A stretch of DNA of 64,000 nucleotides from Flavobacterium faecale (GTDB taxonomy: Bacteria; Bacteroidota; Bacteroidia; Flavobacteriales; Flavobacteriaceae): the NCBI RefSeq assembly GCF_003076455.1, contig NZ_CP020918.1, positions 4,500,001 to 4,564,000 on the forward strand, read 5' to 3'. The notes under the pieces were generated by a model. It made no database searches, was not told where the DNA came from, and saw only the letters and a list, made by a program, of their open reading frames with translations. Position 1 is the stretch's first letter. Each line of letters opens with the position of its first letter. The position numbers were made by a program, and so were the translations under genes. Positions 1-64,000 of the stretch are shown here, piece after piece.

Positions 1-163
1 CCTGAGCATTTTGGCGCTGTTGGTCAAAATTTGAACCTGCTTTTTCTACTACTTTCTTTAATACAAGTGGTAAAAACAACTTTACCAAAAATCTAAAAAC
101 ATAGTAAAAAGCAATTATATATAGTAGGGTTCTAAAAAAACCTGCAAAAGAAGCTGTTTCCAT
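1..163 (-). CDS. DUF4834 family small membrane protein (partial, C-terminus off the left edge)
   Basis: Translating the minus strand from ATG at 163 gives 54 residues before the window ends. The N-terminus METASFAGFFRTLLYIIAFY leads into one hydrophobic segment (about residues 8-33), followed by a Lys-rich stretch and a polar tail (VEKAGSNFDQQRQ). This order fits the DUF4834 family, short single-span proteins common in Flavobacteria with no assigned role. It is divergent from the next gene. Only the N-terminal part is visible, so length and family call are moderate confidence. Confidence 0.6.
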   Translation of the reverse strand, partial: METASFAGFFRTLLYIIAFYYVFRFLVKLFLPLVLKKVVEKAGSNFDQQRQNAQ

Positions 164-243
164 AATTCATTGATTTTAGACAAAATTAGCAAATCCTACT
201 GTCAAAATTAAACTATCTGCCTTAAATTAATGATAAAATATAG

Positions 244-251
244 TACATTTG
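244..251 (+). promoter_or_regulatory. -7 promoter element (TAnnTTTG type)
   Basis: TACATTTG matches the Bacteroidota -7 consensus TAnnTTTG and lies 37 bases before the ATG of the outer-membrane protein gene. No clear -33 TTTG is seen. Confidence 0.5.
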
Positions 252-288
252 GACAGCGCAATGCTTGTAAACACTTAAAAACAACACT

Positions 289-1242
289 ATGCACCAGTTC
301 AAAATTGCTATTTTACTTGCTTTTTTAATGGCTCCTTTAGTTCATTACGGACAATACACAGACGAAATCAACTCCAACAGACCCGGAAAGTCCATGTCGG
401 CTTTTTCCGTAGGAAAGTCAATTTTTCAAGTAGAATCTGGTATATATGGTATCAAAGAAAACCATAGTTTACTAAATTATGATGCCAATGGTTTTGGGCT
501 CGACCTAACCTTACGCTACGGAGCAATAGTGGAGCAATTGGAATTTATTGGAGAATTGCAGTATCAAAATGAAAACTTTGTACAGCAAACTATTAGCACC
601 AACAGATCTGCTTTGAAGCAAACCGTTTTTGGAGCGAAATATCTAATTTATGACCCCTTTAAAAACTACCAGAAAAAAGTAAATATTTACAGTTGGAAAG
701 CCAATCGAGGATTTGACTGGCACCAAATGATTCCTGCGGTCTCTATATTTGCAGGAGCTAATTTTACTTTTTCGAATAATCCTTACTCGTTTTCTCCTGA
801 GCCCAGTATTTCGCCAAAAATCATGTTTATTACACAAAACCATTTTGGAGATGGCCGTTGGGTTTTTGTAACCAATGTAATAGCAGATTATCTAACAACC
901 GAGTACCCCAGCTACGGTTATGTATTAACTTTGACGCGTGGTTTTAACAAACAATGGTCTGGTTTTATCGAAAATCAAGGATATAAGAGCGACTTTTATA
1001 GCGATGCCATTGTACGAGGTGGTGCCGCTTACTTATTCGGAAAAAATATACAAATCGATGCTTCTATCAGTTCTAGTCTCAAAACTACCCCTTCTATATT
1101 GTATGGTGGAGTAGGTTTTTCATGGAGATATGATGGAAATTATAAAGAAGTACATATGAAATTAGATAAAAAAGGCGGATCGAAATCAGAAAAAAAGGCG
1201 ACCAAAAAAGCAGCCAAAAAATCAAAAAAAGCCAAAATTTAA
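289..1242 (+). CDS. Outer-membrane beta-barrel protein, transporter/MetA-like
   Basis: The 317-residue protein has a signal peptide (residues 1 to about 21, cleavage near YGQ-Y) and then alternating amphipathic strands rich in aromatic residues. This is typical of flavobacterial proteins annotated as 'transporter' in the MetA-pathway outer-membrane barrel family. The N-terminal motif EINSNRPGKSMSAFSVGKS is characteristic. The last 25 or so residues are almost all Lys, Ala and Ser, an unusual basic tail that would lie after the barrel. A GNAT-like gene follows 18 bases downstream, so the two are probably co-transcribed. Substrate unknown. Confidence 0.65.
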   Translation: MHQFKIAILLAFLMAPLVHYGQYTDEINSNRPGKSMSAFSVGKSIFQVESGIYGIKENHSLLNYDANGFGLDLTLRYGAIVEQLEFIGELQYQNENFVQQTISTNRSALKQTVFGAKYLIYDPFKNYQKKVNIYSWKANRGFDWHQMIPAVSIFAGANFTFSNNPYSFSPEPSISPKIMFITQNHFGDGRWVFVTNVIADYLTTEYPSYGYVLTLTRGFNKQWSGFIENQGYKSDFYSDAIVRGGAAYLFGKNIQIDASISSSLKTTPSILYGGVGFSWRYDGNYKEVHMKLDKKGGSKSEKKATKKAAKKSKKAKI

Positions 1243-1260
1243 ATAAATTACAGTCAATAC

Positions 1261-2379
1261 ATGATTACTATACAAGAAGTAAAAACTAAAAAAGAATTAA
1301 CTGCTTATATTAAATTCCCTTTCGAATTATACAAAGACAATGAATTTTGGGTACCTCCAATCATTGCTGACGAATTGGAAACGTTTGACAAAACCAAAAA
1401 TCCAGCATTTGAAAATGCAGAGGCCTACTATTATGTTGCTCTAAAAAACAATAAAATTGTCGGTCGTATTGCTGCTATCATCAATTGGGAAGAAGTAAAC
1501 AATCAGCACAAGAACAAGGTTCGTTTTGGCTGGTTTGATGTTATTAATGACATTGAAGTAACCAAGTTGTTATTAGAAAAAGTGTATGAATTAGGTCGAA
1601 AAAACAAATTGGAATACGTTGAAGGACCTATGGGTTTTTCTAATCTTGACAAAGTTGGCGTACTAACGGAAGGTTTTGATCAAATGGGGACCATGGTTAC
1701 CTGGTACAATCACCCGTATTATGCAACTCACTTTGAAAAATTGGGGTTTGTAATGGAAAAGGAATATATAGAAAGTAAATTTCCTTTCGAAAATGTAAAA
1801 TTAGAATACTTTGACAAAGCCCAAGAACTCATCAAAAGAAGGTATCAATTAAAGGAATTAAACTTCAAGAAAACTAAAGACGTTTTGCCTTATGTTGACA
1901 AAATGTTTGATTTATTCAACGCTTCTTATGCCAATTTATCCTCGTTTGTAGCTATTACAGACGTTCAAAAAGAATATTTCAAGAAAAAATACATCAGTTT
2001 CATTAATCCGGAATACATTAAATTTGTAGAGGATAAGGATCATAATTTGGTTGCTTTTGCAATCGTAATGCCTAGTTTTTCTAAAGCCTTGCAAAAAGCG
2101 AATGGAAAGCTATTCCCTTTTGGTTTTTATCATTTGTTAAATGCGAGAAACAATAGCAAAGACGTCACTTTTTACTTAATCGGTGTACATCCTGATTACC
2201 AAAGTAAAGGTGCACATGCCATTATTTTTAAAGAATACCATACCACTTTTACTCAAAAAGGCATCCAAAATTGTATTCGTACGCCTGAACTAGCCGATAA
2301 CCATGCTATTCACGCCATTTGGAAAAATTTTGACCCTAAGATTACCTGTAGAAGAAAAACATTTAAAAAAGACCTATAA
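1261..2379 (+). CDS. GNAT-fold N-acetyltransferase-like protein (sometimes named 'GTP cyclohydrolase')
   Basis: The 372-residue cytoplasmic protein starts MITIQEVKTKKELTAYIKFP. It has a GNAT-like first half (KIVGRIAAIIN resembles a beta4 strand; GPMGFSNLDKVGVL follows) and a second acyltransferase-like half in which LIGVHPDYQSKGAHAIIFK resembles the acetyl-CoA pyrophosphate-binding loop. Flavobacterial homologues are often misleadingly labelled GTP cyclohydrolase, and I see no cyclohydrolase motif. It follows the barrel gene by 18 bases. The substrate cannot be inferred. Confidence 0.6.
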   Translation: MITIQEVKTKKELTAYIKFPFELYKDNEFWVPPIIADELETFDKTKNPAFENAEAYYYVALKNNKIVGRIAAIINWEEVNNQHKNKVRFGWFDVINDIEVTKLLLEKVYELGRKNKLEYVEGPMGFSNLDKVGVLTEGFDQMGTMVTWYNHPYYATHFEKLGFVMEKEYIESKFPFENVKLEYFDKAQELIKRRYQLKELNFKKTKDVLPYVDKMFDLFNASYANLSSFVAITDVQKEYFKKKYISFINPEYIKFVEDKDHNLVAFAIVMPSFSKALQKANGKLFPFGFYHLLNARNNSKDVTFYLIGVHPDYQSKGAHAIIFKEYHTTFTQKGIQNCIRTPELADNHAIHAIWKNFDPKITCRRKTFKKDL

Positions 2380-2525
2380 TAGTAGCTTATTATCAAGGTT
2401 GTTGACATTCTATATTGCTATTTTTAATGTATTGGCAAATCTCTGAAAAGATAACAGCAACAACTAGTTTTCGTAGCAGAAAGCGCTGCAACCTGCTAAA
2501 GCAGTAGTAATTACTAAAAACAAAA

Positions 2526-2553
2526 AAAACCATTAGCCCCCACTAATGGTTTT
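2526..2553. terminator. Bidirectional intrinsic terminator
   Basis: A perfect 11-bp stem, AAAACCATTAG paired with CTAATGGTTTT, around a 6-base loop, preceded by an A-run on the plus strand. It sits between two convergent genes and can serve both. Confidence 0.75.
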
Positions 2554-2575
2554 AAAATATTAAATAATCAGAAAG

Positions 2576-3052
2576 CTATTCTTTACAATCAATTTTATTG
2601 TAAACTACATTTCCGTCATATTTAATTTTACTTTTATCTTTGAATGCTACTTTACCGTTCATTTCAACTGTCGGGCCATATCCTTCAATTAAAGTAGTCG
2701 CATCTTTTTTCAAAAAAGCAACCTCTTTTATGCTTGTTTTTCCTTCAGACTGAAATTTGTAATCAGCATAAATGGTATCTCCTTTCACATTACCCAGTAT
2801 AGTTCCAAAACTTTTATCTTTTTGTGCATACGAATAATCCAATTCACCTGTAAACTCATTGATACTGTTAATATCAACTGTTAGTGTGATAGTGTCTTTT
2901 TCGATAATAGCTTGAAAACATTCCTTAGTTATTGTTTCCAAGGGCGCTTCGACAACTACTGGTGCGATTACAACTTCTTCTTTTGAACTATTTTTACAAG
3001 ATGATAGCAAGGCTACAAATGCTACTGTACTTAATAGGTATATCGTTTTCAT
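2576..3052 (-). CDS. Hypothetical lipoprotein
   Basis: The 158-residue protein has an SPII signal: a hydrophobic core and lipobox LLSSC with Cys at residue 19, then a Lys/Glu/Val/Pro linker. The rest is beta-rich with alternating polar and hydrophobic residues and no recognised catalytic motif. A TAnnTTTG-type promoter on the minus strand (CAAAGTTA at 3080-3087) precedes it. Probably a small periplasmic or surface lipoprotein; function unknown. Confidence 0.7.
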   Translation of the reverse strand: MKTIYLLSTVAFVALLSSCKNSSKEEVVIAPVVVEAPLETITKECFQAIIEKDTITLTVDINSINEFTGELDYSYAQKDKSFGTILGNVKGDTIYADYKFQSEGKTSIKEVAFLKKDATTLIEGYGPTVEMNGKVAFKDKSKIKYDGNVVYNKIDCKE

Positions 3053-3097
3053 GGTTATAGTATTATTGGTTTATACATGCAAAGTTATCTATAAACC

Positions 3098-3130
3098 ACA
3101 AAAGCCATTCATACAATGAATGGCTTTTGT
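3098..3130 (-). terminator. Long perfect hairpin, terminator of the oxoamine synthase gene
   Basis: A 15-bp perfect stem (ACAAAAGCCATTCAT and its complement) around a 3-base loop lies 26 bases after the stop codon of the minus-strand oxoamine synthase gene. The following U-tract is short (GGTTTAT), so U richness comes mostly from the stem itself. Confidence 0.65.
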
Positions 3131-3155
3131 TATATAATTCCCATGAGGGATACTA

Positions 3156-4430
3156 CTATTCTACTTCGGCAGCGTCTAAATCAACTTTTGTTTTACTTGC
3201 AATTTCTTTGTAAGTACCATTTACTAATTTTTCGCGAATAGCTTCAAAAGAAGTTAATGTAAGATCAATATCAGATAAAGAGTGAGATGCAGTTGGAATA
3301 ACACGCAACAAAATAATTCCTTTTGGAATTACAGGATAGATCACAATAGAAAGAAAGATACCGTAGTTCTCTCTCAAATCATTCACCATCACCATAGCTT
3401 CTGGCACACTACCTTCAAGATATACAGGTGTTACACAAGTATTTGTATCACCAATATTAAATCCTTTAGATTTTAATCCGTTTTGCAATGCATTTACGTT
3501 TTCCCAAAGTTTGTCTTTCAATTCTGGGTGGTTACGCAACAATTCCAAACGTTTCAACGAACCAATTGTTTGAATCATTGGCAACGCCTTTGCAAACATT
3601 TGTGAACGTAAATTATATTTTAGGTAATCGATAATTTCTTTATCTGCAGCAACAAAAGCTCCAATATTTGCCATTGATTTTGCAAAAGTAGAGAAATAAA
3701 CATCGATTTCATCTTGAACTCCTTGCTCTTCACCTGCTCCAGCACCTGTTTTACCAAGGGTACCAAAACCGTGTGCATCATCAACTAGTAAACGGAAATT
3801 GTATTTCTTTTTCATTTCTACAATTTCTTTCAACTTACCTTGTTGACCACGCATTCCAAACACACCTTCAGTAATAAAAAGAATACCTCCACCTGTTTCC
3901 GACGCTATTTTGGTAGCACGTTGCAGGTTTTTCTCCATACTTTCAATGTCATTGTGTTTGTATGTAAAACGTTTACCAGCATGCAAACGAACTCCGTCAA
4001 TAATACAAGCGTGTCCATCTACATCGTATACAATTACATCATTTCTTGTTACCAAAGCATCAATAATAGACACCATTCCTTGGTAACCGAAATTCAATAA
4101 ATACGCTGACTCCTTCATTACAAAAGCAGCCAATTCATTTTCTAGTTGTTCATGGTATTTTGTGTGACCACTCATCATACGAGCACCCATAGGAGCAGCT
4201 GCGCCAAATTCTAAAGCCGCATCAGCATCTGCTTTACGTACTTCAGGATGATTAGCTAGACCTAAATAGTCATTCAAACTCCAGTTCAAAACTTCTTTCC
4301 CTTGAAACTTCATTCTTGGTCCTAAATCACCTTCTAATTTTGGAAATACAAAGTAACCCTCTGCTTGTGAAGCCCATTTTCCTAAGGGACCTTTATTGTT
4401 CTGAATTCTTTCGAATAAATCTTTTACCAT
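3156..4430 (-). CDS. Alpha-oxoamine synthase: serine palmitoyltransferase / cysteate C-acyltransferase type
   Basis: The 424-residue PLP enzyme is of the KBL/BioF/SPT family, which condenses an acyl-CoA or acyl-ACP with an amino acid and releases CO2. Visible motifs are the ring-stacking His in DVDGHACIIDG (about residue 140), VDDAHGFG with the PLP-contacting Asp near 217, and the Schiff-base lysine in FSTFAKSMA (about 251). In Flavobacterium a close relative has been linked to the first step of sulfonolipid (capnine) synthesis from cysteate; in other Bacteroidota the same fold makes 3-ketosphinganine. Sequence alone does not separate the two. I chose ATG at 4430, because a more upstream start would contain the -7 element (CAAAAATA at 4467-4474). 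Confidence 0.75.
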   Translation of the reverse strand: MVKDLFERIQNNKGPLGKWASQAEGYFVFPKLEGDLGPRMKFQGKEVLNWSLNDYLGLANHPEVRKADADAALEFGAAAPMGARMMSGHTKYHEQLENELAAFVMKESAYLLNFGYQGMVSIIDALVTRNDVIVYDVDGHACIIDGVRLHAGKRFTYKHNDIESMEKNLQRATKIASETGGGILFITEGVFGMRGQQGKLKEIVEMKKKYNFRLLVDDAHGFGTLGKTGAGAGEEQGVQDEIDVYFSTFAKSMANIGAFVAADKEIIDYLKYNLRSQMFAKALPMIQTIGSLKRLELLRNHPELKDKLWENVNALQNGLKSKGFNIGDTNTCVTPVYLEGSVPEAMVMVNDLRENYGIFLSIVIYPVIPKGIILLRVIPTASHSLSDIDLTLTSFEAIREKLVNGTYKEIASKTKVDLDAAEVE

Positions 4431-4466
4431 AATATCTCTAGTAATAATTTTAATTTTAAGCGTTTG

Positions 4467-4474
4467 CAAAAATA
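4467..4474 (-). promoter_or_regulatory. -7 promoter element of the oxoamine synthase gene
   Basis: CAAAAATA on the plus strand is TATTTTTG on the minus strand, matching TAnnTTTG. It lies 37 bases upstream of ATG 4430 and supports that start. Confidence 0.5.
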
Positions 4475-4728
4475 AATATTTAAATTTTATTACCACCTTA
4501 TAACCTCATTTATTTTTCGGTTAGGTACACCTATCACTGCATTTTAAAAGAATCACACTACTTTTTACCTATAATATAAGGAAGAAAACGCACGTTTAAG
4601 TTTTAAAAACAGGCACTTCTCTACCGATTTGAGTACCGATTATTTTAAAGCGATGGTGCAAAAACCACAAAACAGAAAATTATTGATTCCACAGCACCTA
4701 TATATGTAACCTAAAATGCTCCTTTCTT

Positions 4729-5112
4729 TTATAAAACTAAGTCTTCAAACAAACGCGCTGTTGTTCGATCCAAATCGTCACACAAACCAGGATGTGGTCT
4801 TGATGTTTGAATTACAGAACTACGCAAAGCAGTCAACCATCTAAATCGTGACGGAATATCCATCATAGCGATTGGGCCACCGTCTTTGGTACCATGACCT
4901 ACTTTTTCAAAGGCTGAAATGTTAGCTACAATCTGTTCTACATCTGCTTCTGCAGACATTGCCAAGATTTTTTCGACCGCCACATGATGCAGTACCTTAA
5001 TATACTTTGCTTTTTTGCAGAAAACTATTATTCCAACATTAAGAAACTCTTCGCGCTCTACCCTTGGTACAACCCGAATTACGGCATACTCATATAAGTT
5101 TTTCTCTTGCAT
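4729..5112 (-). CDS. DUF3037 family protein
   Basis: The 127-residue protein begins MQEKNLYEYAVIRVVPRVER and contains EFLNVGIIVFCKKAKYI, the hallmark of DUF3037 proteins, which are small, cytoplasmic and of unknown role. Its start codon lies inside the end of the HipA-like kinase gene (23-base overlap), so translation is coupled. DUF3037 genes often sit directly after HipA-like kinase genes, suggesting the products act together. I prefer ATG 5112 over the ATG 18 bases upstream because family members start at MxEKxLYEY. Confidence 0.75.
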   Translation of the reverse strand: MQEKNLYEYAVIRVVPRVEREEFLNVGIIVFCKKAKYIKVLHHVAVEKILAMSAEADVEQIVANISAFEKVGHGTKDGGPIAMMDIPSRFRWLTALRSSVIQTSRPHPGLCDDLDRTTARLFEDLVL

Positions 5113-5884
5113 CTTGGGCTTCCTTAACAAAGTTATCTGAATGTTTTAATCGAATGGATAGAAACTGAAAATAGACCTCTCTCAATTCTTCTGGGGTAGC
5201 TTCTACATCTTCCCATTGCAACCACTCTATCGGAATAAGTTTTACTATTTCGAGCAAAACTTCATCGGTCAATATGGCCTTAAAAGCTGTATCAACGGCG
5301 GCAAGTTGCGCTGCTTGTGGCAACAGAACATGATCCTTGATAAGGGCAAACGGACTCTGAGCATGCTTTTCCCAATTGGTCCAAGAATGATGAAAATACA
5401 AACTTGCACCATGATCAATCAGCCACAGCTCTTTGTGCCAAATCAACATATTGGTATTTCTAAAAGTACGATCTACATTGGTAATAAAGGCATCCAACCA
5501 TACTATTTGAGAGGCCATAAGCGGCTCTACCGTTGTAACCACTGGATCAAAATTGATGGCTCCAGACAAAAAATGCAAGGCCAAATTAAGACCTTGACTT
5601 CCTTGAAGCAAATCCTGAATTTCTTCGTCAGCTTCAGTACGTCCAAACGCTTCTTCAAGATTAGCATACACCAATTCTGGAATTCTTAATTTCAGCACAC
5701 GGGCGATTTCACCTCCGATTAATTCGGCAATCAATGCTTTTACACCGTGACCTGCTCCTTTAAACTTAAGAACATATTTAAAATCATCATCAGCCTCGGC
5801 CAAAGCTGGCAAAGAACCTCCTTCTCGCAAAGGTGTGATGTACCGCGTCACATTGACGGTACGAAGATTGAATTTGCTTATCAT
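5090..5884 (-). CDS. HipA-like (HipA_2 domain) kinase-fold protein
   Basis: The 264-residue protein has kinase-like motifs in the HipA_2 arrangement: FKYVLKFKGAGHG as nucleotide-binding strand and Lys (about residues 35-47), ITNVDRTFRNTN as a catalytic loop with Asp near 138 and Asn near 145, and LIDHGASL as the metal-binding Asp near 157. All these residues are present, so the fold looks active. Unlike classical HipA it lacks the N-terminal extension and has no HipB-like DNA-binding partner; its partner is the overlapping DUF3037 gene. A -7 element (CAAACTTA, 5905-5912, minus strand) precedes it. Target unknown. Confidence 0.7.
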   Translation of the reverse strand: MISKFNLRTVNVTRYITPLREGGSLPALAEADDDFKYVLKFKGAGHGVKALIAELIGGEIARVLKLRIPELVYANLEEAFGRTEADEEIQDLLQGSQGLNLALHFLSGAINFDPVVTTVEPLMASQIVWLDAFITNVDRTFRNTNMLIWHKELWLIDHGASLYFHHSWTNWEKHAQSPFALIKDHVLLPQAAQLAAVDTAFKAILTDEVLLEIVKLIPIEWLQWEDVEATPEELREVYFQFLSIRLKHSDNFVKEAQDAREKLI

Positions 5885-6076
5885 ATTCGAAATAAATTGA
5901 ACTACAAACTTACAAATAAGAAAAGTGGTATTTGATGACTATCGGGATCATTTTTTATTTCAAAAAAAAGAAAAAAGCAAGACTATTACAATGCTAGTAA
6001 GAAAATCAGGATTATTTTATAAAAAATTTAAGATTCTAGCCTTTCCAAAAATTTTTATCCTTAGACATTAATCGTG

Positions 6077-6084
6077 TATCTTTG
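6077..6084 (+). promoter_or_regulatory. -7 promoter element of the NYN-domain gene
   Basis: TATCTTTG is an exact TAnnTTTG match, 22 bases upstream of the ATG. Confidence 0.55.
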
Positions 6085-6106
6085 AGCAACATTCATAAAA
6101 AACACA

Positions 6107-6895
6107 ATGTCACAAAGCGATACAGAATTAAAACTAGCCGTACTTATAGATGCCGATAATGTTCCCTACAGCAATGTAAAAGGAATGATGGAAGAAATCA
6201 CCAAATTTGGTACCCCAACAACCAAGCGTATTTATGCCGATTGGACCAAACCAAATGCCAATGGATGGAAAAGTGTTTTGCTAGAACACGCCATAACCCC
6301 CATCCAACAATACAGTTACACCGTTGGGAAAAACTCCTCAGACTCTGCGATGATTATCGATGCCATGGACCTATTGTATTCGTACAAAGTAGATGGATTT
6401 TGTATTGTCTCTAGTGATAGCGATTTTACACGTCTGGCCATTCGATTAAGAGAAGGTGGAATGAAAGTAATTGGAATTGGAGAAAAAAAGACGCCAAACT
6501 CTTTTATCGTTGCTTGTGATAGATTTGTTTACATCGAAGTTTTGGATGGTGCAATCAAGAAGAAGACGAAAAAACCGGCTACCTCATCAAACAATACAGC
6601 GACTGTAAACACCAAAAAACAAGCTCCTGCCAAAACACTTAATACCATTGACATTCAAACTATTGATCTTATCGAAGATACCATTGAGGATATTGGCGAT
6701 GACAGCGGTTGGGCATTTTTGGGAGATGTAGGAAACCTAATTGTAAAGAAAAAACCTGAATTTGACCCAAGGAACTATGGTTTTTCTAAACTAACTCCGA
6801 TGTTAAAATCGCTGACCGATATTTTGGAAATCGACGAAAGAGATTCAGATAAAAAAGGAATTAAACATGTTTATGTTCGTCTAAAAATCAACTAA
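6107..6895 (+). CDS. NYN-domain (LabA/DUF88-like) protein with C-terminal OST-HTH/LOTUS-like domain
   Basis: The 262-residue protein has an N-terminal PIN-like NYN nuclease fold: the first acidic strand is LAVLIDADNVPYS (about 10-22), and the second acidic cluster is VDAMDLLYS-like followed by CIVSSDSDFTRLA. A Lys/Thr/Ala-rich linker (about 148-180) leads to a C-terminal segment (about 195-262; GWAFLGDVGNLIVKKKP and YGFSKLTPMLKSL) resembling OST-HTH/LOTUS RNA-binding domains. The family is thought to act on RNA. The next gene starts 27 bases downstream and may be co-transcribed. Confidence 0.8.
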   Translation: MSQSDTELKLAVLIDADNVPYSNVKGMMEEITKFGTPTTKRIYADWTKPNANGWKSVLLEHAITPIQQYSYTVGKNSSDSAMIIDAMDLLYSYKVDGFCIVSSDSDFTRLAIRLREGGMKVIGIGEKKTPNSFIVACDRFVYIEVLDGAIKKKTKKPATSSNNTATVNTKKQAPAKTLNTIDIQTIDLIEDTIEDIGDDSGWAFLGDVGNLIVKKKPEFDPRNYGFSKLTPMLKSLTDILEIDERDSDKKGIKHVYVRLKIN

Positions 6896-6922
6896 AAATT
6901 TGTCAACTTTTATAATTTTCGC

Positions 6923-8434
6923 ATGAGAAAGCAATTTTTTATCCTTGGTTTTACGCTTTTAATTATTACCGCATTGGTATACTATTATTTAAAGATTGGA
7001 TTTCTACTCCTAGTAATTCTACCAATTCTATTAGTGATAGGTTACTACAATAGTGTTCAAAAAAAGCACGCAATTTTGCGAAATTTCCCTGTATTGGGCT
7101 ACGCTAGGTATTTATTCGAATTGATTGCACCTGAAATTCAGCAGTATTTTATTGAGCGCTCTACCGATGGAAAGCCTTTTTCTAGAAACGAACGATCGCT
7201 AGTGTACCAACGTGCAAAGAATATTGACTCCAATACTCCTTTTGGGACACAATTGGATTTAAACCAAAATCATTACGAAGGTATAAAGCATTCCATTTTT
7301 CCATCTGTAGTAAATGAAGACTTGCCTCGTGTGTGGGTTGGAGGCGCAGACTGCAAACAACCGTACCATGCTTCATTACTCAATATATCAGCAATGAGTT
7401 TTGGCTCTTTGAGTGAAAATGCTATCATGGCGCTCAACAAAGGAGCGCAAAAAGGACACTTTTATCACAATACGGGTGAGGGTGGTTTGACCGAATTTCA
7501 TTTGCAAGGTGGTGATATTACTTGGCAAATCGGAACGGGCTATTTTGGTTGTAGAACGGCCGAAGGAACATTTGATGCAGGGAAATTCTCTGAAAAATCA
7601 AATTTACCGAGCGTGAAAATGATCGAAATTAAACTCTCACAAGGAGCAAAACCAGGTCATGGTGGTGTATTGCCAGCAGCAAAAAACACAGAACAAATTG
7701 CAAAAATAAGAGGAGTACAACCCAATATCACTATTTTTTCGCCACCCTCTCATTCTGCTTTTAAAGATTCGAAAGGATTAATTTCGTTTATAAAAGAACT
7801 TAGAACGCTTTCTAACGGTAAACCAATTGGTTTCAAGCTTTGTATTGGTGATACCGCCGAATTTGAGTCCTTATGTATCGAAATGATTGCAGCAGATTGC
7901 TACCCTGATTTCATTACAGTTGACGGAGCCGAAGGAGGAACTGGAGCCGCACCTTTGGAATTTTCAGACGGAGTAGGAATGCCATTTGAACCGGCATTAA
8001 TTTTTGTAAACAAAACGTTGATTGCTTACAAAATTAGAGACAAAATTAGAGTAATCGGAAGCGGAAAAATCATTTCGGGTTATGCTGTTTTACGAGCCAT
8101 TGCCTTAGGTGCAGACTTGTGCAATAGCGCAAGAGGATTCATGTTTTCATTGGGATGCATCCAAGCGCTACGTTGCCACAATAATCAATGCCCAACTGGT
8201 GTAGCAACACAAGACAAAATGCTGATGAAAGGTTTGGTCGTTACTGATAAGTTTGAAAGGGTTTTTCATTTTCATAAAAATACGTTACATGCCGCAAATG
8301 AGTTACTGGCAGCAACTGGAAAAACTAGCTTTGCCGATATGGATATTAGCATTTTTATGCGAGGAGACGAATTCAGCCATTTATCTGACTTATATTTTCC
8401 TGATAATTTAAGGAAGCATACAACTCTTCAATAA
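6923..8434 (+). CDS. FMN-binding glutamate synthase family protein
   Basis: The 503-residue protein has two N-terminal hydrophobic segments (about 7-40), suggesting a membrane anchor, then a glutamate-synthase central/FMN TIM-barrel domain. Motifs seen: ISAMSFGSLSENAI, GEGGLTEFH, KPGHGGVLPA, DGAEGGTGAAPLEF, GADLCNSARGFMFSLGCIQA and CHNNQCPTGVAT; the Cys-rich part matches the 3Fe-4S ligand pattern of GltB. There is no amidotransferase domain, so it is not a complete glutamate synthase. The physiological reaction of this stand-alone group is unclear. Confidence 0.8.
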   Translation: MRKQFFILGFTLLIITALVYYYLKIGFLLLVILPILLVIGYYNSVQKKHAILRNFPVLGYARYLFELIAPEIQQYFIERSTDGKPFSRNERSLVYQRAKNIDSNTPFGTQLDLNQNHYEGIKHSIFPSVVNEDLPRVWVGGADCKQPYHASLLNISAMSFGSLSENAIMALNKGAQKGHFYHNTGEGGLTEFHLQGGDITWQIGTGYFGCRTAEGTFDAGKFSEKSNLPSVKMIEIKLSQGAKPGHGGVLPAAKNTEQIAKIRGVQPNITIFSPPSHSAFKDSKGLISFIKELRTLSNGKPIGFKLCIGDTAEFESLCIEMIAADCYPDFITVDGAEGGTGAAPLEFSDGVGMPFEPALIFVNKTLIAYKIRDKIRVIGSGKIISGYAVLRAIALGADLCNSARGFMFSLGCIQALRCHNNQCPTGVATQDKMLMKGLVVTDKFERVFHFHKNTLHAANELLAATGKTSFADMDISIFMRGDEFSHLSDLYFPDNLRKHTTLQ

Positions 8435-8453
8435 TTAAAAGTTATAAGAATAA

Positions 8454-8504
8454 AAAAAACTGCTGCACTTAATTGTTTCTCTAATTAAGTACAGCAGTTT
8501 TTAA
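8454..8504. terminator. Bidirectional terminator hairpin
   Basis: AAAACTGCTG / CAGCAGTTTT arms are extended by ACTTAATT / AATTAAGT with one mismatch, flanked by an A-run and T-run. It lies between the convergent glutamate-synthase-like gene and the hybrid kinase gene. Confidence 0.7.
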
Positions 8505-8548
8505 TTTTAATAGTAGTTCTCTACAACTTTAAAAACTAAAGTTAATTG

Positions 8549-10918
8549 TTATTTTGCACTAGCGGCTAAACACTTTGTAATGGTTTTGTATAATAACCTT
8601 TTGTCTATTGGTTTACTTAGATAAGCATCCATACCTATCTCTACTACTCGGGCTTTTGTCGCCTCCATAACATCGGCAGTAACAGCAATAATTGGTACAT
8701 CTTTGTTTTCTTTGCCTACACTACCATTTCGAATAGCAATTGATGCTTCATACCCATCCATAACCGGCATTTGTAGATCCATTAAAACAAGGTCTATCTT
8801 CTCTTTTGTAAATGCATTAAGCCCTTCCAGTCCATTATTAGCAAAAATTACGTTGGTATTTTTCCATTGTTTAATGATCATTTTAATAATAACTTGATTC
8901 ATCTTATTGTCCTCAACCACCAAAATCGTTTTCCCTTTTAAATCATAATCAATAGTCTCAACCACTTCTAGCAAAGGCTTTTCTATTTCTACAACTTCGA
9001 AGTCTACAAAAATCTCGCAAGATGTACCCTCACCTACTTTACTATCAATTTTAAATTCCCCTCCCAACATATCAACTAGATTTCGAACTAAATACAACCC
9101 AAGACCTAAACCTCCAAATTTTCGTTTATTATTTGTTTTATATTGAGAAAAAGAATCAAATATTTTACCCATTTTTTTCTCGCTAATACCTATTCCAGAA
9201 TCAGATACACCTACAATTATGGTAATCTTACCTTTATTAACTTTTGTAACCGATAGTGACATCGTAACAGATCCAACTGGAGTAAATTTTAATGCATTAT
9301 CAATTACATGATTAATAATTTGCAGATATTTCTTTTTATCTCCAGACACCAAACTAGGAAGCACATCTGAATGATTGAAAATGAATTGCAATCCTTTTTC
9401 TTCGGCTCTAGCCTGTGCAATTTGTTTTAAACTCAAAATAGCATCTAATGGATCAAACGTAACATTTTCCACTTTAAGCTCGTGTTTTTCGATTTTAGTA
9501 AAATCTAATATATCATCAATAGAATTTAGTAAATTTTCTGAAGAATTTTGAATACTAATACATTTTTCTAAGATGTCATTATCTTTGGTTTTTTCAAGAA
9601 TATTTTCGTTGTAATTCATAATAACATTCAAAGGCGTTCGCAATTCGTGACTTATATTACACAACAGGTAACATTTTAAATCTCTCATCTCCTGCGCTTT
9701 TGACAGCGTATCTTGAGCAAGCATTTTCTTCGTTTTTCTTAAATTAAAAAGATAGAAAACCTCCTTAATCGTAAACAAGACTATTGTTATTGCAATCCCT
9801 ATTTTGGTGCTTTCTTCAACTAAAAAACTGGAAGACAATACAGCGTATATTTTTAGAGTATAAATACCATAGCTCATTCCTAATACTGCAATTCCGAGGA
9901 TGAAGAACAATTCTATCGATCGAAATTTATTTTTGAAGCAAAACATGGCAATTACAATTAAAACAAAAATAAAAAAACCAAGTACATTTGCTATCATCAA
10001 TAACACGTTTAATGACTGTGGAAACAATAAACCAAGTGGCAGCAGTACTATATTAATAGTATAAAAAAGTTGAAACAGAAAATATAATTTTTTATTATTG
10101 CGCCTAACTAGCAGCGTTGACTCAGCAAATTTCCCCAAAAATATACCAGTAAAGACAATTGCCATCAAAAATATTTCAGTCACGATAGCATCATTAAATA
10201 CAGTAAAATATTTCGAAAAATAACCATCCATTATAAAAGGTAAGAAACCGGAAGCCAAGATGAAACTTGACAAAAATAAGATCTTAACACTACGTAACGC
10301 AAAAAACAAGAAAAACATAAAAATCGAAAATTGTAATACTAAACCGTAAAAAAGACCATCTCTAAACTCTAGATGAACCATTTTTTTGTAAAAGTGATTA
10401 TAACTATGTAATACCAAGGGTACTGCAATTACTTTTCCACCAGATTTGTAATGTACATACAAGCTCAATCGATCAGCTGGCTTGATGACCAAGCTAAAAA
10501 GAACCTCCTTGCTTTCTAGTACTTTAGTTGAGCTATGAATAGAAGAACCACTGATTGATTTCACTATTTTTTTTGTCCTTTCATCTACAATATACAATTC
10601 TACTTGTTGTGATGATGGCAGTGCCGTTTGAAGCAAATATCTTAATTTATTTTTGGTGTTATTTTGAACTGAAACTTGTGCCCAATAATTATCCTTTGAA
10701 AATCCGTAGTACACATCATGTAACAAATGTTGCTTGGACTTAACCGTATCAAATTGCGCAATAGCTGACTGAATATCAAGAGTTAAATCGTTTACGTTGA
10801 TCACTTTTGCAAATTTTTGCAAGTTTACCATTTCAGGACATTTTTCACCTTCAAATATATATTGAGAAAATCCGCTTAGCGAGAATAATAATAAGGTAGC
10901 AAGTACAATTCGTTTCAT
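8549..10918 (-). CDS. 7TM-DISM hybrid sensor histidine kinase with fused receiver domain
   Basis: The 789-residue protein contains a signal peptide (1-18), a periplasmic DISMED2-like beta domain (about 40-175), seven hydrophobic segments (about 185-395), a HisKA helix with phospho-acceptor His424 in NISHELRTPLN, and an HATPase_c domain (Asn541 in the N box; DSGIGIS near 573; GGLGLGLYLV near 602). It ends in a complete receiver domain, with ILVVEDN near 665, phospho-acceptor Asp714 in LMDLQMPVMDG and the Lys of LSKPID. It is paralogous to the next kinase gene upstream (11577-13586). A minus-strand -7 element lies at 10959-10966. Signal unknown. Confidence 0.9.
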   Translation of the reverse strand: MKRIVLATLLLFSLSGFSQYIFEGEKCPEMVNLQKFAKVINVNDLTLDIQSAIAQFDTVKSKQHLLHDVYYGFSKDNYWAQVSVQNNTKNKLRYLLQTALPSSQQVELYIVDERTKKIVKSISGSSIHSSTKVLESKEVLFSLVIKPADRLSLYVHYKSGGKVIAVPLVLHSYNHFYKKMVHLEFRDGLFYGLVLQFSIFMFFLFFALRSVKILFLSSFILASGFLPFIMDGYFSKYFTVFNDAIVTEIFLMAIVFTGIFLGKFAESTLLVRRNNKKLYFLFQLFYTINIVLLPLGLLFPQSLNVLLMIANVLGFFIFVLIVIAMFCFKNKFRSIELFFILGIAVLGMSYGIYTLKIYAVLSSSFLVEESTKIGIAITIVLFTIKEVFYLFNLRKTKKMLAQDTLSKAQEMRDLKCYLLCNISHELRTPLNVIMNYNENILEKTKDNDILEKCISIQNSSENLLNSIDDILDFTKIEKHELKVENVTFDPLDAILSLKQIAQARAEEKGLQFIFNHSDVLPSLVSGDKKKYLQIINHVIDNALKFTPVGSVTMSLSVTKVNKGKITIIVGVSDSGIGISEKKMGKIFDSFSQYKTNNKRKFGGLGLGLYLVRNLVDMLGGEFKIDSKVGEGTSCEIFVDFEVVEIEKPLLEVVETIDYDLKGKTILVVEDNKMNQVIIKMIIKQWKNTNVIFANNGLEGLNAFTKEKIDLVLMDLQMPVMDGYEASIAIRNGSVGKENKDVPIIAVTADVMEATKARVVEIGMDAYLSKPIDKRLLYKTITKCLAASAK

Positions 10919-10958
10919 AAAAAAAATTATCAGTGAACTATTTCAATTTAATAATGAA

Positions 10959-11024
10959 CAAAGATAAACGTGTATTGCAGTTGATAGTAAAACTATCGAC
11001 GAGACGACAATTAGCTATCGACGA
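10959..11024 (-). promoter_or_regulatory. Promoter and direct-repeat operator of the first hybrid kinase gene
   Basis: CAAAGATA (10959-10966) reads TATCTTTG on the minus strand, an exact -7 element. Upstream lie two identical 10-mers CTATCGACGA at 10993-11002 and 11015-11024, 22 bases apart start to start (two helical turns), in the position expected for an activator or regulator. Confidence 0.45.
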
Positions 11025-11109
11025 ACTGTAAAACACTGTAGATAATACGTTTAATAAACGCTTAAAACCCATTCGGCGAAGGAAAAAACACGACAAACTA
11101 CATGATTTT

Positions 11110-11149
11110 AAAAAAAAAATCCCTGTAAACATATACGCATCTACAGGGA
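11110..11149 (-). terminator. Intrinsic terminator after the receiver-domain ORF
   Basis: TCCCTGTA / TACAGGGA arms around a 14-base loop, followed on the minus strand by a run of ten T. It lies 25 bases after the stop of the 11175-11564 ORF, so the kinase and receiver pieces still share one transcript end. Confidence 0.75.
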
Positions 11150-11174
11150 CAAACCATTATTTTTTAATTAGTTA

Positions 11175-11564
11175 TTAAGCAGAGAGGTCTTTAACATACG
11201 TCAACTGCAAACTTTTGGATATAGCCTCAAACAGCGTTTCTTTTTTAATAGGTTTGGTTAAATAATCATTCATTCCAATTTCAAAAGCCCTATTTTTTGT
11301 TGATTCCATCACATCAGCCGTAACTGCAATTATAGGTACATTGGCATTATACAACCCAGCAACACCATTCCGTATCGCAATTGTAGCCTCATAACCATCC
11401 ATAACCGGCATTTGTAAATCCATCAAAACGACATCTATGGTCTGTGTTGCAAAAGCATCCAAAGCTTCTTGACCATTATTTGCAAAAACAACTGTGGTAT
11501 TACTCCACTTTTTTAGAATCATATTAATCACCATTTGGTTGATCGAATTATCCTCAACGACCAA
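11175..11564 (-). pseudogene. Receiver domain cut off from the second hybrid kinase by an in-frame stop
   Basis: The reading frame directly continues that of the upstream kinase gene after a TAA at 11577-11579. The four codons GKTI lie between the TAA and a TTG at 11562-11564. The encoded segment is a full receiver domain: VVEDN, Asp in LMDLQMPVMDG (residue 49 counted from the TTG), TADVM and the conserved Lys in TKPIK. The intact paralogue reads YDLKGKTILVVEDN where this locus reads YDM-stop-GKTILVVEDN, so Lys has become a stop. It is either a recent nonsense mutation, a sequencing error, or a receiver now made separately by reinitiation at TTG or ATC; no ATG start is available nearby. Confidence 0.75.
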
Positions 11565-11576
11565 GATGGTTTTTCC

Positions 11577-13586
11577 TTACATATCATATAACTGGGGTTG
11601 CTCCTGCACAACTTTTATTTTTCCATTTTGTGTTAAAGGAAACTCTAGCGTAATCACACAACAAGTTCCTTTATTGACATAACTTGTCATATTAACAGTT
11701 CCGTTTTGCATGTTTACCAATGTTTTCACGATATACAGTCCCAAACCAAGTCCGCCAAACTTCCTTTTATTATCCACATTATTTTGACTGAAGGAATCAA
11801 AAATCGTCTCCATTTTATCTTTCGAAATTCCGACACCAGAATCTGAAACCGTTAGAATAAAACTTGCTTTTGAATCTGATTTTTGCACGGCTTCTATTTC
11901 GAATTTCACAAAACCTTCTGAAGTAAATTTTATAGCATTACTAATCACATTATTCAATACCTGAACCAAACGTGTCTCATCACCGGAAACCATTTCTGGA
12001 AAATTACCTCTCTTTTTAAATATAAATTCCAAGCCTTTATCTTTTGCACGAAGCTTAGCGCTGTCTTTGACTTGCTCCATGACCAACAAGGGATCAAAAT
12101 CAACCGTATCCATCTTTATTTCTTTCTTTTCTATTTTCGAAAAATCTAAAATATCATTCACAGAGCTCAGTAAACTATGAGAAGAGTATTTGATTACTTG
12201 GCAATTCTTTTTTATACTTTCATCAACTACTTCACTAGAAACAGAATCAATTAAATTTAGGATCGCATTCAAAGGGGTGCGCAATTCGTGGCTAATATTC
12301 GATAAAAAATAAGTTTTTAAATCGCTCATTTCTTCCGCTCGAACCAAGGCCAAACGGTTTAACTCATTTCGCTCATTGCGGAGATTTCGAATTAAATTGG
12401 CCATAGATAAGGATAGAAAGATAACCTCTAGCCCTGTTCCAAATTTCGAACTATTTTGAACCAAGAAATTATTAGGCATCAAACCAAAATTATTCAAAAT
12501 AAACACCCCAAAACCAAGTATTAAAAACAAAATACCAAAGGCAAAAAAGGCATCTACTTTTATTTTCTTTCGAACTAAAGAAACAATTGAACTAATGATT
12601 AAGATTAAAATAAACAGTCCGAGCACATTTGCAATAAGAGAACAAAGTGGCAAAGCAGCAGGCACAAATACAACTACAGCTAGAAGGACAAAAACCAAAC
12701 CGAAAACGACATTAAAGGCAAGGTATATAAAACGGCTATGTTCTTTAATTTTCAAGAACACTTCGCTATACTTACCTAATAAGATACCGGTTGACATTGC
12801 AAAGATCAACACCGCATGCTGAGAAACCCAACCACCACTTGGATCGATATATTTATAAAAAAAGCCATCCAATGACAATTGCATACAGCCTACAAACAAA
12901 ACATATAGACTATAATATAAAAAAGTACGCTCTCGAAGTGCATAATAAAAGAAGAAGTATATAATGGCAGCAATAAGTAAGATCCCATAAAAAATTCCGA
13001 AAATAAATTGCTCAAAAGCAGTAGCATCATTAAAACTATCCGAATCACTCAAAAGTAAAGGCATCTTAATCACCTCACCATCACTCTTGATATGCAAATA
13101 CAAATCTACCTTTGAATTGGGTTGTATATCGAGTTTAAAAATGGTTTTACGACTACGGTAGGCGCGATCCTTAAACGGCATATTATCACCACTAACTGCT
13201 TTGGTCATGATACCGGTTTTGGAGTTCACCACGTACAATTCCACACGATCTGTGATAGGCCTTGCTGTTTCGAAATAATAATTTAAATGGGTATTGGTAG
13301 CATTTTGAAGCGGAATCTTGGTCCACCAATAGTGATTGGTGAAACCTAAATCGTCTGATTTTGGATTCATTACAGTAGGTTGTAATGCATCAAAGTCACG
13401 AATAACTTGTTTAACATCTAATTGTTTGAGTCCAACATCAACAACAGTTGCATAAGGTTGAAGCGAAATAGATTCTGGTATTGCGTCTTTTTGGAATACA
13501 TACTGCCCTTGCACCACTGTAAAAAACAGCAGAGCAACAAATAGTAGGATCGTATTACAATTAGTCTTGGGGCTAAATAATTGCAT
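11577..13586 (-). CDS. 7TM-DISM sensor histidine kinase, truncated before its receiver domain
   Basis: The 669-residue protein has the same layout as its neighbour: signal peptide (1-28), DISMED2-like domain (about 45-180), seven hydrophobic segments (about 192-400), HisKA with His433 in NISHELRTPLN, and HATPase_c (Asn550; DSGVGIS near 582; FGGLGLGLYIV). It stops right after the HATPase domain at an in-frame TAA, while the paralogue continues into a receiver. Read-through would give about 803 residues. As it stands the product could still autophosphorylate but would lack the fused output. Confidence 0.85.
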   Translation of the reverse strand: MQLFSPKTNCNTILLFVALLFFTVVQGQYVFQKDAIPESISLQPYATVVDVGLKQLDVKQVIRDFDALQPTVMNPKSDDLGFTNHYWWTKIPLQNATNTHLNYYFETARPITDRVELYVVNSKTGIMTKAVSGDNMPFKDRAYRSRKTIFKLDIQPNSKVDLYLHIKSDGEVIKMPLLLSDSDSFNDATAFEQFIFGIFYGILLIAAIIYFFFYYALRERTFLYYSLYVLFVGCMQLSLDGFFYKYIDPSGGWVSQHAVLIFAMSTGILLGKYSEVFLKIKEHSRFIYLAFNVVFGLVFVLLAVVVFVPAALPLCSLIANVLGLFILILIISSIVSLVRKKIKVDAFFAFGILFLILGFGVFILNNFGLMPNNFLVQNSSKFGTGLEVIFLSLSMANLIRNLRNERNELNRLALVRAEEMSDLKTYFLSNISHELRTPLNAILNLIDSVSSEVVDESIKKNCQVIKYSSHSLLSSVNDILDFSKIEKKEIKMDTVDFDPLLVMEQVKDSAKLRAKDKGLEFIFKKRGNFPEMVSGDETRLVQVLNNVISNAIKFTSEGFVKFEIEAVQKSDSKASFILTVSDSGVGISKDKMETIFDSFSQNNVDNKRKFGGLGLGLYIVKTLVNMQNGTVNMTSYVNKGTCCVITLEFPLTQNGKIKVVQEQPQLYDM

Positions 13587-13726
13587 AGATTTGTTTTATG
13601 TTTAACTAATCTACGTTAAATGTTTTTCTTAGGTTTTAAGAACCTTAAACTTTAACTAAAAAAACGTTAAAGTGCACACGGCACATACTAAAATTATAGG
13701 CGAGCCGTTTGGCTACGCCGTTTTTT
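13586..13726 (+). ncRNA. Candidate structured RNA (or operator array) upstream of the second kinase
   Basis: On the plus strand TAGATTTG (13586-13593) matches the -7 consensus. It is followed by four consecutive inverted repeats: TTTAAC-N8-GTTAAA (13601-13620), AGGTT-N5-AACCT (13631-13645), CTTTAAC-N9-GTTAAAG (13650-13672), and a GC-rich hairpin GGCG-GCC-GTTT-GGC-CGCC (13699-13719) followed after one G by six T. The last is terminator-like on the plus strand, although no plus-strand gene precedes it. The alternative is that the palindromes are protein-binding sites for the minus-strand kinase promoter. Confidence 0.3.
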
Positions 13727-13792
13727 GGAACAATTAAAAAAGTGTTCTATTTCGCCATATCGATTAGAATGCCAATCATTTTAAAAAAGACG

Positions 13793-13800
13793 TACCTTTG
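13793..13800 (+). promoter_or_regulatory. -7 promoter element of rdgB
   Basis: TACCTTTG is an exact TAnnTTTG match, 26 bases upstream of the rdgB ATG. Confidence 0.55.
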
Positions 13801-13826
13801 ATGGTATTCATTTTAAAACTTTACTT

Positions 13827-14402
13827 ATGCAACTTGTTTTTGCTTCGAATAATAAAAACAAAATCAAAGAAATTCAACAACTTCTTCCGGCAACGATCCA
13901 AATTCTAAGTCTAAGCGACATAGGCTGTACCGAAGAAATTCCAGAAACGGCAGCCACTATTGAAGGGAACGCCATATTGAAAGCCAATTATGTAACTGAA
14001 AAATATGGTTACAATTGTTTTGCAGACGATACAGGACTAGAAGTTGATGCACTTGACGGTGCACCCGGAGTCTATTCTGCACGTTATGCAGGCGAACCGT
14101 CAGATTCAAATGCAAATATGGATAAATTATTACTGAATCTAAAAAACACTGACAACCGAAAAGCACAGTTTAAAACCATCATCACACTGAACCTGAATGG
14201 CAAACATACCTTATTTGAAGGTATTGCAGCAGGAAGCATCACTACAGAACGATCAGGCTCAGAGGGTTTTGGCTACGACCCTATCTTTCGACCAAAAGGT
14301 TATGATGACACCTTTGCCGAGATGTCTGCGAACCTTAAAAACGAGATAAGTCACAGAGGAAAAGCCACACGCTTATTGATCGACCATTTAAACCGACTCT
14401 AA
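13827..14402 (+). CDS. rdgB: RdgB/HAM1 non-canonical purine NTP pyrophosphatase
   Basis: The 191-residue protein, normal for the family, hydrolyses ITP, dITP and XTP to monophosphates and so keeps deaminated purines out of nucleic acids. The N-terminal substrate loop FASNNKNKIKEIQ, the metal and base region FADDTGLEVDALDGAPGVYS, the SEGFGYDPIF loop and SHRGKA near the end are all present. It has its own promoter and stands alone between the kinase genes and the helicase gene. Confidence 0.93.
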   Translation: MQLVFASNNKNKIKEIQQLLPATIQILSLSDIGCTEEIPETAATIEGNAILKANYVTEKYGYNCFADDTGLEVDALDGAPGVYSARYAGEPSDSNANMDKLLLNLKNTDNRKAQFKTIITLNLNGKHTLFEGIAAGSITTERSGSEGFGYDPIFRPKGYDDTFAEMSANLKNEISHRGKATRLLIDHLNRL

Positions 14403-14579
14403 TTATTGCTTTATGTCACAACATTTTGAAAAATAATTTGATTCATCAGACTATTTTGGGTTGCATAAAACAAAATCAGAAGCGAAATTTAAGGTTACCA
14501 AAATATAACATTCTGATTATCAAATGGCAATAAATCATTAAAACTTAAATCTTCATTAGTTTATATCGATTATTAACAG

Positions 14580-14587
14580 TACTTTTG
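14580..14587 (+). promoter_or_regulatory. -7 promoter element of the DEAD-box helicase gene
   Basis: TACTTTTG matches TAnnTTTG, 20 bases upstream of the ATG. Confidence 0.5.
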
Positions 14588-14607
14588 CACCCTATTTAAA
14601 ATTACAT

Positions 14608-16533
14608 ATGAATAAATTTGAACAATTAGGATTGAGTGAATCGTTACTGAAAGCGATTTTAGATCTAGGATTTGAAAATCCGAGCGAAGTACAGGAGAAA
14701 GCGATTCCCCTATTATTGGAAAAAGATACAGATATGGTTGCGTTGGCTCAAACAGGGACAGGGAAAACGGCAGCTTTTGGTTTTCCAGTTATCCAAAAAA
14801 TTGATGCCAACAACAGAAACACTCAGGCATTGATTTTATCTCCAACGCGTGAGTTATGTTTGCAGATTACCAACGAACTTAAAAACTACTCAAAATACGA
14901 AAAAGGTATTAATGTGGTAGCAGTTTACGGCGGGGCTAGTATTACAGAACAAGCAAGAGACATTAAAAGAGGAGCACAAATTATTGTAGCAACTCCAGGA
15001 AGAATGCAAGACATGATCAATAGAGGATTGGTAAACATTACCGGTATCAACTATTGTATCCTTGACGAAGCAGATGAAATGTTAAACATGGGATTCTATG
15101 AAGACATTGTAAACATTTTATCAACTACTCCAGACGACAAAAATACATGGTTGTTTTCTGCAACAATGCCTGCTGAAGTAGCACGTATTGGAAAACAATT
15201 TATGACAGACCCTGTTGAAGTTACTGTAGGTGCTAAGAACTCAGGTTCTGCTACAGTATCTCATGAATTCTACTTAGTAAATGCTCGTGATCGTTACGAA
15301 GCATTGAAACGTTTAGCTGATGCTAATCCAGACATTTTCTCAGTAGTATTTTGTAGAACTAAACGTGATACACAAGCTGTTGCTGAAAAATTAGTTGAAG
15401 ATGGATACAGCGCTGCTGCATTGCACGGAGATTTATCTCAAGCGCAACGTGATGGTGTTATGAAATCTTTTAGAGGTCGCCAAATCCAAATGCTTGTTGC
15501 TACTGATGTTGCTGCACGTGGAATTGACGTTGATAACATTACTCACGTAGTGAATTATCAATTACCTGACGAAATAGAGACTTACAATCACCGTTCAGGT
15601 CGTACTGGTCGTGCTGGTAGATTAGGTACTTCTATCGTTATTGTAACTAAAAGTGAATTGCGTAAGATTTCTTCAATCGAAAGAATCATCAAGCAAAAAT
15701 TCGAAGAAAAAACAATCCCTTCTGGAATTGAAATCTGCGAAATCCAATTGTTACACTTAGCAAACAAAATTAAAGATACAGAAGTTGATCACGAAATTGA
15801 CAACTACTTACCTGCTATTACAAATGTTCTTGAAGATTTGACAAAAGACGAATTAATCAAGAAAATTGTATCTGTAGAATTTAACCGTTTTATTGCTTAC
15901 TACAAGAAAAATAGAGATATTTCTTCTCAATCTGGTGACAGACGCGAGAGAGATAGCGCTCCAAGAGAAGGTGGAAACGCTGGTGGAGCAACTAGATACT
16001 TTGTAAACATTGGATCTAGAGACAATTTTGACTGGATGTCATTGAAAGATTATTTGAAAGAAACATTAGACCTAGGTCGTGATGACGTTTTCAAAGTAGA
16101 TGTAAAAGAAGGTTTCTCTTTCTTTAACACTGATCCTGAGCACACTGATAAAGTTATGGAAGTATTGAACAACGTACAATTAGAAGGACGTCGTATCAAT
16201 GTTGAGATTTCTAAAAATGATGGTGGCGGAAGACGTGATCACAACGGAAGAAGTTCTGGTGGTGGTTTCGGCGGAGGTAGATCAGGTGGTGCACCAAGAA
16301 GAGAAGGAAATTTTGCCCCAAGACGTGAAGGTTCTGGTGGTGGAGGTTTTAGATCTGATAGAAACTCAGCTCCAAGAGAAGGCGGATTCAAAAGCGAAAG
16401 AAGTTCGGCTCCAAGAGAAGGCGGATTTGGCGGAAGAAGCTCTTCAAGATCAGAAGGTTCTTCAGATAGAGCTCCAAGACGTTCTGAAAGCTTCGGTGAT
16501 GCACCAAGACCAAGAAGACCAAGAAGAGACTAA
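14608..16533 (+). CDS. DEAD-box ATP-dependent RNA helicase with DbpA-like RNA-binding domain and Gly/Arg-rich tail
   Basis: The 641-residue protein has all helicase motifs: Q motif (FENPSEVQEKAIP), AQTGTGKTAAF (motif I), PTRELCLQ (Ia), TPGRMQD, DEAD (II), FSATMP (III), VVFCRTKRDTQ (IV), VATDVAARGIDV (V) and HRSGRTGRAGR (VI). After the core come a dimerisation-like segment, a DbpA-type RRM (about 470-545) and about 95 residues of degenerate 'SAPREGGF'-like repeats rich in Gly, Arg and Ser. Overall it resembles CsdA/DeaD, which act in cold-shock RNA unwinding and ribosome assembly. Codons in the first 200 or so residues look less biased than later ones. Confidence 0.92.
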   Translation: MNKFEQLGLSESLLKAILDLGFENPSEVQEKAIPLLLEKDTDMVALAQTGTGKTAAFGFPVIQKIDANNRNTQALILSPTRELCLQITNELKNYSKYEKGINVVAVYGGASITEQARDIKRGAQIIVATPGRMQDMINRGLVNITGINYCILDEADEMLNMGFYEDIVNILSTTPDDKNTWLFSATMPAEVARIGKQFMTDPVEVTVGAKNSGSATVSHEFYLVNARDRYEALKRLADANPDIFSVVFCRTKRDTQAVAEKLVEDGYSAAALHGDLSQAQRDGVMKSFRGRQIQMLVATDVAARGIDVDNITHVVNYQLPDEIETYNHRSGRTGRAGRLGTSIVIVTKSELRKISSIERIIKQKFEEKTIPSGIEICEIQLLHLANKIKDTEVDHEIDNYLPAITNVLEDLTKDELIKKIVSVEFNRFIAYYKKNRDISSQSGDRRERDSAPREGGNAGGATRYFVNIGSRDNFDWMSLKDYLKETLDLGRDDVFKVDVKEGFSFFNTDPEHTDKVMEVLNNVQLEGRRINVEISKNDGGGRRDHNGRSSGGGFGGGRSGGAPRREGNFAPRREGSGGGGFRSDRNSAPREGGFKSERSSAPREGGFGGRSSSRSEGSSDRAPRRSESFGDAPRPRRPRRD

Positions 16534-16622
16534 CATTTTTTTGTTAATTTTCTTGTAATTATATAATGAAACTACAAAATATTTAAAGCTAGTTTAGTAC
16601 TTTTAAAGTCTTAAACAAGTTT

Positions 16623-17393
16623 ATGAAATATTTTGTAGTTTTCTTTTTTTTACTCCTATCCATTGCTACTCAAGCACAGGACAGCCCGCTTTCTCAAAAA
16701 GTTACGGGATATATTTATAACGATAATACCAAATTACCTCTTAACGATGCCAATGTCATCAATATAAACAAGGTTCGAGGTGCACAAACAGATATCAAAG
16801 GGTACTTTGAAATTGATGTCCAACCCAACGATACACTTCACATTTCACTTTTAGGATTTCAATCCCTTCGTGTAAAAGTTACCAATGACTGGTTAAAAAA
16901 CAAAGTTGCCAAAATTTTCTTAACAGAACGAGCAATTGCCCTTGAAGAAGTCGTCATTAATCCATTCAATCTTACCGGTTATCTTGAAGTTGATTCGAAA
17001 ACCATACCTGTAAAAGAGAATTACCGTTACAGTATTTCTGGTTTAACTAGCGGCTATGAAACAGGAGAATATGCTCCAAATGCTTTCAGTAAAATTTTAG
17101 GATCTATTTTCAATCCCGCCGATTTACTCTATAATACCTTTAGCAATAAAAGCAAGGAATTCAAGAAACTAAAAGACATGAAAAAGGACGACACCGTACG
17201 AAACCTTTTAGCTTCAAAGTTTGATAGAGAAACCCTAGCAGTATTGCTCGGAATCGATAAAAAAGATATTCCCGAAATTTTGCAACGTTGCAACTATTCA
17301 GAATCATTTATTCAAACCGCCAATGACCTCCAAATTATGGACGCCATCAGCGGTTGTTATGAAGAATACAAAATATTAAAAAAAGTAAAGTAA
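16623..17393 (+). CDS. Exported carboxypeptidase-regulatory-like domain protein
   Basis: The 256-residue protein has a signal peptide (1-19, ending TQAQ) followed by a CarboxypepD_reg-like beta-sandwich (about 25-105): VTGYIYNDNTKLPLNDANV, a GYFEIDVQPND strand and ISLLGFQS. This is the domain found at the N-terminus of TonB-dependent receptors, but no plug or barrel follows. The remaining 150 residues are helical and unassigned. A TACTTTTA element at 16598-16605 could be the promoter. Probably periplasmic; role unknown. Confidence 0.75.
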   Translation: MKYFVVFFFLLLSIATQAQDSPLSQKVTGYIYNDNTKLPLNDANVININKVRGAQTDIKGYFEIDVQPNDTLHISLLGFQSLRVKVTNDWLKNKVAKIFLTERAIALEEVVINPFNLTGYLEVDSKTIPVKENYRYSISGLTSGYETGEYAPNAFSKILGSIFNPADLLYNTFSNKSKEFKKLKDMKKDDTVRNLLASKFDRETLAVLLGIDKKDIPEILQRCNYSESFIQTANDLQIMDAISGCYEEYKILKKVK

Positions 17394-17409
17394 TTTATTT
17401 GCGAAATAG

Positions 17410-17447
17410 AATCCTCAATTTGCTATTGCATTTTGGGGATTTTTTTT
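17410..17447 (+). terminator. Intrinsic terminator of the carboxypeptidase-like gene
   Basis: AATCCTCAA / TTGGGGATT stem (one G-U pair) followed by a run of T, 17 bases after the stop codon. Confidence 0.7.
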
Positions 17448-17596
17448 AACCTCTGATGAAATAGGTAAACAACACACATGAATTCTTGCCGTCACTTCAA
17501 TCTATGACTAACACTATTTAAAAATAGCTATCGAAAAAAAATTTTATATCGCTTTATTAGTTACATTTACTTCAAACCCACTAATACTATATTATT

Positions 17597-17707
17597 ATGT
17601 CAAAAGGTCAAGACACTAAGAAAACGGTCAAAAAAGAACCGCTTAAAACAGCTAAAGAAAAGAAAGAAGAAAAAAGAGAGAAAAAAAGTGCTTCGAAAAG
17701 AGACTAG
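17597..17707 (+). CDS. Small Lys/Glu-rich protein, 36 residues
   Basis: The ORF runs ATG to TAG and encodes MSKGQDTKKTVKKEPLKTAK, then a run of alternating Lys and Glu and a C-terminal KKSASKRD. Nearly half of the residues are Lys and there is no hydrophobic core, so it is probably disordered and possibly nucleic-acid or ribosome associated. It ends 65 bases before a strong bidirectional terminator and follows a terminator upstream, so it would be its own transcription unit. Similar tiny Lys-rich proteins occur in Flavobacteria, but I cannot name a family. Confidence 0.55.
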   Translation: MSKGQDTKKTVKKEPLKTAKEKKEEKREKKSASKRD

Positions 17708-17772
17708 AAATTAGTGTTCATTCACAATTTTTAGATTTCAGTTTGCAAACATCTCATACGCTAACACAATAA

Positions 17773-17803
17773 AAAATGCGCTGTTTACCCAACAGCGCAT
17801 TTT
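17773..17803. terminator. Bidirectional intrinsic terminator
   Basis: AAAATGCGCTGTT / AACAGCGCATTTT, a perfect 13-bp stem with a TACCC loop. It lies between the small Lys-rich ORF and the convergent 749-residue protein gene. Confidence 0.85.
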
Positions 17804-17818
17804 CTATATAAACTAATG

Positions 17819-20068
17819 CTATCTTCTGGCATTAAAAAATTCCTTTAGACTCTCACAATACGAGAGATCACCATCAAATTGTGGATACTGTTTTTCAACA
17901 CTATCAAATGGATCCATATACCCTCCTTTTGCATAGTCTTGCATTCTCAGACATAAAGCTTTAAATTTAGCTGTCTTAGCATTTTCGAATGCTAATTCGT
18001 AGTAATGTTGTGCTTTTTGGGCATTTTGATATTCTATTTGATCAATGTACGATTTGCTTCCTGAATCATTATACGAACTAGAAAATCGGCGCATCATCCA
18101 AGAATTTCCCGCTTGCGACATATTAAGGTAGCAATTGGCAACCAAAAAATAATAGTAATCACGATCTCTTGTATTTGGATTACTTGCCAAATTCAGATAC
18201 TTAATCAAGTGTTGCGTCACCGATAATTTCGAAACCAAAAAAGATTCTTTGTGCGCTATAAAGTTGGCTGTATATTTAAAATCATAAAACGGATTTGAAT
18301 CGAATGCATAATTCTCGTCAAGTTTACCTCTCTCCCATGCATTGTAATTGTCTTGCCAGTAAGCATCACCCATAGCGTTAAAAACAGCGTATGCACGTGT
18401 CAAATCATTTTCTCGAATGTATTTTGTACCCAACAAATCCATCAGACTTTCTTTGTTTTTTACTAATGAACGGTAAATTATCTTTTCGAAACTACTAAAA
18501 GGCTTTTGACTAATTCTATCTACAATTTTTTGTAAATCACTTGGTGCGTAAACAAAATCAAGATAATCAAAATAAGTATAAAACATTTTCAAATTACCAG
18601 AACCTGCCAATCGATTTCCTTGCCATTCAACTTCACTATTATACATTTTACTGTCATAAGGGTTTGCAGAAGCGATCAACGCTATACCATCGACTTTGTT
18701 ATTTAAGAACTCAAGTTCGCGACCTAAAGCAAAGAGAAAACGGCTGTCTGATTGGTATTTCAAAATTATTGGCTCTACTGCTTGTGGAATTACAGCTTCG
18801 TTGTATGCTTGGTTTGAAACCAAACACAAAGCTTTTATTTTTTGAATTTGATCAAATACTTTTTCATTTGGATATTGTGCTTCAAATGGTGTTATCGCAG
18901 CAAGACATGCCTCAAATTTTTTAGTAATAAAGAGCAACTGAATTTTAGACGCCGAAACGAGCATTGCATTTTCAACAGCAGAAAGCGATAACGAATCCAC
19001 AAACTCCAATACTTCCTGCGCATACAAACGATCATTCTCTGAGCGCTCACGTAGTAAATTGGTTGTAGAGATTACCGAACTTTCATAATTAGTGTTAGCA
19101 AAAGTAATTGACGGTAAATAGTTGGTATAGTAAGGTGTGTACACCCAATCTTCAATTTTGTTTATTTCGCGAAGCAATAAAAAACTAAAGATTCTAGATT
19201 TTGGATCTTTCACATATATTTCACGTAAAAAATCCAAATTCTTATCCACCTTTTGCACAGAGGCGTACGCATACACATTGGCTTGCTCCTGCTCATTTGA
19301 CGCTTGAGCTAGTGCCTGCTGCAAATCAAAATCCTTATGAAAATAATAGTAGGTAGCTTCTCTTTTTTCAGCAGAGTTCGCCATTACATTGGCAATAGAT
19401 ACCGCTGCATTTTCTTTGCTAAAACAATCAAAATACAAACTCCAATAATACAGATAATCTTTTTTTTCGTTCTTAAATACGGTTTCATAAAGTGAATGAA
19501 TTTGTTCAAAATCCTTTGCGTAATAGGCCACACGTATCGCTAGGAAAGCATACTTTCGCTTCAAGAAAATAGAGTTTTCTTTTTGATAAAGTTGCATTAA
19601 TTGCTTAAAAAATGCTTTTCGATCTATTTGTATTTCAGCATCCTTCCGTTCCCAAGCATCATACAATTCGGCCGAATTTATAACTTCGCTTTTTTTGGCC
19701 ATCGTCAGATACTGTAAAATAGCTGTAGCCTTCGTTTTATACAAATAATCTATAAAGTCATTGTTTGAGTCGGGATGAATATCTGTTATTTTGGCATCAT
19801 ACATAAACTCATTAATTGCATCCACCGATACTTTTTTGCCCACAAAATGGTACCAGTCAGTGACATTTGATTCGTAACCCGGACTGTATGCCGTTTCAAA
19901 CCCAAACAAATTTGCATTATAGTTAAAAGAAGCGAAATCTTTATAATCAAAGTAGCTAGGCAAAAACAAACAATAGCGCACATCCTCACCATAAGGCGAG
20001 TATCCACAAGCAAGTAATTGTTGTAGGCTACTTACTAAAAGCGCTGTAAATACTAGAAATTTCTTCAT
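17819..20068 (-). CDS. Hypothetical exported protein with helical repeats
   Basis: The 749-residue protein has an N-terminal signal peptide ending near LLACG; the Cys may be a lipobox (LLAC), making it a possible lipoprotein. The mature start CGYSPYGEDVRYCLFLPSYF is conserved-looking. The rest is helix-rich with aromatic-rich alternating segments typical of TPR-like solenoids (EQANVYAYASVQK, ALGRELEFLNNKVDGIALI, AQKAQHYYELAFENAKTAK). Its start lies 41 bases inside the upstream gene, so the two are translationally coupled. Role unknown. Confidence 0.65.
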   Translation of the reverse strand: MKKFLVFTALLVSSLQQLLACGYSPYGEDVRYCLFLPSYFDYKDFASFNYNANLFGFETAYSPGYESNVTDWYHFVGKKVSVDAINEFMYDAKITDIHPDSNNDFIDYLYKTKATAILQYLTMAKKSEVINSAELYDAWERKDAEIQIDRKAFFKQLMQLYQKENSIFLKRKYAFLAIRVAYYAKDFEQIHSLYETVFKNEKKDYLYYWSLYFDCFSKENAAVSIANVMANSAEKREATYYYFHKDFDLQQALAQASNEQEQANVYAYASVQKVDKNLDFLREIYVKDPKSRIFSFLLLREINKIEDWVYTPYYTNYLPSITFANTNYESSVISTTNLLRERSENDRLYAQEVLEFVDSLSLSAVENAMLVSASKIQLLFITKKFEACLAAITPFEAQYPNEKVFDQIQKIKALCLVSNQAYNEAVIPQAVEPIILKYQSDSRFLFALGRELEFLNNKVDGIALIASANPYDSKMYNSEVEWQGNRLAGSGNLKMFYTYFDYLDFVYAPSDLQKIVDRISQKPFSSFEKIIYRSLVKNKESLMDLLGTKYIRENDLTRAYAVFNAMGDAYWQDNYNAWERGKLDENYAFDSNPFYDFKYTANFIAHKESFLVSKLSVTQHLIKYLNLASNPNTRDRDYYYFLVANCYLNMSQAGNSWMMRRFSSSYNDSGSKSYIDQIEYQNAQKAQHYYELAFENAKTAKFKALCLRMQDYAKGGYMDPFDSVEKQYPQFDGDLSYCESLKEFFNARR

Positions 20069-21086
20069 TGCTAAATTGTTTGAATGTTCCGTCCTTTAAA
20101 TCAAATAAACTGATAGTCGTTTCTCCATCAAAAACCACCTTCTCTTTAATCACCGCAATAGCTTCTTGCAACTGCCCTATTTTTATTTCTTCACTTTTAA
20201 TTTGATCACCCGCTTTCAAGTAAGTTTCATAATTAATTGTGGTATCGTTTTGCACCTCATACCACAATGGCTTTACTTCTTTGGCAAAAGATTGCACTTG
20301 TTTGGTAGTCAAAGGTAATAAGGACACAAACTGATTATTTTGATACAACTGCGACCAATAAAAAACAGGTAAAGCCACGTCTAACGGAAGCTGATATTTC
20401 GTTTTTTGATCCAAATATTTTTTCAGCTCTTCTATATCCAAAATCGAATTTTTTCCACTCTCGCTCAATGGTTTAATCAAATTATAGCACATCAACATGG
20501 CTCTATCCACCGGCGGCACTCCCATAATATCAGGATATTTATAAGGATACAATCTCAAGGTACAACTCAATTTTTTACCCGAAAGCGCTTTTATTTTTTT
20601 CAATAGATAAAAATACTTGTCCTTTGTTGATTTTGTCCAATCACAGTCAATTTGGATTTCGTCATAATCAAATATAATTTCCTTTTCGTCGTAACTGTCC
20701 TTGTGGTATTTATCAATTAGGAAGACAATATTATCAGCCAGTTTGTCCAATTTTTTTTCATCGTTAAACTGAAAGATACCATTTCGAATAAAAATCGTCG
20801 GAACAATTTTTACCGAATCCATTTTTTGTAGTTCATAACTATTCAGTTTATTTTTTTCATAAGGAAAATTGCCTTGCACATCATTGTAATCCACCTCAAA
20901 CATTTTTACATACAATTTATGAACGTTGAGATTTTTTAAATACGTACTTTCTGCTTCTCCCAATCCGCTATTGCTTTTCCAGAAATAAAAAGCAGGAGAT
21001 ACCTTCACTACTTGGTCCTTATCTTTACACGAAAGGAAAAGTGACAACACAAAACTGACTAATATTATTTTTCTCATATACGACAT
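20028..21086 (-). CDS. Hypothetical lipoprotein, TIM-barrel/GH18-like
   Basis: The 352-residue protein (or 349 from ATG at 21077) has lipobox FLSC. Segments HKLYVKMFEVDYND, VKIVPTIFIRNGIF, EIQIDCDWTKSTKD, LSCTLRLYPYKYPD, RAMLMCYNLI and DVALPVFYWSQL recur like strands of a TIM barrel; IQIDCDWT is reminiscent of the acidic strand of GH18-like folds but lacks the full DxxDxDxE signature. It overlaps the following gene by 41 bases. Probably a surface or periplasmic partner of that protein; catalytic activity is uncertain. Confidence 0.6.
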   Translation of the reverse strand: MSYMRKIILVSFVLSLFLSCKDKDQVVKVSPAFYFWKSNSGLGEAESTYLKNLNVHKLYVKMFEVDYNDVQGNFPYEKNKLNSYELQKMDSVKIVPTIFIRNGIFQFNDEKKLDKLADNIVFLIDKYHKDSYDEKEIIFDYDEIQIDCDWTKSTKDKYFYLLKKIKALSGKKLSCTLRLYPYKYPDIMGVPPVDRAMLMCYNLIKPLSESGKNSILDIEELKKYLDQKTKYQLPLDVALPVFYWSQLYQNNQFVSLLPLTTKQVQSFAKEVKPLWYEVQNDTTINYETYLKAGDQIKSEEIKIGQLQEAIAVIKEKVVFDGETTISLFDLKDGTFKQFSNEEISSIYSAFSK

Positions 21087-21133
21087 AGTTTACAAAATAC
21101 CATTCAAAAATACAAAATCACTTTCAATTCGTA

Positions 21134-21163
21134 CAAAAAAACTCGCTTATTTCTAAGCGAGTT
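21134..21163 (-). terminator. Intrinsic terminator of pepD
   Basis: AACTCGCTTA / TAAGCGAGTT stem with a 4-base loop, followed on the minus strand by a T-run; 38 bases after the pepD stop. Confidence 0.8.
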
Positions 21164-21200
21164 GTAAACATATAAATGATGTGATAGCGAGTCGGCTTCC

Positions 21201-22667
21201 CTATTGTTTTACAGGAGTTGCTGCCAAAACTGCGATCAAATAATTCCAAAATTTCTGTGATGACGAAATACTAGCGCGCTCATCTGGACTATGCGCTCCT
21301 AGAATCGTTGGTCCGAATGAAATCATGTCCATCTCTGGGTAATTCACTCCAAGAATACCACATTCTAGACCTGCGTGGCAAGCTGCAACATTTGGTTTTT
21401 CGTTATACATCTTTTCATAAATCGGTAACATAGCAGCCAAAATAGCCGAATCTGGGTTTGGTGTCCATCCAGGATATGCACCGTTCATTTCAACCTCACA
21501 ACCCATCAACTCAAAAGCCGATTGCAAACTCGTAGCCAAATCCATTTTTGCTGTCTCTACAGACGAACGTGTCAGGCATTTTACGGCCAATTTCCCTTGG
21601 CCAACAGTAACGATAGCAATATTATTAGAGGTTTCAACCAAGTTATCAAAATCGGCACTCATGCTATACACACCATTGTGCGCCGTGTACATAGAACGTA
21701 CAAAGTAATATTGTGCCATCGATGGCATCACGCTTGTTGGCGTTTGCTCCAGTTTCTCAAAAACCACCTCAAGAGTTGGCTCCATAGTTCGTAGCTCACT
21801 TTTGATCTCATTAACTACCGCCTGCATGTCATACACAAAAGCTTCATCATAAACAGCAGCAATAATCACCTCAGCCACACTTTCTCTCGGAATCGCATTG
21901 CGCAAACTACCTCCATTAATAGTCGAAATCTGCAACCCAAAATCATCAAATCCGTCAAACAAAATACGGTTCATAATCTTATTAGCATTCCCCAAACCTT
22001 TATGAATTTCCATTCCAGAGTGACCACCTTTCAAGCCTTTTACTGTAATCGTATACCCTACAGAACCTTCGGGAGTTGGCTCCTCATCATATTCAGCAAC
22101 AGCCGTAATATCGATTCCACCAGCGCAACCAATACCAATTTCGTCATCTTCTTCGGTATCCAAGTTCAACAGAATCTCTCCTTGCAATACACCCGCTTTC
22201 AATTCAAAAGCACCGGTCATTCCCGTTTCCTCATCTACAGTAAACAAAGCCTCAATGGCAGGATGCGGAATATCAGTACTTTCCAAAATAGCCATAATCG
22301 CAGCAACTCCAAGACCATTGTCAGCACCAAGAGTAGTTCCCTTCGCGCGTACCCAATCTCCGTCCACGTACATGTCGATTCCCTGCGTATCAAAATCAAA
22401 AACCGTGTCATTATTCTTTTGGTGCACCATATCTACATGCCCTTGCAACGTGACCATCTTACGATTTTCCATACCCGCAGTAGCAGGTTTACGAATAATC
22501 ACGTTTCTAATTTCATCTTCAAAAGTTTCAAGACCCAATTTAGCTCCAAAATCTTTCATAAATTCAATCACACGTTCCTCTTTTTTAGACGGACGTGGCA
22601 CTGCATTCAAATCGGCAAATTTATTCCACAAAGCTTGTGGTTCTAAGTTTCTTATTTCTTGACTCAT
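21201..22667 (-). CDS. pepD: Aminoacyl-histidine dipeptidase (M20 family)
   Basis: The 488-residue protein matches the usual PepD length. This cytoplasmic di-zinc peptidase hydrolyses Xaa-His and other dipeptides. Metal and catalytic motifs are visible: GHVDMVHQKN (about 76-85), GTTLGADNGLGVAAI with the bridging Asp, TVDEETGMTGA with the general-base Glu, LNLDTEEDDE, and the C-terminal metal His in LGAHSPDERASI. A minus-strand -7 element (CAAAGTTA, 22690-22697) precedes it and a clear terminator follows. Confidence 0.93.
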   Translation of the reverse strand: MSQEIRNLEPQALWNKFADLNAVPRPSKKEERVIEFMKDFGAKLGLETFEDEIRNVIIRKPATAGMENRKMVTLQGHVDMVHQKNNDTVFDFDTQGIDMYVDGDWVRAKGTTLGADNGLGVAAIMAILESTDIPHPAIEALFTVDEETGMTGAFELKAGVLQGEILLNLDTEEDDEIGIGCAGGIDITAVAEYDEEPTPEGSVGYTITVKGLKGGHSGMEIHKGLGNANKIMNRILFDGFDDFGLQISTINGGSLRNAIPRESVAEVIIAAVYDEAFVYDMQAVVNEIKSELRTMEPTLEVVFEKLEQTPTSVMPSMAQYYFVRSMYTAHNGVYSMSADFDNLVETSNNIAIVTVGQGKLAVKCLTRSSVETAKMDLATSLQSAFELMGCEVEMNGAYPGWTPNPDSAILAAMLPIYEKMYNEKPNVAACHAGLECGILGVNYPEMDMISFGPTILGAHSPDERASISSSQKFWNYLIAVLAATPVKQ

Positions 22668-22737
22668 AGTATAATTTCGTTTAAAAAACCAAAGTTACAA
22701 AGATCAAAAAACAATGCCTCGATTAATGACAATTATT

Positions 22738-22925
22738 TGGGCGCCCCGACACTTCGGGGCCAATATAAAAAGGGGCTAAAGCTACTTTGCACTCACAAAG
22801 CCCCTTTCTATACTGCTGTCAGGCTTTCAGCGCTACTTCGGCAGCTTGCCTCAATCCTTCATGCGACATTTGGTGGTCATAGTAGGATCATAGACTGGGT
22901 GCGAGATCCATTCACTAGCAAAATA
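22738..22925 (+). repeat. GC-rich intergenic repeat-like block with paired hairpins
   Basis: The GC-rich island begins GGGCGCCCCGACACTTCGGG and includes two stem-loops, then GGCTTTCAGC and CAATCC words. The order (GGGCG, CCCC, GGCTTTCAGC, GCTT, CAATCC) resembles the complement of the element at 31776-31893, suggesting two diverged copies of one intergenic element. The boundaries are estimates. Confidence 0.4.
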
Positions 22926-23290
22926 TTCGAACAGTTCATACATGACGTAAGTTGCTGATAAGCGACTAAACTTACATGAACTTCCCTTCTATTTTAAGGT
23001 ATAAGAAAAGCTTATATGACTTAAATGGTAAAAAAAGATGGAGGCCGTGATTAATTTCTTAAAAAGGAGAACAAGCTCTTTGTCTCAATGATTATAATTT
23101 CCTTCTTCTAATAAACTCTCTAGCTATTATATATGAAAGAATATTAATTTAAATAAAATATCTAATTACAATAAACTATTCTAAATGTGATTTATACATT
23201 TTCATAATATTTCTCACCTCTTTTAATTATGAAAATCTAATAAATCTACTAATCCATAAAAAAACAACCTATAAATGTCATTTTTACAAT

Positions 23291-23299
23291 TTATCCACA
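23291..23299 (+). promoter_or_regulatory. Perfect DnaA-box sequence
   Basis: TTATCCACA, identical to the consensus DnaA-binding 9-mer, in AT-rich intergenic DNA. A second copy lies 121 bases downstream in the same orientation. Confidence 0.4.
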
Positions 23300-23411
23300 A
23301 ATACATTTTAAGCAAAAACACGAATTATATTTAATTTTAAAAATAAAAAATAAAGTGAAGTCACCAGTAAAATAGAACATTACCCAAAAAACTAAATAAA
23401 TACTTTAAAAA

Positions 23412-23420
23412 TTATCCACA
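23412..23420 (+). promoter_or_regulatory. Second perfect DnaA-box sequence
   Basis: TTATCCACA again, 61 bases upstream of the beta-helix gene's ATG. No gene typical of an origin flanks it. Confidence 0.4.
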
Positions 23421-23480
23421 AAGACACGAAGTTTTTTCTGTTAAATTAAATTGGCCAAACTAACAATAAACAAAAATACA

Positions 23481-25133
23481 ATGAAAACAACCAAATTTTT
23501 ATTTTCAGCTATTACTTGCCTAATAGTAGGACTAAACACACAGGCCCAAAGAACAGACAGATTCGTAAATCTTGGAGGTACTGGAACTCAAGTTACAGTA
23601 AATGGAGGAGTATCTTTTCCAGACAAAACTGCAGAATTACAAAACCTCATTAATACCAACAAAAAAAATATTAAACTAAATGGAAACATGACACTAGGTG
23701 AAATTGCTTTAAGTAGTAACGTTCATATTGACATTAAAAAAGGAGTCGTTATTAAACTTAAAACAACAAATGGTAGAGGGCTTATGTTCCGAGGAGGTAA
23801 AGAGGTTACTGACGCAGCCATAGAAAATGTTAAGATTTACTGTAGTGAATGTAGTACTCTACCTAGTGATAACAACAAGTCTGCTGAACGATATACAATT
23901 GATATGAGTAGTGGTACTCCAGACGAGAACTGTAATTTTGTCTCCTTTGGTAAAGTAACAAATTTTTCACTTTCACAATTTTACGTTATAGACAACTACA
24001 CTAAAATTAACGCTATAACACTAGCGACTAACGTCAAGGACAATACTGCAACTGGGGATGTATGGACAAGAAGCTATACAGTTCAAGCTGCTCCAACACA
24101 GGGGGACATAAAATTAGGTTACTTAAAAAATGGTCATGTAGGGTATGGATTACTGCAAGTACAGGCAGCAAAAAATGTAAATTTCCATAACTTGACCTCA
24201 CAAGGCGGAGTATCATTACGCTTGGAATCTGGCTCTACAATTGCTGTAGTCCCAACTACAGAAGGATCTGCTGCAAATATGGATAATTTAGAAGGCTATA
24301 ACATTGTTGGAATAAACGGATGGTCTGCCGTAACGCTATCACCTCATGGAAGAAGACACGGAGCAATTTCTTTAAAAAATATAACTGCAATCGGATGTAG
24401 TTCAGCTATTAGAATAATTGGTGGATTTCAAGACAGAGACGTTGAAGGTTTGCCGAACTTCCCTACAGCCAAATATAAAAGAGGTAATTTTGGATCAGTT
24501 ACAATTACAGGAACAATCAAGCATACCTATGGTACTACAGCTCAACTAGAAGGAAGAGATTTCAGTTACTTCCCTCAATCCCTTATAAAAAATAAAACAT
24601 TAGAACAGGTATTCCCTAAAGCAGCTCCATACATAGCACCATTTGACGGAGCAGATGCTAGAATAAACACTCCATCAATAGCAACGGTATTATACTTTTC
24701 TAAAGATAGTGCTGCTGCTAGCCCAAGAGATATAGATGGACAATATAGTGTGAATTTAACTGGAGCTACATTAGAAAAACCTGGATTTAATTCTTGTATT
24801 CCTACCACAATTTATGCAAATGACAAAAATAAAATATGCTCATCAACCTCTAAATTTTCAATAGATTATGATGAAACTGCACTTGATACAAAACGTGAAA
24901 TTTTTTCTTTTGAAACCTTAGATAATACTATTAGTGTAAGCACTAAAGTTATCACTATTCATTTAACGAAAGATTCAAACATAATCATATACAATAGTAT
25001 TGGAAAAACTATTAAAACTGTTATTGCATCAGCAGGGATTACTGAAATAAATGCTTCAAATTTTGCCAATGGTATATATATTGTATCAATTCAACAAGAA
25101 GGAAATATAATAAAAAAGAAAATCATACTTTAA
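23481..25133 (+). CDS. Secreted right-handed beta-helix protein with T9SS tail, GH82 (iota-carrageenase)-like
   Basis: The 550-residue protein starts from ATG 23481; an earlier in-frame TTG would hide the signal peptide. Signal peptide 1-23 ends TQAQ. The body is a run of beta-helix coils: NVHIDIKKGVVIKL, AIENVKIYCSEC, GGVSLRLESGST, AVTLSPHGRRHGAISLKNITA. The order LRLESG, then SPHG, then a third coil with RIIGGF is reminiscent of GH82 iota-carrageenases. The last 75 or so residues form a T9SS type A sorting domain (NIIIYNSIGKTIKTV, NGIYIVSIQQEG, KKKIIL). It is likely secreted across the outer membrane and polysaccharide-acting; the exact substrate is not established. Confidence 0.65.
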   Translation: MKTTKFLFSAITCLIVGLNTQAQRTDRFVNLGGTGTQVTVNGGVSFPDKTAELQNLINTNKKNIKLNGNMTLGEIALSSNVHIDIKKGVVIKLKTTNGRGLMFRGGKEVTDAAIENVKIYCSECSTLPSDNNKSAERYTIDMSSGTPDENCNFVSFGKVTNFSLSQFYVIDNYTKINAITLATNVKDNTATGDVWTRSYTVQAAPTQGDIKLGYLKNGHVGYGLLQVQAAKNVNFHNLTSQGGVSLRLESGSTIAVVPTTEGSAANMDNLEGYNIVGINGWSAVTLSPHGRRHGAISLKNITAIGCSSAIRIIGGFQDRDVEGLPNFPTAKYKRGNFGSVTITGTIKHTYGTTAQLEGRDFSYFPQSLIKNKTLEQVFPKAAPYIAPFDGADARINTPSIATVLYFSKDSAAASPRDIDGQYSVNLTGATLEKPGFNSCIPTTIYANDKNKICSSTSKFSIDYDETALDTKREIFSFETLDNTISVSTKVITIHLTKDSNIIIYNSIGKTIKTVIASAGITEINASNFANGIYIVSIQQEGNIIKKKIIL

Positions 25134-25175
25134 AATTTTGGAAAAATTAGAAGACAATAAATTATTATTATTTTA

Positions 25176-25206
25176 AATAGAAGGAACTTAACAAGTTCCT
25201 TCTATT
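25176..25206 (+). terminator. Hairpin terminator after the beta-helix gene
   Basis: AATAGAAGGAACTT / AAGTTCCTTCTATT, a perfect 14-bp stem with loop AAC, 42 bases after the stop; the following T-tract is weak (AGTTTTAT). Confidence 0.6.
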
Positions 25207-25243
25207 AGTTTTATATTAAATCAACGGTGTAGTCTCTTCTGTG

Positions 25244-25251
25244 TATCTTTG
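25244..25251 (+). promoter_or_regulatory. -7 promoter element of the DNA glycosylase gene
   Basis: TATCTTTG, an exact TAnnTTTG match, 29 bases upstream of the ATG. Confidence 0.55.
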
Positions 25252-25280
25252 CGTAACCTAGAAACATAAGCGTAACTAAA

Positions 25281-25766
25281 ATGGAAACCACCAAATCATC
25301 CTTTGCACCAATTTCAAATCCGGATATCGAAATTTTGATTTTAGGTTCCTTGCCAGGAGACAAATCCATTGAAGTCAACGAATATTATGGTCATCCTCGT
25401 AATCGATTTTGGAAAATACTTGCAACAATTTCCGAACAGAATCAACCGGAAAATTACAAGGATAAATTGGCTCTTTTGCAAAAACTAAAAATTGGCCTTT
25501 GGGATGTTGCCCAAAATGCCATTAGAAACGGAAGCCTTGACAGCGCTATAAAATCAGTAGAACCCAACGATATTGGAAACTTTATAACCAACCATCCAAA
25601 GTTGAGAATCATAGCATTTAACGGAAAAACATCTGAAGCACTCTTCAATAAATATTTCGATAAAAAACCACCAATCCACTACATTGCACTACCAAGTTCG
25701 AGTCCAGCAAATGCACGATTTGACTTTGAAACATTACGTGTGGCTTGGCAAAAAGTTTTGGAATAA
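25281..25766 (+). CDS. DNA-deoxyinosine glycosylase (hypoxanthine-DNA glycosylase, UDG superfamily)
   Basis: The 161-residue protein, normal for the family, excises hypoxanthine from DNA in base-excision repair. The N-terminal IEILILGSLPGDKSIEVNEY matches the UDG-superfamily motif GxxPG, followed by YYGHPRNRFWKIL (aromatic base-stacking region), LKIGLWDVAQNAIRNGSLD, and PSSSPANA near the C-terminus as the second motif. It has its own promoter. The DUF3810 gene follows in the same direction. Confidence 0.85.
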   Translation: METTKSSFAPISNPDIEILILGSLPGDKSIEVNEYYGHPRNRFWKILATISEQNQPENYKDKLALLQKLKIGLWDVAQNAIRNGSLDSAIKSVEPNDIGNFITNHPKLRIIAFNGKTSEALFNKYFDKKPPIHYIALPSSSPANARFDFETLRVAWQKVLE

Positions 25767-25836
25767 TCGATTTATAAAATCGCATAATTTTGAATTGTGT
25801 AGTTGCAACAACCGCTGCAAAATCAATAAAACCCAT

Positions 25837-25844
25837 TATCTTTA
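25837..25844 (+). promoter_or_regulatory. -7 promoter element deciding the DUF3810 start
   Basis: TATCTTTA fits TAnnTTTR. It sits 20 bases before a GTG that encodes the first residue of VQSKYYLPIF, so the upstream TTG (25790) would be outside the transcript. Confidence 0.45.
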
Positions 25845-25864
25845 CCTTAACAAAATTCTTTTTC

Positions 25865-26932
25865 GTGCAGTCAAAATACTACCTACCCATTTTTTTACTT
25901 GTTCAAATAATTTTCTTGAAAACGTTGGCATTTTTTCCAGCGTTTGTAGAAAACTATTACAGTAATGGCTTGTACCAAACAATTTCAAAAACAGCAAGAA
26001 TCACCTTTGGATTTTTCTCCTTTTCAATAGGTGACTTAGCCTACGGAATTTTAGTAGCATTAATTATCAAATGGTTTTGGAAACGAAGAAAGACTTGGAA
26101 ACAGCAGTGGAAAAACAATCTATTGACTGTTTTGAGTTTTCTATCGGTTTTGTATTTTGTATTTCACCTTTTGTGGGGCATCAACTATTACCGTGAGCCT
26201 TTATTCGAAAAAATGACCATCAGTCGTGACTATACCGATGCCGATTTATTAATTTTCACCAAAAAACTAATCTCTAAAACGAATGCACTACAGCACCAAA
26301 TTACCAAAAATGACAGCTTAAAAGTGATCTTTCCGTATACGCAAGAGGCAGTGTTTAAGATGAATTTGAAGGGATACGAAAACCTTTCTAAACAACATAT
26401 TTTCTTTACCTATAAAAACATCAGTACAAAAAAATCACTCTTCAGTTTACCTTTGACCTATATGGGTTTTAGCGGTTACCTCAATCCTTTTACGAATGAA
26501 GCACAGGTCAATGACTTATTTCCTATGACTAATTTTCCGCTTGTTACTGCACACGAAATGGCGCACCAACTAGGATATGCCAGCGAGAGCGAGTGTAATT
26601 TTGTCGGATTTTTAGCTAGTATTAAAAACGAAGATATTTACATTCAATATTCGGGATATAGTTTTGCTTTGCGCTATTGCTTAAGCAATTGGAATAGAAG
26701 AGACGAAAAAACATTCAAAATATTACTAAAAAGCATCAACCCCGGAATTATAAAAAACTACCAAGAAACTGAAGCCTTTTGGGACAGTTATCAAAGCCCA
26801 ATCGACACCGCTTTTCATGCTTTTTATGATCAATATTTGAAAGCCAACCAACAATCCGAAGGAATTGATAGTTATAGTAAGTTCTTGAATTTGTTGATTA
26901 ATTATTCTGGAAAAGAGTCCCTAAGTTTCTAA
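25865..26932 (+). CDS. DUF3810 family membrane protein with HExxH motif
   Basis: The 355-residue protein starts from GTG 25865; there is no usable ATG, and an in-frame TTG at 25790 would add 25 residues. It has two N-terminal membrane segments (YYLPIFLLVQIIFLKTLAFF and a second near IGDLAYGILVALII), a third near VLSFLSVLYFVFHLLWGINYY, then a soluble domain with VTAHEMAHQLGYASESECNF. The HExxH-like HEMAH plus a downstream Glu suggest a zinc metalloprotease-like site. The final codons overlap a short CTAAG-type repeat. Substrate unknown. Confidence 0.8.
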   Translation: MQSKYYLPIFLLVQIIFLKTLAFFPAFVENYYSNGLYQTISKTARITFGFFSFSIGDLAYGILVALIIKWFWKRRKTWKQQWKNNLLTVLSFLSVLYFVFHLLWGINYYREPLFEKMTISRDYTDADLLIFTKKLISKTNALQHQITKNDSLKVIFPYTQEAVFKMNLKGYENLSKQHIFFTYKNISTKKSLFSLPLTYMGFSGYLNPFTNEAQVNDLFPMTNFPLVTAHEMAHQLGYASESECNFVGFLASIKNEDIYIQYSGYSFALRYCLSNWNRRDEKTFKILLKSINPGIIKNYQETEAFWDSYQSPIDTAFHAFYDQYLKANQQSEGIDSYSKFLNLLINYSGKESLSF

Positions 26933-26962
26933 GATTCTTAGCCGCTGAGTTTCTAAGATTTT
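26921..26962. repeat. TTTCTAAGAT-type degenerate repeat at the DUF3810 3' end
   Basis: CTAAGTTTCTAAGATTCTTAG is followed by GAGTTTCTAAGATTTTGC: the word AGTTTCTAAGATT occurs twice within 35 bases and supplies the stop codon of the DUF3810 gene. A related array is at 42541-42612. Confidence 0.5.
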
Positions 26963-26993
26963 GCAAAAATAATAACAGGTCACCGCTACTCAA

Positions 26994-27084
26994 ACTGAGA
27001 CTGATTATTGAGACTAATTACTGAAACTGATCACTGAGACTGATCACTGAGACTGATCACTGCGACTAAAAACTGCGACTAAAA
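26994..27084. repeat. Seven tandem 13-bp units
   Basis: Units read ACTGAGACTGATT, ATTGAGACTAATT, ACTGAAACTGATC, ACTGAGACTGATC (twice) and ACTGCGACTAAAA (twice), each exactly 13 bases. A degenerate CGAGACTAAAAATC follows. The array fills the gap between the convergent DUF3810 and NDH-2 genes. Shorter relatives lie at 28489-28514 and 42064-42091. Confidence 0.8.
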
Positions 27085-27106
27085 ACTAAACACCGAGACT
27101 AAAAAT

Positions 27107-28411
27107 CTAAACCTCATCACTAGTAAAAGTCACAAAACTTTTCTTCTTGAAAGGTCGAATAATCAAGCGACTTTCGCGATCAAATCGGATGTAATTGTAG
27201 ACCCAACTTAGAAATACAACTGCTTTATTTTTGAATCCAATCAATGAAAAAAGGTGGACCAACATCCATACAATCCAAGCGAAAACACCGCTAAAATGGA
27301 ATTTAGGCAAGTCAACTACGGCTTTGTTGCGACCAATTGTAGCCATCGAACCTTTGTCGTTGTACTCAAAAGCCTCCATAGGCTTGTTTTGGATTAATCG
27401 TACCAAGTTCTCCCCTAATACTTTTCCTTGTTGCAATGCTGGTTGTGCCATCATTGGATGCCCTTGTGGGAACGCTTCAGTTTCCATGCAGGCAACATCG
27501 CCAATTGCAAATAAATTGCTATACCCTTTTATTTGACTGAACTCATTCACACGAATTCGAGCCGCTCTTTCGATCAATGAGTCCACTGGTAAACCTTGCA
27601 CCAAAGCTCCTTGTACACCCGCCGTCCAAATTACGGTAGCAGCTTCAAAGGTCAAATCAGTATTTGTGGTTACAGTATGACCATTATAGCTTTTGACACG
27701 TACATTTTTCCAAATAGTAACGCCTAAACCTTTCAGAAATTTCTCAGCTGCCAGTGATGATTTCTCGCTCATTGTATTTAAAATATGATCCCCACTTTGA
27801 ATCAAGTTAATTTGCATCTTGGAAACATCCAAATCGGGATAATCTTTTTGGAGCACAGCCTTTTTCATTTCGGCCAAGGCTCCTGCTAATTCCACTCCAG
27901 TAGGTCCTGCTCCTACCAGCACAAAATTGATTAAACTGTTTCTTTCGGCCTCTACTGTAGTCAATACCGCCTGCTCAAAATTTTCGAGAATCAAACTACG
28001 AATATTCAACGATTGCGGAATATTTTTCATTGCCATGCTGTTGCGTTCCATTTCTTTGTTGCCAAAAAAATTAGTCTTCGCTCCCGTTGCCATCACCAAA
28101 TAATCAAAAGACAACTCCCCTATTTCGGTAATTACTTTTTGATTTTTTGTATCAATTTCTTGAACATTGGTCAGCCTAAAATAAAAATTATCATATTCCT
28201 GAATCACTTTACGCAGTGGATAAGCAATAGAACCAGCTTCAAGACCTCCGGTAGCCACCTGATAAAGAAGTGGTTGAAAAGTGTGGTAATTATTTTTATC
28301 AATCAACACCACTTGTACCGCTTGTTTTTTTAGCTTTTTAGCCAATGCGATTCCGGCAAATCCACCTCCAATGATGATGATACGTGGTAATGTTGTGTTA
28401 GGTATATTCAT
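27107..28411 (-). CDS. ndh: Type II NADH:quinone oxidoreductase (NDH-2)
   Basis: The 434-residue flavoprotein transfers electrons from NADH to quinone without pumping protons. FAD-binding GxGxxG is IIGGGFAGIALAKKL (about 12-26); NYHTFQPLLYQVATGGLE is the family signature near the FAD; a second dinucleotide site is VLVGAGPTGVELAGALAEM; LFAIGDVACMETE holds the FAD-ribityl Asp; and a C-terminal hydrophobic helix (FAWIVWMLVHLFSLIGF) provides membrane attachment. Followed in the same direction (upstream) by plsC-like and Nudix genes, with gaps over 100 bases. Confidence 0.9.
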   Translation of the reverse strand: MNIPNTTLPRIIIIGGGFAGIALAKKLKKQAVQVVLIDKNNYHTFQPLLYQVATGGLEAGSIAYPLRKVIQEYDNFYFRLTNVQEIDTKNQKVITEIGELSFDYLVMATGAKTNFFGNKEMERNSMAMKNIPQSLNIRSLILENFEQAVLTTVEAERNSLINFVLVGAGPTGVELAGALAEMKKAVLQKDYPDLDVSKMQINLIQSGDHILNTMSEKSSLAAEKFLKGLGVTIWKNVRVKSYNGHTVTTNTDLTFEAATVIWTAGVQGALVQGLPVDSLIERAARIRVNEFSQIKGYSNLFAIGDVACMETEAFPQGHPMMAQPALQQGKVLGENLVRLIQNKPMEAFEYNDKGSMATIGRNKAVVDLPKFHFSGVFAWIVWMLVHLFSLIGFKNKAVVFLSWVYNYIRFDRESRLIIRPFKKKSFVTFTSDEV

Positions 28412-28488
28412 GTTATTTCAAATAAAATTAACGATAATAGCGCAAAAAAAAGTAACAGAATTACTGCAAGCTACATCTAAAGCTAATC

Positions 28489-28514
28489 ACTGGATACTGC
28501 AACTGAAAAACTGA
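28489..28514. repeat. Two 13-bp units related to the 27.0-kb tandem array
   Basis: ACTGGATACTGCA then ACTGAAAAACTGA, followed by ACTAAAC, in phase with a 13-base period. They abut the stop codon of the acyltransferase gene. Confidence 0.45.
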
Positions 28515-28515
28515 A

Positions 28516-29325
28516 CTAAACTTCATATTTTCGCAATTTATCCAATCGCTCTTGCTCTTCTAAATCTTCTATCGAAATGACATTCAGAAAAGAAGGGTGC
28601 TGCTCAATGGCATATTCTACTTTGGCCACGATATCATCAATAGAATCGTTATCATAATCAATTTCTAAAGGTTCTTTGATTATAAAGGACTGCAAAATGC
28701 CCTTTTTCTTGATTCGTAATCCTTTTTTATCAAAAGATCGGCGAAAACCATCAATTACAATAGGGACAACAATCGGTCGGTGTTCTTTAATAATGTGTGC
28801 AGTTCCTTTTCGAACAGGGTTGAAAGACTTGGTTGTTCCTTGCGGAAAAGTGATTACCCAACCATCTTCAAGAGCCATTTTTATATTTTCGGTATCATCT
28901 GGATTCACATCTTTCTTTTCGACAACATCTACACCTTTTGCACGCCACGTACGCTCTACCGAGATAGCACCCGCATAGGCCATCATACGAGGCAAAAGGC
29001 CCGATTGCATAGTCTCTTTGGCGGCAACATAATAGATATTAAGTTTGGGTTGCCATAAATAGCATACATTTTTAATGCTGTCAGTACGACCACTTAAGCT
29101 GGCATTAAAAACATGAAACATCGCCACCACATCTGCAAAATAAGTTTGGTGATTGGAAATAAAGAGCACATTAGTATCAGGTAAATTTTTTATGATTTCC
29201 GACCCTTCAATTTGTAGTTCATTGAAGCCACGGTAGCGCCTGTGTGTCATTGCACCAAACAACCGAATCAACCATTTTTTTATAAAAAGGATATGTCCAA
29301 AGGGATTTCGTTTCAACAAACCCAT
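28516..29325 (-). CDS. 1-acyl-sn-glycerol-3-phosphate acyltransferase-like protein (PlsC family)
   Basis: The 269-residue protein carries the catalytic HX4D motif as SNHQTYFADVVAM (about 57-69), block II near GAISVERTWRAKG, block III TFPQGTTKSFNPVRKG (Glu of the usual EGT replaced by Gln), and block IV PIVVPIVIDGFRRSF. It probably acylates lysophosphatidate or a related lipid at the inner membrane. The substitution in the EGTR-type block is visible but not rare in this group. Possibly co-expressed with NDH-2. Confidence 0.8.
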   Translation of the reverse strand: MGLLKRNPFGHILFIKKWLIRLFGAMTHRRYRGFNELQIEGSEIIKNLPDTNVLFISNHQTYFADVVAMFHVFNASLSGRTDSIKNVCYLWQPKLNIYYVAAKETMQSGLLPRMMAYAGAISVERTWRAKGVDVVEKKDVNPDDTENIKMALEDGWVITFPQGTTKSFNPVRKGTAHIIKEHRPIVVPIVIDGFRRSFDKKGLRIKKKGILQSFIIKEPLEIDYDNDSIDDIVAKVEYAIEQHPSFLNVISIEDLEEQERLDKLRKYEV

Positions 29326-29462
29326 AATTTTATTTTCATTTTACAATTACGTCACAATGTAGTGATTTTTTATTAGTATCTCGACGGAATTACTATGGCT
29401 CAAGCTAAAAGCAAATTAACCTAAATCTTTGTAGTGCATAAATACTTATTCTTACTTCGTCC

Positions 29463-30125
29463 CTATTGCCCTCTCTGTGACTGCAATACCGACTTGATTA
29501 CATCTTTCAATTCGCTCAAAATCATCGCTGTGGCTCCCCACACAATTTGCTCTTCAATTTGAAAAGCGGGAACTTCAATCTCTTCTGCATACGAGGTTGG
29601 AATAGTTACGTTTACCAAAATTTCATCTTTCAAAAAAACATCCAATGGCAGCTCAATTATACGGGCTACCTCTGATGGATCTGGTGTAAAATCAAGCTCG
29701 GTATTACTAATTCCTAAAAAAGGGTGAACCATAAAGTTACTTGGAGGAATATAGATTGGTGTAAAATCTTTTTTGATTTCGACCAAATCAGGAATTACAC
29801 CCACTTCTTCGTGCGTTTCTCTCAAGGCAGTAAAAGACAGATCCCGATCTTCAATTTCGTATTTACCTCCCGGAAAAGCGATTTGTCCCGAGTGGACGCC
29901 CTCATACACATTACGCACAATGAGAACGATTGTTGTTTGAGTGCCTTTTGGGTAAAACAACATTAATACGGCAGCTTTTCGGGGCATCTTTTTTGAAATA
30001 TCAATTTTTAAAAGTTCCTCCATACGTTCCATAGGCGCCATTTTTGCATGTGAGGCTGCCGCAGGTAGTGAGGCTGAAACTATATGTGGAACAATTTCTA
30101 AAAAATAGCTGAAATCCATAATCAA
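29463..30125 (-). CDS. CoA pyrophosphatase-type Nudix hydrolase
   Basis: The 220-residue protein (218 if ATG 30119 is used). SGQIAFPGGKYEIEDRDLS leads into the Nudix box, with ALRETHEEVGV supplying the REUXEEXGU part. The upstream GVHSGQIAFPGGK matches the NuCoA signature of enzymes that cut coenzyme A to 3',5'-ADP and phosphopantetheine. The C-terminal IVWGATAMILSEL is also typical of the NudL/YeaB group. Divergent from the DUF4268 gene. Confidence 0.85.
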   Translation of the reverse strand: MIMDFSYFLEIVPHIVSASLPAAASHAKMAPMERMEELLKIDISKKMPRKAAVLMLFYPKGTQTTIVLIVRNVYEGVHSGQIAFPGGKYEIEDRDLSFTALRETHEEVGVIPDLVEIKKDFTPIYIPPSNFMVHPFLGISNTELDFTPDPSEVARIIELPLDVFLKDEILVNVTIPTSYAEEIEVPAFQIEEQIVWGATAMILSELKDVIKSVLQSQRGQ

Positions 30126-30211
30126 ATCTTATTTTTGCAATTCGTAGCAATGATAAATATAGTTTAGAAAAGTAGAGTTTACAAATTTTCTAGACCCAAA
30201 ACGCATAACAG

Positions 30212-30646
30212 ATGTATAGTAAAGTAGAGTCACAAAAATTAAAGAGAGAATTTTGGGTAAGTTTTGCCGACAAATACCCCCGCAAATGGGTTTTGTATGA
30301 CACCAAAATCAAGGATTTTTCGTTTAAGTTTTTTGTTGACAATAAAAAAGCACAAGTTTTAATTGATATCGAGCAACGTAGCGCCGAAAAACGTACCGCC
30401 TATTTTGAAAAACTAGAAGCACTCAAAACTATTCTAGATGAGGAGTTTATAAAAGATTTAGTTTTCGAAAAAGAATATGTTCTCGAAAGCGGCAAAACAA
30501 TCAGTCGTATTTGGGTTGAAAAAGATGGCGTTGGTTTTAGTAATCGTTACCACTGGGATGCTATATTTGATTTCTTTTTCGAAAAAATGAATGCGCTGGA
30601 GTTATTCTACTTGGAATATGATGAGTTTATAAAGGATATTGATTAA
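30212..30646 (+). CDS. DUF4268 family protein
   Basis: The 144-residue soluble protein contains LKREFWVSFADKYPRKWVLY and QVLIDIEQRSAEKRTAYFEKL, the recognisable DUF4268 pattern, and no signal peptide. DUF4268 also occurs as a domain near restriction-type nucleases in other bacteria, but here it stands alone. The upstream Nudix gene is divergent and the next gene convergent, so context gives no clue. Function unknown. Confidence 0.75.
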   Translation: MYSKVESQKLKREFWVSFADKYPRKWVLYDTKIKDFSFKFFVDNKKAQVLIDIEQRSAEKRTAYFEKLEALKTILDEEFIKDLVFEKEYVLESGKTISRIWVEKDGVGFSNRYHWDAIFDFFFEKMNALELFYLEYDEFIKDID

Positions 30647-30772
30647 TTTTTTGCTACACAGATATTTGCCAACAAACAAGAACAGAATTCCTTAATTACG
30701 GCCTAATCTCGGATCAAAAATAAATCAAGTTACTTATTGACAAATTATACGTTAAGCCTTAAAAAACATTTA

Positions 30773-31726
30773 CTAATTGCTATTATTTTGAGATCGTTCA
30801 AAAAATTGCATTACGCTTTTTTGTGTATAATCTAACTCAATTATGTCTTTTAAAGCCTTCTTTTTATCCTTTGACGACTCATAGTATGATTTGCAAATTT
30901 TATATCCTATAAAATATCCCAAATCGGCAATACCATATGGAGCATTATCGCCGTTGTATAACCAGTTTTTTGTCTCGTCACCCAACATATCTGCCTGAAA
31001 TAATTTCCAAATTTCCTCCTCATGTGCATGCCCATAGGTCATATAAGATGCCTTTATAGGTCTCTGTACTACCAATTCTGATATAAAATCGCAAGATCCT
31101 TCTCTAATGCATTTACCTAGTAGGTTTGAATTGTCATGATTTTCGTCGTCACTCATTTTTTGTTGCGTATGTCCAGCTTCATGAGCCACCAAACTTACGA
31201 TATCACCATTTGCACTAAACATTGATTGAAGCCAAGGATTTAGTTCTGAAGCATCTACAGCAGAAGTTGCGCATGCAATTTCTGCACCTATCAATATTTC
31301 AGAATTTTTTGTTGTGCCACCAGAATTTAAACAACCAATTGTAAAATAAACATCCGGTTGTTTAAAGCTTGGATATAAGCTTGCAAACCGAAGCATAGCC
31401 GTTTCAATCTCCTTCTTTCTTCCTTGAATCTCCGTAGTAAACGATCTAAGCGAAATCCAAAATTTAGGATAATTCAAAATATTATCTAAAAGCAATTCAG
31501 CACTATGATTTCTAGACACCATAAAATGTTTTTCGCCTATTGTTGCTTGGTCTAAATATATTTCTTGAACAAAACGTAACTGTTTTACTCTATCGGTGGC
31601 TTTTTGAAGACTGTCGTAGGCTTGCCAATAGTGTGTTATATCAGCTGTTGAAATGACAAATTCAGGAGTTTGGCCAAAGGATCTACCAAAAATTAAAACA
31701 GTTAATAATAAAAGTAAGTTCTTCAT
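30773..31726 (-). CDS. Exported zinc-metalloprotease-like protein (DUF2268/GldB-related)
   Basis: The 317-residue protein starts from ATG 31726, which places the signal peptide MKNLLLLLTVLIFGRSFGQ at the N-terminus; the upstream ATG adds nine basic residues. The centre holds SLVAHEAGHTQQKM, an HExxH zinc site, with a following Glu-rich helix (CIREGSCDFISELVV) that can give the third ligand. The pattern resembles DUF2268 and GldB-related proteins. It should be periplasmic. The upstream region contains a structured intergenic element (31776-31893). Confidence 0.65.
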   Translation of the reverse strand: MKNLLLLLTVLIFGRSFGQTPEFVISTADITHYWQAYDSLQKATDRVKQLRFVQEIYLDQATIGEKHFMVSRNHSAELLLDNILNYPKFWISLRSFTTEIQGRKKEIETAMLRFASLYPSFKQPDVYFTIGCLNSGGTTKNSEILIGAEIACATSAVDASELNPWLQSMFSANGDIVSLVAHEAGHTQQKMSDDENHDNSNLLGKCIREGSCDFISELVVQRPIKASYMTYGHAHEEEIWKLFQADMLGDETKNWLYNGDNAPYGIADLGYFIGYKICKSYYESSKDKKKALKDIIELDYTQKSVMQFFERSQNNSN

Positions 31727-31775
31727 TTTTAAATTAATTTTTTTTTTCAACAAAATTTGAACGGTATGCTATTTG

Positions 31776-31893
31776 CGGGAGGGATTGAAGCGGCATCCTT
31801 TTTTGTCTCTTTTTTTGAGACAAAAAAGATATAGCTGAAAGCCCGACCCGAAGTTGCGAGGAAGAATAACGAAGCAAACTGAGGGGCACGCCC
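31776..31893 (+). ncRNA. Structured intergenic element, possible Flavo-1-like RNA
   Basis: CGGGAGGGATTGAAGCGGC opens a nested fold: CGGG..GGG pairs with CCC..CCCG at 31842-31850, and inside is a perfect 11-bp stem TTTTTTGTCTC / GAGACAAAAAA with a T6 loop. GATATAGCTGAAAGCCCGAC and a distal GGGCACGCCC palindrome follow. The same words recur in intergenic DNA of many Flavobacteria; whether this is the Rfam Flavo-1 motif or another repeated element needs a covariance-model search. The active strand is uncertain. Confidence 0.5.
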
Positions 31894-31911
31894 AAATTAT
31901 TTAATTAAACT

Positions 31912-32331
31912 TTAAGCGTTGAAAATATTATAAAGAATTATGCGATCGCCATAATTAATGTATAACTGTTTGCGATTGTCTTGATTTTTGCGAGTGATAA
32001 TAGACAGTGTACATTCCTCTCCATCGATATTTCTGCAAACGAAAGAGTAAACAATGTCAGTAGCATTTTCTTCTACGGGTACAAAAGTGACAATGTCATA
32101 CACTTGGATGATTCGTGAATAAACAACGATTCGCTTTTTGGTGGTATCTAAGTTAACAACCAAATTTACGAGTTCTAAATTGGACCATTCTCCCCACTTT
32201 CCTCTTTCATTTTTTTCTAAAACACTAACGCCAGAGGTAGTAAACTTATACGACTGACCAAACGATTTATGTGTAGCGATTGTGAAGAAAAAGAGTAAAC
32301 AAATTACTTTAAAAATGGATTTTTTATTCAT
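31912..32331 (-). CDS. Hypothetical exported protein
   Basis: The 139-residue protein has a signal peptide (1-25, ending KSFGQ) followed by a beta-rich domain (SYKFTTSGVSVLEKN, LVNLVVNLDTTKKRIVVY, YSFVCRNIDGEECTLSIIT). No catalytic motif. Its start codon overlaps the stop of the nitronate monooxygenase-like gene by one base (TAATG), so it is the last gene of the 34.9-31.9 kb operon. Function unknown. Confidence 0.65.
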   Translation of the reverse strand: MNKKSIFKVICLLFFFTIATHKSFGQSYKFTTSGVSVLEKNERGKWGEWSNLELVNLVVNLDTTKKRIVVYSRIIQVYDIVTFVPVEENATDIVYSFVCRNIDGEECTLSIITRKNQDNRKQLYINYGDRIILYNIFNA

Positions 32332-33278
32332 TATAGGAAACTATTATTTTGAAGTTCTATTCTTGCTTGTTCGTATTCTTTAAGTAGTGATGCTATAATT
32401 GCTGCGGCTGGCTTTACTTCGTCAATTAAAGCGGCAACCTGACCTATCTCTAGTTCTCCTTCGTCCAAATCCCCTTCAAACATTCCTTTTTTGGCTCTAC
32501 CTCTGCCCAATACATCTTTCAATTCTTGAGCAGTTGGATTGTTTTTGTAGACGTTTTGTAGCGATTCGTAAAATTTATTTTTCAACAATCGTACGGGTGT
32601 AAGTTCCTTGAGTGTGAGTTCAGTTTGTCCTTCTGTACTGGCAACCACTAGCTCTTTAAAATTTTGATGCGCTGACGATTCGGTTGCAGTAACAAAAGCG
32701 CTACCAATTTGGACCGCCTCTGCTCCCAAAGCAAAAGCCGCTAACATACCGCGACCAGTTGCAATTCCGCCTGCCGCGATCAACGGAATAGTAAGTTCTT
32801 TGCTAACTAACGGAATTAGGGTAAATGTTGTAGTTTCATCTCGCCCGTTATGTCCTCCGGCTTCAAAGCCTTCGGCAACAACAGCATCGACACCTGCCAA
32901 TTGCGCTTTCAAAGCAAATGCTAAACTGCTCACCACATGAACCACCGTTATTCCGTTTTTTTTGAGCATTGCAGTCCACGTTTTCGGATTACCTGCAGAG
33001 GTAAAAACTATTGGAACCTGCTCTTCTATAATGATTTTAAAAAGTTCTTCAAGATCAGGATATAACAAAGGTACATTGACAGCAAAGGGCTTAGTTGTTG
33101 CTTTTTTACATTTTTGAATGTGCTCTCGCAAGACATTTGGATACATAGAACCGGCACCGATTATTCCTAAACCACCTGCGTTACTCACAGCACTTGCCAA
33201 TTTGTAGCCACTAACCCAAACCATACCAGCTTGAATTATGGGATACTGAATCTTGAAAAGGGCTGTTACTCTATTCAT
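32331..33278 (-). CDS. Nitronate monooxygenase-like FMN enzyme (NPD family)
   Basis: The 315-residue TIM-barrel flavoprotein starts with LFKIQYPIIQAGMVWVSG, followed by VSNAGGLGIIGAGSM, a barrel strand VVAEGFEAGGHNGRDETT (the FMN phosphate and substrate region), IPLIAAGGIATGRGM and LGAEAVQIGSAFVTATES. This is the standard NMO/NPD order; the family oxidises nitronates but several members have other roles, including FabK-type enoyl reductase. It follows a T9SS subtilase gene by 11 bases. Confidence 0.85.
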   Translation of the reverse strand: MNRVTALFKIQYPIIQAGMVWVSGYKLASAVSNAGGLGIIGAGSMYPNVLREHIQKCKKATTKPFAVNVPLLYPDLEELFKIIIEEQVPIVFTSAGNPKTWTAMLKKNGITVVHVVSSLAFALKAQLAGVDAVVAEGFEAGGHNGRDETTTFTLIPLVSKELTIPLIAAGGIATGRGMLAAFALGAEAVQIGSAFVTATESSAHQNFKELVVASTEGQTELTLKELTPVRLLKNKFYESLQNVYKNNPTAQELKDVLGRGRAKKGMFEGDLDEGELEIGQVAALIDEVKPAAAIIASLLKEYEQARIELQNNSFL

Positions 33279-33289
33279 TAAAAACGAAA

Positions 33290-34924
33290 TTATAATTTGA
33301 CAATCTTACCCGTTTTCGAATAGGTGTCAAATTCAATTTTATACAAATAGGTTCCTGCTGCTAGAGATTCTAGTGAAACGGATTGATCAGAAACTAAATT
33401 ATCTTTTTCTAAAACCTTGGCTCCAACAGATGAATAAAAAATTATTGAACCCGCTTTCATCGATTCTGGAAAAGAAATACGAACCGAGCTGGCCGTAGGA
33501 TTAGGATATACTGCAACTTCTTTTTCAGTCTCCGCATCTGCAAATGGATCAGGAAGTTGGATACCTAATGCCAGGTTGAAATTTGGAATTCCGTAACCGT
33601 ATTCAGAATTTGGGCTTGCGAATTTATCAGAGGATTGTAGTATTAAGTCTTTGATTTGTTGACTGGTTTTATTGGGAAACGCTTGCCAAATACACGCTAC
33701 CATACCGGCCATGATAGGACCCGAAAATGAGGTTCCGCTTGCCGAAATTATGTTTCCAAATTCATCTGCTAACACATCAGCTTGCCCTTGGGCCATGACA
33801 TCAGGTTTTATTCGTCCGTCAAAAGATGGACCAATCGAACTAAAGGTCGCTCGTGCACGAGAGGCTGTAACTGCACCTACAGAAAGTACTCCAAAAGCAT
33901 CTGCAGGAGCACCAATATGCGGCTCTGATTCATTTCCTTCATTCCCTGCAGAAACTACCACTACCATTCCTCTAGAAGATGCCACATTGGCTCCTTTGGA
34001 AATGAAGGTAGCGTCACCCGTCATATCTGCATAAGTGAGGTCGTAATTTGGATTGGTATGACCATTCAAATACCCCAAAGAAGAATTTATAATATCAACA
34101 CCTAAACTATCTGCCATTTCAGCGGCCTCTACCCAATAGGATTGTTCCACTGGACTTTCTTGCGAGTTATCTTCTGTAATGAACAAACAATAGGAAGCAT
34201 CTGGCGCCGTGCCTACCAAGGCATTCTCTTTGTAACCTCCCATGCTTGACAATACATAGGTACCATGATGATCACCTGCATAAAAATTTGTGCTTCGACC
34301 TACAAAATTGTAGCCACCAATTATCTTGTTGTTATCACGCAATCGTTTGAAAGGTTGGGCCGTATTTACCCCAGGAAAACCCGCATCAATAATTGCAATT
34401 ATCTTTCCGTTTCCTGTATAATTTTGTTGGTGCAAGTAGTCACCATTGAGCATTTTTATTTGATTATCAGAATTACCATAAGCGAAGTTAATATTGGACT
34501 GTGTACTAACCTCTATTGATTTTTGCTTAACGGTTTTTGCTGTTTTTGTTGTAGCAGTTGACGTATTCAATGCTTTATTAGCAAAAATCACTTTCGAAAC
34601 AAAAGACAAACTAGTTAATGCCTTGACCGCTGCAAAATTTCCTTGTATGTGCAAGGCATTCATCCATTTTGACTTGGCCATTACCGTAATACCAGGACTT
34701 GATTTTACTTGTGTGATATAAGCAGGAGTGACTGGAATATCTTTGAAATCTAAGGAAATATTTTGGTTTTGACGTCTCTCAATAGCCCTTTGGGAAAGCA
34801 TCGTAAGAGGAGCGTTGTAATACCCTTGCTCATTTGATTTGGCATTAAAGTATACCCACGCATCTTCTTGACAAAGAGCGCTCAACGAAGTGAGAAGCAG
34901 TAGTATGGAGAATAATCTATTCAA
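33290..34924 (-). CDS. Secreted subtilisin-like (S8) serine peptidase with T9SS tail
   Basis: The 544-residue protein has signal peptide 1-19, a propeptide-like region (about 20-140), and a catalytic S8 domain with Asp180 (IAIIDAGFPG), His220 (DHHGTYV), oxyanion Asn328 (SAGNEG) and Ser399 (SASGTSFSGP). The last 75 or so residues are a type A sorting domain (VAVYPNPTASSVRISF, LAAGTYLYKIEF, TGKIVKL), so it is exported by the type IX system and probably surface-bound or released. A -7 element CAAATATA (34948-34955, minus strand) precedes it. Confidence 0.93.
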   Translation of the reverse strand: MNRLFSILLLLTSLSALCQEDAWVYFNAKSNEQGYYNAPLTMLSQRAIERRQNQNISLDFKDIPVTPAYITQVKSSPGITVMAKSKWMNALHIQGNFAAVKALTSLSFVSKVIFANKALNTSTATTKTAKTVKQKSIEVSTQSNINFAYGNSDNQIKMLNGDYLHQQNYTGNGKIIAIIDAGFPGVNTAQPFKRLRDNNKIIGGYNFVGRSTNFYAGDHHGTYVLSSMGGYKENALVGTAPDASYCLFITEDNSQESPVEQSYWVEAAEMADSLGVDIINSSLGYLNGHTNPNYDLTYADMTGDATFISKGANVASSRGMVVVVSAGNEGNESEPHIGAPADAFGVLSVGAVTASRARATFSSIGPSFDGRIKPDVMAQGQADVLADEFGNIISASGTSFSGPIMAGMVACIWQAFPNKTSQQIKDLILQSSDKFASPNSEYGYGIPNFNLALGIQLPDPFADAETEKEVAVYPNPTASSVRISFPESMKAGSIIFYSSVGAKVLEKDNLVSDQSVSLESLAAGTYLYKIEFDTYSKTGKIVKL

Positions 34925-35034
34925 TTTAAAAAAACAAAGTGTAACATCAAATATAGTAAATTAACATTAAACTTCGCCTTTTTAAATGCATCGTTAAAAG
35001 AATATTATTATTTTTTCAAGTTTATGAAAAATAT

Positions 35035-36222
35035 TTAGGATATAACACCAGATCCTAACAACTCTTCCCCTTCATGCCAAGCTACAAATTGCCCTTCGGT
35101 AATTGCCGATTGTGGTTCGTCAAAAGAGATGTACATTCCGTTTTCTAATTGATGTAGGGTGGCTTTTTGAAGTGGCTGTCTGTATCGAATGCGTGCCATT
35201 ACCTCACGTGTTTGTCCGTTGTGTAAACGTAAATCTTCGCGAATCCAGTGTACCTCTGATTGTTCTACAAACAAAGCAGAACGGAACAAACCTGGATGCT
35301 GTGCTCCCATTCCGGTATAAATTGTGTTTGTATCTACATCTGTAGCAATTACAAACAGTGCTTCCTTTGTTCCACCAACATTCAAACCTTTACGTTGGCC
35401 CACAGTAAAATAATGTGCACCTTGGTGTTTTCCAACCACTTTACCCATAGTTGGACTGTATAAAGTTTTGTTTGAAGAACTGATTAACTCCTCTTCTGGA
35501 GAACCAACCTCTGTAGTATCTTGGTTATAAATAGGATCGGCAGCGTCAATTTGAACTATAACACCGTCTTTTGGTTGTAATTTTTGTTGTAAAAACTCAG
35601 GAAGCCGTACTTTACCAATAAAACAAAGTCCTTGCGAATCTTTTTTCTCAGCGGTTACTAGCTCCATTTCAGCCGCAATTTCGCGCACCTCAGGTTTGGT
35701 CAACTCACCAATCGGAAACAAAGCTTTTGCCAATTGCTGTTGTGATAATTGACAAAGAAAATAAGACTGATCTTTATTGTTGTCTGCTCCCGCTTGCAAT
35801 TGGTAAACAGTTTCGCCATTAACCTCGATTTCAGACTTACGACAATAATGTCCTGTTGCTACATAATCAGCACCAAGACTCATTGCAATTTTCATAAAAA
35901 CGTCAAATTTAATTTCGCGATTACAAAGTACGTCAGGATTTGGAGTGCGTCCTTTTTCGTATTCGTTGAACATATAGTCCACAATTTTTTCTTTGTATTC
36001 TTCGCTTAAATCTACGGTCTGGAAAGGAATACCTAATTTTTCAGCTACTAACAGAGCATCATTACTATCTTCCAACCATGGGCAATCATTGGAAATGGTA
36101 ACAGAATCGTCGTGCCAATTTTTCATGAACAATCCAATTACTTCATATCCTTGCTGCTGCAAAAGATAGGCTGCAACACTTGAATCAACTCCTCCAGATA
36201 GACCTACTACGACACGTTTCAT
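35035..36222 (-). CDS. mnmA: tRNA-specific 2-thiouridylase MnmA
   Basis: The 395-residue protein is counted from ATG 36222 (an ATG 12 bases upstream is the alternative). It thiolates U34 of Lys, Glu and Gln tRNAs. The PP-loop is [16 protein letters not shown]; the catalytic cysteines are in [14 protein letters not shown] and [11 protein letters not shown], and GHYCR is present. The C-terminal beta-barrel ([28 protein letters not shown]) is complete. A minus-strand -7 element TATCTTTG lies at 36249-36256. Confidence 0.95.
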
Positions 36223-36506
36223 TATTTCCTGCATTTTTTATGAGGGTGCAAAGATACAATGTTTTTATGGTTATCTTGTTTAACTATTGTTAATTCCAAG
36301 CCTTCAAAAATTACATTTATTTCTATAGAACTAAAACAATCGTTTTAAAAATAAACCTTATTTTAGTCTCAAATTATAGAAAAGCTACAACTTTAGTGAC
36401 CGATAGCTTTAGTCTTGATTACACAGCTAGATTTTTTTTATAAAATTGTAAAAAACCTACGCAACCTTTCCGTATTAAATTCTCTATTATAAAAATAACC
36501 TCTACC

Positions 36507-37037
36507 ATGAAAAAAATAATAGCTAGTATTGCACTATTGGGATTACTTACTTCTTGTTCTAATTCAACAATTGATCAAGAACCCTCAAATGAGATGAACT
36601 ACAGTAAAAGTTTAGCAAAGTGGACAGAATTAAAAGCGGTAAACGGAAATTCATATACCTACAAAAGCAATTTCACCTCCTTTACAGGAAATGGTAACAC
36701 AACCCAACTAACCGTTAAAAATGGTATTGTAACAGCGAGGGAATACGAATCATTCTCTATCGACAACTCACCTTCAAGAACCAAAACTATTACTTTATAC
36801 TATCTTGAAGACGAAAAGAACTTAGGAACTCATACGGAAGGTGCTCCTACCATTACAATTGACGAAATATATACTTTGTGCGCTACTAATTATCTAAAAG
36901 TGGACGAAACTAATAATAGTATCACTTTCACCACCTTGCCATCTGGACTTTTGAATGTATGCGGTTACACTCCCAAAAACTGCATGGACGACTGTTTTGT
37001 AGGCGTGAATATCAGTGATTATAAGTGGGTTAAATGA
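36507..37037 (+). CDS. Hypothetical lipoprotein
   Basis: The 176-residue protein has SPII signal MKKIIASIALLGLLTSC with Cys17 as the lipidated residue. The mature part is Ser/Thr/Asn-rich and beta-like (KAVNGNSYTYKSNFTSF, TTQLTVKNGIVTAREYE), with three or four Cys near the C-terminus that may form disulfides (NVCGYTPKNCMDDCFVG). Convergent with a MORN-type gene 40 bases away. Function not recognised. Confidence 0.7.
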   Translation: MKKIIASIALLGLLTSCSNSTIDQEPSNEMNYSKSLAKWTELKAVNGNSYTYKSNFTSFTGNGNTTQLTVKNGIVTAREYESFSIDNSPSRTKTITLYYLEDEKNLGTHTEGAPTITIDEIYTLCATNYLKVDETNNSITFTTLPSGLLNVCGYTPKNCMDDCFVGVNISDYKWVK

Positions 37038-37076
37038 AATAGATAGAGTATTAAAATTGAGATATTTAATCTTTAT

Positions 37077-37781
37077 CTATTTAGCTTTGACCTTATTTGT
37101 ATTCAATGGTGCACTCATATTAGTTTCTTTTTGCAGTTTTCCATTTTCGAAAAATTTCCAGATACCCACTTTTTTACCGTTTAAAAATTTTCCATGAGAG
37201 ACTACTTTTCCATCAGCTTCCTTGTAAATAGCTTCACCGTCGTACTGATCTGCTTTGAACGAAGCCGATTCTAGAATAATATCATTCTCAGAATATTTTT
37301 TATATGGGCCTTCTTTTAAACCATCTTTATAATGGGTTTCTTCTGCCACTTTTCCACTTAAGTAGTAGACAGTTCTTAAGCCGTTCAATTTTCCGTTTTT
37401 GTAGTTTTCGGTTGTCATTACCACTGCTGATTCTTGGTGGTAATATTTCCATAATCCTTCAAATTGTTTATTTACAACACGTCCTTCACTCACCTTATTT
37501 TTCGATTGATCGTAAAATATGGTGTATGCGCTTCCGTCACCAGCACTAAAATCACGAGTCGCAATAACAGAACCGACTTTTGTATCATCAAAAAATTGGA
37601 ACAAACCTACTTCTTGCCCATGTGCAAACGTACCTTCGTACTTAGGACGTTTTGAATCTTGGTAAAACCCCTTCCACAAACCGTCTTTCTTTCCGTTGGA
37701 ATCTAACTTATTGTTGTTTTGTGCATTAACACTTAAATTTACGATTAAAAATAAAAAAATAATTCTCTGTACTGTTTTCAT
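37077..37781 (-). CDS. MORN-repeat exported protein (YwqK-like)
   Basis: The 234-residue protein counted from ATG 37781 (ATG 37793 is an alternative) has signal peptide MKTVQRIIFLFLIVNLSVNAQ. At least six MORN-like units follow: KKDGLWKGFYQDSKRPKYEG, EGLWKYYHQES, GKLNGLRTVYYLSGKVAEE, LKEGPYKKYSEND, DQYDGEAIYKEADG, GKKVGIWKFFENGKLQKE. Databases call such proteins 'toxin-antitoxin system YwqK family antitoxin', but no toxin gene is adjacent, so that name is not supported here. Confidence 0.75.
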   Translation of the reverse strand: MKTVQRIIFLFLIVNLSVNAQNNNKLDSNGKKDGLWKGFYQDSKRPKYEGTFAHGQEVGLFQFFDDTKVGSVIATRDFSAGDGSAYTIFYDQSKNKVSEGRVVNKQFEGLWKYYHQESAVVMTTENYKNGKLNGLRTVYYLSGKVAEETHYKDGLKEGPYKKYSENDIILESASFKADQYDGEAIYKEADGKVVSHGKFLNGKKVGIWKFFENGKLQKETNMSAPLNTNKVKAK

Positions 37782-38033
37782 TGGTTTTCGCATTGAAAAT
37801 ATATAACTTCTAATTTATAATAAAATAGTATTGATAACAACTTATTTGCCACTGATATATAAAGTAGTCAGGATTGAAAAAAATTATTTTTCACTGGAAT
37901 AGGAAAGCACATCCGGAAACTACGGGAAAAACTACTTCCTAGACCTAATAAAAAAAGAGATCATCCAATTGGATGACACCCTAAATGCATCCCTTTATAA
38001 CGCAACTTAAAATTAATTATTTCACACCCTAAA

Positions 38034-38065
38034 ACAAAAAAATCCCGAATGAACGAGATTTTTTT
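38034..38065 (-). terminator. Terminator of yidC
   Basis: An A-rich/T-rich hairpin AAAAAAATC-CG / CG-GATTTTTTT with one mismatch, directly after yidC (stop at 38073) on the minus strand. Confidence 0.55.
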
Positions 38066-38072
38066 GATTGTA

Positions 38073-39968
38073 TTATTTCTTTTTTTGTTGTGCCTTGGCA
38101 GCTTCTTGCTGTTCCATTACTTCTTGTAATTTTTGTTGGAACTTACCTGGTTTCTTAGGCTCTTTCTTTTTGTTTTCTTGAATTTGAGCGTGAATTTTAT
38201 CTTCGTCCACAATGTAATTCTTAATCACCAATAACAATCCGATAGAGATTAGGTTGGAAATAAAATAGTACAAACTCAATCCTGATGCATAACTGTTAAA
38301 GAAAAACAACATCATCAATGGCGATACGTAAATCATGATTTTCATCATTTTGGCCATATCCGGCATTCCTTCTTGCGTTGGAGTAGCCATTTGTTGGTCT
38401 CCTGTTGTTAATTTCATATAAAAGAAAATAGCGATAGAAGCTAAAATCGGGAACAAACTAATGTGATTTCCGTACGCTGGAATATGGAATGGTAACTCGT
38501 AAACAGAATCGAATGAAGACAAATCTTTTGCCCATAAAAATGGTTTTTGTCTTAACCCAATAGCTGACGGGAAGAATTGAAACAAGGCATAGAATACTGG
38601 CATTTGCAGTAATCCAGGTATACAACCTGCCATAGGATTGACCCCGGCTTTGTTGTATAACTTCATTGTTTCTTGCTGTTTCTTCATTGGGTCTTTACTG
38701 TATTTCTCACCCAATTCTGCAATTTCTGGCTTCAATACTTTCATTTTTGCTTGTGACAAAAACGATTTATATGTAACCGGAGACATTAATAATTTGATTA
38801 AGATTGTAAACAAGATAATTGCCCATCCGTGCTCCATGAAAGCGCTCAAGAACCCGTATAAAGGAATGAATGCGTGACGGTTGATAAAACCAAATATCCC
38901 CCAACCCAATGGCACGATAGCCTCAAGGTTTTTGTCGTATGATTTTAATAAGGTATAATCCGTTGGACCAAAGTACCAATTCATTTTCTGATCTATTTCA
39001 CCGTTTTTGAAAGCCAATGGTACAGTAGCCTTAAATTGTTTGGTGAAAATAGTATCAACTTCTTGGTCTTTTACTAAGTTATTCGAATACAATTCTGCAG
39101 AAGCAAAAGGTTCGTCACTTATTAAGATAGAAGAGAAAAAGTGTTGTTTGAAAGCGATATAAGAAACCTTTTCTGGATTATCTGTTTTGTCAGTTCCTTG
39201 ACCTAAATAATCTGTTTTACCATCTTCGTACTCAAAATACATTTCGGCATAACGGTTTTCATAGGTAATACTTTTTTCATTAGCATAGGTTTTCAAATCC
39301 CACTCCAAGTTCAATGGCTTATTACTAACCAAAGTATTATTTAATCCTTGTGATTGAATTTCGAAATCCAACATGTAGTTATCTGCTTTCAATACATATT
39401 TAAATTCTAAATACGCATTGTCTGCTGATTTTAAACGCATAGAAAGAATTTGATCTTCTCCATTTTTGGTTAGAGTAGGCTCAAAAAACAAATCTTTGGT
39501 GTTTAAAGTATGATTGTCTTTGGTTTGCAATTGAATATTTAAATTCGAATTGTTATCCTTAATCAATTCTACCAATTGACCAGAATCTTTTGAAAATCTA
39601 GTGAAATCTTTTAAAGAGGCTTCTACAATATAACCACCTTTGTTAGCGATTTTAAGTGTAACCAATTTATTTTCGATAGTAGTAAAAGACTCGTTTGCTG
39701 AAGGAAGTGTTGCTGAATAAGCAAATCCACCTAAAGACTTTTGTAGTTTTGCCATTTGCAAAGTATCTCCAGGTGCAGCAGCCGCCAATGTAATGGTTTT
39801 GGCTACTTCTTTAGTCTTTACTGCTTGCTTGGTAACCAACTCTTTTTGTGCTTTTTCGGCAGCGATTTCGGCTTCATTTGGTTTATTTTGGTACATAATC
39901 CAAATTAAAATACCAAATATCAATATAAAACCGATTAACGAATTGGGGTCAAATTTTTTTTCTTCCAT
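38073..39968 (-). CDS. yidC: Membrane protein insertase YidC
   Basis: The 631-residue protein has an N-terminal membrane anchor (LIGFILIFGILIWIMY), a large periplasmic beta-sandwich domain (about 60-350) as in other Gram-negative YidCs, then the conserved five-helix insertase region (WAIILFTILIKLLMSPVTYK, PGLLQMPVFYALFQFFPSAI, LSLYYFISNLISIGLLLVI) and a basic C-terminal tail (KKEPKKPGKFQQKL). It inserts membrane proteins with or without SecYEG. It follows pyrG, as in many Flavobacteria, but a hairpin between them suggests at least partial independence. Confidence 0.95.
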   Translation of the reverse strand: MEEKKFDPNSLIGFILIFGILIWIMYQNKPNEAEIAAEKAQKELVTKQAVKTKEVAKTITLAAAAPGDTLQMAKLQKSLGGFAYSATLPSANESFTTIENKLVTLKIANKGGYIVEASLKDFTRFSKDSGQLVELIKDNNSNLNIQLQTKDNHTLNTKDLFFEPTLTKNGEDQILSMRLKSADNAYLEFKYVLKADNYMLDFEIQSQGLNNTLVSNKPLNLEWDLKTYANEKSITYENRYAEMYFEYEDGKTDYLGQGTDKTDNPEKVSYIAFKQHFFSSILISDEPFASAELYSNNLVKDQEVDTIFTKQFKATVPLAFKNGEIDQKMNWYFGPTDYTLLKSYDKNLEAIVPLGWGIFGFINRHAFIPLYGFLSAFMEHGWAIILFTILIKLLMSPVTYKSFLSQAKMKVLKPEIAELGEKYSKDPMKKQQETMKLYNKAGVNPMAGCIPGLLQMPVFYALFQFFPSAIGLRQKPFLWAKDLSSFDSVYELPFHIPAYGNHISLFPILASIAIFFYMKLTTGDQQMATPTQEGMPDMAKMMKIMIYVSPLMMLFFFNSYASGLSLYYFISNLISIGLLLVIKNYIVDEDKIHAQIQENKKKEPKKPGKFQQKLQEVMEQQEAAKAQQKKK

Positions 39969-40000
39969 TATAATTTTTAAAAATGTTTAAAATATAAAAA

Positions 40001-40026
40001 TTCCGTTTCCAATAATAGAAACGGAA
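40001..40026 (-). terminator. Intrinsic terminator between pyrG and yidC
   Basis: TTCCGTTTC / GAAACGGAA, 9-bp perfect stem, followed on the minus strand by TTTTTATATT; 11 bases after the pyrG stop. Confidence 0.75.
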
Positions 40027-40036
40027 GTTTTGGTCA

Positions 40037-41722
<1,686 letters not shown>

Positions 41723-41802
41723 TTAAAAAAGAGATAATTCATAAAATTAAACCTCTTGCAGACCGTTTGTTTTTACTACAAATTGATGATTTACAATAGG
41801 TT

Positions 41803-42036
41803 TTAGCGAGGTTTAGGATACCTTTTTTTTATATTTCGAATTAAATCTTCTAAACCATTTAGTTTTAATTCATAAATAAGCGCTAGTTGTTGTCCCAACT
41901 CCCCCTTTGGAAAACCCTTATTGTGGTACCAAACCACATAAAACTCGGGCAAATCGATTAAAAACCGACCTTCATATTTACCAAAAGGCATTTTGGTGTG
42001 CGCCAATTTGATAAGCTGCTCTTGATTATCGTTCAT
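41803..42036 (-). CDS. DUF3820 family small protein
   Basis: The 77-residue protein includes TKMPFGKYEGRFLIDLPEFY and VVWYHNKGFPKGELG, which define DUF3820; members are small, soluble and of unknown role, sometimes called YpeB-like exonuclease-associated proteins. No signal peptide. Upstream (minus direction) is a 122-residue hypothetical gene. A degenerate ACTG repeat lies at 42064-42091. Confidence 0.75.
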   Translation of the reverse strand: MNDNQEQLIKLAHTKMPFGKYEGRFLIDLPEFYVVWYHNKGFPKGELGQQLALIYELKLNGLEDLIRNIKKRYPKPR

Positions 42037-42063
42037 CTTTTTATTCTATTAAAATGCCGTTGA

Positions 42064-42091
42064 CCACTGAGTCAGAACTGCGACATCAGTA
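42064..42091. repeat. Degenerate ACTG-type repeat
   Basis: ACTGAGTCAGAACTGCGACATCAGT contains ACTGAG and ACTGCGAC words as in the 27.0-kb 13-bp array, in the gap between two small genes. Confidence 0.35.
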
Positions 42092-42170
42092 AAAAAAAAT
42101 AGAAGACCAAAATAACTTGATCTTCTAGATTTATAAAAATATTTTTATAGTAAGAACCTAATTTAGGTTA

Positions 42171-42539
42171 CTATTCGTCTTCGTCTTCGTAAAACTCATC
42201 ATAACGAGCTGGAATTTGTGGATCAAACAACGGACATTTAAACTCTTCCATAATACTTACTAGTTTATCCATGGTTTTTCCTTGCGTACCGTAGCAGTCA
42301 ATAGAGATACTTTCTGGAGTCGATTTTACTTGAAAAGCACCTTTCCCTTTTGGGTTTTGCCAACTGTCTTCATCTACTTTTTCCCAATCTGAGAAAACGG
42401 AACTAATTCTATTGCGAATTACTTGGATCGGAAGCACTTCTAATCCTTCGACAGCTTCGCCGTCAACTAGAGCTTCATAAACCAGTTGATGATTGAGATA
42501 TATTTCTTCTTGATATTGCCAAAAAACGAGTTCGTACAT
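42171..42539 (-). CDS. Hypothetical acidic protein
   Basis: The 122-residue protein has no signal peptide, starts MYELVFWQYQEEIYLNHQLV and ends in an acidic tail (YDEFYEDEDE). The middle (VIRNRISSVFSDWEKVDEDS, KGAFQVKSTPESISIDCYG) looks like a small alpha/beta domain. It lies 76 bases downstream of the purM-like gene on the same strand, with a CTAAG repeat array exactly filling the gap. Function not recognised. Confidence 0.6.
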   Translation of the reverse strand: MYELVFWQYQEEIYLNHQLVYEALVDGEAVEGLEVLPIQVIRNRISSVFSDWEKVDEDSWQNPKGKGAFQVKSTPESISIDCYGTQGKTMDKLVSIMEEFKCPLFDPQIPARYDEFYEDEDE

Positions 42540-42540
42540 A

Positions 42541-42612
42541 TTTTTTAAGTTGCTAAGGTTCTAAGTTGCCAAGATTCTAAGTTACTTAGCCACTTAGAAT
42601 CTTAGAAACTAT
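42541..42612. repeat. CTAAG-type repeat array between the purM-like gene and the 122-residue gene
   Basis: Repeated words AAGTTGCTAAGGTTCTAAG, TTGCCAAGATTCTAAG, TTACTTAGCCACTTAGAATC and TTAGAAAC run in both orientations with a period of about 8-10 bases. Its complement contains AGTTTCTAAGATTCTAAG, nearly identical to the element at 26921-26962. Confidence 0.55.
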
Positions 42613-42615
42613 CTT

Positions 42616-43794
42616 TTAATACTCGAAAGTACCGTATTCGCTGGTAATTGTTAATTTCTTAGTATCAGCTGCCTCTACTCTACCTACGATTTGAGCTACA
42701 ACATTGAACGATTTTGAAATTGCAATTATATCTTGCGCTACTGCTTCGGGAACGTAAATTTCCATACGGTGACCGCAGTTAAATACTTGGTACATCTCTT
42801 TCCAATCGGTTTTGGATTGCTCCTGAATCAATTGAAATAATGGTGGTACTGGAAACAAATTATCCTTTATAATATGCAAATCATTCACAAAATGCAAGAT
42901 TTTCGTTTGCGCTCCACCACTACAGTGCACCATTCCGTGAATATCCTCTGAATTGTATTTATCTAAAATAGTTTTAATAATCGGTGCATAGGTACGTGTT
43001 GGCGAAAGCACCAATTGTCCTGCATCGATGGGAGAATTCTCCACCGCATCGGTCAATTTCACTTGTCCTGAATAAATTAAATCATCTGGAACAGCAGCGT
43101 CAAAACTTTCTGGGTATTTTGTAGCCAAATATTTTTCAAAAACATCATGACGAGCAGACGTTAAGCCGTTACTACCCATTCCACCATTGTATCCTTTTTC
43201 ATAAGAAGCTTGACCGAATGAAGCCAAACCTACAATAACATCACCTGCTTTGATATTGGCATTGTCAATAACTTTGCTACGTGGCATGCGCGCTGTAACC
43301 GTAGAGTCTACAATTATAGTACGAACGATATCACCCACATCGGCAGTTTCTCCACCAGTAGAATGTATGGTTACGCCAAAAGAATCTAATTCTTTAATTA
43401 ATTCTTCGGTTCCATTGATAATAGCAGAAATAACTTCAGCTGGAATCAAATTTTTATTTCGACCAATTGTTGACGAAAGCAAAATATTATCAGTTGCCCC
43501 AACACACAATAAATCGTCAATATTCATGATCAAGGCATCTTGAGCAATCCCTTTCCATACCGATAAATCACCAGTTTCTTTCCAATACATATACGCTAAA
43601 GAGGATTTTGTTCCTGCTCCATCGGCATGCATAATCAAGCAATAATTCTCGTCCTGAGTCAAATAATCAGGTACAATTTTGCAAAATGCTTGTGGAAATA
43701 ATCCTTTATCTATGTTTTTTATCGCGTTATGAACATCTTCTTTGGACGCTGAAACCCCACGAAGGGCATATCTTTTTGAAGTATCTGAACTCAT
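42616..43794 (-). CDS. purM: Phosphoribosylformylglycinamidine cyclo-ligase-like protein (AIR synthase related)
   Basis: The 392-residue protein starts from ATG 43794; an upstream ATG at 43842 would lie inside the -7 element, so it is excluded. The family converts FGAM to AIR in purine synthesis. Motifs: CLIMHADGAGTKSSLAYMYW, DALIMNIDDLLCVGATDN, HSTGGETADVGDIVRTIIVD, VIVGLASFGQASYEKGYNGG and VHCSGGAQTKILHFV. It is longer than E. coli PurM (about 345) and belongs to the longer Bacteroidota type, so assignment to PurM function is likely rather than proven. Confidence 0.85.
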   Translation of the reverse strand: MSSDTSKRYALRGVSASKEDVHNAIKNIDKGLFPQAFCKIVPDYLTQDENYCLIMHADGAGTKSSLAYMYWKETGDLSVWKGIAQDALIMNIDDLLCVGATDNILLSSTIGRNKNLIPAEVISAIINGTEELIKELDSFGVTIHSTGGETADVGDIVRTIIVDSTVTARMPRSKVIDNANIKAGDVIVGLASFGQASYEKGYNGGMGSNGLTSARHDVFEKYLATKYPESFDAAVPDDLIYSGQVKLTDAVENSPIDAGQLVLSPTRTYAPIIKTILDKYNSEDIHGMVHCSGGAQTKILHFVNDLHIIKDNLFPVPPLFQLIQEQSKTDWKEMYQVFNCGHRMEIYVPEAVAQDIIAISKSFNVVAQIVGRVEAADTKKLTITSEYGTFEY

Positions 43795-43839
43795 GAATTG
43801 TTGTTGTGTAAATGGTTTTGACCAACTTGTTTGCGTGCG

Positions 43840-43847
43840 CAAAGATA
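43840..43847 (-). promoter_or_regulatory. -7 promoter element of the purM-like gene
   Basis: CAAAGATA reads TATCTTTG on the minus strand, 45 bases upstream of ATG 43794; it rules out the more upstream start. Confidence 0.6.
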
Positions 43848-44022
43848 AAAAAATTTATAGATTTTTTATTGTAGAATTAGCATATGCTTCTACAGAAAGA
43901 CTATTTATAATTGAGATTATTAACAATTGTACCTAATATTGATAAGAAAATAGGATCCTGAACTAGTTAAAATTCTTCAATCCTTCCTTATTAACAGGTA
44001 CAAGAATTTTTCGATCTATAAA

Positions 44023-45285
44023 TTACAACTCATTAACATCGTTTAAAATCGCTTGTACAACTCCTAACGCTGCTCTTTCGCCTGAAATCATTGCAGCATT
44101 TAACGAACCATTCAATAACGTATCGCCAGCGACAAAAATTCCTTTTGACAACATTGTTTCTAAAGGCTCCATCTCGTATTTCAAGTTTTCTAAATTTGGT
44201 AATGCTTTTATGATCGAATATTGTTTTATAAATCGTAAATCATTAATACCACAGTATTGTTTGAGTTCTTCTTCTACTTGAATTCTTAAATTTTCTGATG
44301 TTAAACCATGATCTTTTACCACCGTTACAGATAACAAATCTTTGGCTCCAGAGGATTTTGTAGCGACACTAGTGTGGTAAAAAATATTATTTACCAAAGC
44401 GTCTTTGTCAGCTACTAAACCAATAATAGGTCTGGATAAAACCGCTTTTTCTGTTACAAAATAAAATGTTTCACAGGATTTCCAATCTACTTTATTATCG
44501 AGATCATTTTTGATTAAATCGTTTTTCTCTGTTGCAAGTATCACATAGTCACTATTTAATACTTCTCCATTTTCAAGTGTTATTTTTCCATCTTGTACAG
44601 AAGAAACTTTGGTATTAAAAAGGAAAGCAGTCTGCTTCAAATTAGCTTTTATTTGAATTGGGATAACCTCCATACCCGCTTTGGGTAGCGCAGCCGAACC
44701 TTCGCCAAACATTTTATATACAAATTCAAACATTCGACTAGAGGTTTGTAGCGATGGTTCTAAAAAGATGCCTGCAAAAAAAGGTTTAAAAAACGTAGTT
44801 ATAATTTCGTCTGAAAAACCAAAATCTTTTAAATATTGCAAAGTAGTTTTCTCTGGCTTAGCAAAAATCACGTCTAAATTAGTCTTCTTTAGTAGTAAAT
44901 TCAGTTTCAGAATTTTAATCTTATCCGAAAGCGAGCCAATTCCTGAAAAAAGCGTTGGAAACAATAACGAAATGGCACGCAAGGGATCACCAAGTGTTTT
45001 CTGTACACCATTTTTAAAAATAGTTGCACCAGGCAACAAATACTGCAAATCTAAATCGGCACTGTTTAAATATTTTTGAACTGCAGGATATGCTGTCAAT
45101 AGCACCTGAAAACCGTGGTCTAATTGATATCCGTCTATAGTATCCGTCTTTACACGACCTCCTACTTGATCGGTAGCTTCAATAATAGTGGGACAAAAAC
45201 CATTTTCCTCCAGAACTCTCGCAGCTATAAGTCCGCTAATTCCCGCACCTACAATATATATTTTGTACTCTTCTTTTTTCATCAC
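44023..45285 (-). CDS. FAD-dependent amine-oxidase/phytoene-desaturase-like protein
   Basis: The 420-residue flavoprotein has dinucleotide motif IVGAGISGLIAARVLEENG (about 10-28), followed by ATDQVGGRVKTDTIDGYQLD, the classic GGR signature of amine oxidases and desaturases. The C-terminal FAD site is GIFVAGDTLLNGSLNAAMISG. It is divergent from the TetR-ABC1-TIGR03643-SDR operon, with a 227-base shared control region; a minus-strand -7 element CAAATATA is at 45309-45316. Substrate unknown; co-regulation with the divergent operon is plausible. Confidence 0.8.
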   Translation of the reverse strand: MMKKEEYKIYIVGAGISGLIAARVLEENGFCPTIIEATDQVGGRVKTDTIDGYQLDHGFQVLLTAYPAVQKYLNSADLDLQYLLPGATIFKNGVQKTLGDPLRAISLLFPTLFSGIGSLSDKIKILKLNLLLKKTNLDVIFAKPEKTTLQYLKDFGFSDEIITTFFKPFFAGIFLEPSLQTSSRMFEFVYKMFGEGSAALPKAGMEVIPIQIKANLKQTAFLFNTKVSSVQDGKITLENGEVLNSDYVILATEKNDLIKNDLDNKVDWKSCETFYFVTEKAVLSRPIIGLVADKDALVNNIFYHTSVATKSSGAKDLLSVTVVKDHGLTSENLRIQVEEELKQYCGINDLRFIKQYSIIKALPNLENLKYEMEPLETMLSKGIFVAGDTLLNGSLNAAMISGERAALGVVQAILNDVNEL

Positions 45286-45433
45286 AACTTTCTACCTTAT
45301 ATCTGTAACAAATATAAGCTATAGCGTAGCAAAGTACAACAAAAAATAAATTGATATTAAGTAAGTTTATTCAGCAGCTATCACAAAATTAGATTGTATC
45401 TTTAAGGAGCAAAACAACTTAGATAAAAATATT

Positions 45434-45487
45434 AACAAATATTTTGTTTAACCTTTTTGATTAATAGTTAAACATTACCTATCTTTA
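45434..45487 (+). promoter_or_regulatory. Promoter of the TetR operon with palindromic operator candidate
   Basis: Elements in order: 15-bp palindrome AACAAA-TAT-TTTGTT (45434-45448), -33 TTTG (45456-45459), a 20-base spacer, and -7 TATCTTTA (45480-45487); the ATG follows at 45513. The palindrome lies just upstream of -33, a usual place for a TetR-family operator. Confidence 0.5.
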
Positions 45488-45512
45488 CATCATCAATTAA
45501 ACATTTATTGTT

Positions 45513-46172
45513 ATGACAACTCAAAATAGTACAACAGACAGAGAAGGAATTATTTCCATGTATATGGATTACACTTTAGAAAACAGCAAAAAACCAGATT
45601 CAGTTTATCTCTTTGCGAAGGCAAACCATATCACCGAAGCTGACTTTTATAAAGAATTCGGAACCCTAGAAGCTGTTGACAAAGCTATTTTCGGTTTGTT
45701 TTTCTCTAAAACTGTTGATTTAATTGCAAAAGACCCAGCCTACCACGAATATGAAACTAAAAACAAATTGTTAAGTTTTTATTTTACATTTTTCGAAATG
45801 TTGACAATGAACCGTTCTTACGTGCTTCTTACTTTGAAAGAACACAAGAACATGTTGAAAAACATGTCACAATTGGCACCGCTACGCACAGACTTTAAAA
45901 ATTATTTCGGCGAAATTTTAGATGATAATTATTTACTTAAACAAGAAAAAATTCAAAAAATTCAATTGAAAGGATTGCAAGAAAGTGCCTGGATTCAGTT
46001 TCTATTTACGATGAAATTTTGGATGGACGATGATTCAGCAGCTTTTGAAAAGACAGATATTTATATCGAAAAATCGGTGAAACTAAGCTTTGAACTTATA
46101 AACGTTGCACCACTTGATAGTTTGATAGATTTTGGCAAATTTCTTTTTAAAGAAAAAACACAAAAAATGTAA
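45513..46172 (+). CDS. TetR-like transcriptional regulator
   Basis: The 219-residue all-helical protein has an N-terminal region (about 8-65) that resembles a TetR HTH but is degenerate: SVYLFAKANHITEADFYKEF corresponds to the recognition part. The C-terminal helices (FFEMLTMNRSYVLLTLKEHK, SAWIQFLFTMKFWMDD) match the TetR C-terminal ligand-binding fold of this flavobacterial subgroup. Stop and next start overlap by one base (TAATG). It probably regulates its own operon and the divergent oxidoreductase. Confidence 0.75.
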   Translation: MTTQNSTTDREGIISMYMDYTLENSKKPDSVYLFAKANHITEADFYKEFGTLEAVDKAIFGLFFSKTVDLIAKDPAYHEYETKNKLLSFYFTFFEMLTMNRSYVLLTLKEHKNMLKNMSQLAPLRTDFKNYFGEILDDNYLLKQEKIQKIQLKGLQESAWIQFLFTMKFWMDDDSAAFEKTDIYIEKSVKLSFELINVAPLDSLIDFGKFLFKEKTQKM

Positions 46173-47476
46173 TGAAGACACTAGACAGCATCCCCACATC
46201 AAAAATTGAACGCGCTACAAAACTGGTCCAAACTGGAGCAAAAATTGGCGTGAACTACATAAAATACTACGGAGAAAAAATCGTTAATTCTGATTTGACG
46301 AAAGATAAATTGAACGAAAGTAACGCGGCAGACATTTATGACGGACTAAAAGATCTAAAAGGAAGTGCCTTGAAAGTAGCTCAAATGTTGAGCATGGACA
46401 AGAATTTTTTACCGCAAGCTTATGTAGAAAAATTCTCTTTGTCTCAATTTTCTGTGCCACCACTCTCTGCACCCTTAGTTTTAAAAACGTTTAAAAATAG
46501 TTTAGGTAAAAATCCCAATGAAATATTTGATGATTTCAATGCCAATTCTGTAAACGCTGCAAGTATTGGTCAAGTGCATCAAGCTACCAAAAATGGTAAA
46601 AAATTGGCCGTGAAAATCCAATATCCCGGGGTTGCCAACAGCATCTCTTCTGATTTGGCAATGGTAAAACCTGTAGCGATTCGAATGTTTAACTTACAAG
46701 GAAAAGATTCTGATAAGTACTTTAAAGAAGTTGAAGATAAATTAATCGAAGAAACGGACTATAAGTTAGAACTCAAACAAAGTCAAGAGGTTGAAGCTGC
46801 TTGCAGCCACATACCAAATTTGATCATGCCACAATATTATCCTGAATATTCTACGGATAAAATTTTGACAATGGATTGGATGGACGGCGTTCATGTATCT
46901 GAATTTAAAAACACCAACCCTGAAGTTGCTAATCAAGTTGGACAGGCATTATGGGATTTTTATATGTTTCAATTGCATATTCTTAAAAAAGTACATGCTG
47001 ATCCGCATCCTGGAAATTTTCTTATCAGTAAAGAGAATAAACTTATTGCACTTGATTTTGGTTGCATGAAAATTATTCCAGATTCGTTTTACACTCCGTA
47101 CTTTGAATTGGTCGATCCTAAAATAATTAACGATCCCGTAATTTTTGAAGCTAAACTAACTTTATTAGAAATCATTAAACCCGAAGATACTAAAGAAGAG
47201 AAAGAATATTTCACTAAAATGTTTTATGACCTTCTGTCTTTATTCACAGAACCTTTTCAGGGAGAGACTTTTGATTTTTCGGATGGAATATTTTTCGGAA
47301 AAATTGCTCAATTGGGAGAACGTTTTGCAAAAGATACCAATTTGAAAAAAATGAATGGTAGTCGCGGATCTAAACATTTCATTTATATGAACCGCACCTT
47401 TTTCGGATTGTACAATTTACTATTCGATTTAAAATCAAAAATCAATGTTAACCAATATAAAACTTTAGCACGATGA
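46172..47476 (+). CDS. ABC1/AarF/UbiB-family kinase-like protein
   Basis: The 434-residue protein has the ABC1 order: a KxGQ-type motif seen here as LKGSALKVAQMLS (Gly replaced by Ala), the Ala-rich loop NAASIGQVHQA, ATP Lys in KKLAVKIQYPG, Glu helix KLIEETDYKLELKQS, catalytic loop VHADPHPGNFLI and metal Asp in ALDFGCMK. ABC1 proteins are atypical kinases or ATPases linked to quinone or isoprenoid lipids. It overlaps the next gene by four bases (ATGA), so the operon is tightly coupled. Confidence 0.9.
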   Translation: MKTLDSIPTSKIERATKLVQTGAKIGVNYIKYYGEKIVNSDLTKDKLNESNAADIYDGLKDLKGSALKVAQMLSMDKNFLPQAYVEKFSLSQFSVPPLSAPLVLKTFKNSLGKNPNEIFDDFNANSVNAASIGQVHQATKNGKKLAVKIQYPGVANSISSDLAMVKPVAIRMFNLQGKDSDKYFKEVEDKLIEETDYKLELKQSQEVEAACSHIPNLIMPQYYPEYSTDKILTMDWMDGVHVSEFKNTNPEVANQVGQALWDFYMFQLHILKKVHADPHPGNFLISKENKLIALDFGCMKIIPDSFYTPYFELVDPKIINDPVIFEAKLTLLEIIKPEDTKEEKEYFTKMFYDLLSLFTEPFQGETFDFSDGIFFGKIAQLGERFAKDTNLKKMNGSRGSKHFIYMNRTFFGLYNLLFDLKSKINVNQYKTLAR

Positions 47477-47751
47477 GTATTGAATTAACTCCATTAGAAA
47501 GTGACCGCATAATCGAAATGGCGTGGGAAGACAGAACTACTTTTGAAGCCATTTTTATGCAATTTGGATTAAAAGAGCAGGAAGTAATCAACCACATGCG
47601 CCAAGAATTGAAGCCGTCTAGCTTTAAGCGCTGGAGAGCACGTGTACAAGGACGTAAAACCAAGCATGCCAAATTAAGAACCTTTATGGAAGGCCGATTT
47701 AAATGCAGTAGACAAAGACAGATTACCTTAAATAAAATATCAAAAAGATGA
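47473..47751 (+). CDS. TIGR03643 family protein
   Basis: The 92-residue basic protein starts MSIELTPLESDRIIEMAWED and contains FMQFGLKEQEVINHMRQEL and SFKRWRARVQGRKTKHAKL, matching TIGR03643, a small conserved family of unknown role. It overlaps both neighbours by four bases. In other Bacteroidota and marine Gammaproteobacteria, genes of this family often sit with photolyase/cryptochrome, SDR and ABC1 genes; no photolyase is next to it here. Confidence 0.8.
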   Translation: MSIELTPLESDRIIEMAWEDRTTFEAIFMQFGLKEQEVINHMRQELKPSSFKRWRARVQGRKTKHAKLRTFMEGRFKCSRQRQITLNKISKR

Positions 47752-48431
47752 AAAACATCCTAATAATTGGAGGAAGTAAAGGAATAGGAAAAGCGATTCT
47801 AGAACAACAAATCGATACCAATACAATCATCAATCTAAGTAGAACCGCGCCAGAGGTTACTCATACTAATTTAACGCACCATACTATAGACATTAGTACC
47901 GATGAATTACCTGAAATAGATAGTATCGACACCCTTATTTATTGCCCAGGAACTATTAATCTAAAACCGATTAGTAGTTTAAGTCTAGACGATTTTAGAC
48001 ATGATTTTGAAGTCAACGTAATTGGTGCTGTAAAAGCCATTCAAAAATACTTACCAGCGCTCAAAAAAGGCAATAAGCCATCCATATTATTATTTAGTAC
48101 TGTTGCTGTAAAACTAGGTATGCCTTATCACGCTAGTGTTGCTGCGTCTAAAGCTGCAATTGAAGGATTGGTAAAATCATTGGGAGCAGAATTAGCGCCA
48201 ACGATTCGCGTGAACGGAATTGCGCCTACAATCACAGATACAAGCCTTGCCTCAACTATATTACGCAACGATCGCATGAAAGAAAACATGATCGAACGTC
48301 ACCCGATGAAAGGGTACTTAAACACTGAAGAAGTTGCGTCGATGGCCAACTTCTTAATTTCAGACCAAGCACAATCAATGTCTGGTCAAATAATCCCAAT
48401 GGATTACGGGATTGTTTCATTCAAACTTTAA
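47748..48431 (+). CDS. Short-chain dehydrogenase/reductase-like protein lacking the catalytic Tyr
   Basis: The 227-residue protein has cofactor motif LIIGGSKGIGKAIL (GxxxGxG) at the N-terminus, NVIGAVKAI, and the active-site Ser in LLFSTVAVKLG. At the YxxxK position the sequence is PYHASVAASKAAIEG: the Lys is present, but four residues before it is Val instead of Tyr, and the nearest Tyr is four residues earlier. NGIAPTITDTSLAS and GQIIPMDYG at the end are typical SDR. Last gene of the TetR-ABC1-TIGR03643 operon. It may bind NAD(P) without classical activity, or use a shifted Tyr. Confidence 0.85.
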   Translation: MKNILIIGGSKGIGKAILEQQIDTNTIINLSRTAPEVTHTNLTHHTIDISTDELPEIDSIDTLIYCPGTINLKPISSLSLDDFRHDFEVNVIGAVKAIQKYLPALKKGNKPSILLFSTVAVKLGMPYHASVAASKAAIEGLVKSLGAELAPTIRVNGIAPTITDTSLASTILRNDRMKENMIERHPMKGYLNTEEVASMANFLISDQAQSMSGQIIPMDYGIVSFKL

Positions 48432-48491
48432 ACTGTACCACGTTTATTTTCCTTTTTTAGTCAAAAAAACTTTTGATTTTTAAAAACAAAA

Positions 48492-48528
48492 AAAAATGCT
48501 TGTCAATACATTATTGACAAGCATTTTT
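48492..48528. terminator. Bidirectional terminator between the SDR and GSIII genes
   Basis: TGCTTGTCAA / TTGACAAGCA arms, extended by A-run and T-run, around loop TACATTA. It serves the SDR operon (plus) and glnN (minus). Confidence 0.85.
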
Positions 48529-48545
48529 GATTTAAAAACAATACG

Positions 48546-50735
48546 CTATTTAGTAAGCAATAATTCTCTATATTTTGTTAAGGTCCACAATTCATTATCA
48601 ACCAAAAGTTCTAATTTATCACAGTGCTCACGAATCACATCAAAATAGGGTTTCACTTTTTCGCAGTAAGCTTCAGCTATTAATTGCGCATCTTTCAAAC
48701 CATTCGCCGATTTTCTCTCTTCGGTCATTTCACCTACTTTCGAATTAATTCCTTCGATATGTTTCGAAATGGTTTTTATCAATATAATTTGCTCCTTGGC
48801 AATCGATTCAAATTCTGCTCCAAAAATATCTTTTAATCCTTTGACATTTTCGATCAACGTATTTTGATATCGAATAGCAGTCGGAATCACATGATTCGTA
48901 GCGATATCACCTAAAACACGACCTTCGATCTGAATTTTTTTAGCATATTCTTCCAACTCTATTTCGTAACGCGCTTCAAGTTCGATTTGGTTCATGATTC
49001 CCATTTCCGAAAACAATTCCATTGCCTGTTTTGAAATCCTAGCTTTTAAAGCTTCGGGAGTTGTTTTAAAATTACTCAACCCTCTTTTTGCAGCTTCCTC
49101 TTCCCAAGCTTGGCTATAACCATCGCCTTCAAAAAGAATCTTCTTTAATTTTTTGATGTATTCACGCAAGACATTAAAGATGGCGTCATCTTTTTTCATG
49201 GCTTTGGCATCGATTAATGAATCTACTTCGATTTTAAAATCCTTTAATTGTTTTGCCACCATCGTATTTAGCGTGGTCATTGCATTAGAACAATTTGCAG
49301 ACGATCCAACGGCACGAAATTCAAATTTATTCCCTGTAAATGCAAATGGTGACGTTCTATTTCTATCTGTATTATCCAAAATCACCTCTGGAATTTTACC
49401 AACTACATTCAATTTCAAATCTGTCTTTTCTTCAGGAGACAATTTTCCTTTGGTCACCTCTTTCAATTCGTCCAAAACCTTGGTTAATTGCTGACCAATA
49501 AAAACAGATATTATTGCTGGTGGAGCCTCATTTGCTCCCAATCGATGATCATTACTAGCCGTAGCAATTGACGATCTTAACAACGATTCATAGTCATTAA
49601 CCGCCTTGATCGTATTGATGAAGAAAGTTAAAAACTGCAAATTGGTCATCGGCGTTTTACTTGGACTCAACAAATTGATACCCGTGTCGGTAGCAAGAGA
49701 CCAGTTGTTGTGTTTACCCGAACCATTTACACCTTTAAAAGGTTTTTCGTGTAACAAAACTTTAAAATAATGTCTTTCGGCAACCTTTTGCATCACATCC
49801 ATCAATAAGCAATTGTGATCAACTGCCAAATTGGTTTCTTCGAAAATAGGCGCAAATTCGAACTGGTTTGGCGCTACTTCATTGTGACGTGTTTTCACCG
49901 GAATGCCAAGCAACATACACTCCTGCTCCAAGTCTCTCATATACACAAGTGCACGTGTAGGAATAGCTCCAAAATAATGATCGTCTAACTGTTGCCCTTT
50001 GGCAGAGGTGTGTCCTAAAAGCGTTCTTCCGGTCATCATGATGTCCGGGCGAGATTCTGCTAAGGCTTTATCAATCAAAAAGTATTCTTGTTCCCAACCT
50101 AAGGTCGCAGTTACTTTTTTTACATTTTTATCAAAATATTTACAAACCTCGGTAGCCGCTTCATCGATGGCAGATAAAGCTCGAAGTAATGGAATCTTAT
50201 TATCTAAAGCTTCTCCCGTATACGAGATAAAAACGGTAGGAATACACAAAGTAGTACCAAATATAAATGCAGGAGAAGTAGGATCCCAAGCGGTATACCC
50301 TCGCGCTTCGAAGGTATTACGTATCCCTCCGTTCGGAAAACTAGAAGCATCTGGCTCTTGTTGTACCAATTGTGCGCCTCCAAATTTCTCCACAGGATCT
50401 GAACCATCAAAAGATGTTTCAAAAAAAGCATCGTGTTTTTCTGCGGTAGCACCCGTTAAGGGTTGAAACCAGTGTGTATAATGAGTCACTCCTTTATACA
50501 AAGCCCACTCCTTCATGCCCATAGCGATATAATCCGCTAGTTTTCTATCAATTTTGGTTCCATGTTGAATAGCACTTTGAACTGCCTTGAAAGCATCAGA
50601 AGTTAAATATTGCTTCATTGCCTTTTCATTAAAGACATTGGTTCCAAAAAGGGCTGATTTTCGACCAGATTCTTCAAAATGAACTGGCTTTCTTGATGAT
50701 GCTTCTCTCAAAGCTTGAAAACGTATTGTAGACAT
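48546..50735 (-). CDS. glnN: Type III glutamine synthetase
   Basis: The 729-residue protein starts from ATG 50735, giving MSTIRFQALREASSR; an upstream in-frame ATG would precede the -7 element TATCTTTG (50773-50780). The length and motifs fit GSIII, the large dodecameric form typical of Bacteroides and Flavobacteria: LGWEQEYFLID, HNEVAPNQFEFAPIFEE, HEKPFKGVNGSGKHNNWSLA, NDHRLGANEAPPAII and NRTSPFAFTGNKFEFRAVGS. It makes glutamine from glutamate, ammonia and ATP. Divergent from a second glutamine synthetase, with a shared 270-base control region. Confidence 0.95.
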   Translation of the reverse strand: MSTIRFQALREASSRKPVHFEESGRKSALFGTNVFNEKAMKQYLTSDAFKAVQSAIQHGTKIDRKLADYIAMGMKEWALYKGVTHYTHWFQPLTGATAEKHDAFFETSFDGSDPVEKFGGAQLVQQEPDASSFPNGGIRNTFEARGYTAWDPTSPAFIFGTTLCIPTVFISYTGEALDNKIPLLRALSAIDEAATEVCKYFDKNVKKVTATLGWEQEYFLIDKALAESRPDIMMTGRTLLGHTSAKGQQLDDHYFGAIPTRALVYMRDLEQECMLLGIPVKTRHNEVAPNQFEFAPIFEETNLAVDHNCLLMDVMQKVAERHYFKVLLHEKPFKGVNGSGKHNNWSLATDTGINLLSPSKTPMTNLQFLTFFINTIKAVNDYESLLRSSIATASNDHRLGANEAPPAIISVFIGQQLTKVLDELKEVTKGKLSPEEKTDLKLNVVGKIPEVILDNTDRNRTSPFAFTGNKFEFRAVGSSANCSNAMTTLNTMVAKQLKDFKIEVDSLIDAKAMKKDDAIFNVLREYIKKLKKILFEGDGYSQAWEEEAAKRGLSNFKTTPEALKARISKQAMELFSEMGIMNQIELEARYEIELEEYAKKIQIEGRVLGDIATNHVIPTAIRYQNTLIENVKGLKDIFGAEFESIAKEQIILIKTISKHIEGINSKVGEMTEERKSANGLKDAQLIAEAYCEKVKPYFDVIREHCDKLELLVDNELWTLTKYRELLLTK

Positions 50736-50877
50736 AAAAAGTGCTTTTTTCAAAAATATACTATAAAATACACAAAGATAGCAAACAAACAATGACAGCA
50801 ATAAGAAACATTACCAAAAAGAACCTTGTTTTACAAAATAATTTGTTTTTAGACCTCAAAATGAAGATTTCTAAAAT

Positions 50878-50973
50878 ATACCCCCCAAAAACTACCATTT
50901 TCAAAATAATATATGACTCCGTCGCATTTAATACCCCCTTATTTTTGCCACTGAAAAAAAATCTTTATCTTCG
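50878..50973 (+). promoter_or_regulatory. GSII promoter with paired ATACCCCC boxes
   Basis: ATACCCCC occurs at 50878-50885 and 50931-50938, 53 bases apart (about five helical turns), in otherwise AT-rich DNA. The second copy is five bases upstream of a -33 TTTG (50944-50947), an 18-base spacer and -7 TATCTTCG (50966-50973). This is an activator-like arrangement for the plus-strand glutamine synthetase; it may also act on the divergent glnN. Confidence 0.5.
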
Positions 50974-51007
50974 CAATGTTTAAAAATCATAAAATATATA
51001 CAACATT

Positions 51008-52024
51008 ATGGCTAAAATAAAATTAGAATACCTTTGGTTAGATGGTTACGTACCAACTCAAAATTTAAGAAGTAAAACTAAGGTTGAAGAACACGAAAAT
51101 TTTCAAGGGACTCTAGAAGAAATAGGTAACTGGTCATTTGACGGTTCATCTACTAGACAAGCTGAAGGAGGTTCATCTGATTGCCTTTTAGTACCAGTTG
51201 CTATTTATCCAGATCCAGCACGTATCAATGGTTACTTAGTTATGTGTGAAGTTATGAATGCTGATGGTACACCACACGCATCTAACGGTAGAGCTACTAT
51301 TGATGATGATAATGACGATTTCTGGTTTGGTTTCGAACAAGAATATTTCATCATGGATACTAAAACTTTATTACCATTAGGTTTCCCAATTGGTGGTTAT
51401 CCAGCTCCACAAGGAATGTACTACTGTTCTGTAGGTGGAAAAAACACACACGGAAGAAAATTAGTTGAAGAGCATGCTGACTTATGTATTGATGCAGGTT
51501 TAAACTTTGAAGGTATCAACCAAGAAGTTGCTGCAGGACAATGGGAATACCAATTGTTTGCAAAAGGAGCTAAAAAAGCAGGTGATGAAATTTGGGTATC
51601 TAGATACTTATTAGATCGTTTGACAGAGAAACATGGTTACTATATTGAATACCACCCAAAACCACTTGGTGATACTGACTGGAATGGTTCAGGTATGCAC
51701 GCTAACTTCTCTAACGAAGTTTTAAGAACATGTGGTTCAAGAGAGACTTTTGAAAAAATATGTGAAGCTTTCCGTCCTGTAACTAAAGAGCATATTGCTG
51801 TTTATGGTGCACATAACGAAGAGCGTTTAACTGGTAAGCACGAAACTGCATCTATCCACGATTTCTCTTTCGGAATTTCAGATAGAGGATGTTCTATCCG
51901 TATTCCTTTGATGGTTGTACAAAAAGGATGGAAAGGATGGTTGGAAGACAGAAGACCAGCATCTAACGGTGATCCATACAAAATTGCTGCTAGAATTATC
52001 AAAACAGTTAAATCTGCATTGTAA
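51008..52024 (+). CDS. glnII: Type II (eukaryotic-like) glutamine synthetase
   Basis: The 338-residue protein has the short GSII length. Beta-grasp N-terminus: EYLWLDGYVPTQNLRSKTK and NWSFDGSSTRQAEGGSSDC. Catalytic motifs: WFGFEQEYFIMD, GINQEVAAGQWEYQLF, NGSGMHANFS and ETASIHDFSFGISDRGCSIR. It catalyses the same reaction as GSIII. Codons here are strongly biased (repeated use of GGT, GCT, AAC), suggesting high expression. A strong terminator follows. Confidence 0.95.
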   Translation: MAKIKLEYLWLDGYVPTQNLRSKTKVEEHENFQGTLEEIGNWSFDGSSTRQAEGGSSDCLLVPVAIYPDPARINGYLVMCEVMNADGTPHASNGRATIDDDNDDFWFGFEQEYFIMDTKTLLPLGFPIGGYPAPQGMYYCSVGGKNTHGRKLVEEHADLCIDAGLNFEGINQEVAAGQWEYQLFAKGAKKAGDEIWVSRYLLDRLTEKHGYYIEYHPKPLGDTDWNGSGMHANFSNEVLRTCGSRETFEKICEAFRPVTKEHIAVYGAHNEERLTGKHETASIHDFSFGISDRGCSIRIPLMVVQKGWKGWLEDRRPASNGDPYKIAARIIKTVKSAL

Positions 52025-52042
52025 TTTCTATCTCATACATAC

Positions 52043-52079
52043 AAAAATGCCTTCAATTTTATTGAAGGCATTTTTTTTT
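52043..52079 (+). terminator. Strong intrinsic terminator of the GSII gene
   Basis: AAAAATGCCTTCAAT / ATTGAAGGCATTTTT with a TTT loop and nine T after the stem base; 18 bases after the stop codon. Confidence 0.9.
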
Positions 52080-52131
52080 GACCTTAATTTCGATTTAACA
52101 TTTTCGAAAGAAAAAAATAAATTCTAAAAAG

Positions 52132-52139
52132 TATCTTTG
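52132..52139 (+). promoter_or_regulatory. -7 promoter element of the TerC gene
   Basis: TATCTTTG, exact TAnnTTTG, 23 bases upstream of the ATG. Confidence 0.55.
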
Positions 52140-52162
52140 AACAGTAATTAAACCAATATATT

Positions 52163-53116
52163 ATGACTGTATGGATCTGTTTTATATGTGCTATTTTGGC
52201 TTTCTTAGCCTTAGACTTAGGTGTATTCAACAAAACGCCTCATGAAATAACATCAAAAGAAGCCGGAAAATGGACTGCTATTTGGGTAGCGCTATCATTG
52301 ATTTTTTCTGGCGTTATTTTTTGGTTGTATGATCAAAAATTGGTCGAAAATCCCGATCAGCTTAAACCTGCTGTTGCATCAATAAAATATATTACTGGCT
52401 ATTTAATCGAACTCTCCTTGAGTGTTGACAACATTTTTGTCATAGCAATAATTTTTGCTGCTTTTAAAATTCCCAAAAAGTACCAGCACCGTGTATTGTT
52501 TTGGGGAATCATTGGCGCTATCGTTTTTAGAGGTGCTATGATCTATTTTGGTGTATTGATTATCAAAAAGTTTTCATGGACAACCTATCTTTTTGGAGCC
52601 TTCTTGCTCTACACTGCAATAAAAATGCTGTTCTCAAAAGAAGACGAAGAAACTTTTAATCCAAAAAAATCTTTTGTTTATCGCTACTTACGCAAATTAA
52701 CACCCATTACTACAAAGATAGAAGGAGAACATTTTTTTGTAAAAAGACGTCACCTCACAGCGGCAACACCTCTATTTGTAGCATTAATTGTTATTGAAGT
52801 TATGGATGTAATTTTTGCATTGGATAGTGTACCTGCAATCTTAGCCATTACATCAGATCCTTTTTTAGTATTTAGTTCGAATATATTCGCCATTCTTGGT
52901 TTGCGCTCCATGTATTTTTTTCTAGCTAATATGCTCGAACGTTTTAGCTATCTTGAATACAGCCTTATTGCAATTCTGAGTTTTGTGGGAATAAAAATGC
53001 TAGCTCATGATTTTATTCACATTCCAGAATGGGGTTCTCTAGTATTTATAGCGTTAGCACTTATTGCCGGTATTGCAGTCTCGTTAATTAAAAATAAAGG
53101 AGAAATTGAAGCATAA
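52163..53116 (+). CDS. TerC/Alx family membrane protein
   Basis: The 317-residue integral membrane protein has about nine hydrophobic segments. The conserved acidic motifs of the family are present: ELSLSVDNIFVIAIIF in the third segment and VIFALDSVPAILAIT in the sixth, plus SNIFAILGLRSMYF. TerC/Alx proteins export or balance metal ions (manganese, calcium) and were first linked to tellurium resistance. There are no ter genes nearby, so a metal-homeostasis role is more likely. Own promoter and terminator. Confidence 0.9.
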   Translation: MTVWICFICAILAFLALDLGVFNKTPHEITSKEAGKWTAIWVALSLIFSGVIFWLYDQKLVENPDQLKPAVASIKYITGYLIELSLSVDNIFVIAIIFAAFKIPKKYQHRVLFWGIIGAIVFRGAMIYFGVLIIKKFSWTTYLFGAFLLYTAIKMLFSKEDEETFNPKKSFVYRYLRKLTPITTKIEGEHFFVKRRHLTAATPLFVALIVIEVMDVIFALDSVPAILAITSDPFLVFSSNIFAILGLRSMYFFLANMLERFSYLEYSLIAILSFVGIKMLAHDFIHIPEWGSLVFIALALIAGIAVSLIKNKGEIEA

Positions 53117-53144
53117 AAAAAGAGAGCTATTGGCTCTCTTTTTT
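53116..53144. terminator. Bidirectional terminator
   Basis: AAAAAAGAGAGC / GCTCTCTTTTTT with a 5-base loop, overlapping the end of the TerC gene and 18 bases from the convergent lipoprotein gene. Confidence 0.85.
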
Positions 53145-53161
53145 ATTTTAAACGCTTAAGA

Positions 53162-53653
53162 TTAAAATTCGATTTTTTGAATATCCTTCTCTTTGACATT
53201 CAAAGCAGCTATAACTTCGTTATAATTATTTTTATCAACTGCAATAGAGAAGTTTCCCGGAACTATTACTATTCTCAGCACTTGATTAACTCTGAAATCT
53301 GTTGAAACACTTTGCAAATTATTCCCAACCATATAAACATTTATGTCATTTCTGGTAAAATCAAATCGATATCCAAAATCTAATGTACCATTATCAAAGT
53401 AAAAATTTTCTGGAACGAGTGTCCAAACATCCTGTCCTTGAAACACAGCACTCAACCTGTATACCAATACCACATCTGAATCAAAAATAGAAGGATTTAA
53501 ATCAACAACTGTACTAAAATTATTTGAAGTATTAAAGGACCTTGTTACTTCAAAAACTTCGCTTATAGTATCTGCATCTAGATTATCCTGAACGGTGCAA
53601 CTTTGTAAGCTTAACAAACCCACAATTGCAAAAAGAGTAATTATTTTTTTCAT
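53162..53653 (-). CDS. Hypothetical lipoprotein
   Basis: The 163-residue protein has SPII signal MKKIITLFAIVGLLSLQSC with Cys19. Mature segments such as SDVVLVYRLSAVFQGQDVWT, LDFGYRFDFTRNDINVYM and FRVNQVLRIVIVPGNF indicate a beta-sandwich. Conserved-looking in Flavobacteria but without a named function. Convergent with the TerC gene and divergent from the DUF4197 gene. Confidence 0.7.
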   Translation of the reverse strand: MKKIITLFAIVGLLSLQSCTVQDNLDADTISEVFEVTRSFNTSNNFSTVVDLNPSIFDSDVVLVYRLSAVFQGQDVWTLVPENFYFDNGTLDFGYRFDFTRNDINVYMVGNNLQSVSTDFRVNQVLRIVIVPGNFSIAVDKNNYNEVIAALNVKEKDIQKIEF

Positions 53654-53844
53654 GATAGTTATTTTTTAATGTTTATCTCTTAAGCTATATTCATTTACTA
53701 TGCCAAACTTTTTCTAACTACTCCATTATAAACAGATAGAACAGCTAGTTCGAGCAAACAAATCCTTAGAAGGCCAAGTGTTTTCAAATAAAATAGTATT
53801 TTTGGCTAAATTCTAATAATCGACAAATACATAATTTTTATATC

Positions 53845-54552
53845 ATGAAAAAAGCCCTCTTAATTTTACTTGTAATTTCTTTCTCTAGCTGTGCCGAATT
53901 GCAACAAATCGCCAATCAACTACCCGTAAATCAAGGTACAACCGGCTTAGACATTGCAGGAGGATTAAAAGAAGCACTCAATAACGGAATCACGAAGCAA
54001 GTAACTAAATTGACTGCAGCTGATGGTTTCTATAAAAATGAAGCCGTAAAGATTTTGCTACCGGCAGAATTACAAAAAGTAGACTCTGGTTTGCGTAAAA
54101 TTGGCCTTAGTTCACTTGCAGACGAAGGATTAAAAGCAATAAATCGTGCTGCCGAAGATGCAGTTAAAGAAGCTACTCCTATATTTATAAGCGCAGTTAA
54201 AAACATGTCTTTCAATGACGCTACTGGCATTTTGATGGGAAGCAACAACTCTGCTACAGCTTATTTAGAAAACACTACAACAACTGCTTTGTATGCAAAA
54301 TTCAATCCTGTGGTAAAAAACTCTTTTAGCAAAGTAGGAGCTGATAAAGTTTGGAGCAATATCATTACCAAATACAACAGCATCCCTTTGGTAACCAAAG
54401 TAAATCCTGATTTGAATGATTACGTAACCAATCAAGCGATGAGCGGTGTATTCAAAATGATTGCTGTAGAAGAAAAAGACATTAGAACAAACCTTAATGC
54501 AAGAACCTCAACTCTATTAAAAAGTGTTTTTGCCATTCAAGATAAAAAATAA
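53845..54552 (+). CDS. DUF4197 family lipoprotein
   Basis: The 235-residue protein has lipobox FSSC with Cys16. GLDIAGGLKEALNNGITKQV, ADGFYKNEAVKILLPAELQK, SLADEGLKAINRAAEDAVKE and MSFNDATGILMGSNNSATAY make a largely helical, conserved DUF4197 domain. The family is exported and of unknown role. A possible -7 TATTTTTG lies at 53797-53804. purU starts 22 bases downstream, so the two may share a transcript although no functional link is known. Confidence 0.85.
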   Translation: MKKALLILLVISFSSCAELQQIANQLPVNQGTTGLDIAGGLKEALNNGITKQVTKLTAADGFYKNEAVKILLPAELQKVDSGLRKIGLSSLADEGLKAINRAAEDAVKEATPIFISAVKNMSFNDATGILMGSNNSATAYLENTTTTALYAKFNPVVKNSFSKVGADKVWSNIITKYNSIPLVTKVNPDLNDYVTNQAMSGVFKMIAVEEKDIRTNLNARTSTLLKSVFAIQDKK

Positions 54553-54574
54553 GAATACTTAGATAACAAAAAAA

Positions 54575-55429
54575 ATGCAAAATTTCACCTTACTTATTCA
54601 CTGTTCCGATCAAAAAGGAATTGTAGCTGCAGTAACTAATTTTATAGTACAAGTAGAAGGAAATATTATATACCTAGACCAAAACGTTGTTATTGAGCAA
54701 AATGTCTTTTTTATGAGATTAGAGTGCGACCTTAGTAACTCTAAGCATACCGTAGCCTCTGTTAGAGAAGAATTTAGTTCCACCATTGCCACTCAATTCA
54801 ACATGTCGTGGGAGTTTTACAACCAAGGCACCAAACCAAGAATGGCAATTTTTGTTTCGAAATATACACACTGTTTATTCGATATCCTCGGAAGACATAG
54901 TTCTGGAGAATTAAATGTAGAAATACCCGTAATCATAAGTAATCACGATGACTTACGCCCGATTGCCGAGCAATTTAATATTCCGTTTTACCATGTCCCT
55001 TTTTCGAAAGATAATAAGATCGAAGGAGAAAAGAAACAAATTGAATTGTTGGCCCAATACGAAATCAATTTTATTGTTTTAGCAAGATACATGCAAATCA
55101 TTACTCCAAAACTGATTAGTATTTACGAAAACAAAATCATTAATATCCACCACTCTTTCTTACCTGCATTTCCGGGAGCAAAACCGTATCATTCGGCTTT
55201 CAAACGAGGTGTAAAAATTATTGGAGCCACAAGCCACTACGTAACCGAAGAGTTGGATGAAGGTCCAATTATCGAGCAAGACATCAGCCGAGTATCACAT
55301 GTTAACTCTGTAGAAGATTTTATTATGAAAGGTAAAGATCTAGAGAGAACAGTACTCGCTCGCGCTATAAACCTACATGCAGAACGCAAAATTTTGACTT
55401 ACTGCAATAAGACAGTAGTTTTTCATTAG
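54575..55429 (+). CDS. purU: Formyltetrahydrofolate deformylase
   Basis: The 284-residue protein has an N-terminal ACT domain (about 1-85; LLIHCSDQKGIVAAVTNFIV) and a formyltransferase-fold catalytic domain with KPRMAIFVSKYTHCLFDIL, VLARYMQIITPKLI, the HxSFLPAFPGA site as NIHHSFLPAFPGAKPYHSAF, and GATSHYVTEELDEGPIIEQD with the catalytic Asp. It hydrolyses 10-formyl-THF to formate and THF, balancing one-carbon pools and supplying formate to purine synthesis. Follows the DUF4197 gene closely. Confidence 0.95.
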   Translation: MQNFTLLIHCSDQKGIVAAVTNFIVQVEGNIIYLDQNVVIEQNVFFMRLECDLSNSKHTVASVREEFSSTIATQFNMSWEFYNQGTKPRMAIFVSKYTHCLFDILGRHSSGELNVEIPVIISNHDDLRPIAEQFNIPFYHVPFSKDNKIEGEKKQIELLAQYEINFIVLARYMQIITPKLISIYENKIINIHHSFLPAFPGAKPYHSAFKRGVKIIGATSHYVTEELDEGPIIEQDISRVSHVNSVEDFIMKGKDLERTVLARAINLHAERKILTYCNKTVVFH

Positions 55430-55437
55430 AAACAAAC

Positions 55438-55506
55438 ATTAACGAATATCAAACAAAGTAATAACTAAATATTAACAAGCCAAAAAGCTTTTCTGTTGCA
55501 CCTTTG
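55438..55506 (+). promoter_or_regulatory. Promoter of candidate sRNA copy 1
   Basis: Elements: ATTAACG box (55438-55444), -33-type TTAACA (55472-55477), a 21-base spacer and -7 CACCTTTG (55499-55506). Order and spacing are identical to copy 2. Confidence 0.65.
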
Positions 55507-55511
55507 TAACA

Positions 55512-55589
55512 TAATAAATTGGTTATTTATTATTTGGTTTTGGTTAGTTAAAAGATGGCCGCTATTCAATGAATAGCGGCTTTTTTTTT
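55512..55589 (+). ncRNA. Candidate small RNA, copy 1 of a tandem pair
   Basis: The predicted transcript of about 78 nt begins around 55512. A 5' hairpin TAATAAAT-TGGTT-ATTTATTA is followed by an unpaired G/U-rich stretch (TTTGGTTTTGGTTAG) and a perfect terminator GCCGCTATTC-AAT-GAATAGCGGC (55558-55580) plus nine T (55581-55589). Copy 2, 463 bases downstream, has 46 of 51 identical bases between -7 element and terminator. No ORF fits inside. Function unknown; the transcript start is inferred from the -7 element. Confidence 0.75.
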
Positions 55590-55900
55590 GGATTTTTTTT
55601 TAAAAGAAAAGCTATACGCAAAACTTTCTATTTTATTGCATTGGCTCACTATGCAACGCACCCTTGTATGCACGCAACTCAACAAAATTATATTGATTTG
55701 GACCTTGTAGCTTTTTTGCTCGAAGTAGGCACTCCTACATTATTTTATTCGAAGAAAATAGAAATAGCAATAACAATTGTGATTTACCAACAGACGATAT
55801 CGCCTCTAAACATAAAAATGAGTACTTTCTAAAATCTCAGTGATTAAAAATCAAACCCTTAAAACATAATCAACTTATTCGCCATCAAAACACACTAATT
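55590..55900. other. Spacer between the two candidate sRNAs
   Basis: No convincing gene. A plus-strand frame (55569-55832, 87 codons) starts inside the terminator of sRNA 1; its stretch LLEVGTPTLFY faintly recalls the N-terminus of PLP decarboxylases or racemases and could be a decayed fragment, but codon quality is poor and nothing else of such a gene is present. Confidence 0.4.
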
Positions 55901-55969
55901 ATTAACGTTAAAACAACACAATACTAACTAATTTTTAACAGCATTACACGTCTTATTGATGCATCTTTG
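55901..55969 (+). promoter_or_regulatory. Promoter of candidate sRNA copy 2
   Basis: ATTAACG (55901-55907), TTAACA (55935-55940), a 21-base spacer and -7 CATCTTTG (55962-55969). The spacer sequence differs from copy 1 while the boxes are kept. Confidence 0.65.
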
Positions 55970-55974
55970 TAGTG

Positions 55975-56053
55975 TAATAAACTGGTTATTTATTATTTGG
56001 TTTTGGTTAGTTAAAAGATTGCCGCTGTTCTGTGAATGGCGGCATTTTTTTTT
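55975..56053 (+). ncRNA. Candidate small RNA, copy 2 of a tandem pair
   Basis: The predicted transcript has the same architecture as copy 1: TAATAAA / TTTATTA 5' hairpin, G/U-rich middle, and terminator GCCGCTGTTC-TGT-GAATGGCGGC (56021-56043), then A and nine T. Substitutions in the stem arms keep pairing through U-G and G-U pairs. The T-tract overlaps the stop codon of the convergent alpha/beta hydrolase gene, so this terminator may also act for that gene. Confidence 0.75.
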
Positions 56054-56837
56054 AGGCTAATTTCTTTAAGTAAGACAACACCACTGAATTAAACACCCCT
56101 GGTCGCTCTACATTGACCACATGCCCAGTCTCTGGCACAACGACTAAGGTTGCCGTTTTTGCATGTGACCGAACTACATTTCGTACCGATGGTAAAAACA
56201 TATAATCCTCCTCACCCATAACATACAAAGTAGGAATATTTAATTCTATTTGTCGAAAGTACCTCAACAATGGATTAACCTCTGCAGTAAGTTTAAACCA
56301 TTTGATAAATTCTTTTTGGTATAATTTTTTAGCCTCGTTTACAAAGAGGATCCTTGATCTTTTATGATTCTTTTTGGGCATGATAATAAAGGCAAACAAA
56401 CGGTACAAAATCAAATAAGGCAAAACATATTTGAATATACTACCCAATTTCATTAACAGCTGAGATCTAAAATTCATTTTCAAGATAGCGCCTCCCATAA
56501 TCATTGAACTTATACGCTCTGGATGCATTTCTGCCAATTGACGAATCAAAATAGTACCCAACGAGATGCCTACAAAATGAGATTTTGCAATTTTTAAATA
56601 ATCTAAGACCGGCAAAATATCATTGGCTAAATTGGGAAAATTATAACTGAACTTAGCTATTGATTTCGCATTCGTTTTCGAATTACCATGCCCTCTTAAA
56701 TCGATTAACAGCACATTAAATTCTTTTTGAAAATCTCTAATTTGCTTGTACCATATAGCCGAACTGCCGCCAGCCCCATGAATAAATGTTACCCATTGGA
56801 GCGATTGCTTATTTTCATATATTGTATAGCTTAACAA
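56052..56837 (-). CDS. Alpha/beta hydrolase
   Basis: The 261-residue protein has the alpha/beta hydrolase fold. Oxyanion HGAGGSSAIWYKQI (about 20-33), LLIDLRGHGNSKT, nucleophile elbow FVGISLGTILIRQ with Ser near 93, lid region rich in basic and hydrophobic residues (about 125-180), acid in LYVMGEEDYMF, and catalytic His in VVPETGHVVNVERP. Likely an esterase or hydrolase of unknown substrate. It starts 34 bases after mazG, so the two probably form an operon. Confidence 0.85.
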   Translation of the reverse strand: MLSYTIYENKQSLQWVTFIHGAGGSSAIWYKQIRDFQKEFNVLLIDLRGHGNSKTNAKSIAKFSYNFPNLANDILPVLDYLKIAKSHFVGISLGTILIRQLAEMHPERISSMIMGGAILKMNFRSQLLMKLGSIFKYVLPYLILYRLFAFIIMPKKNHKRSRILFVNEAKKLYQKEFIKWFKLTAEVNPLLRYFRQIELNIPTLYVMGEEDYMFLPSVRNVVRSHAKTATLVVVPETGHVVNVERPGVFNSVVLSYLKKLA

Positions 56838-56871
56838 GCTAATTGTAATTTAAAAGTAAAATTGATCATCC

Positions 56872-57645
56872 TTATAATTTTTTAGCTTCGTTCCAAAACA
56901 CATCCATTTCTGCCAAGGTCATATCCATCAAAGGTTTTCCTAGTTCCCCTGCTTTACTTTCTAAATACTGAAAACGTTTTATAAACTTTTTATTAGTTCG
57001 TTCCAAAGCATCTTCTGGGCTGATATTCAAAAATCGCGCATAATTAATCATCGAAAACAATACATCGCCAAATTCGGCTTCCATTTTATCTTGGTCACCT
57101 GCTTTCACTTCAACCTGCAATTCTTCTAACTCCTCTTGCACCTTCTCCCACACTTGATGCGGCTCATCCCAATCAAATCCAACTGCTTTCACCTTGTCTT
57201 GAATTCGGCTCGCTTTTACCAATGCAGGCAGACTTTTTGGCACGCCCTCAAGCACCGATTTCTTCCCTTCTTTGAGTTTGAGTTTCTCCCAATTTTGCTT
57301 AACCTCTTCTTCATCTTTTACCACCGTATCACTGTAAATGTGTGGGTGACGATGAATCAGTTTATCACATATTTCATTACAAACATCGGCAATATCAAAA
57401 TCATTGGTTTCACTACCAATTTTAGCATAAAAAACAATATGAAGGAGCACATCTCCAAGCTCTTTTTTTACTTCATCCAAATCATTATCCAAGATAGCAT
57501 CACCTAACTCATAGGTTTCTTCAATTGTCAAATGGCGCAACGTTTGCATCGTTTGCTTTTTGTCCCACGGGCATTGCGCGCGTAACTCATCCATGATAGT
57601 CAACAATCGATCAAAAGCTTGTAATTGATTTTCTCTAGAATTCAT
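56872..57645 (-). CDS. mazG: Nucleoside triphosphate pyrophosphohydrolase MazG
   Basis: The 257-residue protein starts from ATG 57645; a start 72 bases upstream would run through a terminator hairpin. Two MazG domains: RAQCPWDKKQTMQTLRHLTI with EETYELGDAI and KKELGDVLLHIVFYAKIG (metal-binding EExxE/ExxD), then EELEELQVEVKAGDQDKMEA and EFGDVLFSMINYARFL. It hydrolyses abnormal and canonical NTPs to NMP and PPi. No mazEF pair nearby. Confidence 0.92.
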   Translation of the reverse strand: MNSRENQLQAFDRLLTIMDELRAQCPWDKKQTMQTLRHLTIEETYELGDAILDNDLDEVKKELGDVLLHIVFYAKIGSETNDFDIADVCNEICDKLIHRHPHIYSDTVVKDEEEVKQNWEKLKLKEGKKSVLEGVPKSLPALVKASRIQDKVKAVGFDWDEPHQVWEKVQEELEELQVEVKAGDQDKMEAEFGDVLFSMINYARFLNISPEDALERTNKKFIKRFQYLESKAGELGKPLMDMTLAEMDVFWNEAKKL

Positions 57646-57692
57646 AATGGTAGTAAATTTAATCTGTTGTTGCTGTATTGAGGTGTAAAAAT

Positions 57693-57733
57693 AATAAATC
57701 CTGCAATCTATAAACAAGATTGCAGGATTTATT
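57693..57733. terminator. Strong bidirectional-looking terminator after def-DUF5606
   Basis: AATAAATCCTGCAATCT and its exact complement form a 17-bp stem with a 7-base loop, 17 bases after the DUF5606 stop codon on the minus strand. Confidence 0.85.
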
Positions 57734-57750
57734 TGTGCTAGGAGTGTAAA

Positions 57751-58194
57751 TTACTCTTTTACTTCTTCTTTAGTTTCTTCTGTAGCCTCAGTAGCTTCTT
57801 CAGTTGCAGGAGTTTCAACTGCCAATCCTTTTGCTTGCAATGTATTGTACCAGTTTACAATTTTCTTCACATCAGATGCATAGACTCTATCTTCATCATA
57901 ATCAGGCAAAATTTCTTTGAAATAAGCCAATAATGTTGCATTGTCTTCTTTATGAGAGATTGATGGACCAAAATCATGTTTTGCAGCAATGCTGTTCATA
58001 ATTTCTGTCAATGGTTTCTCTCCATCGTAAGTATAGATTGAAATTTCAGATAACAAACTTACATTACTCTTTAAACTTACAGTGATTTTTTTTCCATCAG
58101 ATAATGATTCAGCTACAAATCCTGTACGAGTTTGTACTCTTAAAACATATAAACCTGGCTTACCAGAAATAGATAAAACTTTTTCTAAATTCAT
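57751..58194 (-). CDS. DUF5606 family protein
   Basis: The 147-residue protein starts MNLEKVLSISGKPGLYVLRV and contains GFVAESLSDGKKITVSL and ISIYTYDGEKPLTEIM, the DUF5606 core, plus a C-terminal Glu/Thr/Ala-rich acidic tail (about 125-147). It lies 51 bases downstream of def on the same strand, a conserved Bacteroidota arrangement that suggests a link to translation or protein maturation. Function unknown. Confidence 0.85.
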   Translation of the reverse strand: MNLEKVLSISGKPGLYVLRVQTRTGFVAESLSDGKKITVSLKSNVSLLSEISIYTYDGEKPLTEIMNSIAAKHDFGPSISHKEDNATLLAYFKEILPDYDEDRVYASDVKKIVNWYNTLQAKGLAVETPATEEATEATEETKEEVKE

Positions 58195-58245
58195 TTTAAT
58201 ATTTTTTACTTTTTATTTCTTATTGCTTTTTATTCGAATTAAAAA

Positions 58246-58833
58246 CTACCTTCCTTTTTTACCAAAAAATTTCATTCGGTAATCTTGAAATGTTTTTCCT
58301 TCCAATATATTTTTTAATTTTTTCTGAATCAAACGTTTTTTCAAAGAGGATATTTTGTCTGTAAACAAGACTCCTTCAATATGATCGTATTCGTGTTGAA
58401 TAACTCTTGCAATCAAACCGTCAAATACTTCGGTTTTCATTACAAAATCTTCTTCACAATATTCAATTGTAATTTTTTCTTTTCTGTATACGTCCTCACG
58501 CACATCAGGAATACTCAAACAGCCTTCGTTAAAAACCCATTCTTCTCCTTCTTCTTTTATCATTTTTGCATTGATAAAAGTTTTCTTAAAAGCACTCATT
58601 TTTGTTTTTTCTTCTTCAGCTAGATCCTCATCATCGCTAAAAGGGGTTGCATCAATCACAAACATACGCAATGCCATACCAACTTGAGGTGCTGCAAGGC
58701 CTACTCCAGATGCATTATACATCGTTTCGTACATATTTGCAATAGTTTCTTTCAAATTAGGATGTTCAGGTGTTATATCTACCCCAACTTTGCGCAAAAC
58801 TGGATCTCCATATCCTATAATTGGTAAAATCAT
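58246..58833 (-). CDS. def: Peptide deformylase
   Basis: The 195-residue protein removes the N-formyl group from nascent proteins. The three signature motifs are intact: GVGLAAPQVGM (about 43-53), EGCLSIPDVRED with metal Cys, and VIQHEYDHIEGVLF with the HExxH metal and catalytic residues. An insertion between motifs 1 and 2 (DDEDLAEEEKTKMS) is typical of Bacteroidota. A minus-strand -7 element CAAAAATA is at 58900-58907. Confidence 0.96.
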   Translation of the reverse strand: MILPIIGYGDPVLRKVGVDITPEHPNLKETIANMYETMYNASGVGLAAPQVGMALRMFVIDATPFSDDEDLAEEEKTKMSAFKKTFINAKMIKEEGEEWVFNEGCLSIPDVREDVYRKEKITIEYCEEDFVMKTEVFDGLIARVIQHEYDHIEGVLFTDKISSLKKRLIQKKLKNILEGKTFQDYRMKFFGKKGR

Positions 58834-59011
58834 TGTTTTTTTATTTAGAATTCAATCGATTATTTTAGAATTTCCATTTCTAAAATTTAGCACGAATGGC
58901 AAAAATAGTAAAAAAATAGACAAGGACTAACCTCTACCAAACAAATGCTATTTTTTAACGTATTATCTAATTTCTAGCCTGAATTGTATGATGATTCTAT
59001 TTTACAATTCA

Positions 59012-59019
59012 TACTTTTG
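59012..59019 (+). promoter_or_regulatory. -7 promoter element of the FUSC gene
   Basis: TACTTTTG matches TAnnTTTG and overlaps a GTG that would otherwise be a possible start; it therefore supports ATG 59037, 17 bases downstream. Confidence 0.55.
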
Positions 59020-59036
59020 TGAGCAACCCATATGTT

Positions 59037-61259
59037 ATGATTACAAAGATCCAAAAATTCACCGAAAGCACCGAATTTACCAATGCTTTGAAAATTACCA
59101 TCGCAGGTGCTTTTCCAGCTTTATTATTTTCTTATTTAGGAGATATAGGCACCGGAATCACGATTGCATTGGGTGCATTTCTTGTTTTTCCGAGTGACAT
59201 ACCTAGTATTTTAAAACACAAAGTAAACGGATTAATCATCACTACTTTGATCATCTCGGGAATTACGTTGCTTATCAATCTCACCTATCCTTATCCGTGG
59301 TTGTTTTACCCCATATTTGTTAGCATCCTCTTTTTGGTCTCCATGCTTGCCGTGTATGACCAACGCGCTACAATGGTAGCTTTTTCTGCCTTAGTAGCTG
59401 TTTCACTTTCTTTTGCTCATGTATACACAGGAATAGAAATCTTTATACATTCGGGACTTATTTTGGTAGGTGGAATTTTCTACCTATTAGTATCGATTCT
59501 CTTCTACTTTATTAAACCCAATCGTTATGTAGAATTGCAAATAGCTGAGTGCATTAAACTTACCTCCCAATATTTAAAACTACGAGGAGATCTATGGAAA
59601 ATTAATTCTGATCGAAAGGAAATCACCAAGAAACAGTTGCATTTGCAAGTAGAACTCAATGCCATACATGAAAATATTCGAGAAATATTAGTACGCCACC
59701 GCACCAACTACGGATCATCAAATCAAAACCGTAAGATGCTGCTATCATTCATGTCTTTGGTAGAGATTATGGAACTGGCTATTTCAACGTCTTTCGACCA
59801 CAATAAACTGCACCAAAAATTTGATGACCATCCTGTAGTTCTTCATACTTACCAAAACCTTGCTTATAACCTAGCGAAGGTGTTGAAGCAACTTGCAAAA
59901 AGTATTTCAGACAAAAAGCCCTACCAATACAAGCACAACATTCTTGAAAATCTTCATGAATTGGAAGATGCCATCGAAGCGTACAAAACTGAACTTGGCC
60001 CAATAGATTCTATCGAAGGAGCTTTGATGTTGACTACAATGCTGCGCTATGCCGAGAATCAAGTTGAGAAAATTAAAATAGTAGAACGTGCTTTTACAAC
60101 TGCAGTACAACTAAAAGATCTAAAGGGAAGGGATAAAGATTTAGAAAAACTTATTCAACACCATTACTATCCTATAAATACTTTGGTTGAGAATTTCCGA
60201 TTTTCATCCACAATATTTAGACATTCCTTACGAATTACAGTCACCATCCTGATTGGATTTTTTATTGGAAAAATACTGCCCTTTCAAAATGTTTATTGGA
60301 TTTTATTGACCATCGTTGTGATCATGCGCCCCGGCTACGGACTCACCAAAGAGCGTACGTACAACCGTTTTATTGGTACAGCCATTGGCGGCATCATCGC
60401 GTTTAGTATCTTGTACTTTTCTCCAAGCACCACGGTAATGGGATGCATTACAATCGTGTGTATGTTACTAGGATACTCTTTTAACCCTACAAATTATAAA
60501 ATCGGGACGACCTTCATCACCATGTATGTGATTTTCATCTTTTCGATTCTGTCACCTGGGATAGAAAATTTGATTCAGTACCGAATCCTGGATACCGTTG
60601 TAGGTGCCATTTTAGCCATATTGGCCAATCATTTTTTGTGGCCAAGTTGGGAGTTTTTAAACATTCCCGAATATCTTGAAAAGTCTCTTGAAGCAAATCG
60701 AAATTATTTAAAAGAATTCTCTGCACTTTACAATAGCAAAAGTGAAGTATCGAGTTCTTATAGATTGGCTCGAAATCAAGCCTTTATAGGAGTAGGGAAT
60801 TTGATGGCTTCTTTTCAGCGTATGGTTCAAGAACCGAAATCAAAACAGACCAATCTTCAGCTTTTTTACAAATTAACGGTTTTAAACAATGCTTTGCTTT
60901 CATCTGCAGCGTCATTGGGAACGTATACTCAATCCAATAAAACAACAGCAGCATCTGATGTTTTCAACTCTGCCATCACGCAAATTACTAAAAATCTAGA
61001 CTATGCCATTTCCATTCTAAATCAGGAAGACACTAAGAGTACCGACTTTGTAGCTCCAGAGGATATGTCTCGAATTTTTGCCGAATTGCGAAACATTCGT
61101 GCTAAAGAATTAAATGAAGATTCAAGCATTAGCGAGGTCGATTTTAAAAACAAAATGCAAGAAGTACAATTGGTCATTGAGCAACTTATCTGGCTTACAA
61201 ACTTGTCTGACAATATTGTAAAAAGCACCAAACAACTACTAATCAATCCGCAGTCATAA
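59037..61259 (+). CDS. FUSC/YccS-type membrane protein
   Basis: The 740-residue protein starts from ATG 59037 (an alternative GTG at 59019 overlaps the -7 element). It has two blocks of membrane helices (about 20-160 and 400-520; FPALLFSYLGDIGTGITIAL and TVTILIGFFIGKILPF) separated by a large helical cytoplasmic domain, the YccS/FUSC layout. In the second block WILLTIVVIMRPGYGLTKER is the family signature. Such proteins are related to aromatic-acid exporters and to plant aluminium-activated-type channels; substrate unknown. Confidence 0.88.
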   Translation: MITKIQKFTESTEFTNALKITIAGAFPALLFSYLGDIGTGITIALGAFLVFPSDIPSILKHKVNGLIITTLIISGITLLINLTYPYPWLFYPIFVSILFLVSMLAVYDQRATMVAFSALVAVSLSFAHVYTGIEIFIHSGLILVGGIFYLLVSILFYFIKPNRYVELQIAECIKLTSQYLKLRGDLWKINSDRKEITKKQLHLQVELNAIHENIREILVRHRTNYGSSNQNRKMLLSFMSLVEIMELAISTSFDHNKLHQKFDDHPVVLHTYQNLAYNLAKVLKQLAKSISDKKPYQYKHNILENLHELEDAIEAYKTELGPIDSIEGALMLTTMLRYAENQVEKIKIVERAFTTAVQLKDLKGRDKDLEKLIQHHYYPINTLVENFRFSSTIFRHSLRITVTILIGFFIGKILPFQNVYWILLTIVVIMRPGYGLTKERTYNRFIGTAIGGIIAFSILYFSPSTTVMGCITIVCMLLGYSFNPTNYKIGTTFITMYVIFIFSILSPGIENLIQYRILDTVVGAILAILANHFLWPSWEFLNIPEYLEKSLEANRNYLKEFSALYNSKSEVSSSYRLARNQAFIGVGNLMASFQRMVQEPKSKQTNLQLFYKLTVLNNALLSSAASLGTYTQSNKTTAASDVFNSAITQITKNLDYAISILNQEDTKSTDFVAPEDMSRIFAELRNIRAKELNEDSSISEVDFKNKMQEVQLVIEQLIWLTNLSDNIVKSTKQLLINPQS

Positions 61260-61481
61260 ACAGCTAATAGGGTGGTTTTTTATTTTTTATTTTTTATCGA
61301 AAATAAATCGGATTTCTTAGTAAGTAAAAAGGTTAAATAGTATATCATAAAAGAAATCATACTTATTCAAAATACTCAAAAACAGCATATTAACCATTTT
61401 AGTATACTTTAAAAATGCAACAATTTATATCATTCAATACAAATTAAAATTTCCCAATACAATTGCAAGTTCATAAAAACA
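61260..61481. other. Gene-free AT-rich stretch
   Basis: Very AT-rich DNA between the convergent FUSC and mqo genes (the whole gap is 61260-61574). Apart from a T-rich tract right after the FUSC stop and the mqo terminator further on, I see no ORF, repeat or hairpin. Confidence 0.5.
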
Positions 61482-61511
61482 AAAAAAAGAGGCTAACCGA
61501 AGTTAACCTCT
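61482..61511 (-). terminator. UUCG-tetraloop terminator of mqo
   Basis: On the minus strand AGAGGTTAAC-TTCG-GTTAGCCTCT (one U-G pair) followed by eight T. The C(UUCG)G loop is an especially stable tetraloop. Confidence 0.9.
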
Positions 61512-61574
61512 ATCTATTATTATTTTCGAAAAGTACTCCAAACTAAATTACGTAACTTGGAATATTATTGTTGA

Positions 61575-63068
61575 TTATTTTAATTTTAAAACTGTAGCAG
61601 TTTCTTCTCTAATTTTTTCCAAAAGCTCAGGATTATCATTAAGCTCTTGTCCGTAAGAAGGAATCATTGCTTTAAATTTAGCTTGCCATTCTGGAGTTTT
61701 TACTTCGTCTTTAAAACATCTAGAAATCACATCTAGCATGATTGACACAGCTGTTGACGCTCCTGGAGAAGCACCTAACAATACAGATAAAGTTCCATCT
61801 TGAGAGGTAATAACTTCAGTACCAAATTCTAATTTACCACCTTCTTTTTCGTCTTTCTTAATCACTTGAACTCTTTGACCAGCTCGCTCGATTACCCAGT
61901 CATCATATTTTGCACCCGGTACATATTCTTTCAACGCTTCGATACGATCCTCTGGCGATTGACGCACTTGATCGATAAGGTATTTGGTTAACGGAATATT
62001 TTTTACACCCGCAATTACCATTGGTACTATATTATCTAATTGGATTGATTTTGGTAAATCTGAATAGGATCCGTTTTTCAAGAAACGAGTAGAAAAACCA
62101 GCAAAAGGTCCAAACAATAATTGTTTTTCGCCATTGATCATACGTGAATCGATGTGAGGAACAGACATTGGAGGTGACCCTACACTTGCTTTTCCGTATA
62201 CTTTTGATTCGTGTTGTGCAATTACTTCAGGATTAGTACATTTTAGCCATTGTCCACTTACCGGAAAACCACCAAAACCTTTTCCTTCTGGAATATCTGC
62301 TTTTTCTAACAAGGGTAATGAACCTCCACCAGCACCAATAAAAACAAATTTCGTGTATGCTTTTCGTTTTTGATCCGTAGCAAGATCTGTAATTTTAATA
62401 CGCCATGATTTATCGTCACGTTGTTTTAAATCACGCACTTCACAATGAAAATGCAAGTTTACACCTTCCATTTGCGCAAGATGAGAGAACATATCTCTTG
62501 TCAAGACACCAAAGTTAACATCAGTACCAATACCCATTGAGGTTGCAGCAACTGACAGATTTTTTTCTCTACCTTCCATAACAAGAGGCATCCACTTTTC
62601 TAACTCAGAAAAGTCAGTAGAATAAATCATCTCTGCAAATAACGGATTGGCTTGTAGGGCTTCAAAACGTTTCTTTAAATACGCTACGTTTTCATCTCCC
62701 CATACAAAACTGATATGTGGAATTCTTTTTATAAAATGTTCTGGAGAAGATATTTTTTCTTGTTGTACCAAATAACTCCAAAATTGGCGCGACAGTTCAA
62801 AAGATTCAGCAATACTTATTGCTTTTTTCGGACTTATTGTTCCGTCTTCTGCTTCAGGAGTATAATTTAATTCACAAAAAGCAGAATGCCCTGTTCCTGC
62901 ATTGTTCCAAGCGTCAGAACTTTCGGCAGCAGCGTTGTCTAATCTTTCGTAAATATCAATGGTTAATTCAGGTTGTAATTCTTTTAGAATCAAGCCGAGT
63001 GTGGCACTCATAATTCCAGCTCCAATTAGAACTACATCACTATTCGAACGTATGGTTGTATCAGGCAT
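61575..63068 (-). CDS. mqo: Malate:quinone oxidoreductase
   Basis: The 497-residue FAD enzyme oxidises malate to oxaloacetate and passes electrons to quinone, replacing or backing up malate dehydrogenase. N-terminal dinucleotide motif VVLIGAGIMSATLGLILKEL, SDAWNNAGTGHSAFCELNYT, FIGAGGGSLPLLEKADIPEG, GFGGFPVSGQWLKC and LLGASPGASTAVSIMLDV all match Mqo. A minus-strand -7 element TATCTTTG lies at 63088-63095. An IS630-type element has inserted just upstream of this promoter, divergently oriented. Confidence 0.95.
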   Translation of the reverse strand: MPDTTIRSNSDVVLIGAGIMSATLGLILKELQPELTIDIYERLDNAAAESSDAWNNAGTGHSAFCELNYTPEAEDGTISPKKAISIAESFELSRQFWSYLVQQEKISSPEHFIKRIPHISFVWGDENVAYLKKRFEALQANPLFAEMIYSTDFSELEKWMPLVMEGREKNLSVAATSMGIGTDVNFGVLTRDMFSHLAQMEGVNLHFHCEVRDLKQRDDKSWRIKITDLATDQKRKAYTKFVFIGAGGGSLPLLEKADIPEGKGFGGFPVSGQWLKCTNPEVIAQHESKVYGKASVGSPPMSVPHIDSRMINGEKQLLFGPFAGFSTRFLKNGSYSDLPKSIQLDNIVPMVIAGVKNIPLTKYLIDQVRQSPEDRIEALKEYVPGAKYDDWVIERAGQRVQVIKKDEKEGGKLEFGTEVITSQDGTLSVLLGASPGASTAVSIMLDVISRCFKDEVKTPEWQAKFKAMIPSYGQELNDNPELLEKIREETATVLKLK

Positions 63069-63214
63069 AATAATTTTTTATAAAGCACAAAGATACTTTA
63101 TATTATGAAATTTAAAACACCAAATCATCCCTATTTAGTTACATAAGTAATAAGAATAAAATAATGTCGTATTTTGTTGTTAATATATGAAAAATTTACT
63201 ATATTTATCTCATT

Positions 63215-63607
63215 ATGAGATATGTAACACTAAAAGAAGAAGAGGTTTTGGTACTAGAGCACCTTTACCAAAATAGCCCTAATAATACTGTTAGGAAACG
63301 TAGTCAATGCCTTGTTTTATCACATCAAAGACACAAGATTAAAGACTTGGCTTCTATTTTTAAAGTCAGTCGCAGAACGATTGAACGTTGGTTTGATAGT
63401 TGGGCTAGTATTGGGGTTGATTCTCTTGCTATATCAGAAGGAAGAGGAGCAAAAACTCTTTTAAAAGACTATACGGAAGAAGTTTCCAAGCAATTAGAAC
63501 TTCACAATAGAAATTTAAAAAATGTATTAATTTACTTTGAGGAGCAACACAATATTGTCATCTGCAAAAAGACTTTGCAGAATTTTTTAAAAGTTACTGG
63601 GCTATAA
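63215..63607 (+). CDS. IS630-type transposase, N-terminal frame (helix-turn-helix part)
   Basis: The 130-residue product carries a winged/HTH DNA-binding region: KIKDLASIFKVSRRTIERWF (about 46-65) is a clear HTH, followed by SWASIGVDSLAISEGRGAKT and a second helical part. It ends in TAA 16 bases after the +1 frame opens; the catalytic domain continues in that frame. The start codon ATG at 63215 sits in a small inverted repeat ATCTCA-TTA-TGAGAT. Confidence 0.8.
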   Translation: MRYVTLKEEEVLVLEHLYQNSPNNTVRKRSQCLVLSHQRHKIKDLASIFKVSRRTIERWFDSWASIGVDSLAISEGRGAKTLLKDYTEEVSKQLELHNRNLKNVLIYFEEQHNIVICKKTLQNFLKVTGL

Positions 63608-64000
63608 GTGGAAAAGAGCTAGACTCTCTTTGAAAGGCAAACGCAACGAAGAACAATTTAGATTTAAACAAGAGCAGATAGAAACATTAAAGAGTTTGGA
63701 AGATAGCGGTTATATTGATTTATATTTTGGAGACCAAAGTCATTTTGGACTCTCTCCTAATGTGCCTTATGCTTGGCAAACAAAGGATAATCCAATTTTG
63801 TTACCCGCTGCTAAAGGTAAATATCAGAATGTAGTTGGATTAATGACCCGTAAAAATAAACTCTATTTCGAAACACTTGAAACAACCTTTAATTCAGATA
63901 GAATCATCAGTTTTATGAATCGATTTGTGGAACAAACCATTAAAAAAACCATTGTAATTCTTGACAATTCTCCCATACACAAATCAAAGAAGTTTATGGC
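63591..64000 (+). CDS. IS630-type transposase, C-terminal catalytic frame (partial)
   Basis: In the +1 frame relative to the HTH part, open from after TAA at 63588-63590 to the window end. The translation GYKWKRARLSLKGKRNEEQF continues the usual IS630 sequence directly after KVTG. DDE_3 motifs: first Asp in DLYFGDQSHFGLSPNVPYAW and second in IVILDNSPIHKSKKF. The last Glu is beyond the edge. A shift between 63591 and 63607 (candidate sites AAAA and GGG) would fuse both parts. Confidence 0.75.

Follow-up and report, generated by a model that had tools for sequence, protein, structure and literature searches.

The window analysed here, a stretch of 64,000 nucleotides from Flavobacterium faecale, very probably contains two functional small RNA (sRNA) genes. 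These would be paralogues, each with its own promoter and terminator, situated between purU and a convergent alpha/beta-hydrolase gene. The full explanation that we favour, and consider probable, is that the two genes are activated by a regulator and that their RNAs base-pair with A/C-rich translation starts. Flavobacteria form a large group whose members live in soil and water or in association with fish, and, to our knowledge, few of their sRNAs have been characterised. A common family with an activator-type box and repeated doubling would provide a direct handle on signal-controlled RNA regulation in the phylum. The features of the two units are as follows, with positions counted in the window.

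55438..55477 (+): unit 1, activator-type box of four AAC repeats (AAC at 55441, 55452, 55463 and 55474), ending in TTAACA
55499..55506 (+): unit 1, -7 element CACCTTTG
55511..55589 (+): unit 1, predicted sRNA of about 78 nt, its start inferred from the -7 element
55512..55532 (+): unit 1, 5' hairpin, with loop TTGGTTA at 55519-55525
55533..55550 (+): unit 1, G/U-rich linker TTTGGTTTTGGTTAGTTA, the presumed seed
55558..55589 (+): unit 1, Rho-independent terminator
55901..55940 (+): unit 2, activator-type box, four repeats as in unit 1
55962..55969 (+): unit 2, -7 element CATCTTTG
55974..56052 (+): unit 2, predicted sRNA of about 78 nt
55975..55995 (+): unit 2, 5' hairpin, with loop CTGGTTA at 55982-55988; absent from the single-sequence fold
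55996..56013 (+): unit 2, G/U-rich linker, identical to that of unit 1
56021..56052 (+): unit 2, Rho-independent terminator

The likeness of the two units is far beyond chance. Unit 1 (55438-55589) and unit 2 (55901-56052), both on the plus strand and 463 bases apart from start to start, are 78% identical across 152 nt with no gaps. With unit 2 as query, the 4.62-Mb genome yielded unit 2 itself and unit 1 (E 7e-29), and no further match at E 0.001. The layout described in the first-pass annotation is present in both: ATTAACG at 55438 and 55901, 27 bases to TTAACA, a 21-base spacer and then CAYCTTTG. As had also been described, the 51-base bodies (55507-55557 and 55970-56020) share 46 identities, the promoter spacers differ (9 of 21 positions identical), and the changes in the terminator arms preserve pairing, an A-U pair becoming G-U and a U-A pair becoming U-G. 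The retention of body, box, spacing and -7 element, together with the compensating terminator changes, supports the original proposal of two functional sRNAs. Each unit has what is expected of an sRNA gene, namely its own promoter, a conserved non-coding body and a Rho-independent terminator. The alignments support the view that the units are conserved transcription units, whose predicted non-coding RNA has a stem-loop in its 5' part, followed by an invariant G/U-rich linker and then a terminator.

The promoter is more elaborate than it had seemed. The two boxes noted previously are present as described, but they are really the outer members of a series of four AAC repeats, 11 bp apart. Promoters were compared in 31 units, which were chosen by their body and not by their promoter. 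The four AAC stand at exact 11-bp steps, three of them being invariant in all 31 units and the second present in 28-30 of the 31, depending on the column. In every unit the repeats end 25 bp before the TTTG of the -7 element, which itself lies 31 bp past the start of TTAACA. The -7 element is an ordinary one: among hexamers upstream of 1282 gene starts sampled from the same genome, none is more enriched than TCTTTG and CTTTGC. In this phylum the usual place of the -33 element is 18-22 nt before the -7 element. None of the 31 units has a TTG there, and the last AAC repeat overlaps this place.

Activators of the OmpR/PhoB family replace the -35 box, using repeats that overlap its position. The box, together with the missing -33 TTG, suggests activation by a response regulator of the OmpR/PhoB type, and we think it reasonably likely that a response regulator of some kind activates these promoters. 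The activator envisaged here is a response regulator that dimerises, with the OmpR/PhoB kind the most likely; it would bind the four half-sites on one face of the DNA, and once bound would recruit RNA polymerase in place of the -33 element. With no mismatches allowed, the full box pattern is found in the 4.62 Mb only at the two units, and therefore the regulator may serve them almost alone, or else its other sites are looser. A weight matrix of the box, run over 1.66 Mb, scored 49.8 and 39.9 at the units (which were also used to train it) and at most 16.5 elsewhere, compared to 16.4 for a reversed-matrix control.

Two further sites resemble parts of the box. The first (L224, minus strand) precedes a 243-aa ORF by 177 bp; here the half box AATAACATAATTTTAACA is followed by TTTTTTG at approximately the sRNA spacing; scored for the proximal half box plus TTTG, this site reaches 23.5, against 23.1 for unit 1 and 20.8 for unit 2. 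The second (L264, minus strand) has TTAAC, ATAAC and TTACC at 11-bp steps and precedes by 82 bp an ORF of 1017 aa, which we read as SusC-like.

The Pho boxes bound by PhoB and by Bacillus PhoP are 11-bp direct repeats ending at the -35 region, those of Bacillus having TTAACA-like half-sites. The present box is alike in its direct repeats, its 11-bp steps and where it ends, and in half-site it is similar to the boxes of Bacillus; at both units there are direct repeats with an 11-bp period at the -35 position. Beyond the box, nothing supports membership of a Pho regulon: this genome has no PhoU, and, with no mismatches allowed, the full box is found at no other place in it. One PstS-like protein in the genome scored above the cut-off.

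A regulator of the LytTR kind, whose half-sites are about 22 bp apart, could be proposed instead, given that repeats 1 and 3, and likewise 2 and 4, stand 22 bp apart, and that CTTAAC resembles the complement of LytTR half-sites. We regard this as unlikely, since all four repeats are kept at 11-bp steps, an arrangement that is fitted more simply by tandem winged-helix binding of the OmpR/PhoB kind.

The RNA downstream of this putative OmpR/PhoB-type promoter was analysed in 45 aligned copies. The body, TAATRAAYTGGTTATTTATTATTT(T)GGTTTTGGTTAGTTA, of around 38 nt, is almost invariant among them, though the copies were picked by their near-match to the core, and its conservation is therefore in part a selection effect. 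Covariation was assessed using a named structure on a 19-row subset, in place of RNAalifold on the first MAFFT alignment, which had misaligned the left arm of the terminator and so lost it. In the 19 rows, 5 of the 11 pairs of the terminator stem are changed on both sides, and over both helices 99.1% of cells are paired, as against 31-62% when slid.

The 5' AU hairpin proposed in the first-pass annotation finds support in covariation with relatives from other genera, but not by the fold of the 5' part of unit 2 on its own. Compared with shuffled sequences, unit 1 folds with z -5.1 for the whole RNA and -2.3 for the 5' part, and forms the 5' hairpin. Unit 2 gives z -3.2 for the whole RNA; its 40-nt 5' part folds no better than shuffles (z 0.3), and the hairpin is not part of its minimum free energy fold. 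The stem, TAATAAA/TTTATTA, never varies within the genus, and the 19 genus rows are therefore neutral on it. Six relatives in other genera (L129, L130, L140, L145, L147 and L152) keep the loop ACTGGT(T/A)ATT and TTTTGGTTAGTT, while the letters of the stem differ. In an alignment of 13 rows all 8 pairs of the stem hold in every row and 4 of the 8 are changed on both sides, with 100% of cells paired (30-57% when slid). For the number of cells paired, the number of cells changed on both sides and the covariation score, none of 500 shuffles reached the observed value; two further measures were not above shuffles, namely how many pairs had changed on both sides (reached by 458 of the 500) and how many pair types occurred (238 of the 500), and all of these covariation figures presuppose that the Flavobacterium and other-genus classes are homologous.

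The proposed action of the RNA is to pair with A/C-rich translation starts and so block translation, the contacts being made by UGGUUA of the loop and UUUGGUUUUGGUUAGUUA of the linker. For an RNA of this type, such pairing at the start of translation is the likeliest general mode, and we judge it likely that the sRNAs regulate by base-pairing. The first candidate targets would be mRNAs for sugar uptake and glycan degradation, but pairing with sugar and glycan genes in particular is proposed here only tentatively. A search for complementarity against gene starts, which had been suggested in the first-pass annotation, gave, among its best-matching starts, those of genes for sugar transporters and glycoside hydrolases, but the statistical tests were weak and for the most part negative.

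Genome-wide, with up to 3 mismatches, there are 41 antisense matches to the linker (39, plus the two in the sRNAs themselves), compared to 75 for the reversed control. Of the 39 non-self places, six fall between -20 and +60 relative to a likely start. They belong to an MFS transporter gene (read as ExuT-like), RhaT, a GH16 gene present in two copies, a GH2 gene and FtsZ. Four of the five distinct genes look carbohydrate-related, an observation made post hoc and without a base rate. The labels ExuT-like and FtsZ are our own reading, and a Pfam scan covered the start-matching genes other than FtsZ. A seventh candidate start (L162), in a short ORF antisense to a 533-aa ORF, was set aside. The two GH16-domain gene copies (L222, 12844, plus strand, and L298, 15553, minus strand) have identical upstream sequence within one genome.

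At the 1282 sampled starts, duplex energies are no better than those of 60 dinucleotide shuffles of the seed. Counting matches by Hamming distance gave 2 starts with up to 3 mismatches (shuffle mean 0.94; 57 of 200 shuffles as high), 14 with up to 4 (8.25; 15 of 200), 66 with up to 5 (50.3; 4 of 200) and 201 with up to 6 (213.7; 152 of 200). TAACCA is not enriched upstream of the same starts. The strongest start is that of the ExuT-like gene, at -22.2 kcal/mol, with z -4.2 in the genome in which it was picked; the best of the 60 shuffled seeds reaches -23.3 kcal/mol over the sampled starts, and so beats it. Of 57 genomes with matches, 29 orthologues of this gene were retrieved besides our own; a single one reaches z -3.1, and the remaining 28 range from -1.8 to +2.0, a result that is not convincing. 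For rhaT, 150 genomes yielded 2 homologues besides the gene itself.

The same RNA might instead act as a sponge, binding a protein of the RRM type or another kind through its repeated GGUU motifs, with no pairing to mRNA. The near invariance of the whole body, the presence of UGGUUA in both loop and linker, and the fact that no target signal stands out globally would all suit such a role. However, pairing sRNAs with many targets are also conserved, and a crude motif scan of 1.66 Mb gave no short RRM-like or Hfq-like protein (which is not evidence of absence). We consider the sponge rather unlikely, and base-pairing remains the preferred mode.

The position of the units invites a different question. 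The gene read as purU, which by Pfam has a formyl transferase domain, ends 9 bases 5' of unit 1, and the last base of the unit 2 terminator is the end of the convergent hydrolase gene. From this it might be supposed that only the terminators are functional, serving the ends of these two genes, and that the remainder is a decayed repeat. This is very improbable. In relatives it is the body and promoter that are kept, while the terminator stems drift with compensating changes, which is the reverse of a pattern in which terminators alone are retained; and the family is also found where the neighbouring genes differ. Least probable of all is a situation like that of type I toxin systems, in which the units would encode short membrane peptides. 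Hydrophobic frames such as NWLFIIWFWLV can be read in the body, but 14 of the 45 aligned rows carry one extra T in mid-body with the remainder unchanged, an insertion that would shift any reading frame and so argues against a peptide. In addition, from the -7 element to the end of the linker neither window unit contains an ATG.

The distribution of the sRNA genes can be followed through the genus. An exact 29-base core is contained in 24 stretches; the 23 contigs on which these lie are all titled Flavobacterium. purU is a neighbour in 20 of the 24 and the hydrolase in 21, with at least one of them present in all 24. Synteny is not universal: when some 1.5 kb to either side was inspected at L057-L085, none of ten window genes was seen at 18 of these 29 loci. 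In four loci (L036, L041, L044 and L051) a second DUF4197-like gene, comparable to 53845-54549 of the window, lies between purU and the sRNA. By DNA search of a genus sample, 211 of 398 Flavobacterium genomes have a match at E 1e-5. A search of other Flavobacteria with a covariance model, one of the checks originally proposed, gave matches at E 1e-3 in 287 of the 396 genomes of the genus that were sampled (all of at least 95% completeness); the model was built from 19 rows including genus rows, and hence the genus matches are not independent of it and the E-values are rough. In a family-wide search with a threshold of E 0.01, 39 of 299 genomes gave a match, these being the genome studied here, one other of the genus and 37 from other genera (best E 1.6e-6). 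At 28 loci of other genera, no Flavobacterium promoter box could be seen by eye. As regards mobile elements, the exact core, in its three-T and four-T variants, is absent from viral contigs, and no plasmid match was found.

Comparison with known RNAs agrees with the earlier impression that this is no known Rfam family, as none of Rfam 15 reaches its threshold at either unit. The best permissive match by E-value is L20_leader (29.3 bits against a threshold of 58.7, E 0.0011), but it has six mispaired positions and spans the promoter. Other permissive matches, including rli40, RsaOG and rseX, are all far below their thresholds. These matches are taken as reflecting a shared U-rich tail and hairpin. 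The only Rfam match in the window at the gathering threshold is a Flavo-1 RNA (RF01705) at 31770-31852 (+), with 63.6 bits. Flavo-1 gives no match at the units at either threshold, and differs from them in structure and sequence. In overall organisation there is a likeness to OmrA and OmrB, sibling sRNAs encoded in tandem under an OmpR-type regulator, which similarly have a shared seed and separate promoters.

Under the Rfam model of FopS (RF04319), unit 2 reaches 19.1 of the 56 bits required. FopS of Bacteroides represses SusC-type glycan transporters by pairing at their translation starts (PMC11697453). Like the present RNAs, the FopS RNAs are short (65-70 nt), multicopy Bacteroidota sRNAs with a conserved seed; as described there, they differ in numbering 14, in having promoters of the canonical kind and in placing the seed at the 5' end (PMC11697453), whereas the window sRNAs form a tandem pair at one locus. 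By analogy, the window RNA could act like FopS, despite not being FopS by its Rfam score.

Within the genus, Rfp18 of Flavobacterium psychrophilum is likewise a conserved sRNA, and is needed for normal levels of two protease mRNAs (PMC9723704). It is described as pairing via its third stem-loop and therefore has at least three (PMC9723704), while two are predicted for the window RNA, with no third in which pairing could occur; by that description, Rfp18 is set apart. The window RNA could nevertheless be one of Rfp1-89 of F. psychrophilum, in which case it has been detected before. No description of it was recognised among the papers listed in searches of the open-access literature, the supplement of PMC9723704 excepted.

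In other genera, the six loci named above contain an sRNA-like class with a CTGGTTA-type loop, the TTTTGGTTAGTT linker and an additional TTGGTTTGG-like stretch. Its neighbours in two of them (L130 and L140) are a gene read as murB and an ECF sigma/RskA-type anti-sigma gene pair (Pfam-scanned in L130 only). A pattern search of 6 genomes for this class gave no match. Nine other loci (L133, L135, L136, L139, L142, L148, L151, L153 and L154) have GGTTAGTTA, often as GGTTGGTTAGTTA, shortly before a terminator. The sigma-54 promoter consensus has the form TTTGGCACG...TTG, and a similar sequence is located upstream in L136 and L154, with a near match in L142.

It is possible, although doubtful, that all of these belong to a wider Flavobacteriaceae sRNA group, with a common core (UGGUUA in loop and linker), different control in each lineage, and repeated tandem doubling. 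The inputs would be the box of 11-bp repeats in Flavobacterium, the ECF sigma/anti-sigma neighbourhood in other genera, and possibly sigma-54 in a third set. If true, the group would represent one common RNA output wired to different inputs.

Finally, two copies, 184-492 bp apart, are present at 22 of the 84 loci examined, several of these loci being one place fetched twice. F. fluvii DSM 19978 is among the genomes with two copies. A tree of the copies was calculated, for which the bootstrap had not settled. For the window genome, F. algicola and Flavobacterium sp. 7A, it places the copies 1 in one group (96/83) and the copies 2, with a third copy from sp. 7A, in another (98/94); that doubling therefore predates the split of the three species, and both copies have persisted since. 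Nine copies 2 of a separate clade group alone (100/93), and the pairs in L038, L039, L066 and L111 sit elsewhere. Tandem doubling has thus occurred at least twice, and probably more often. Having two copies would give a dose effect or slightly different timing. Three sRNA copies are found on one contig in Flavobacterium sp. 7A (L050 and L052) and in one other genome (G743).
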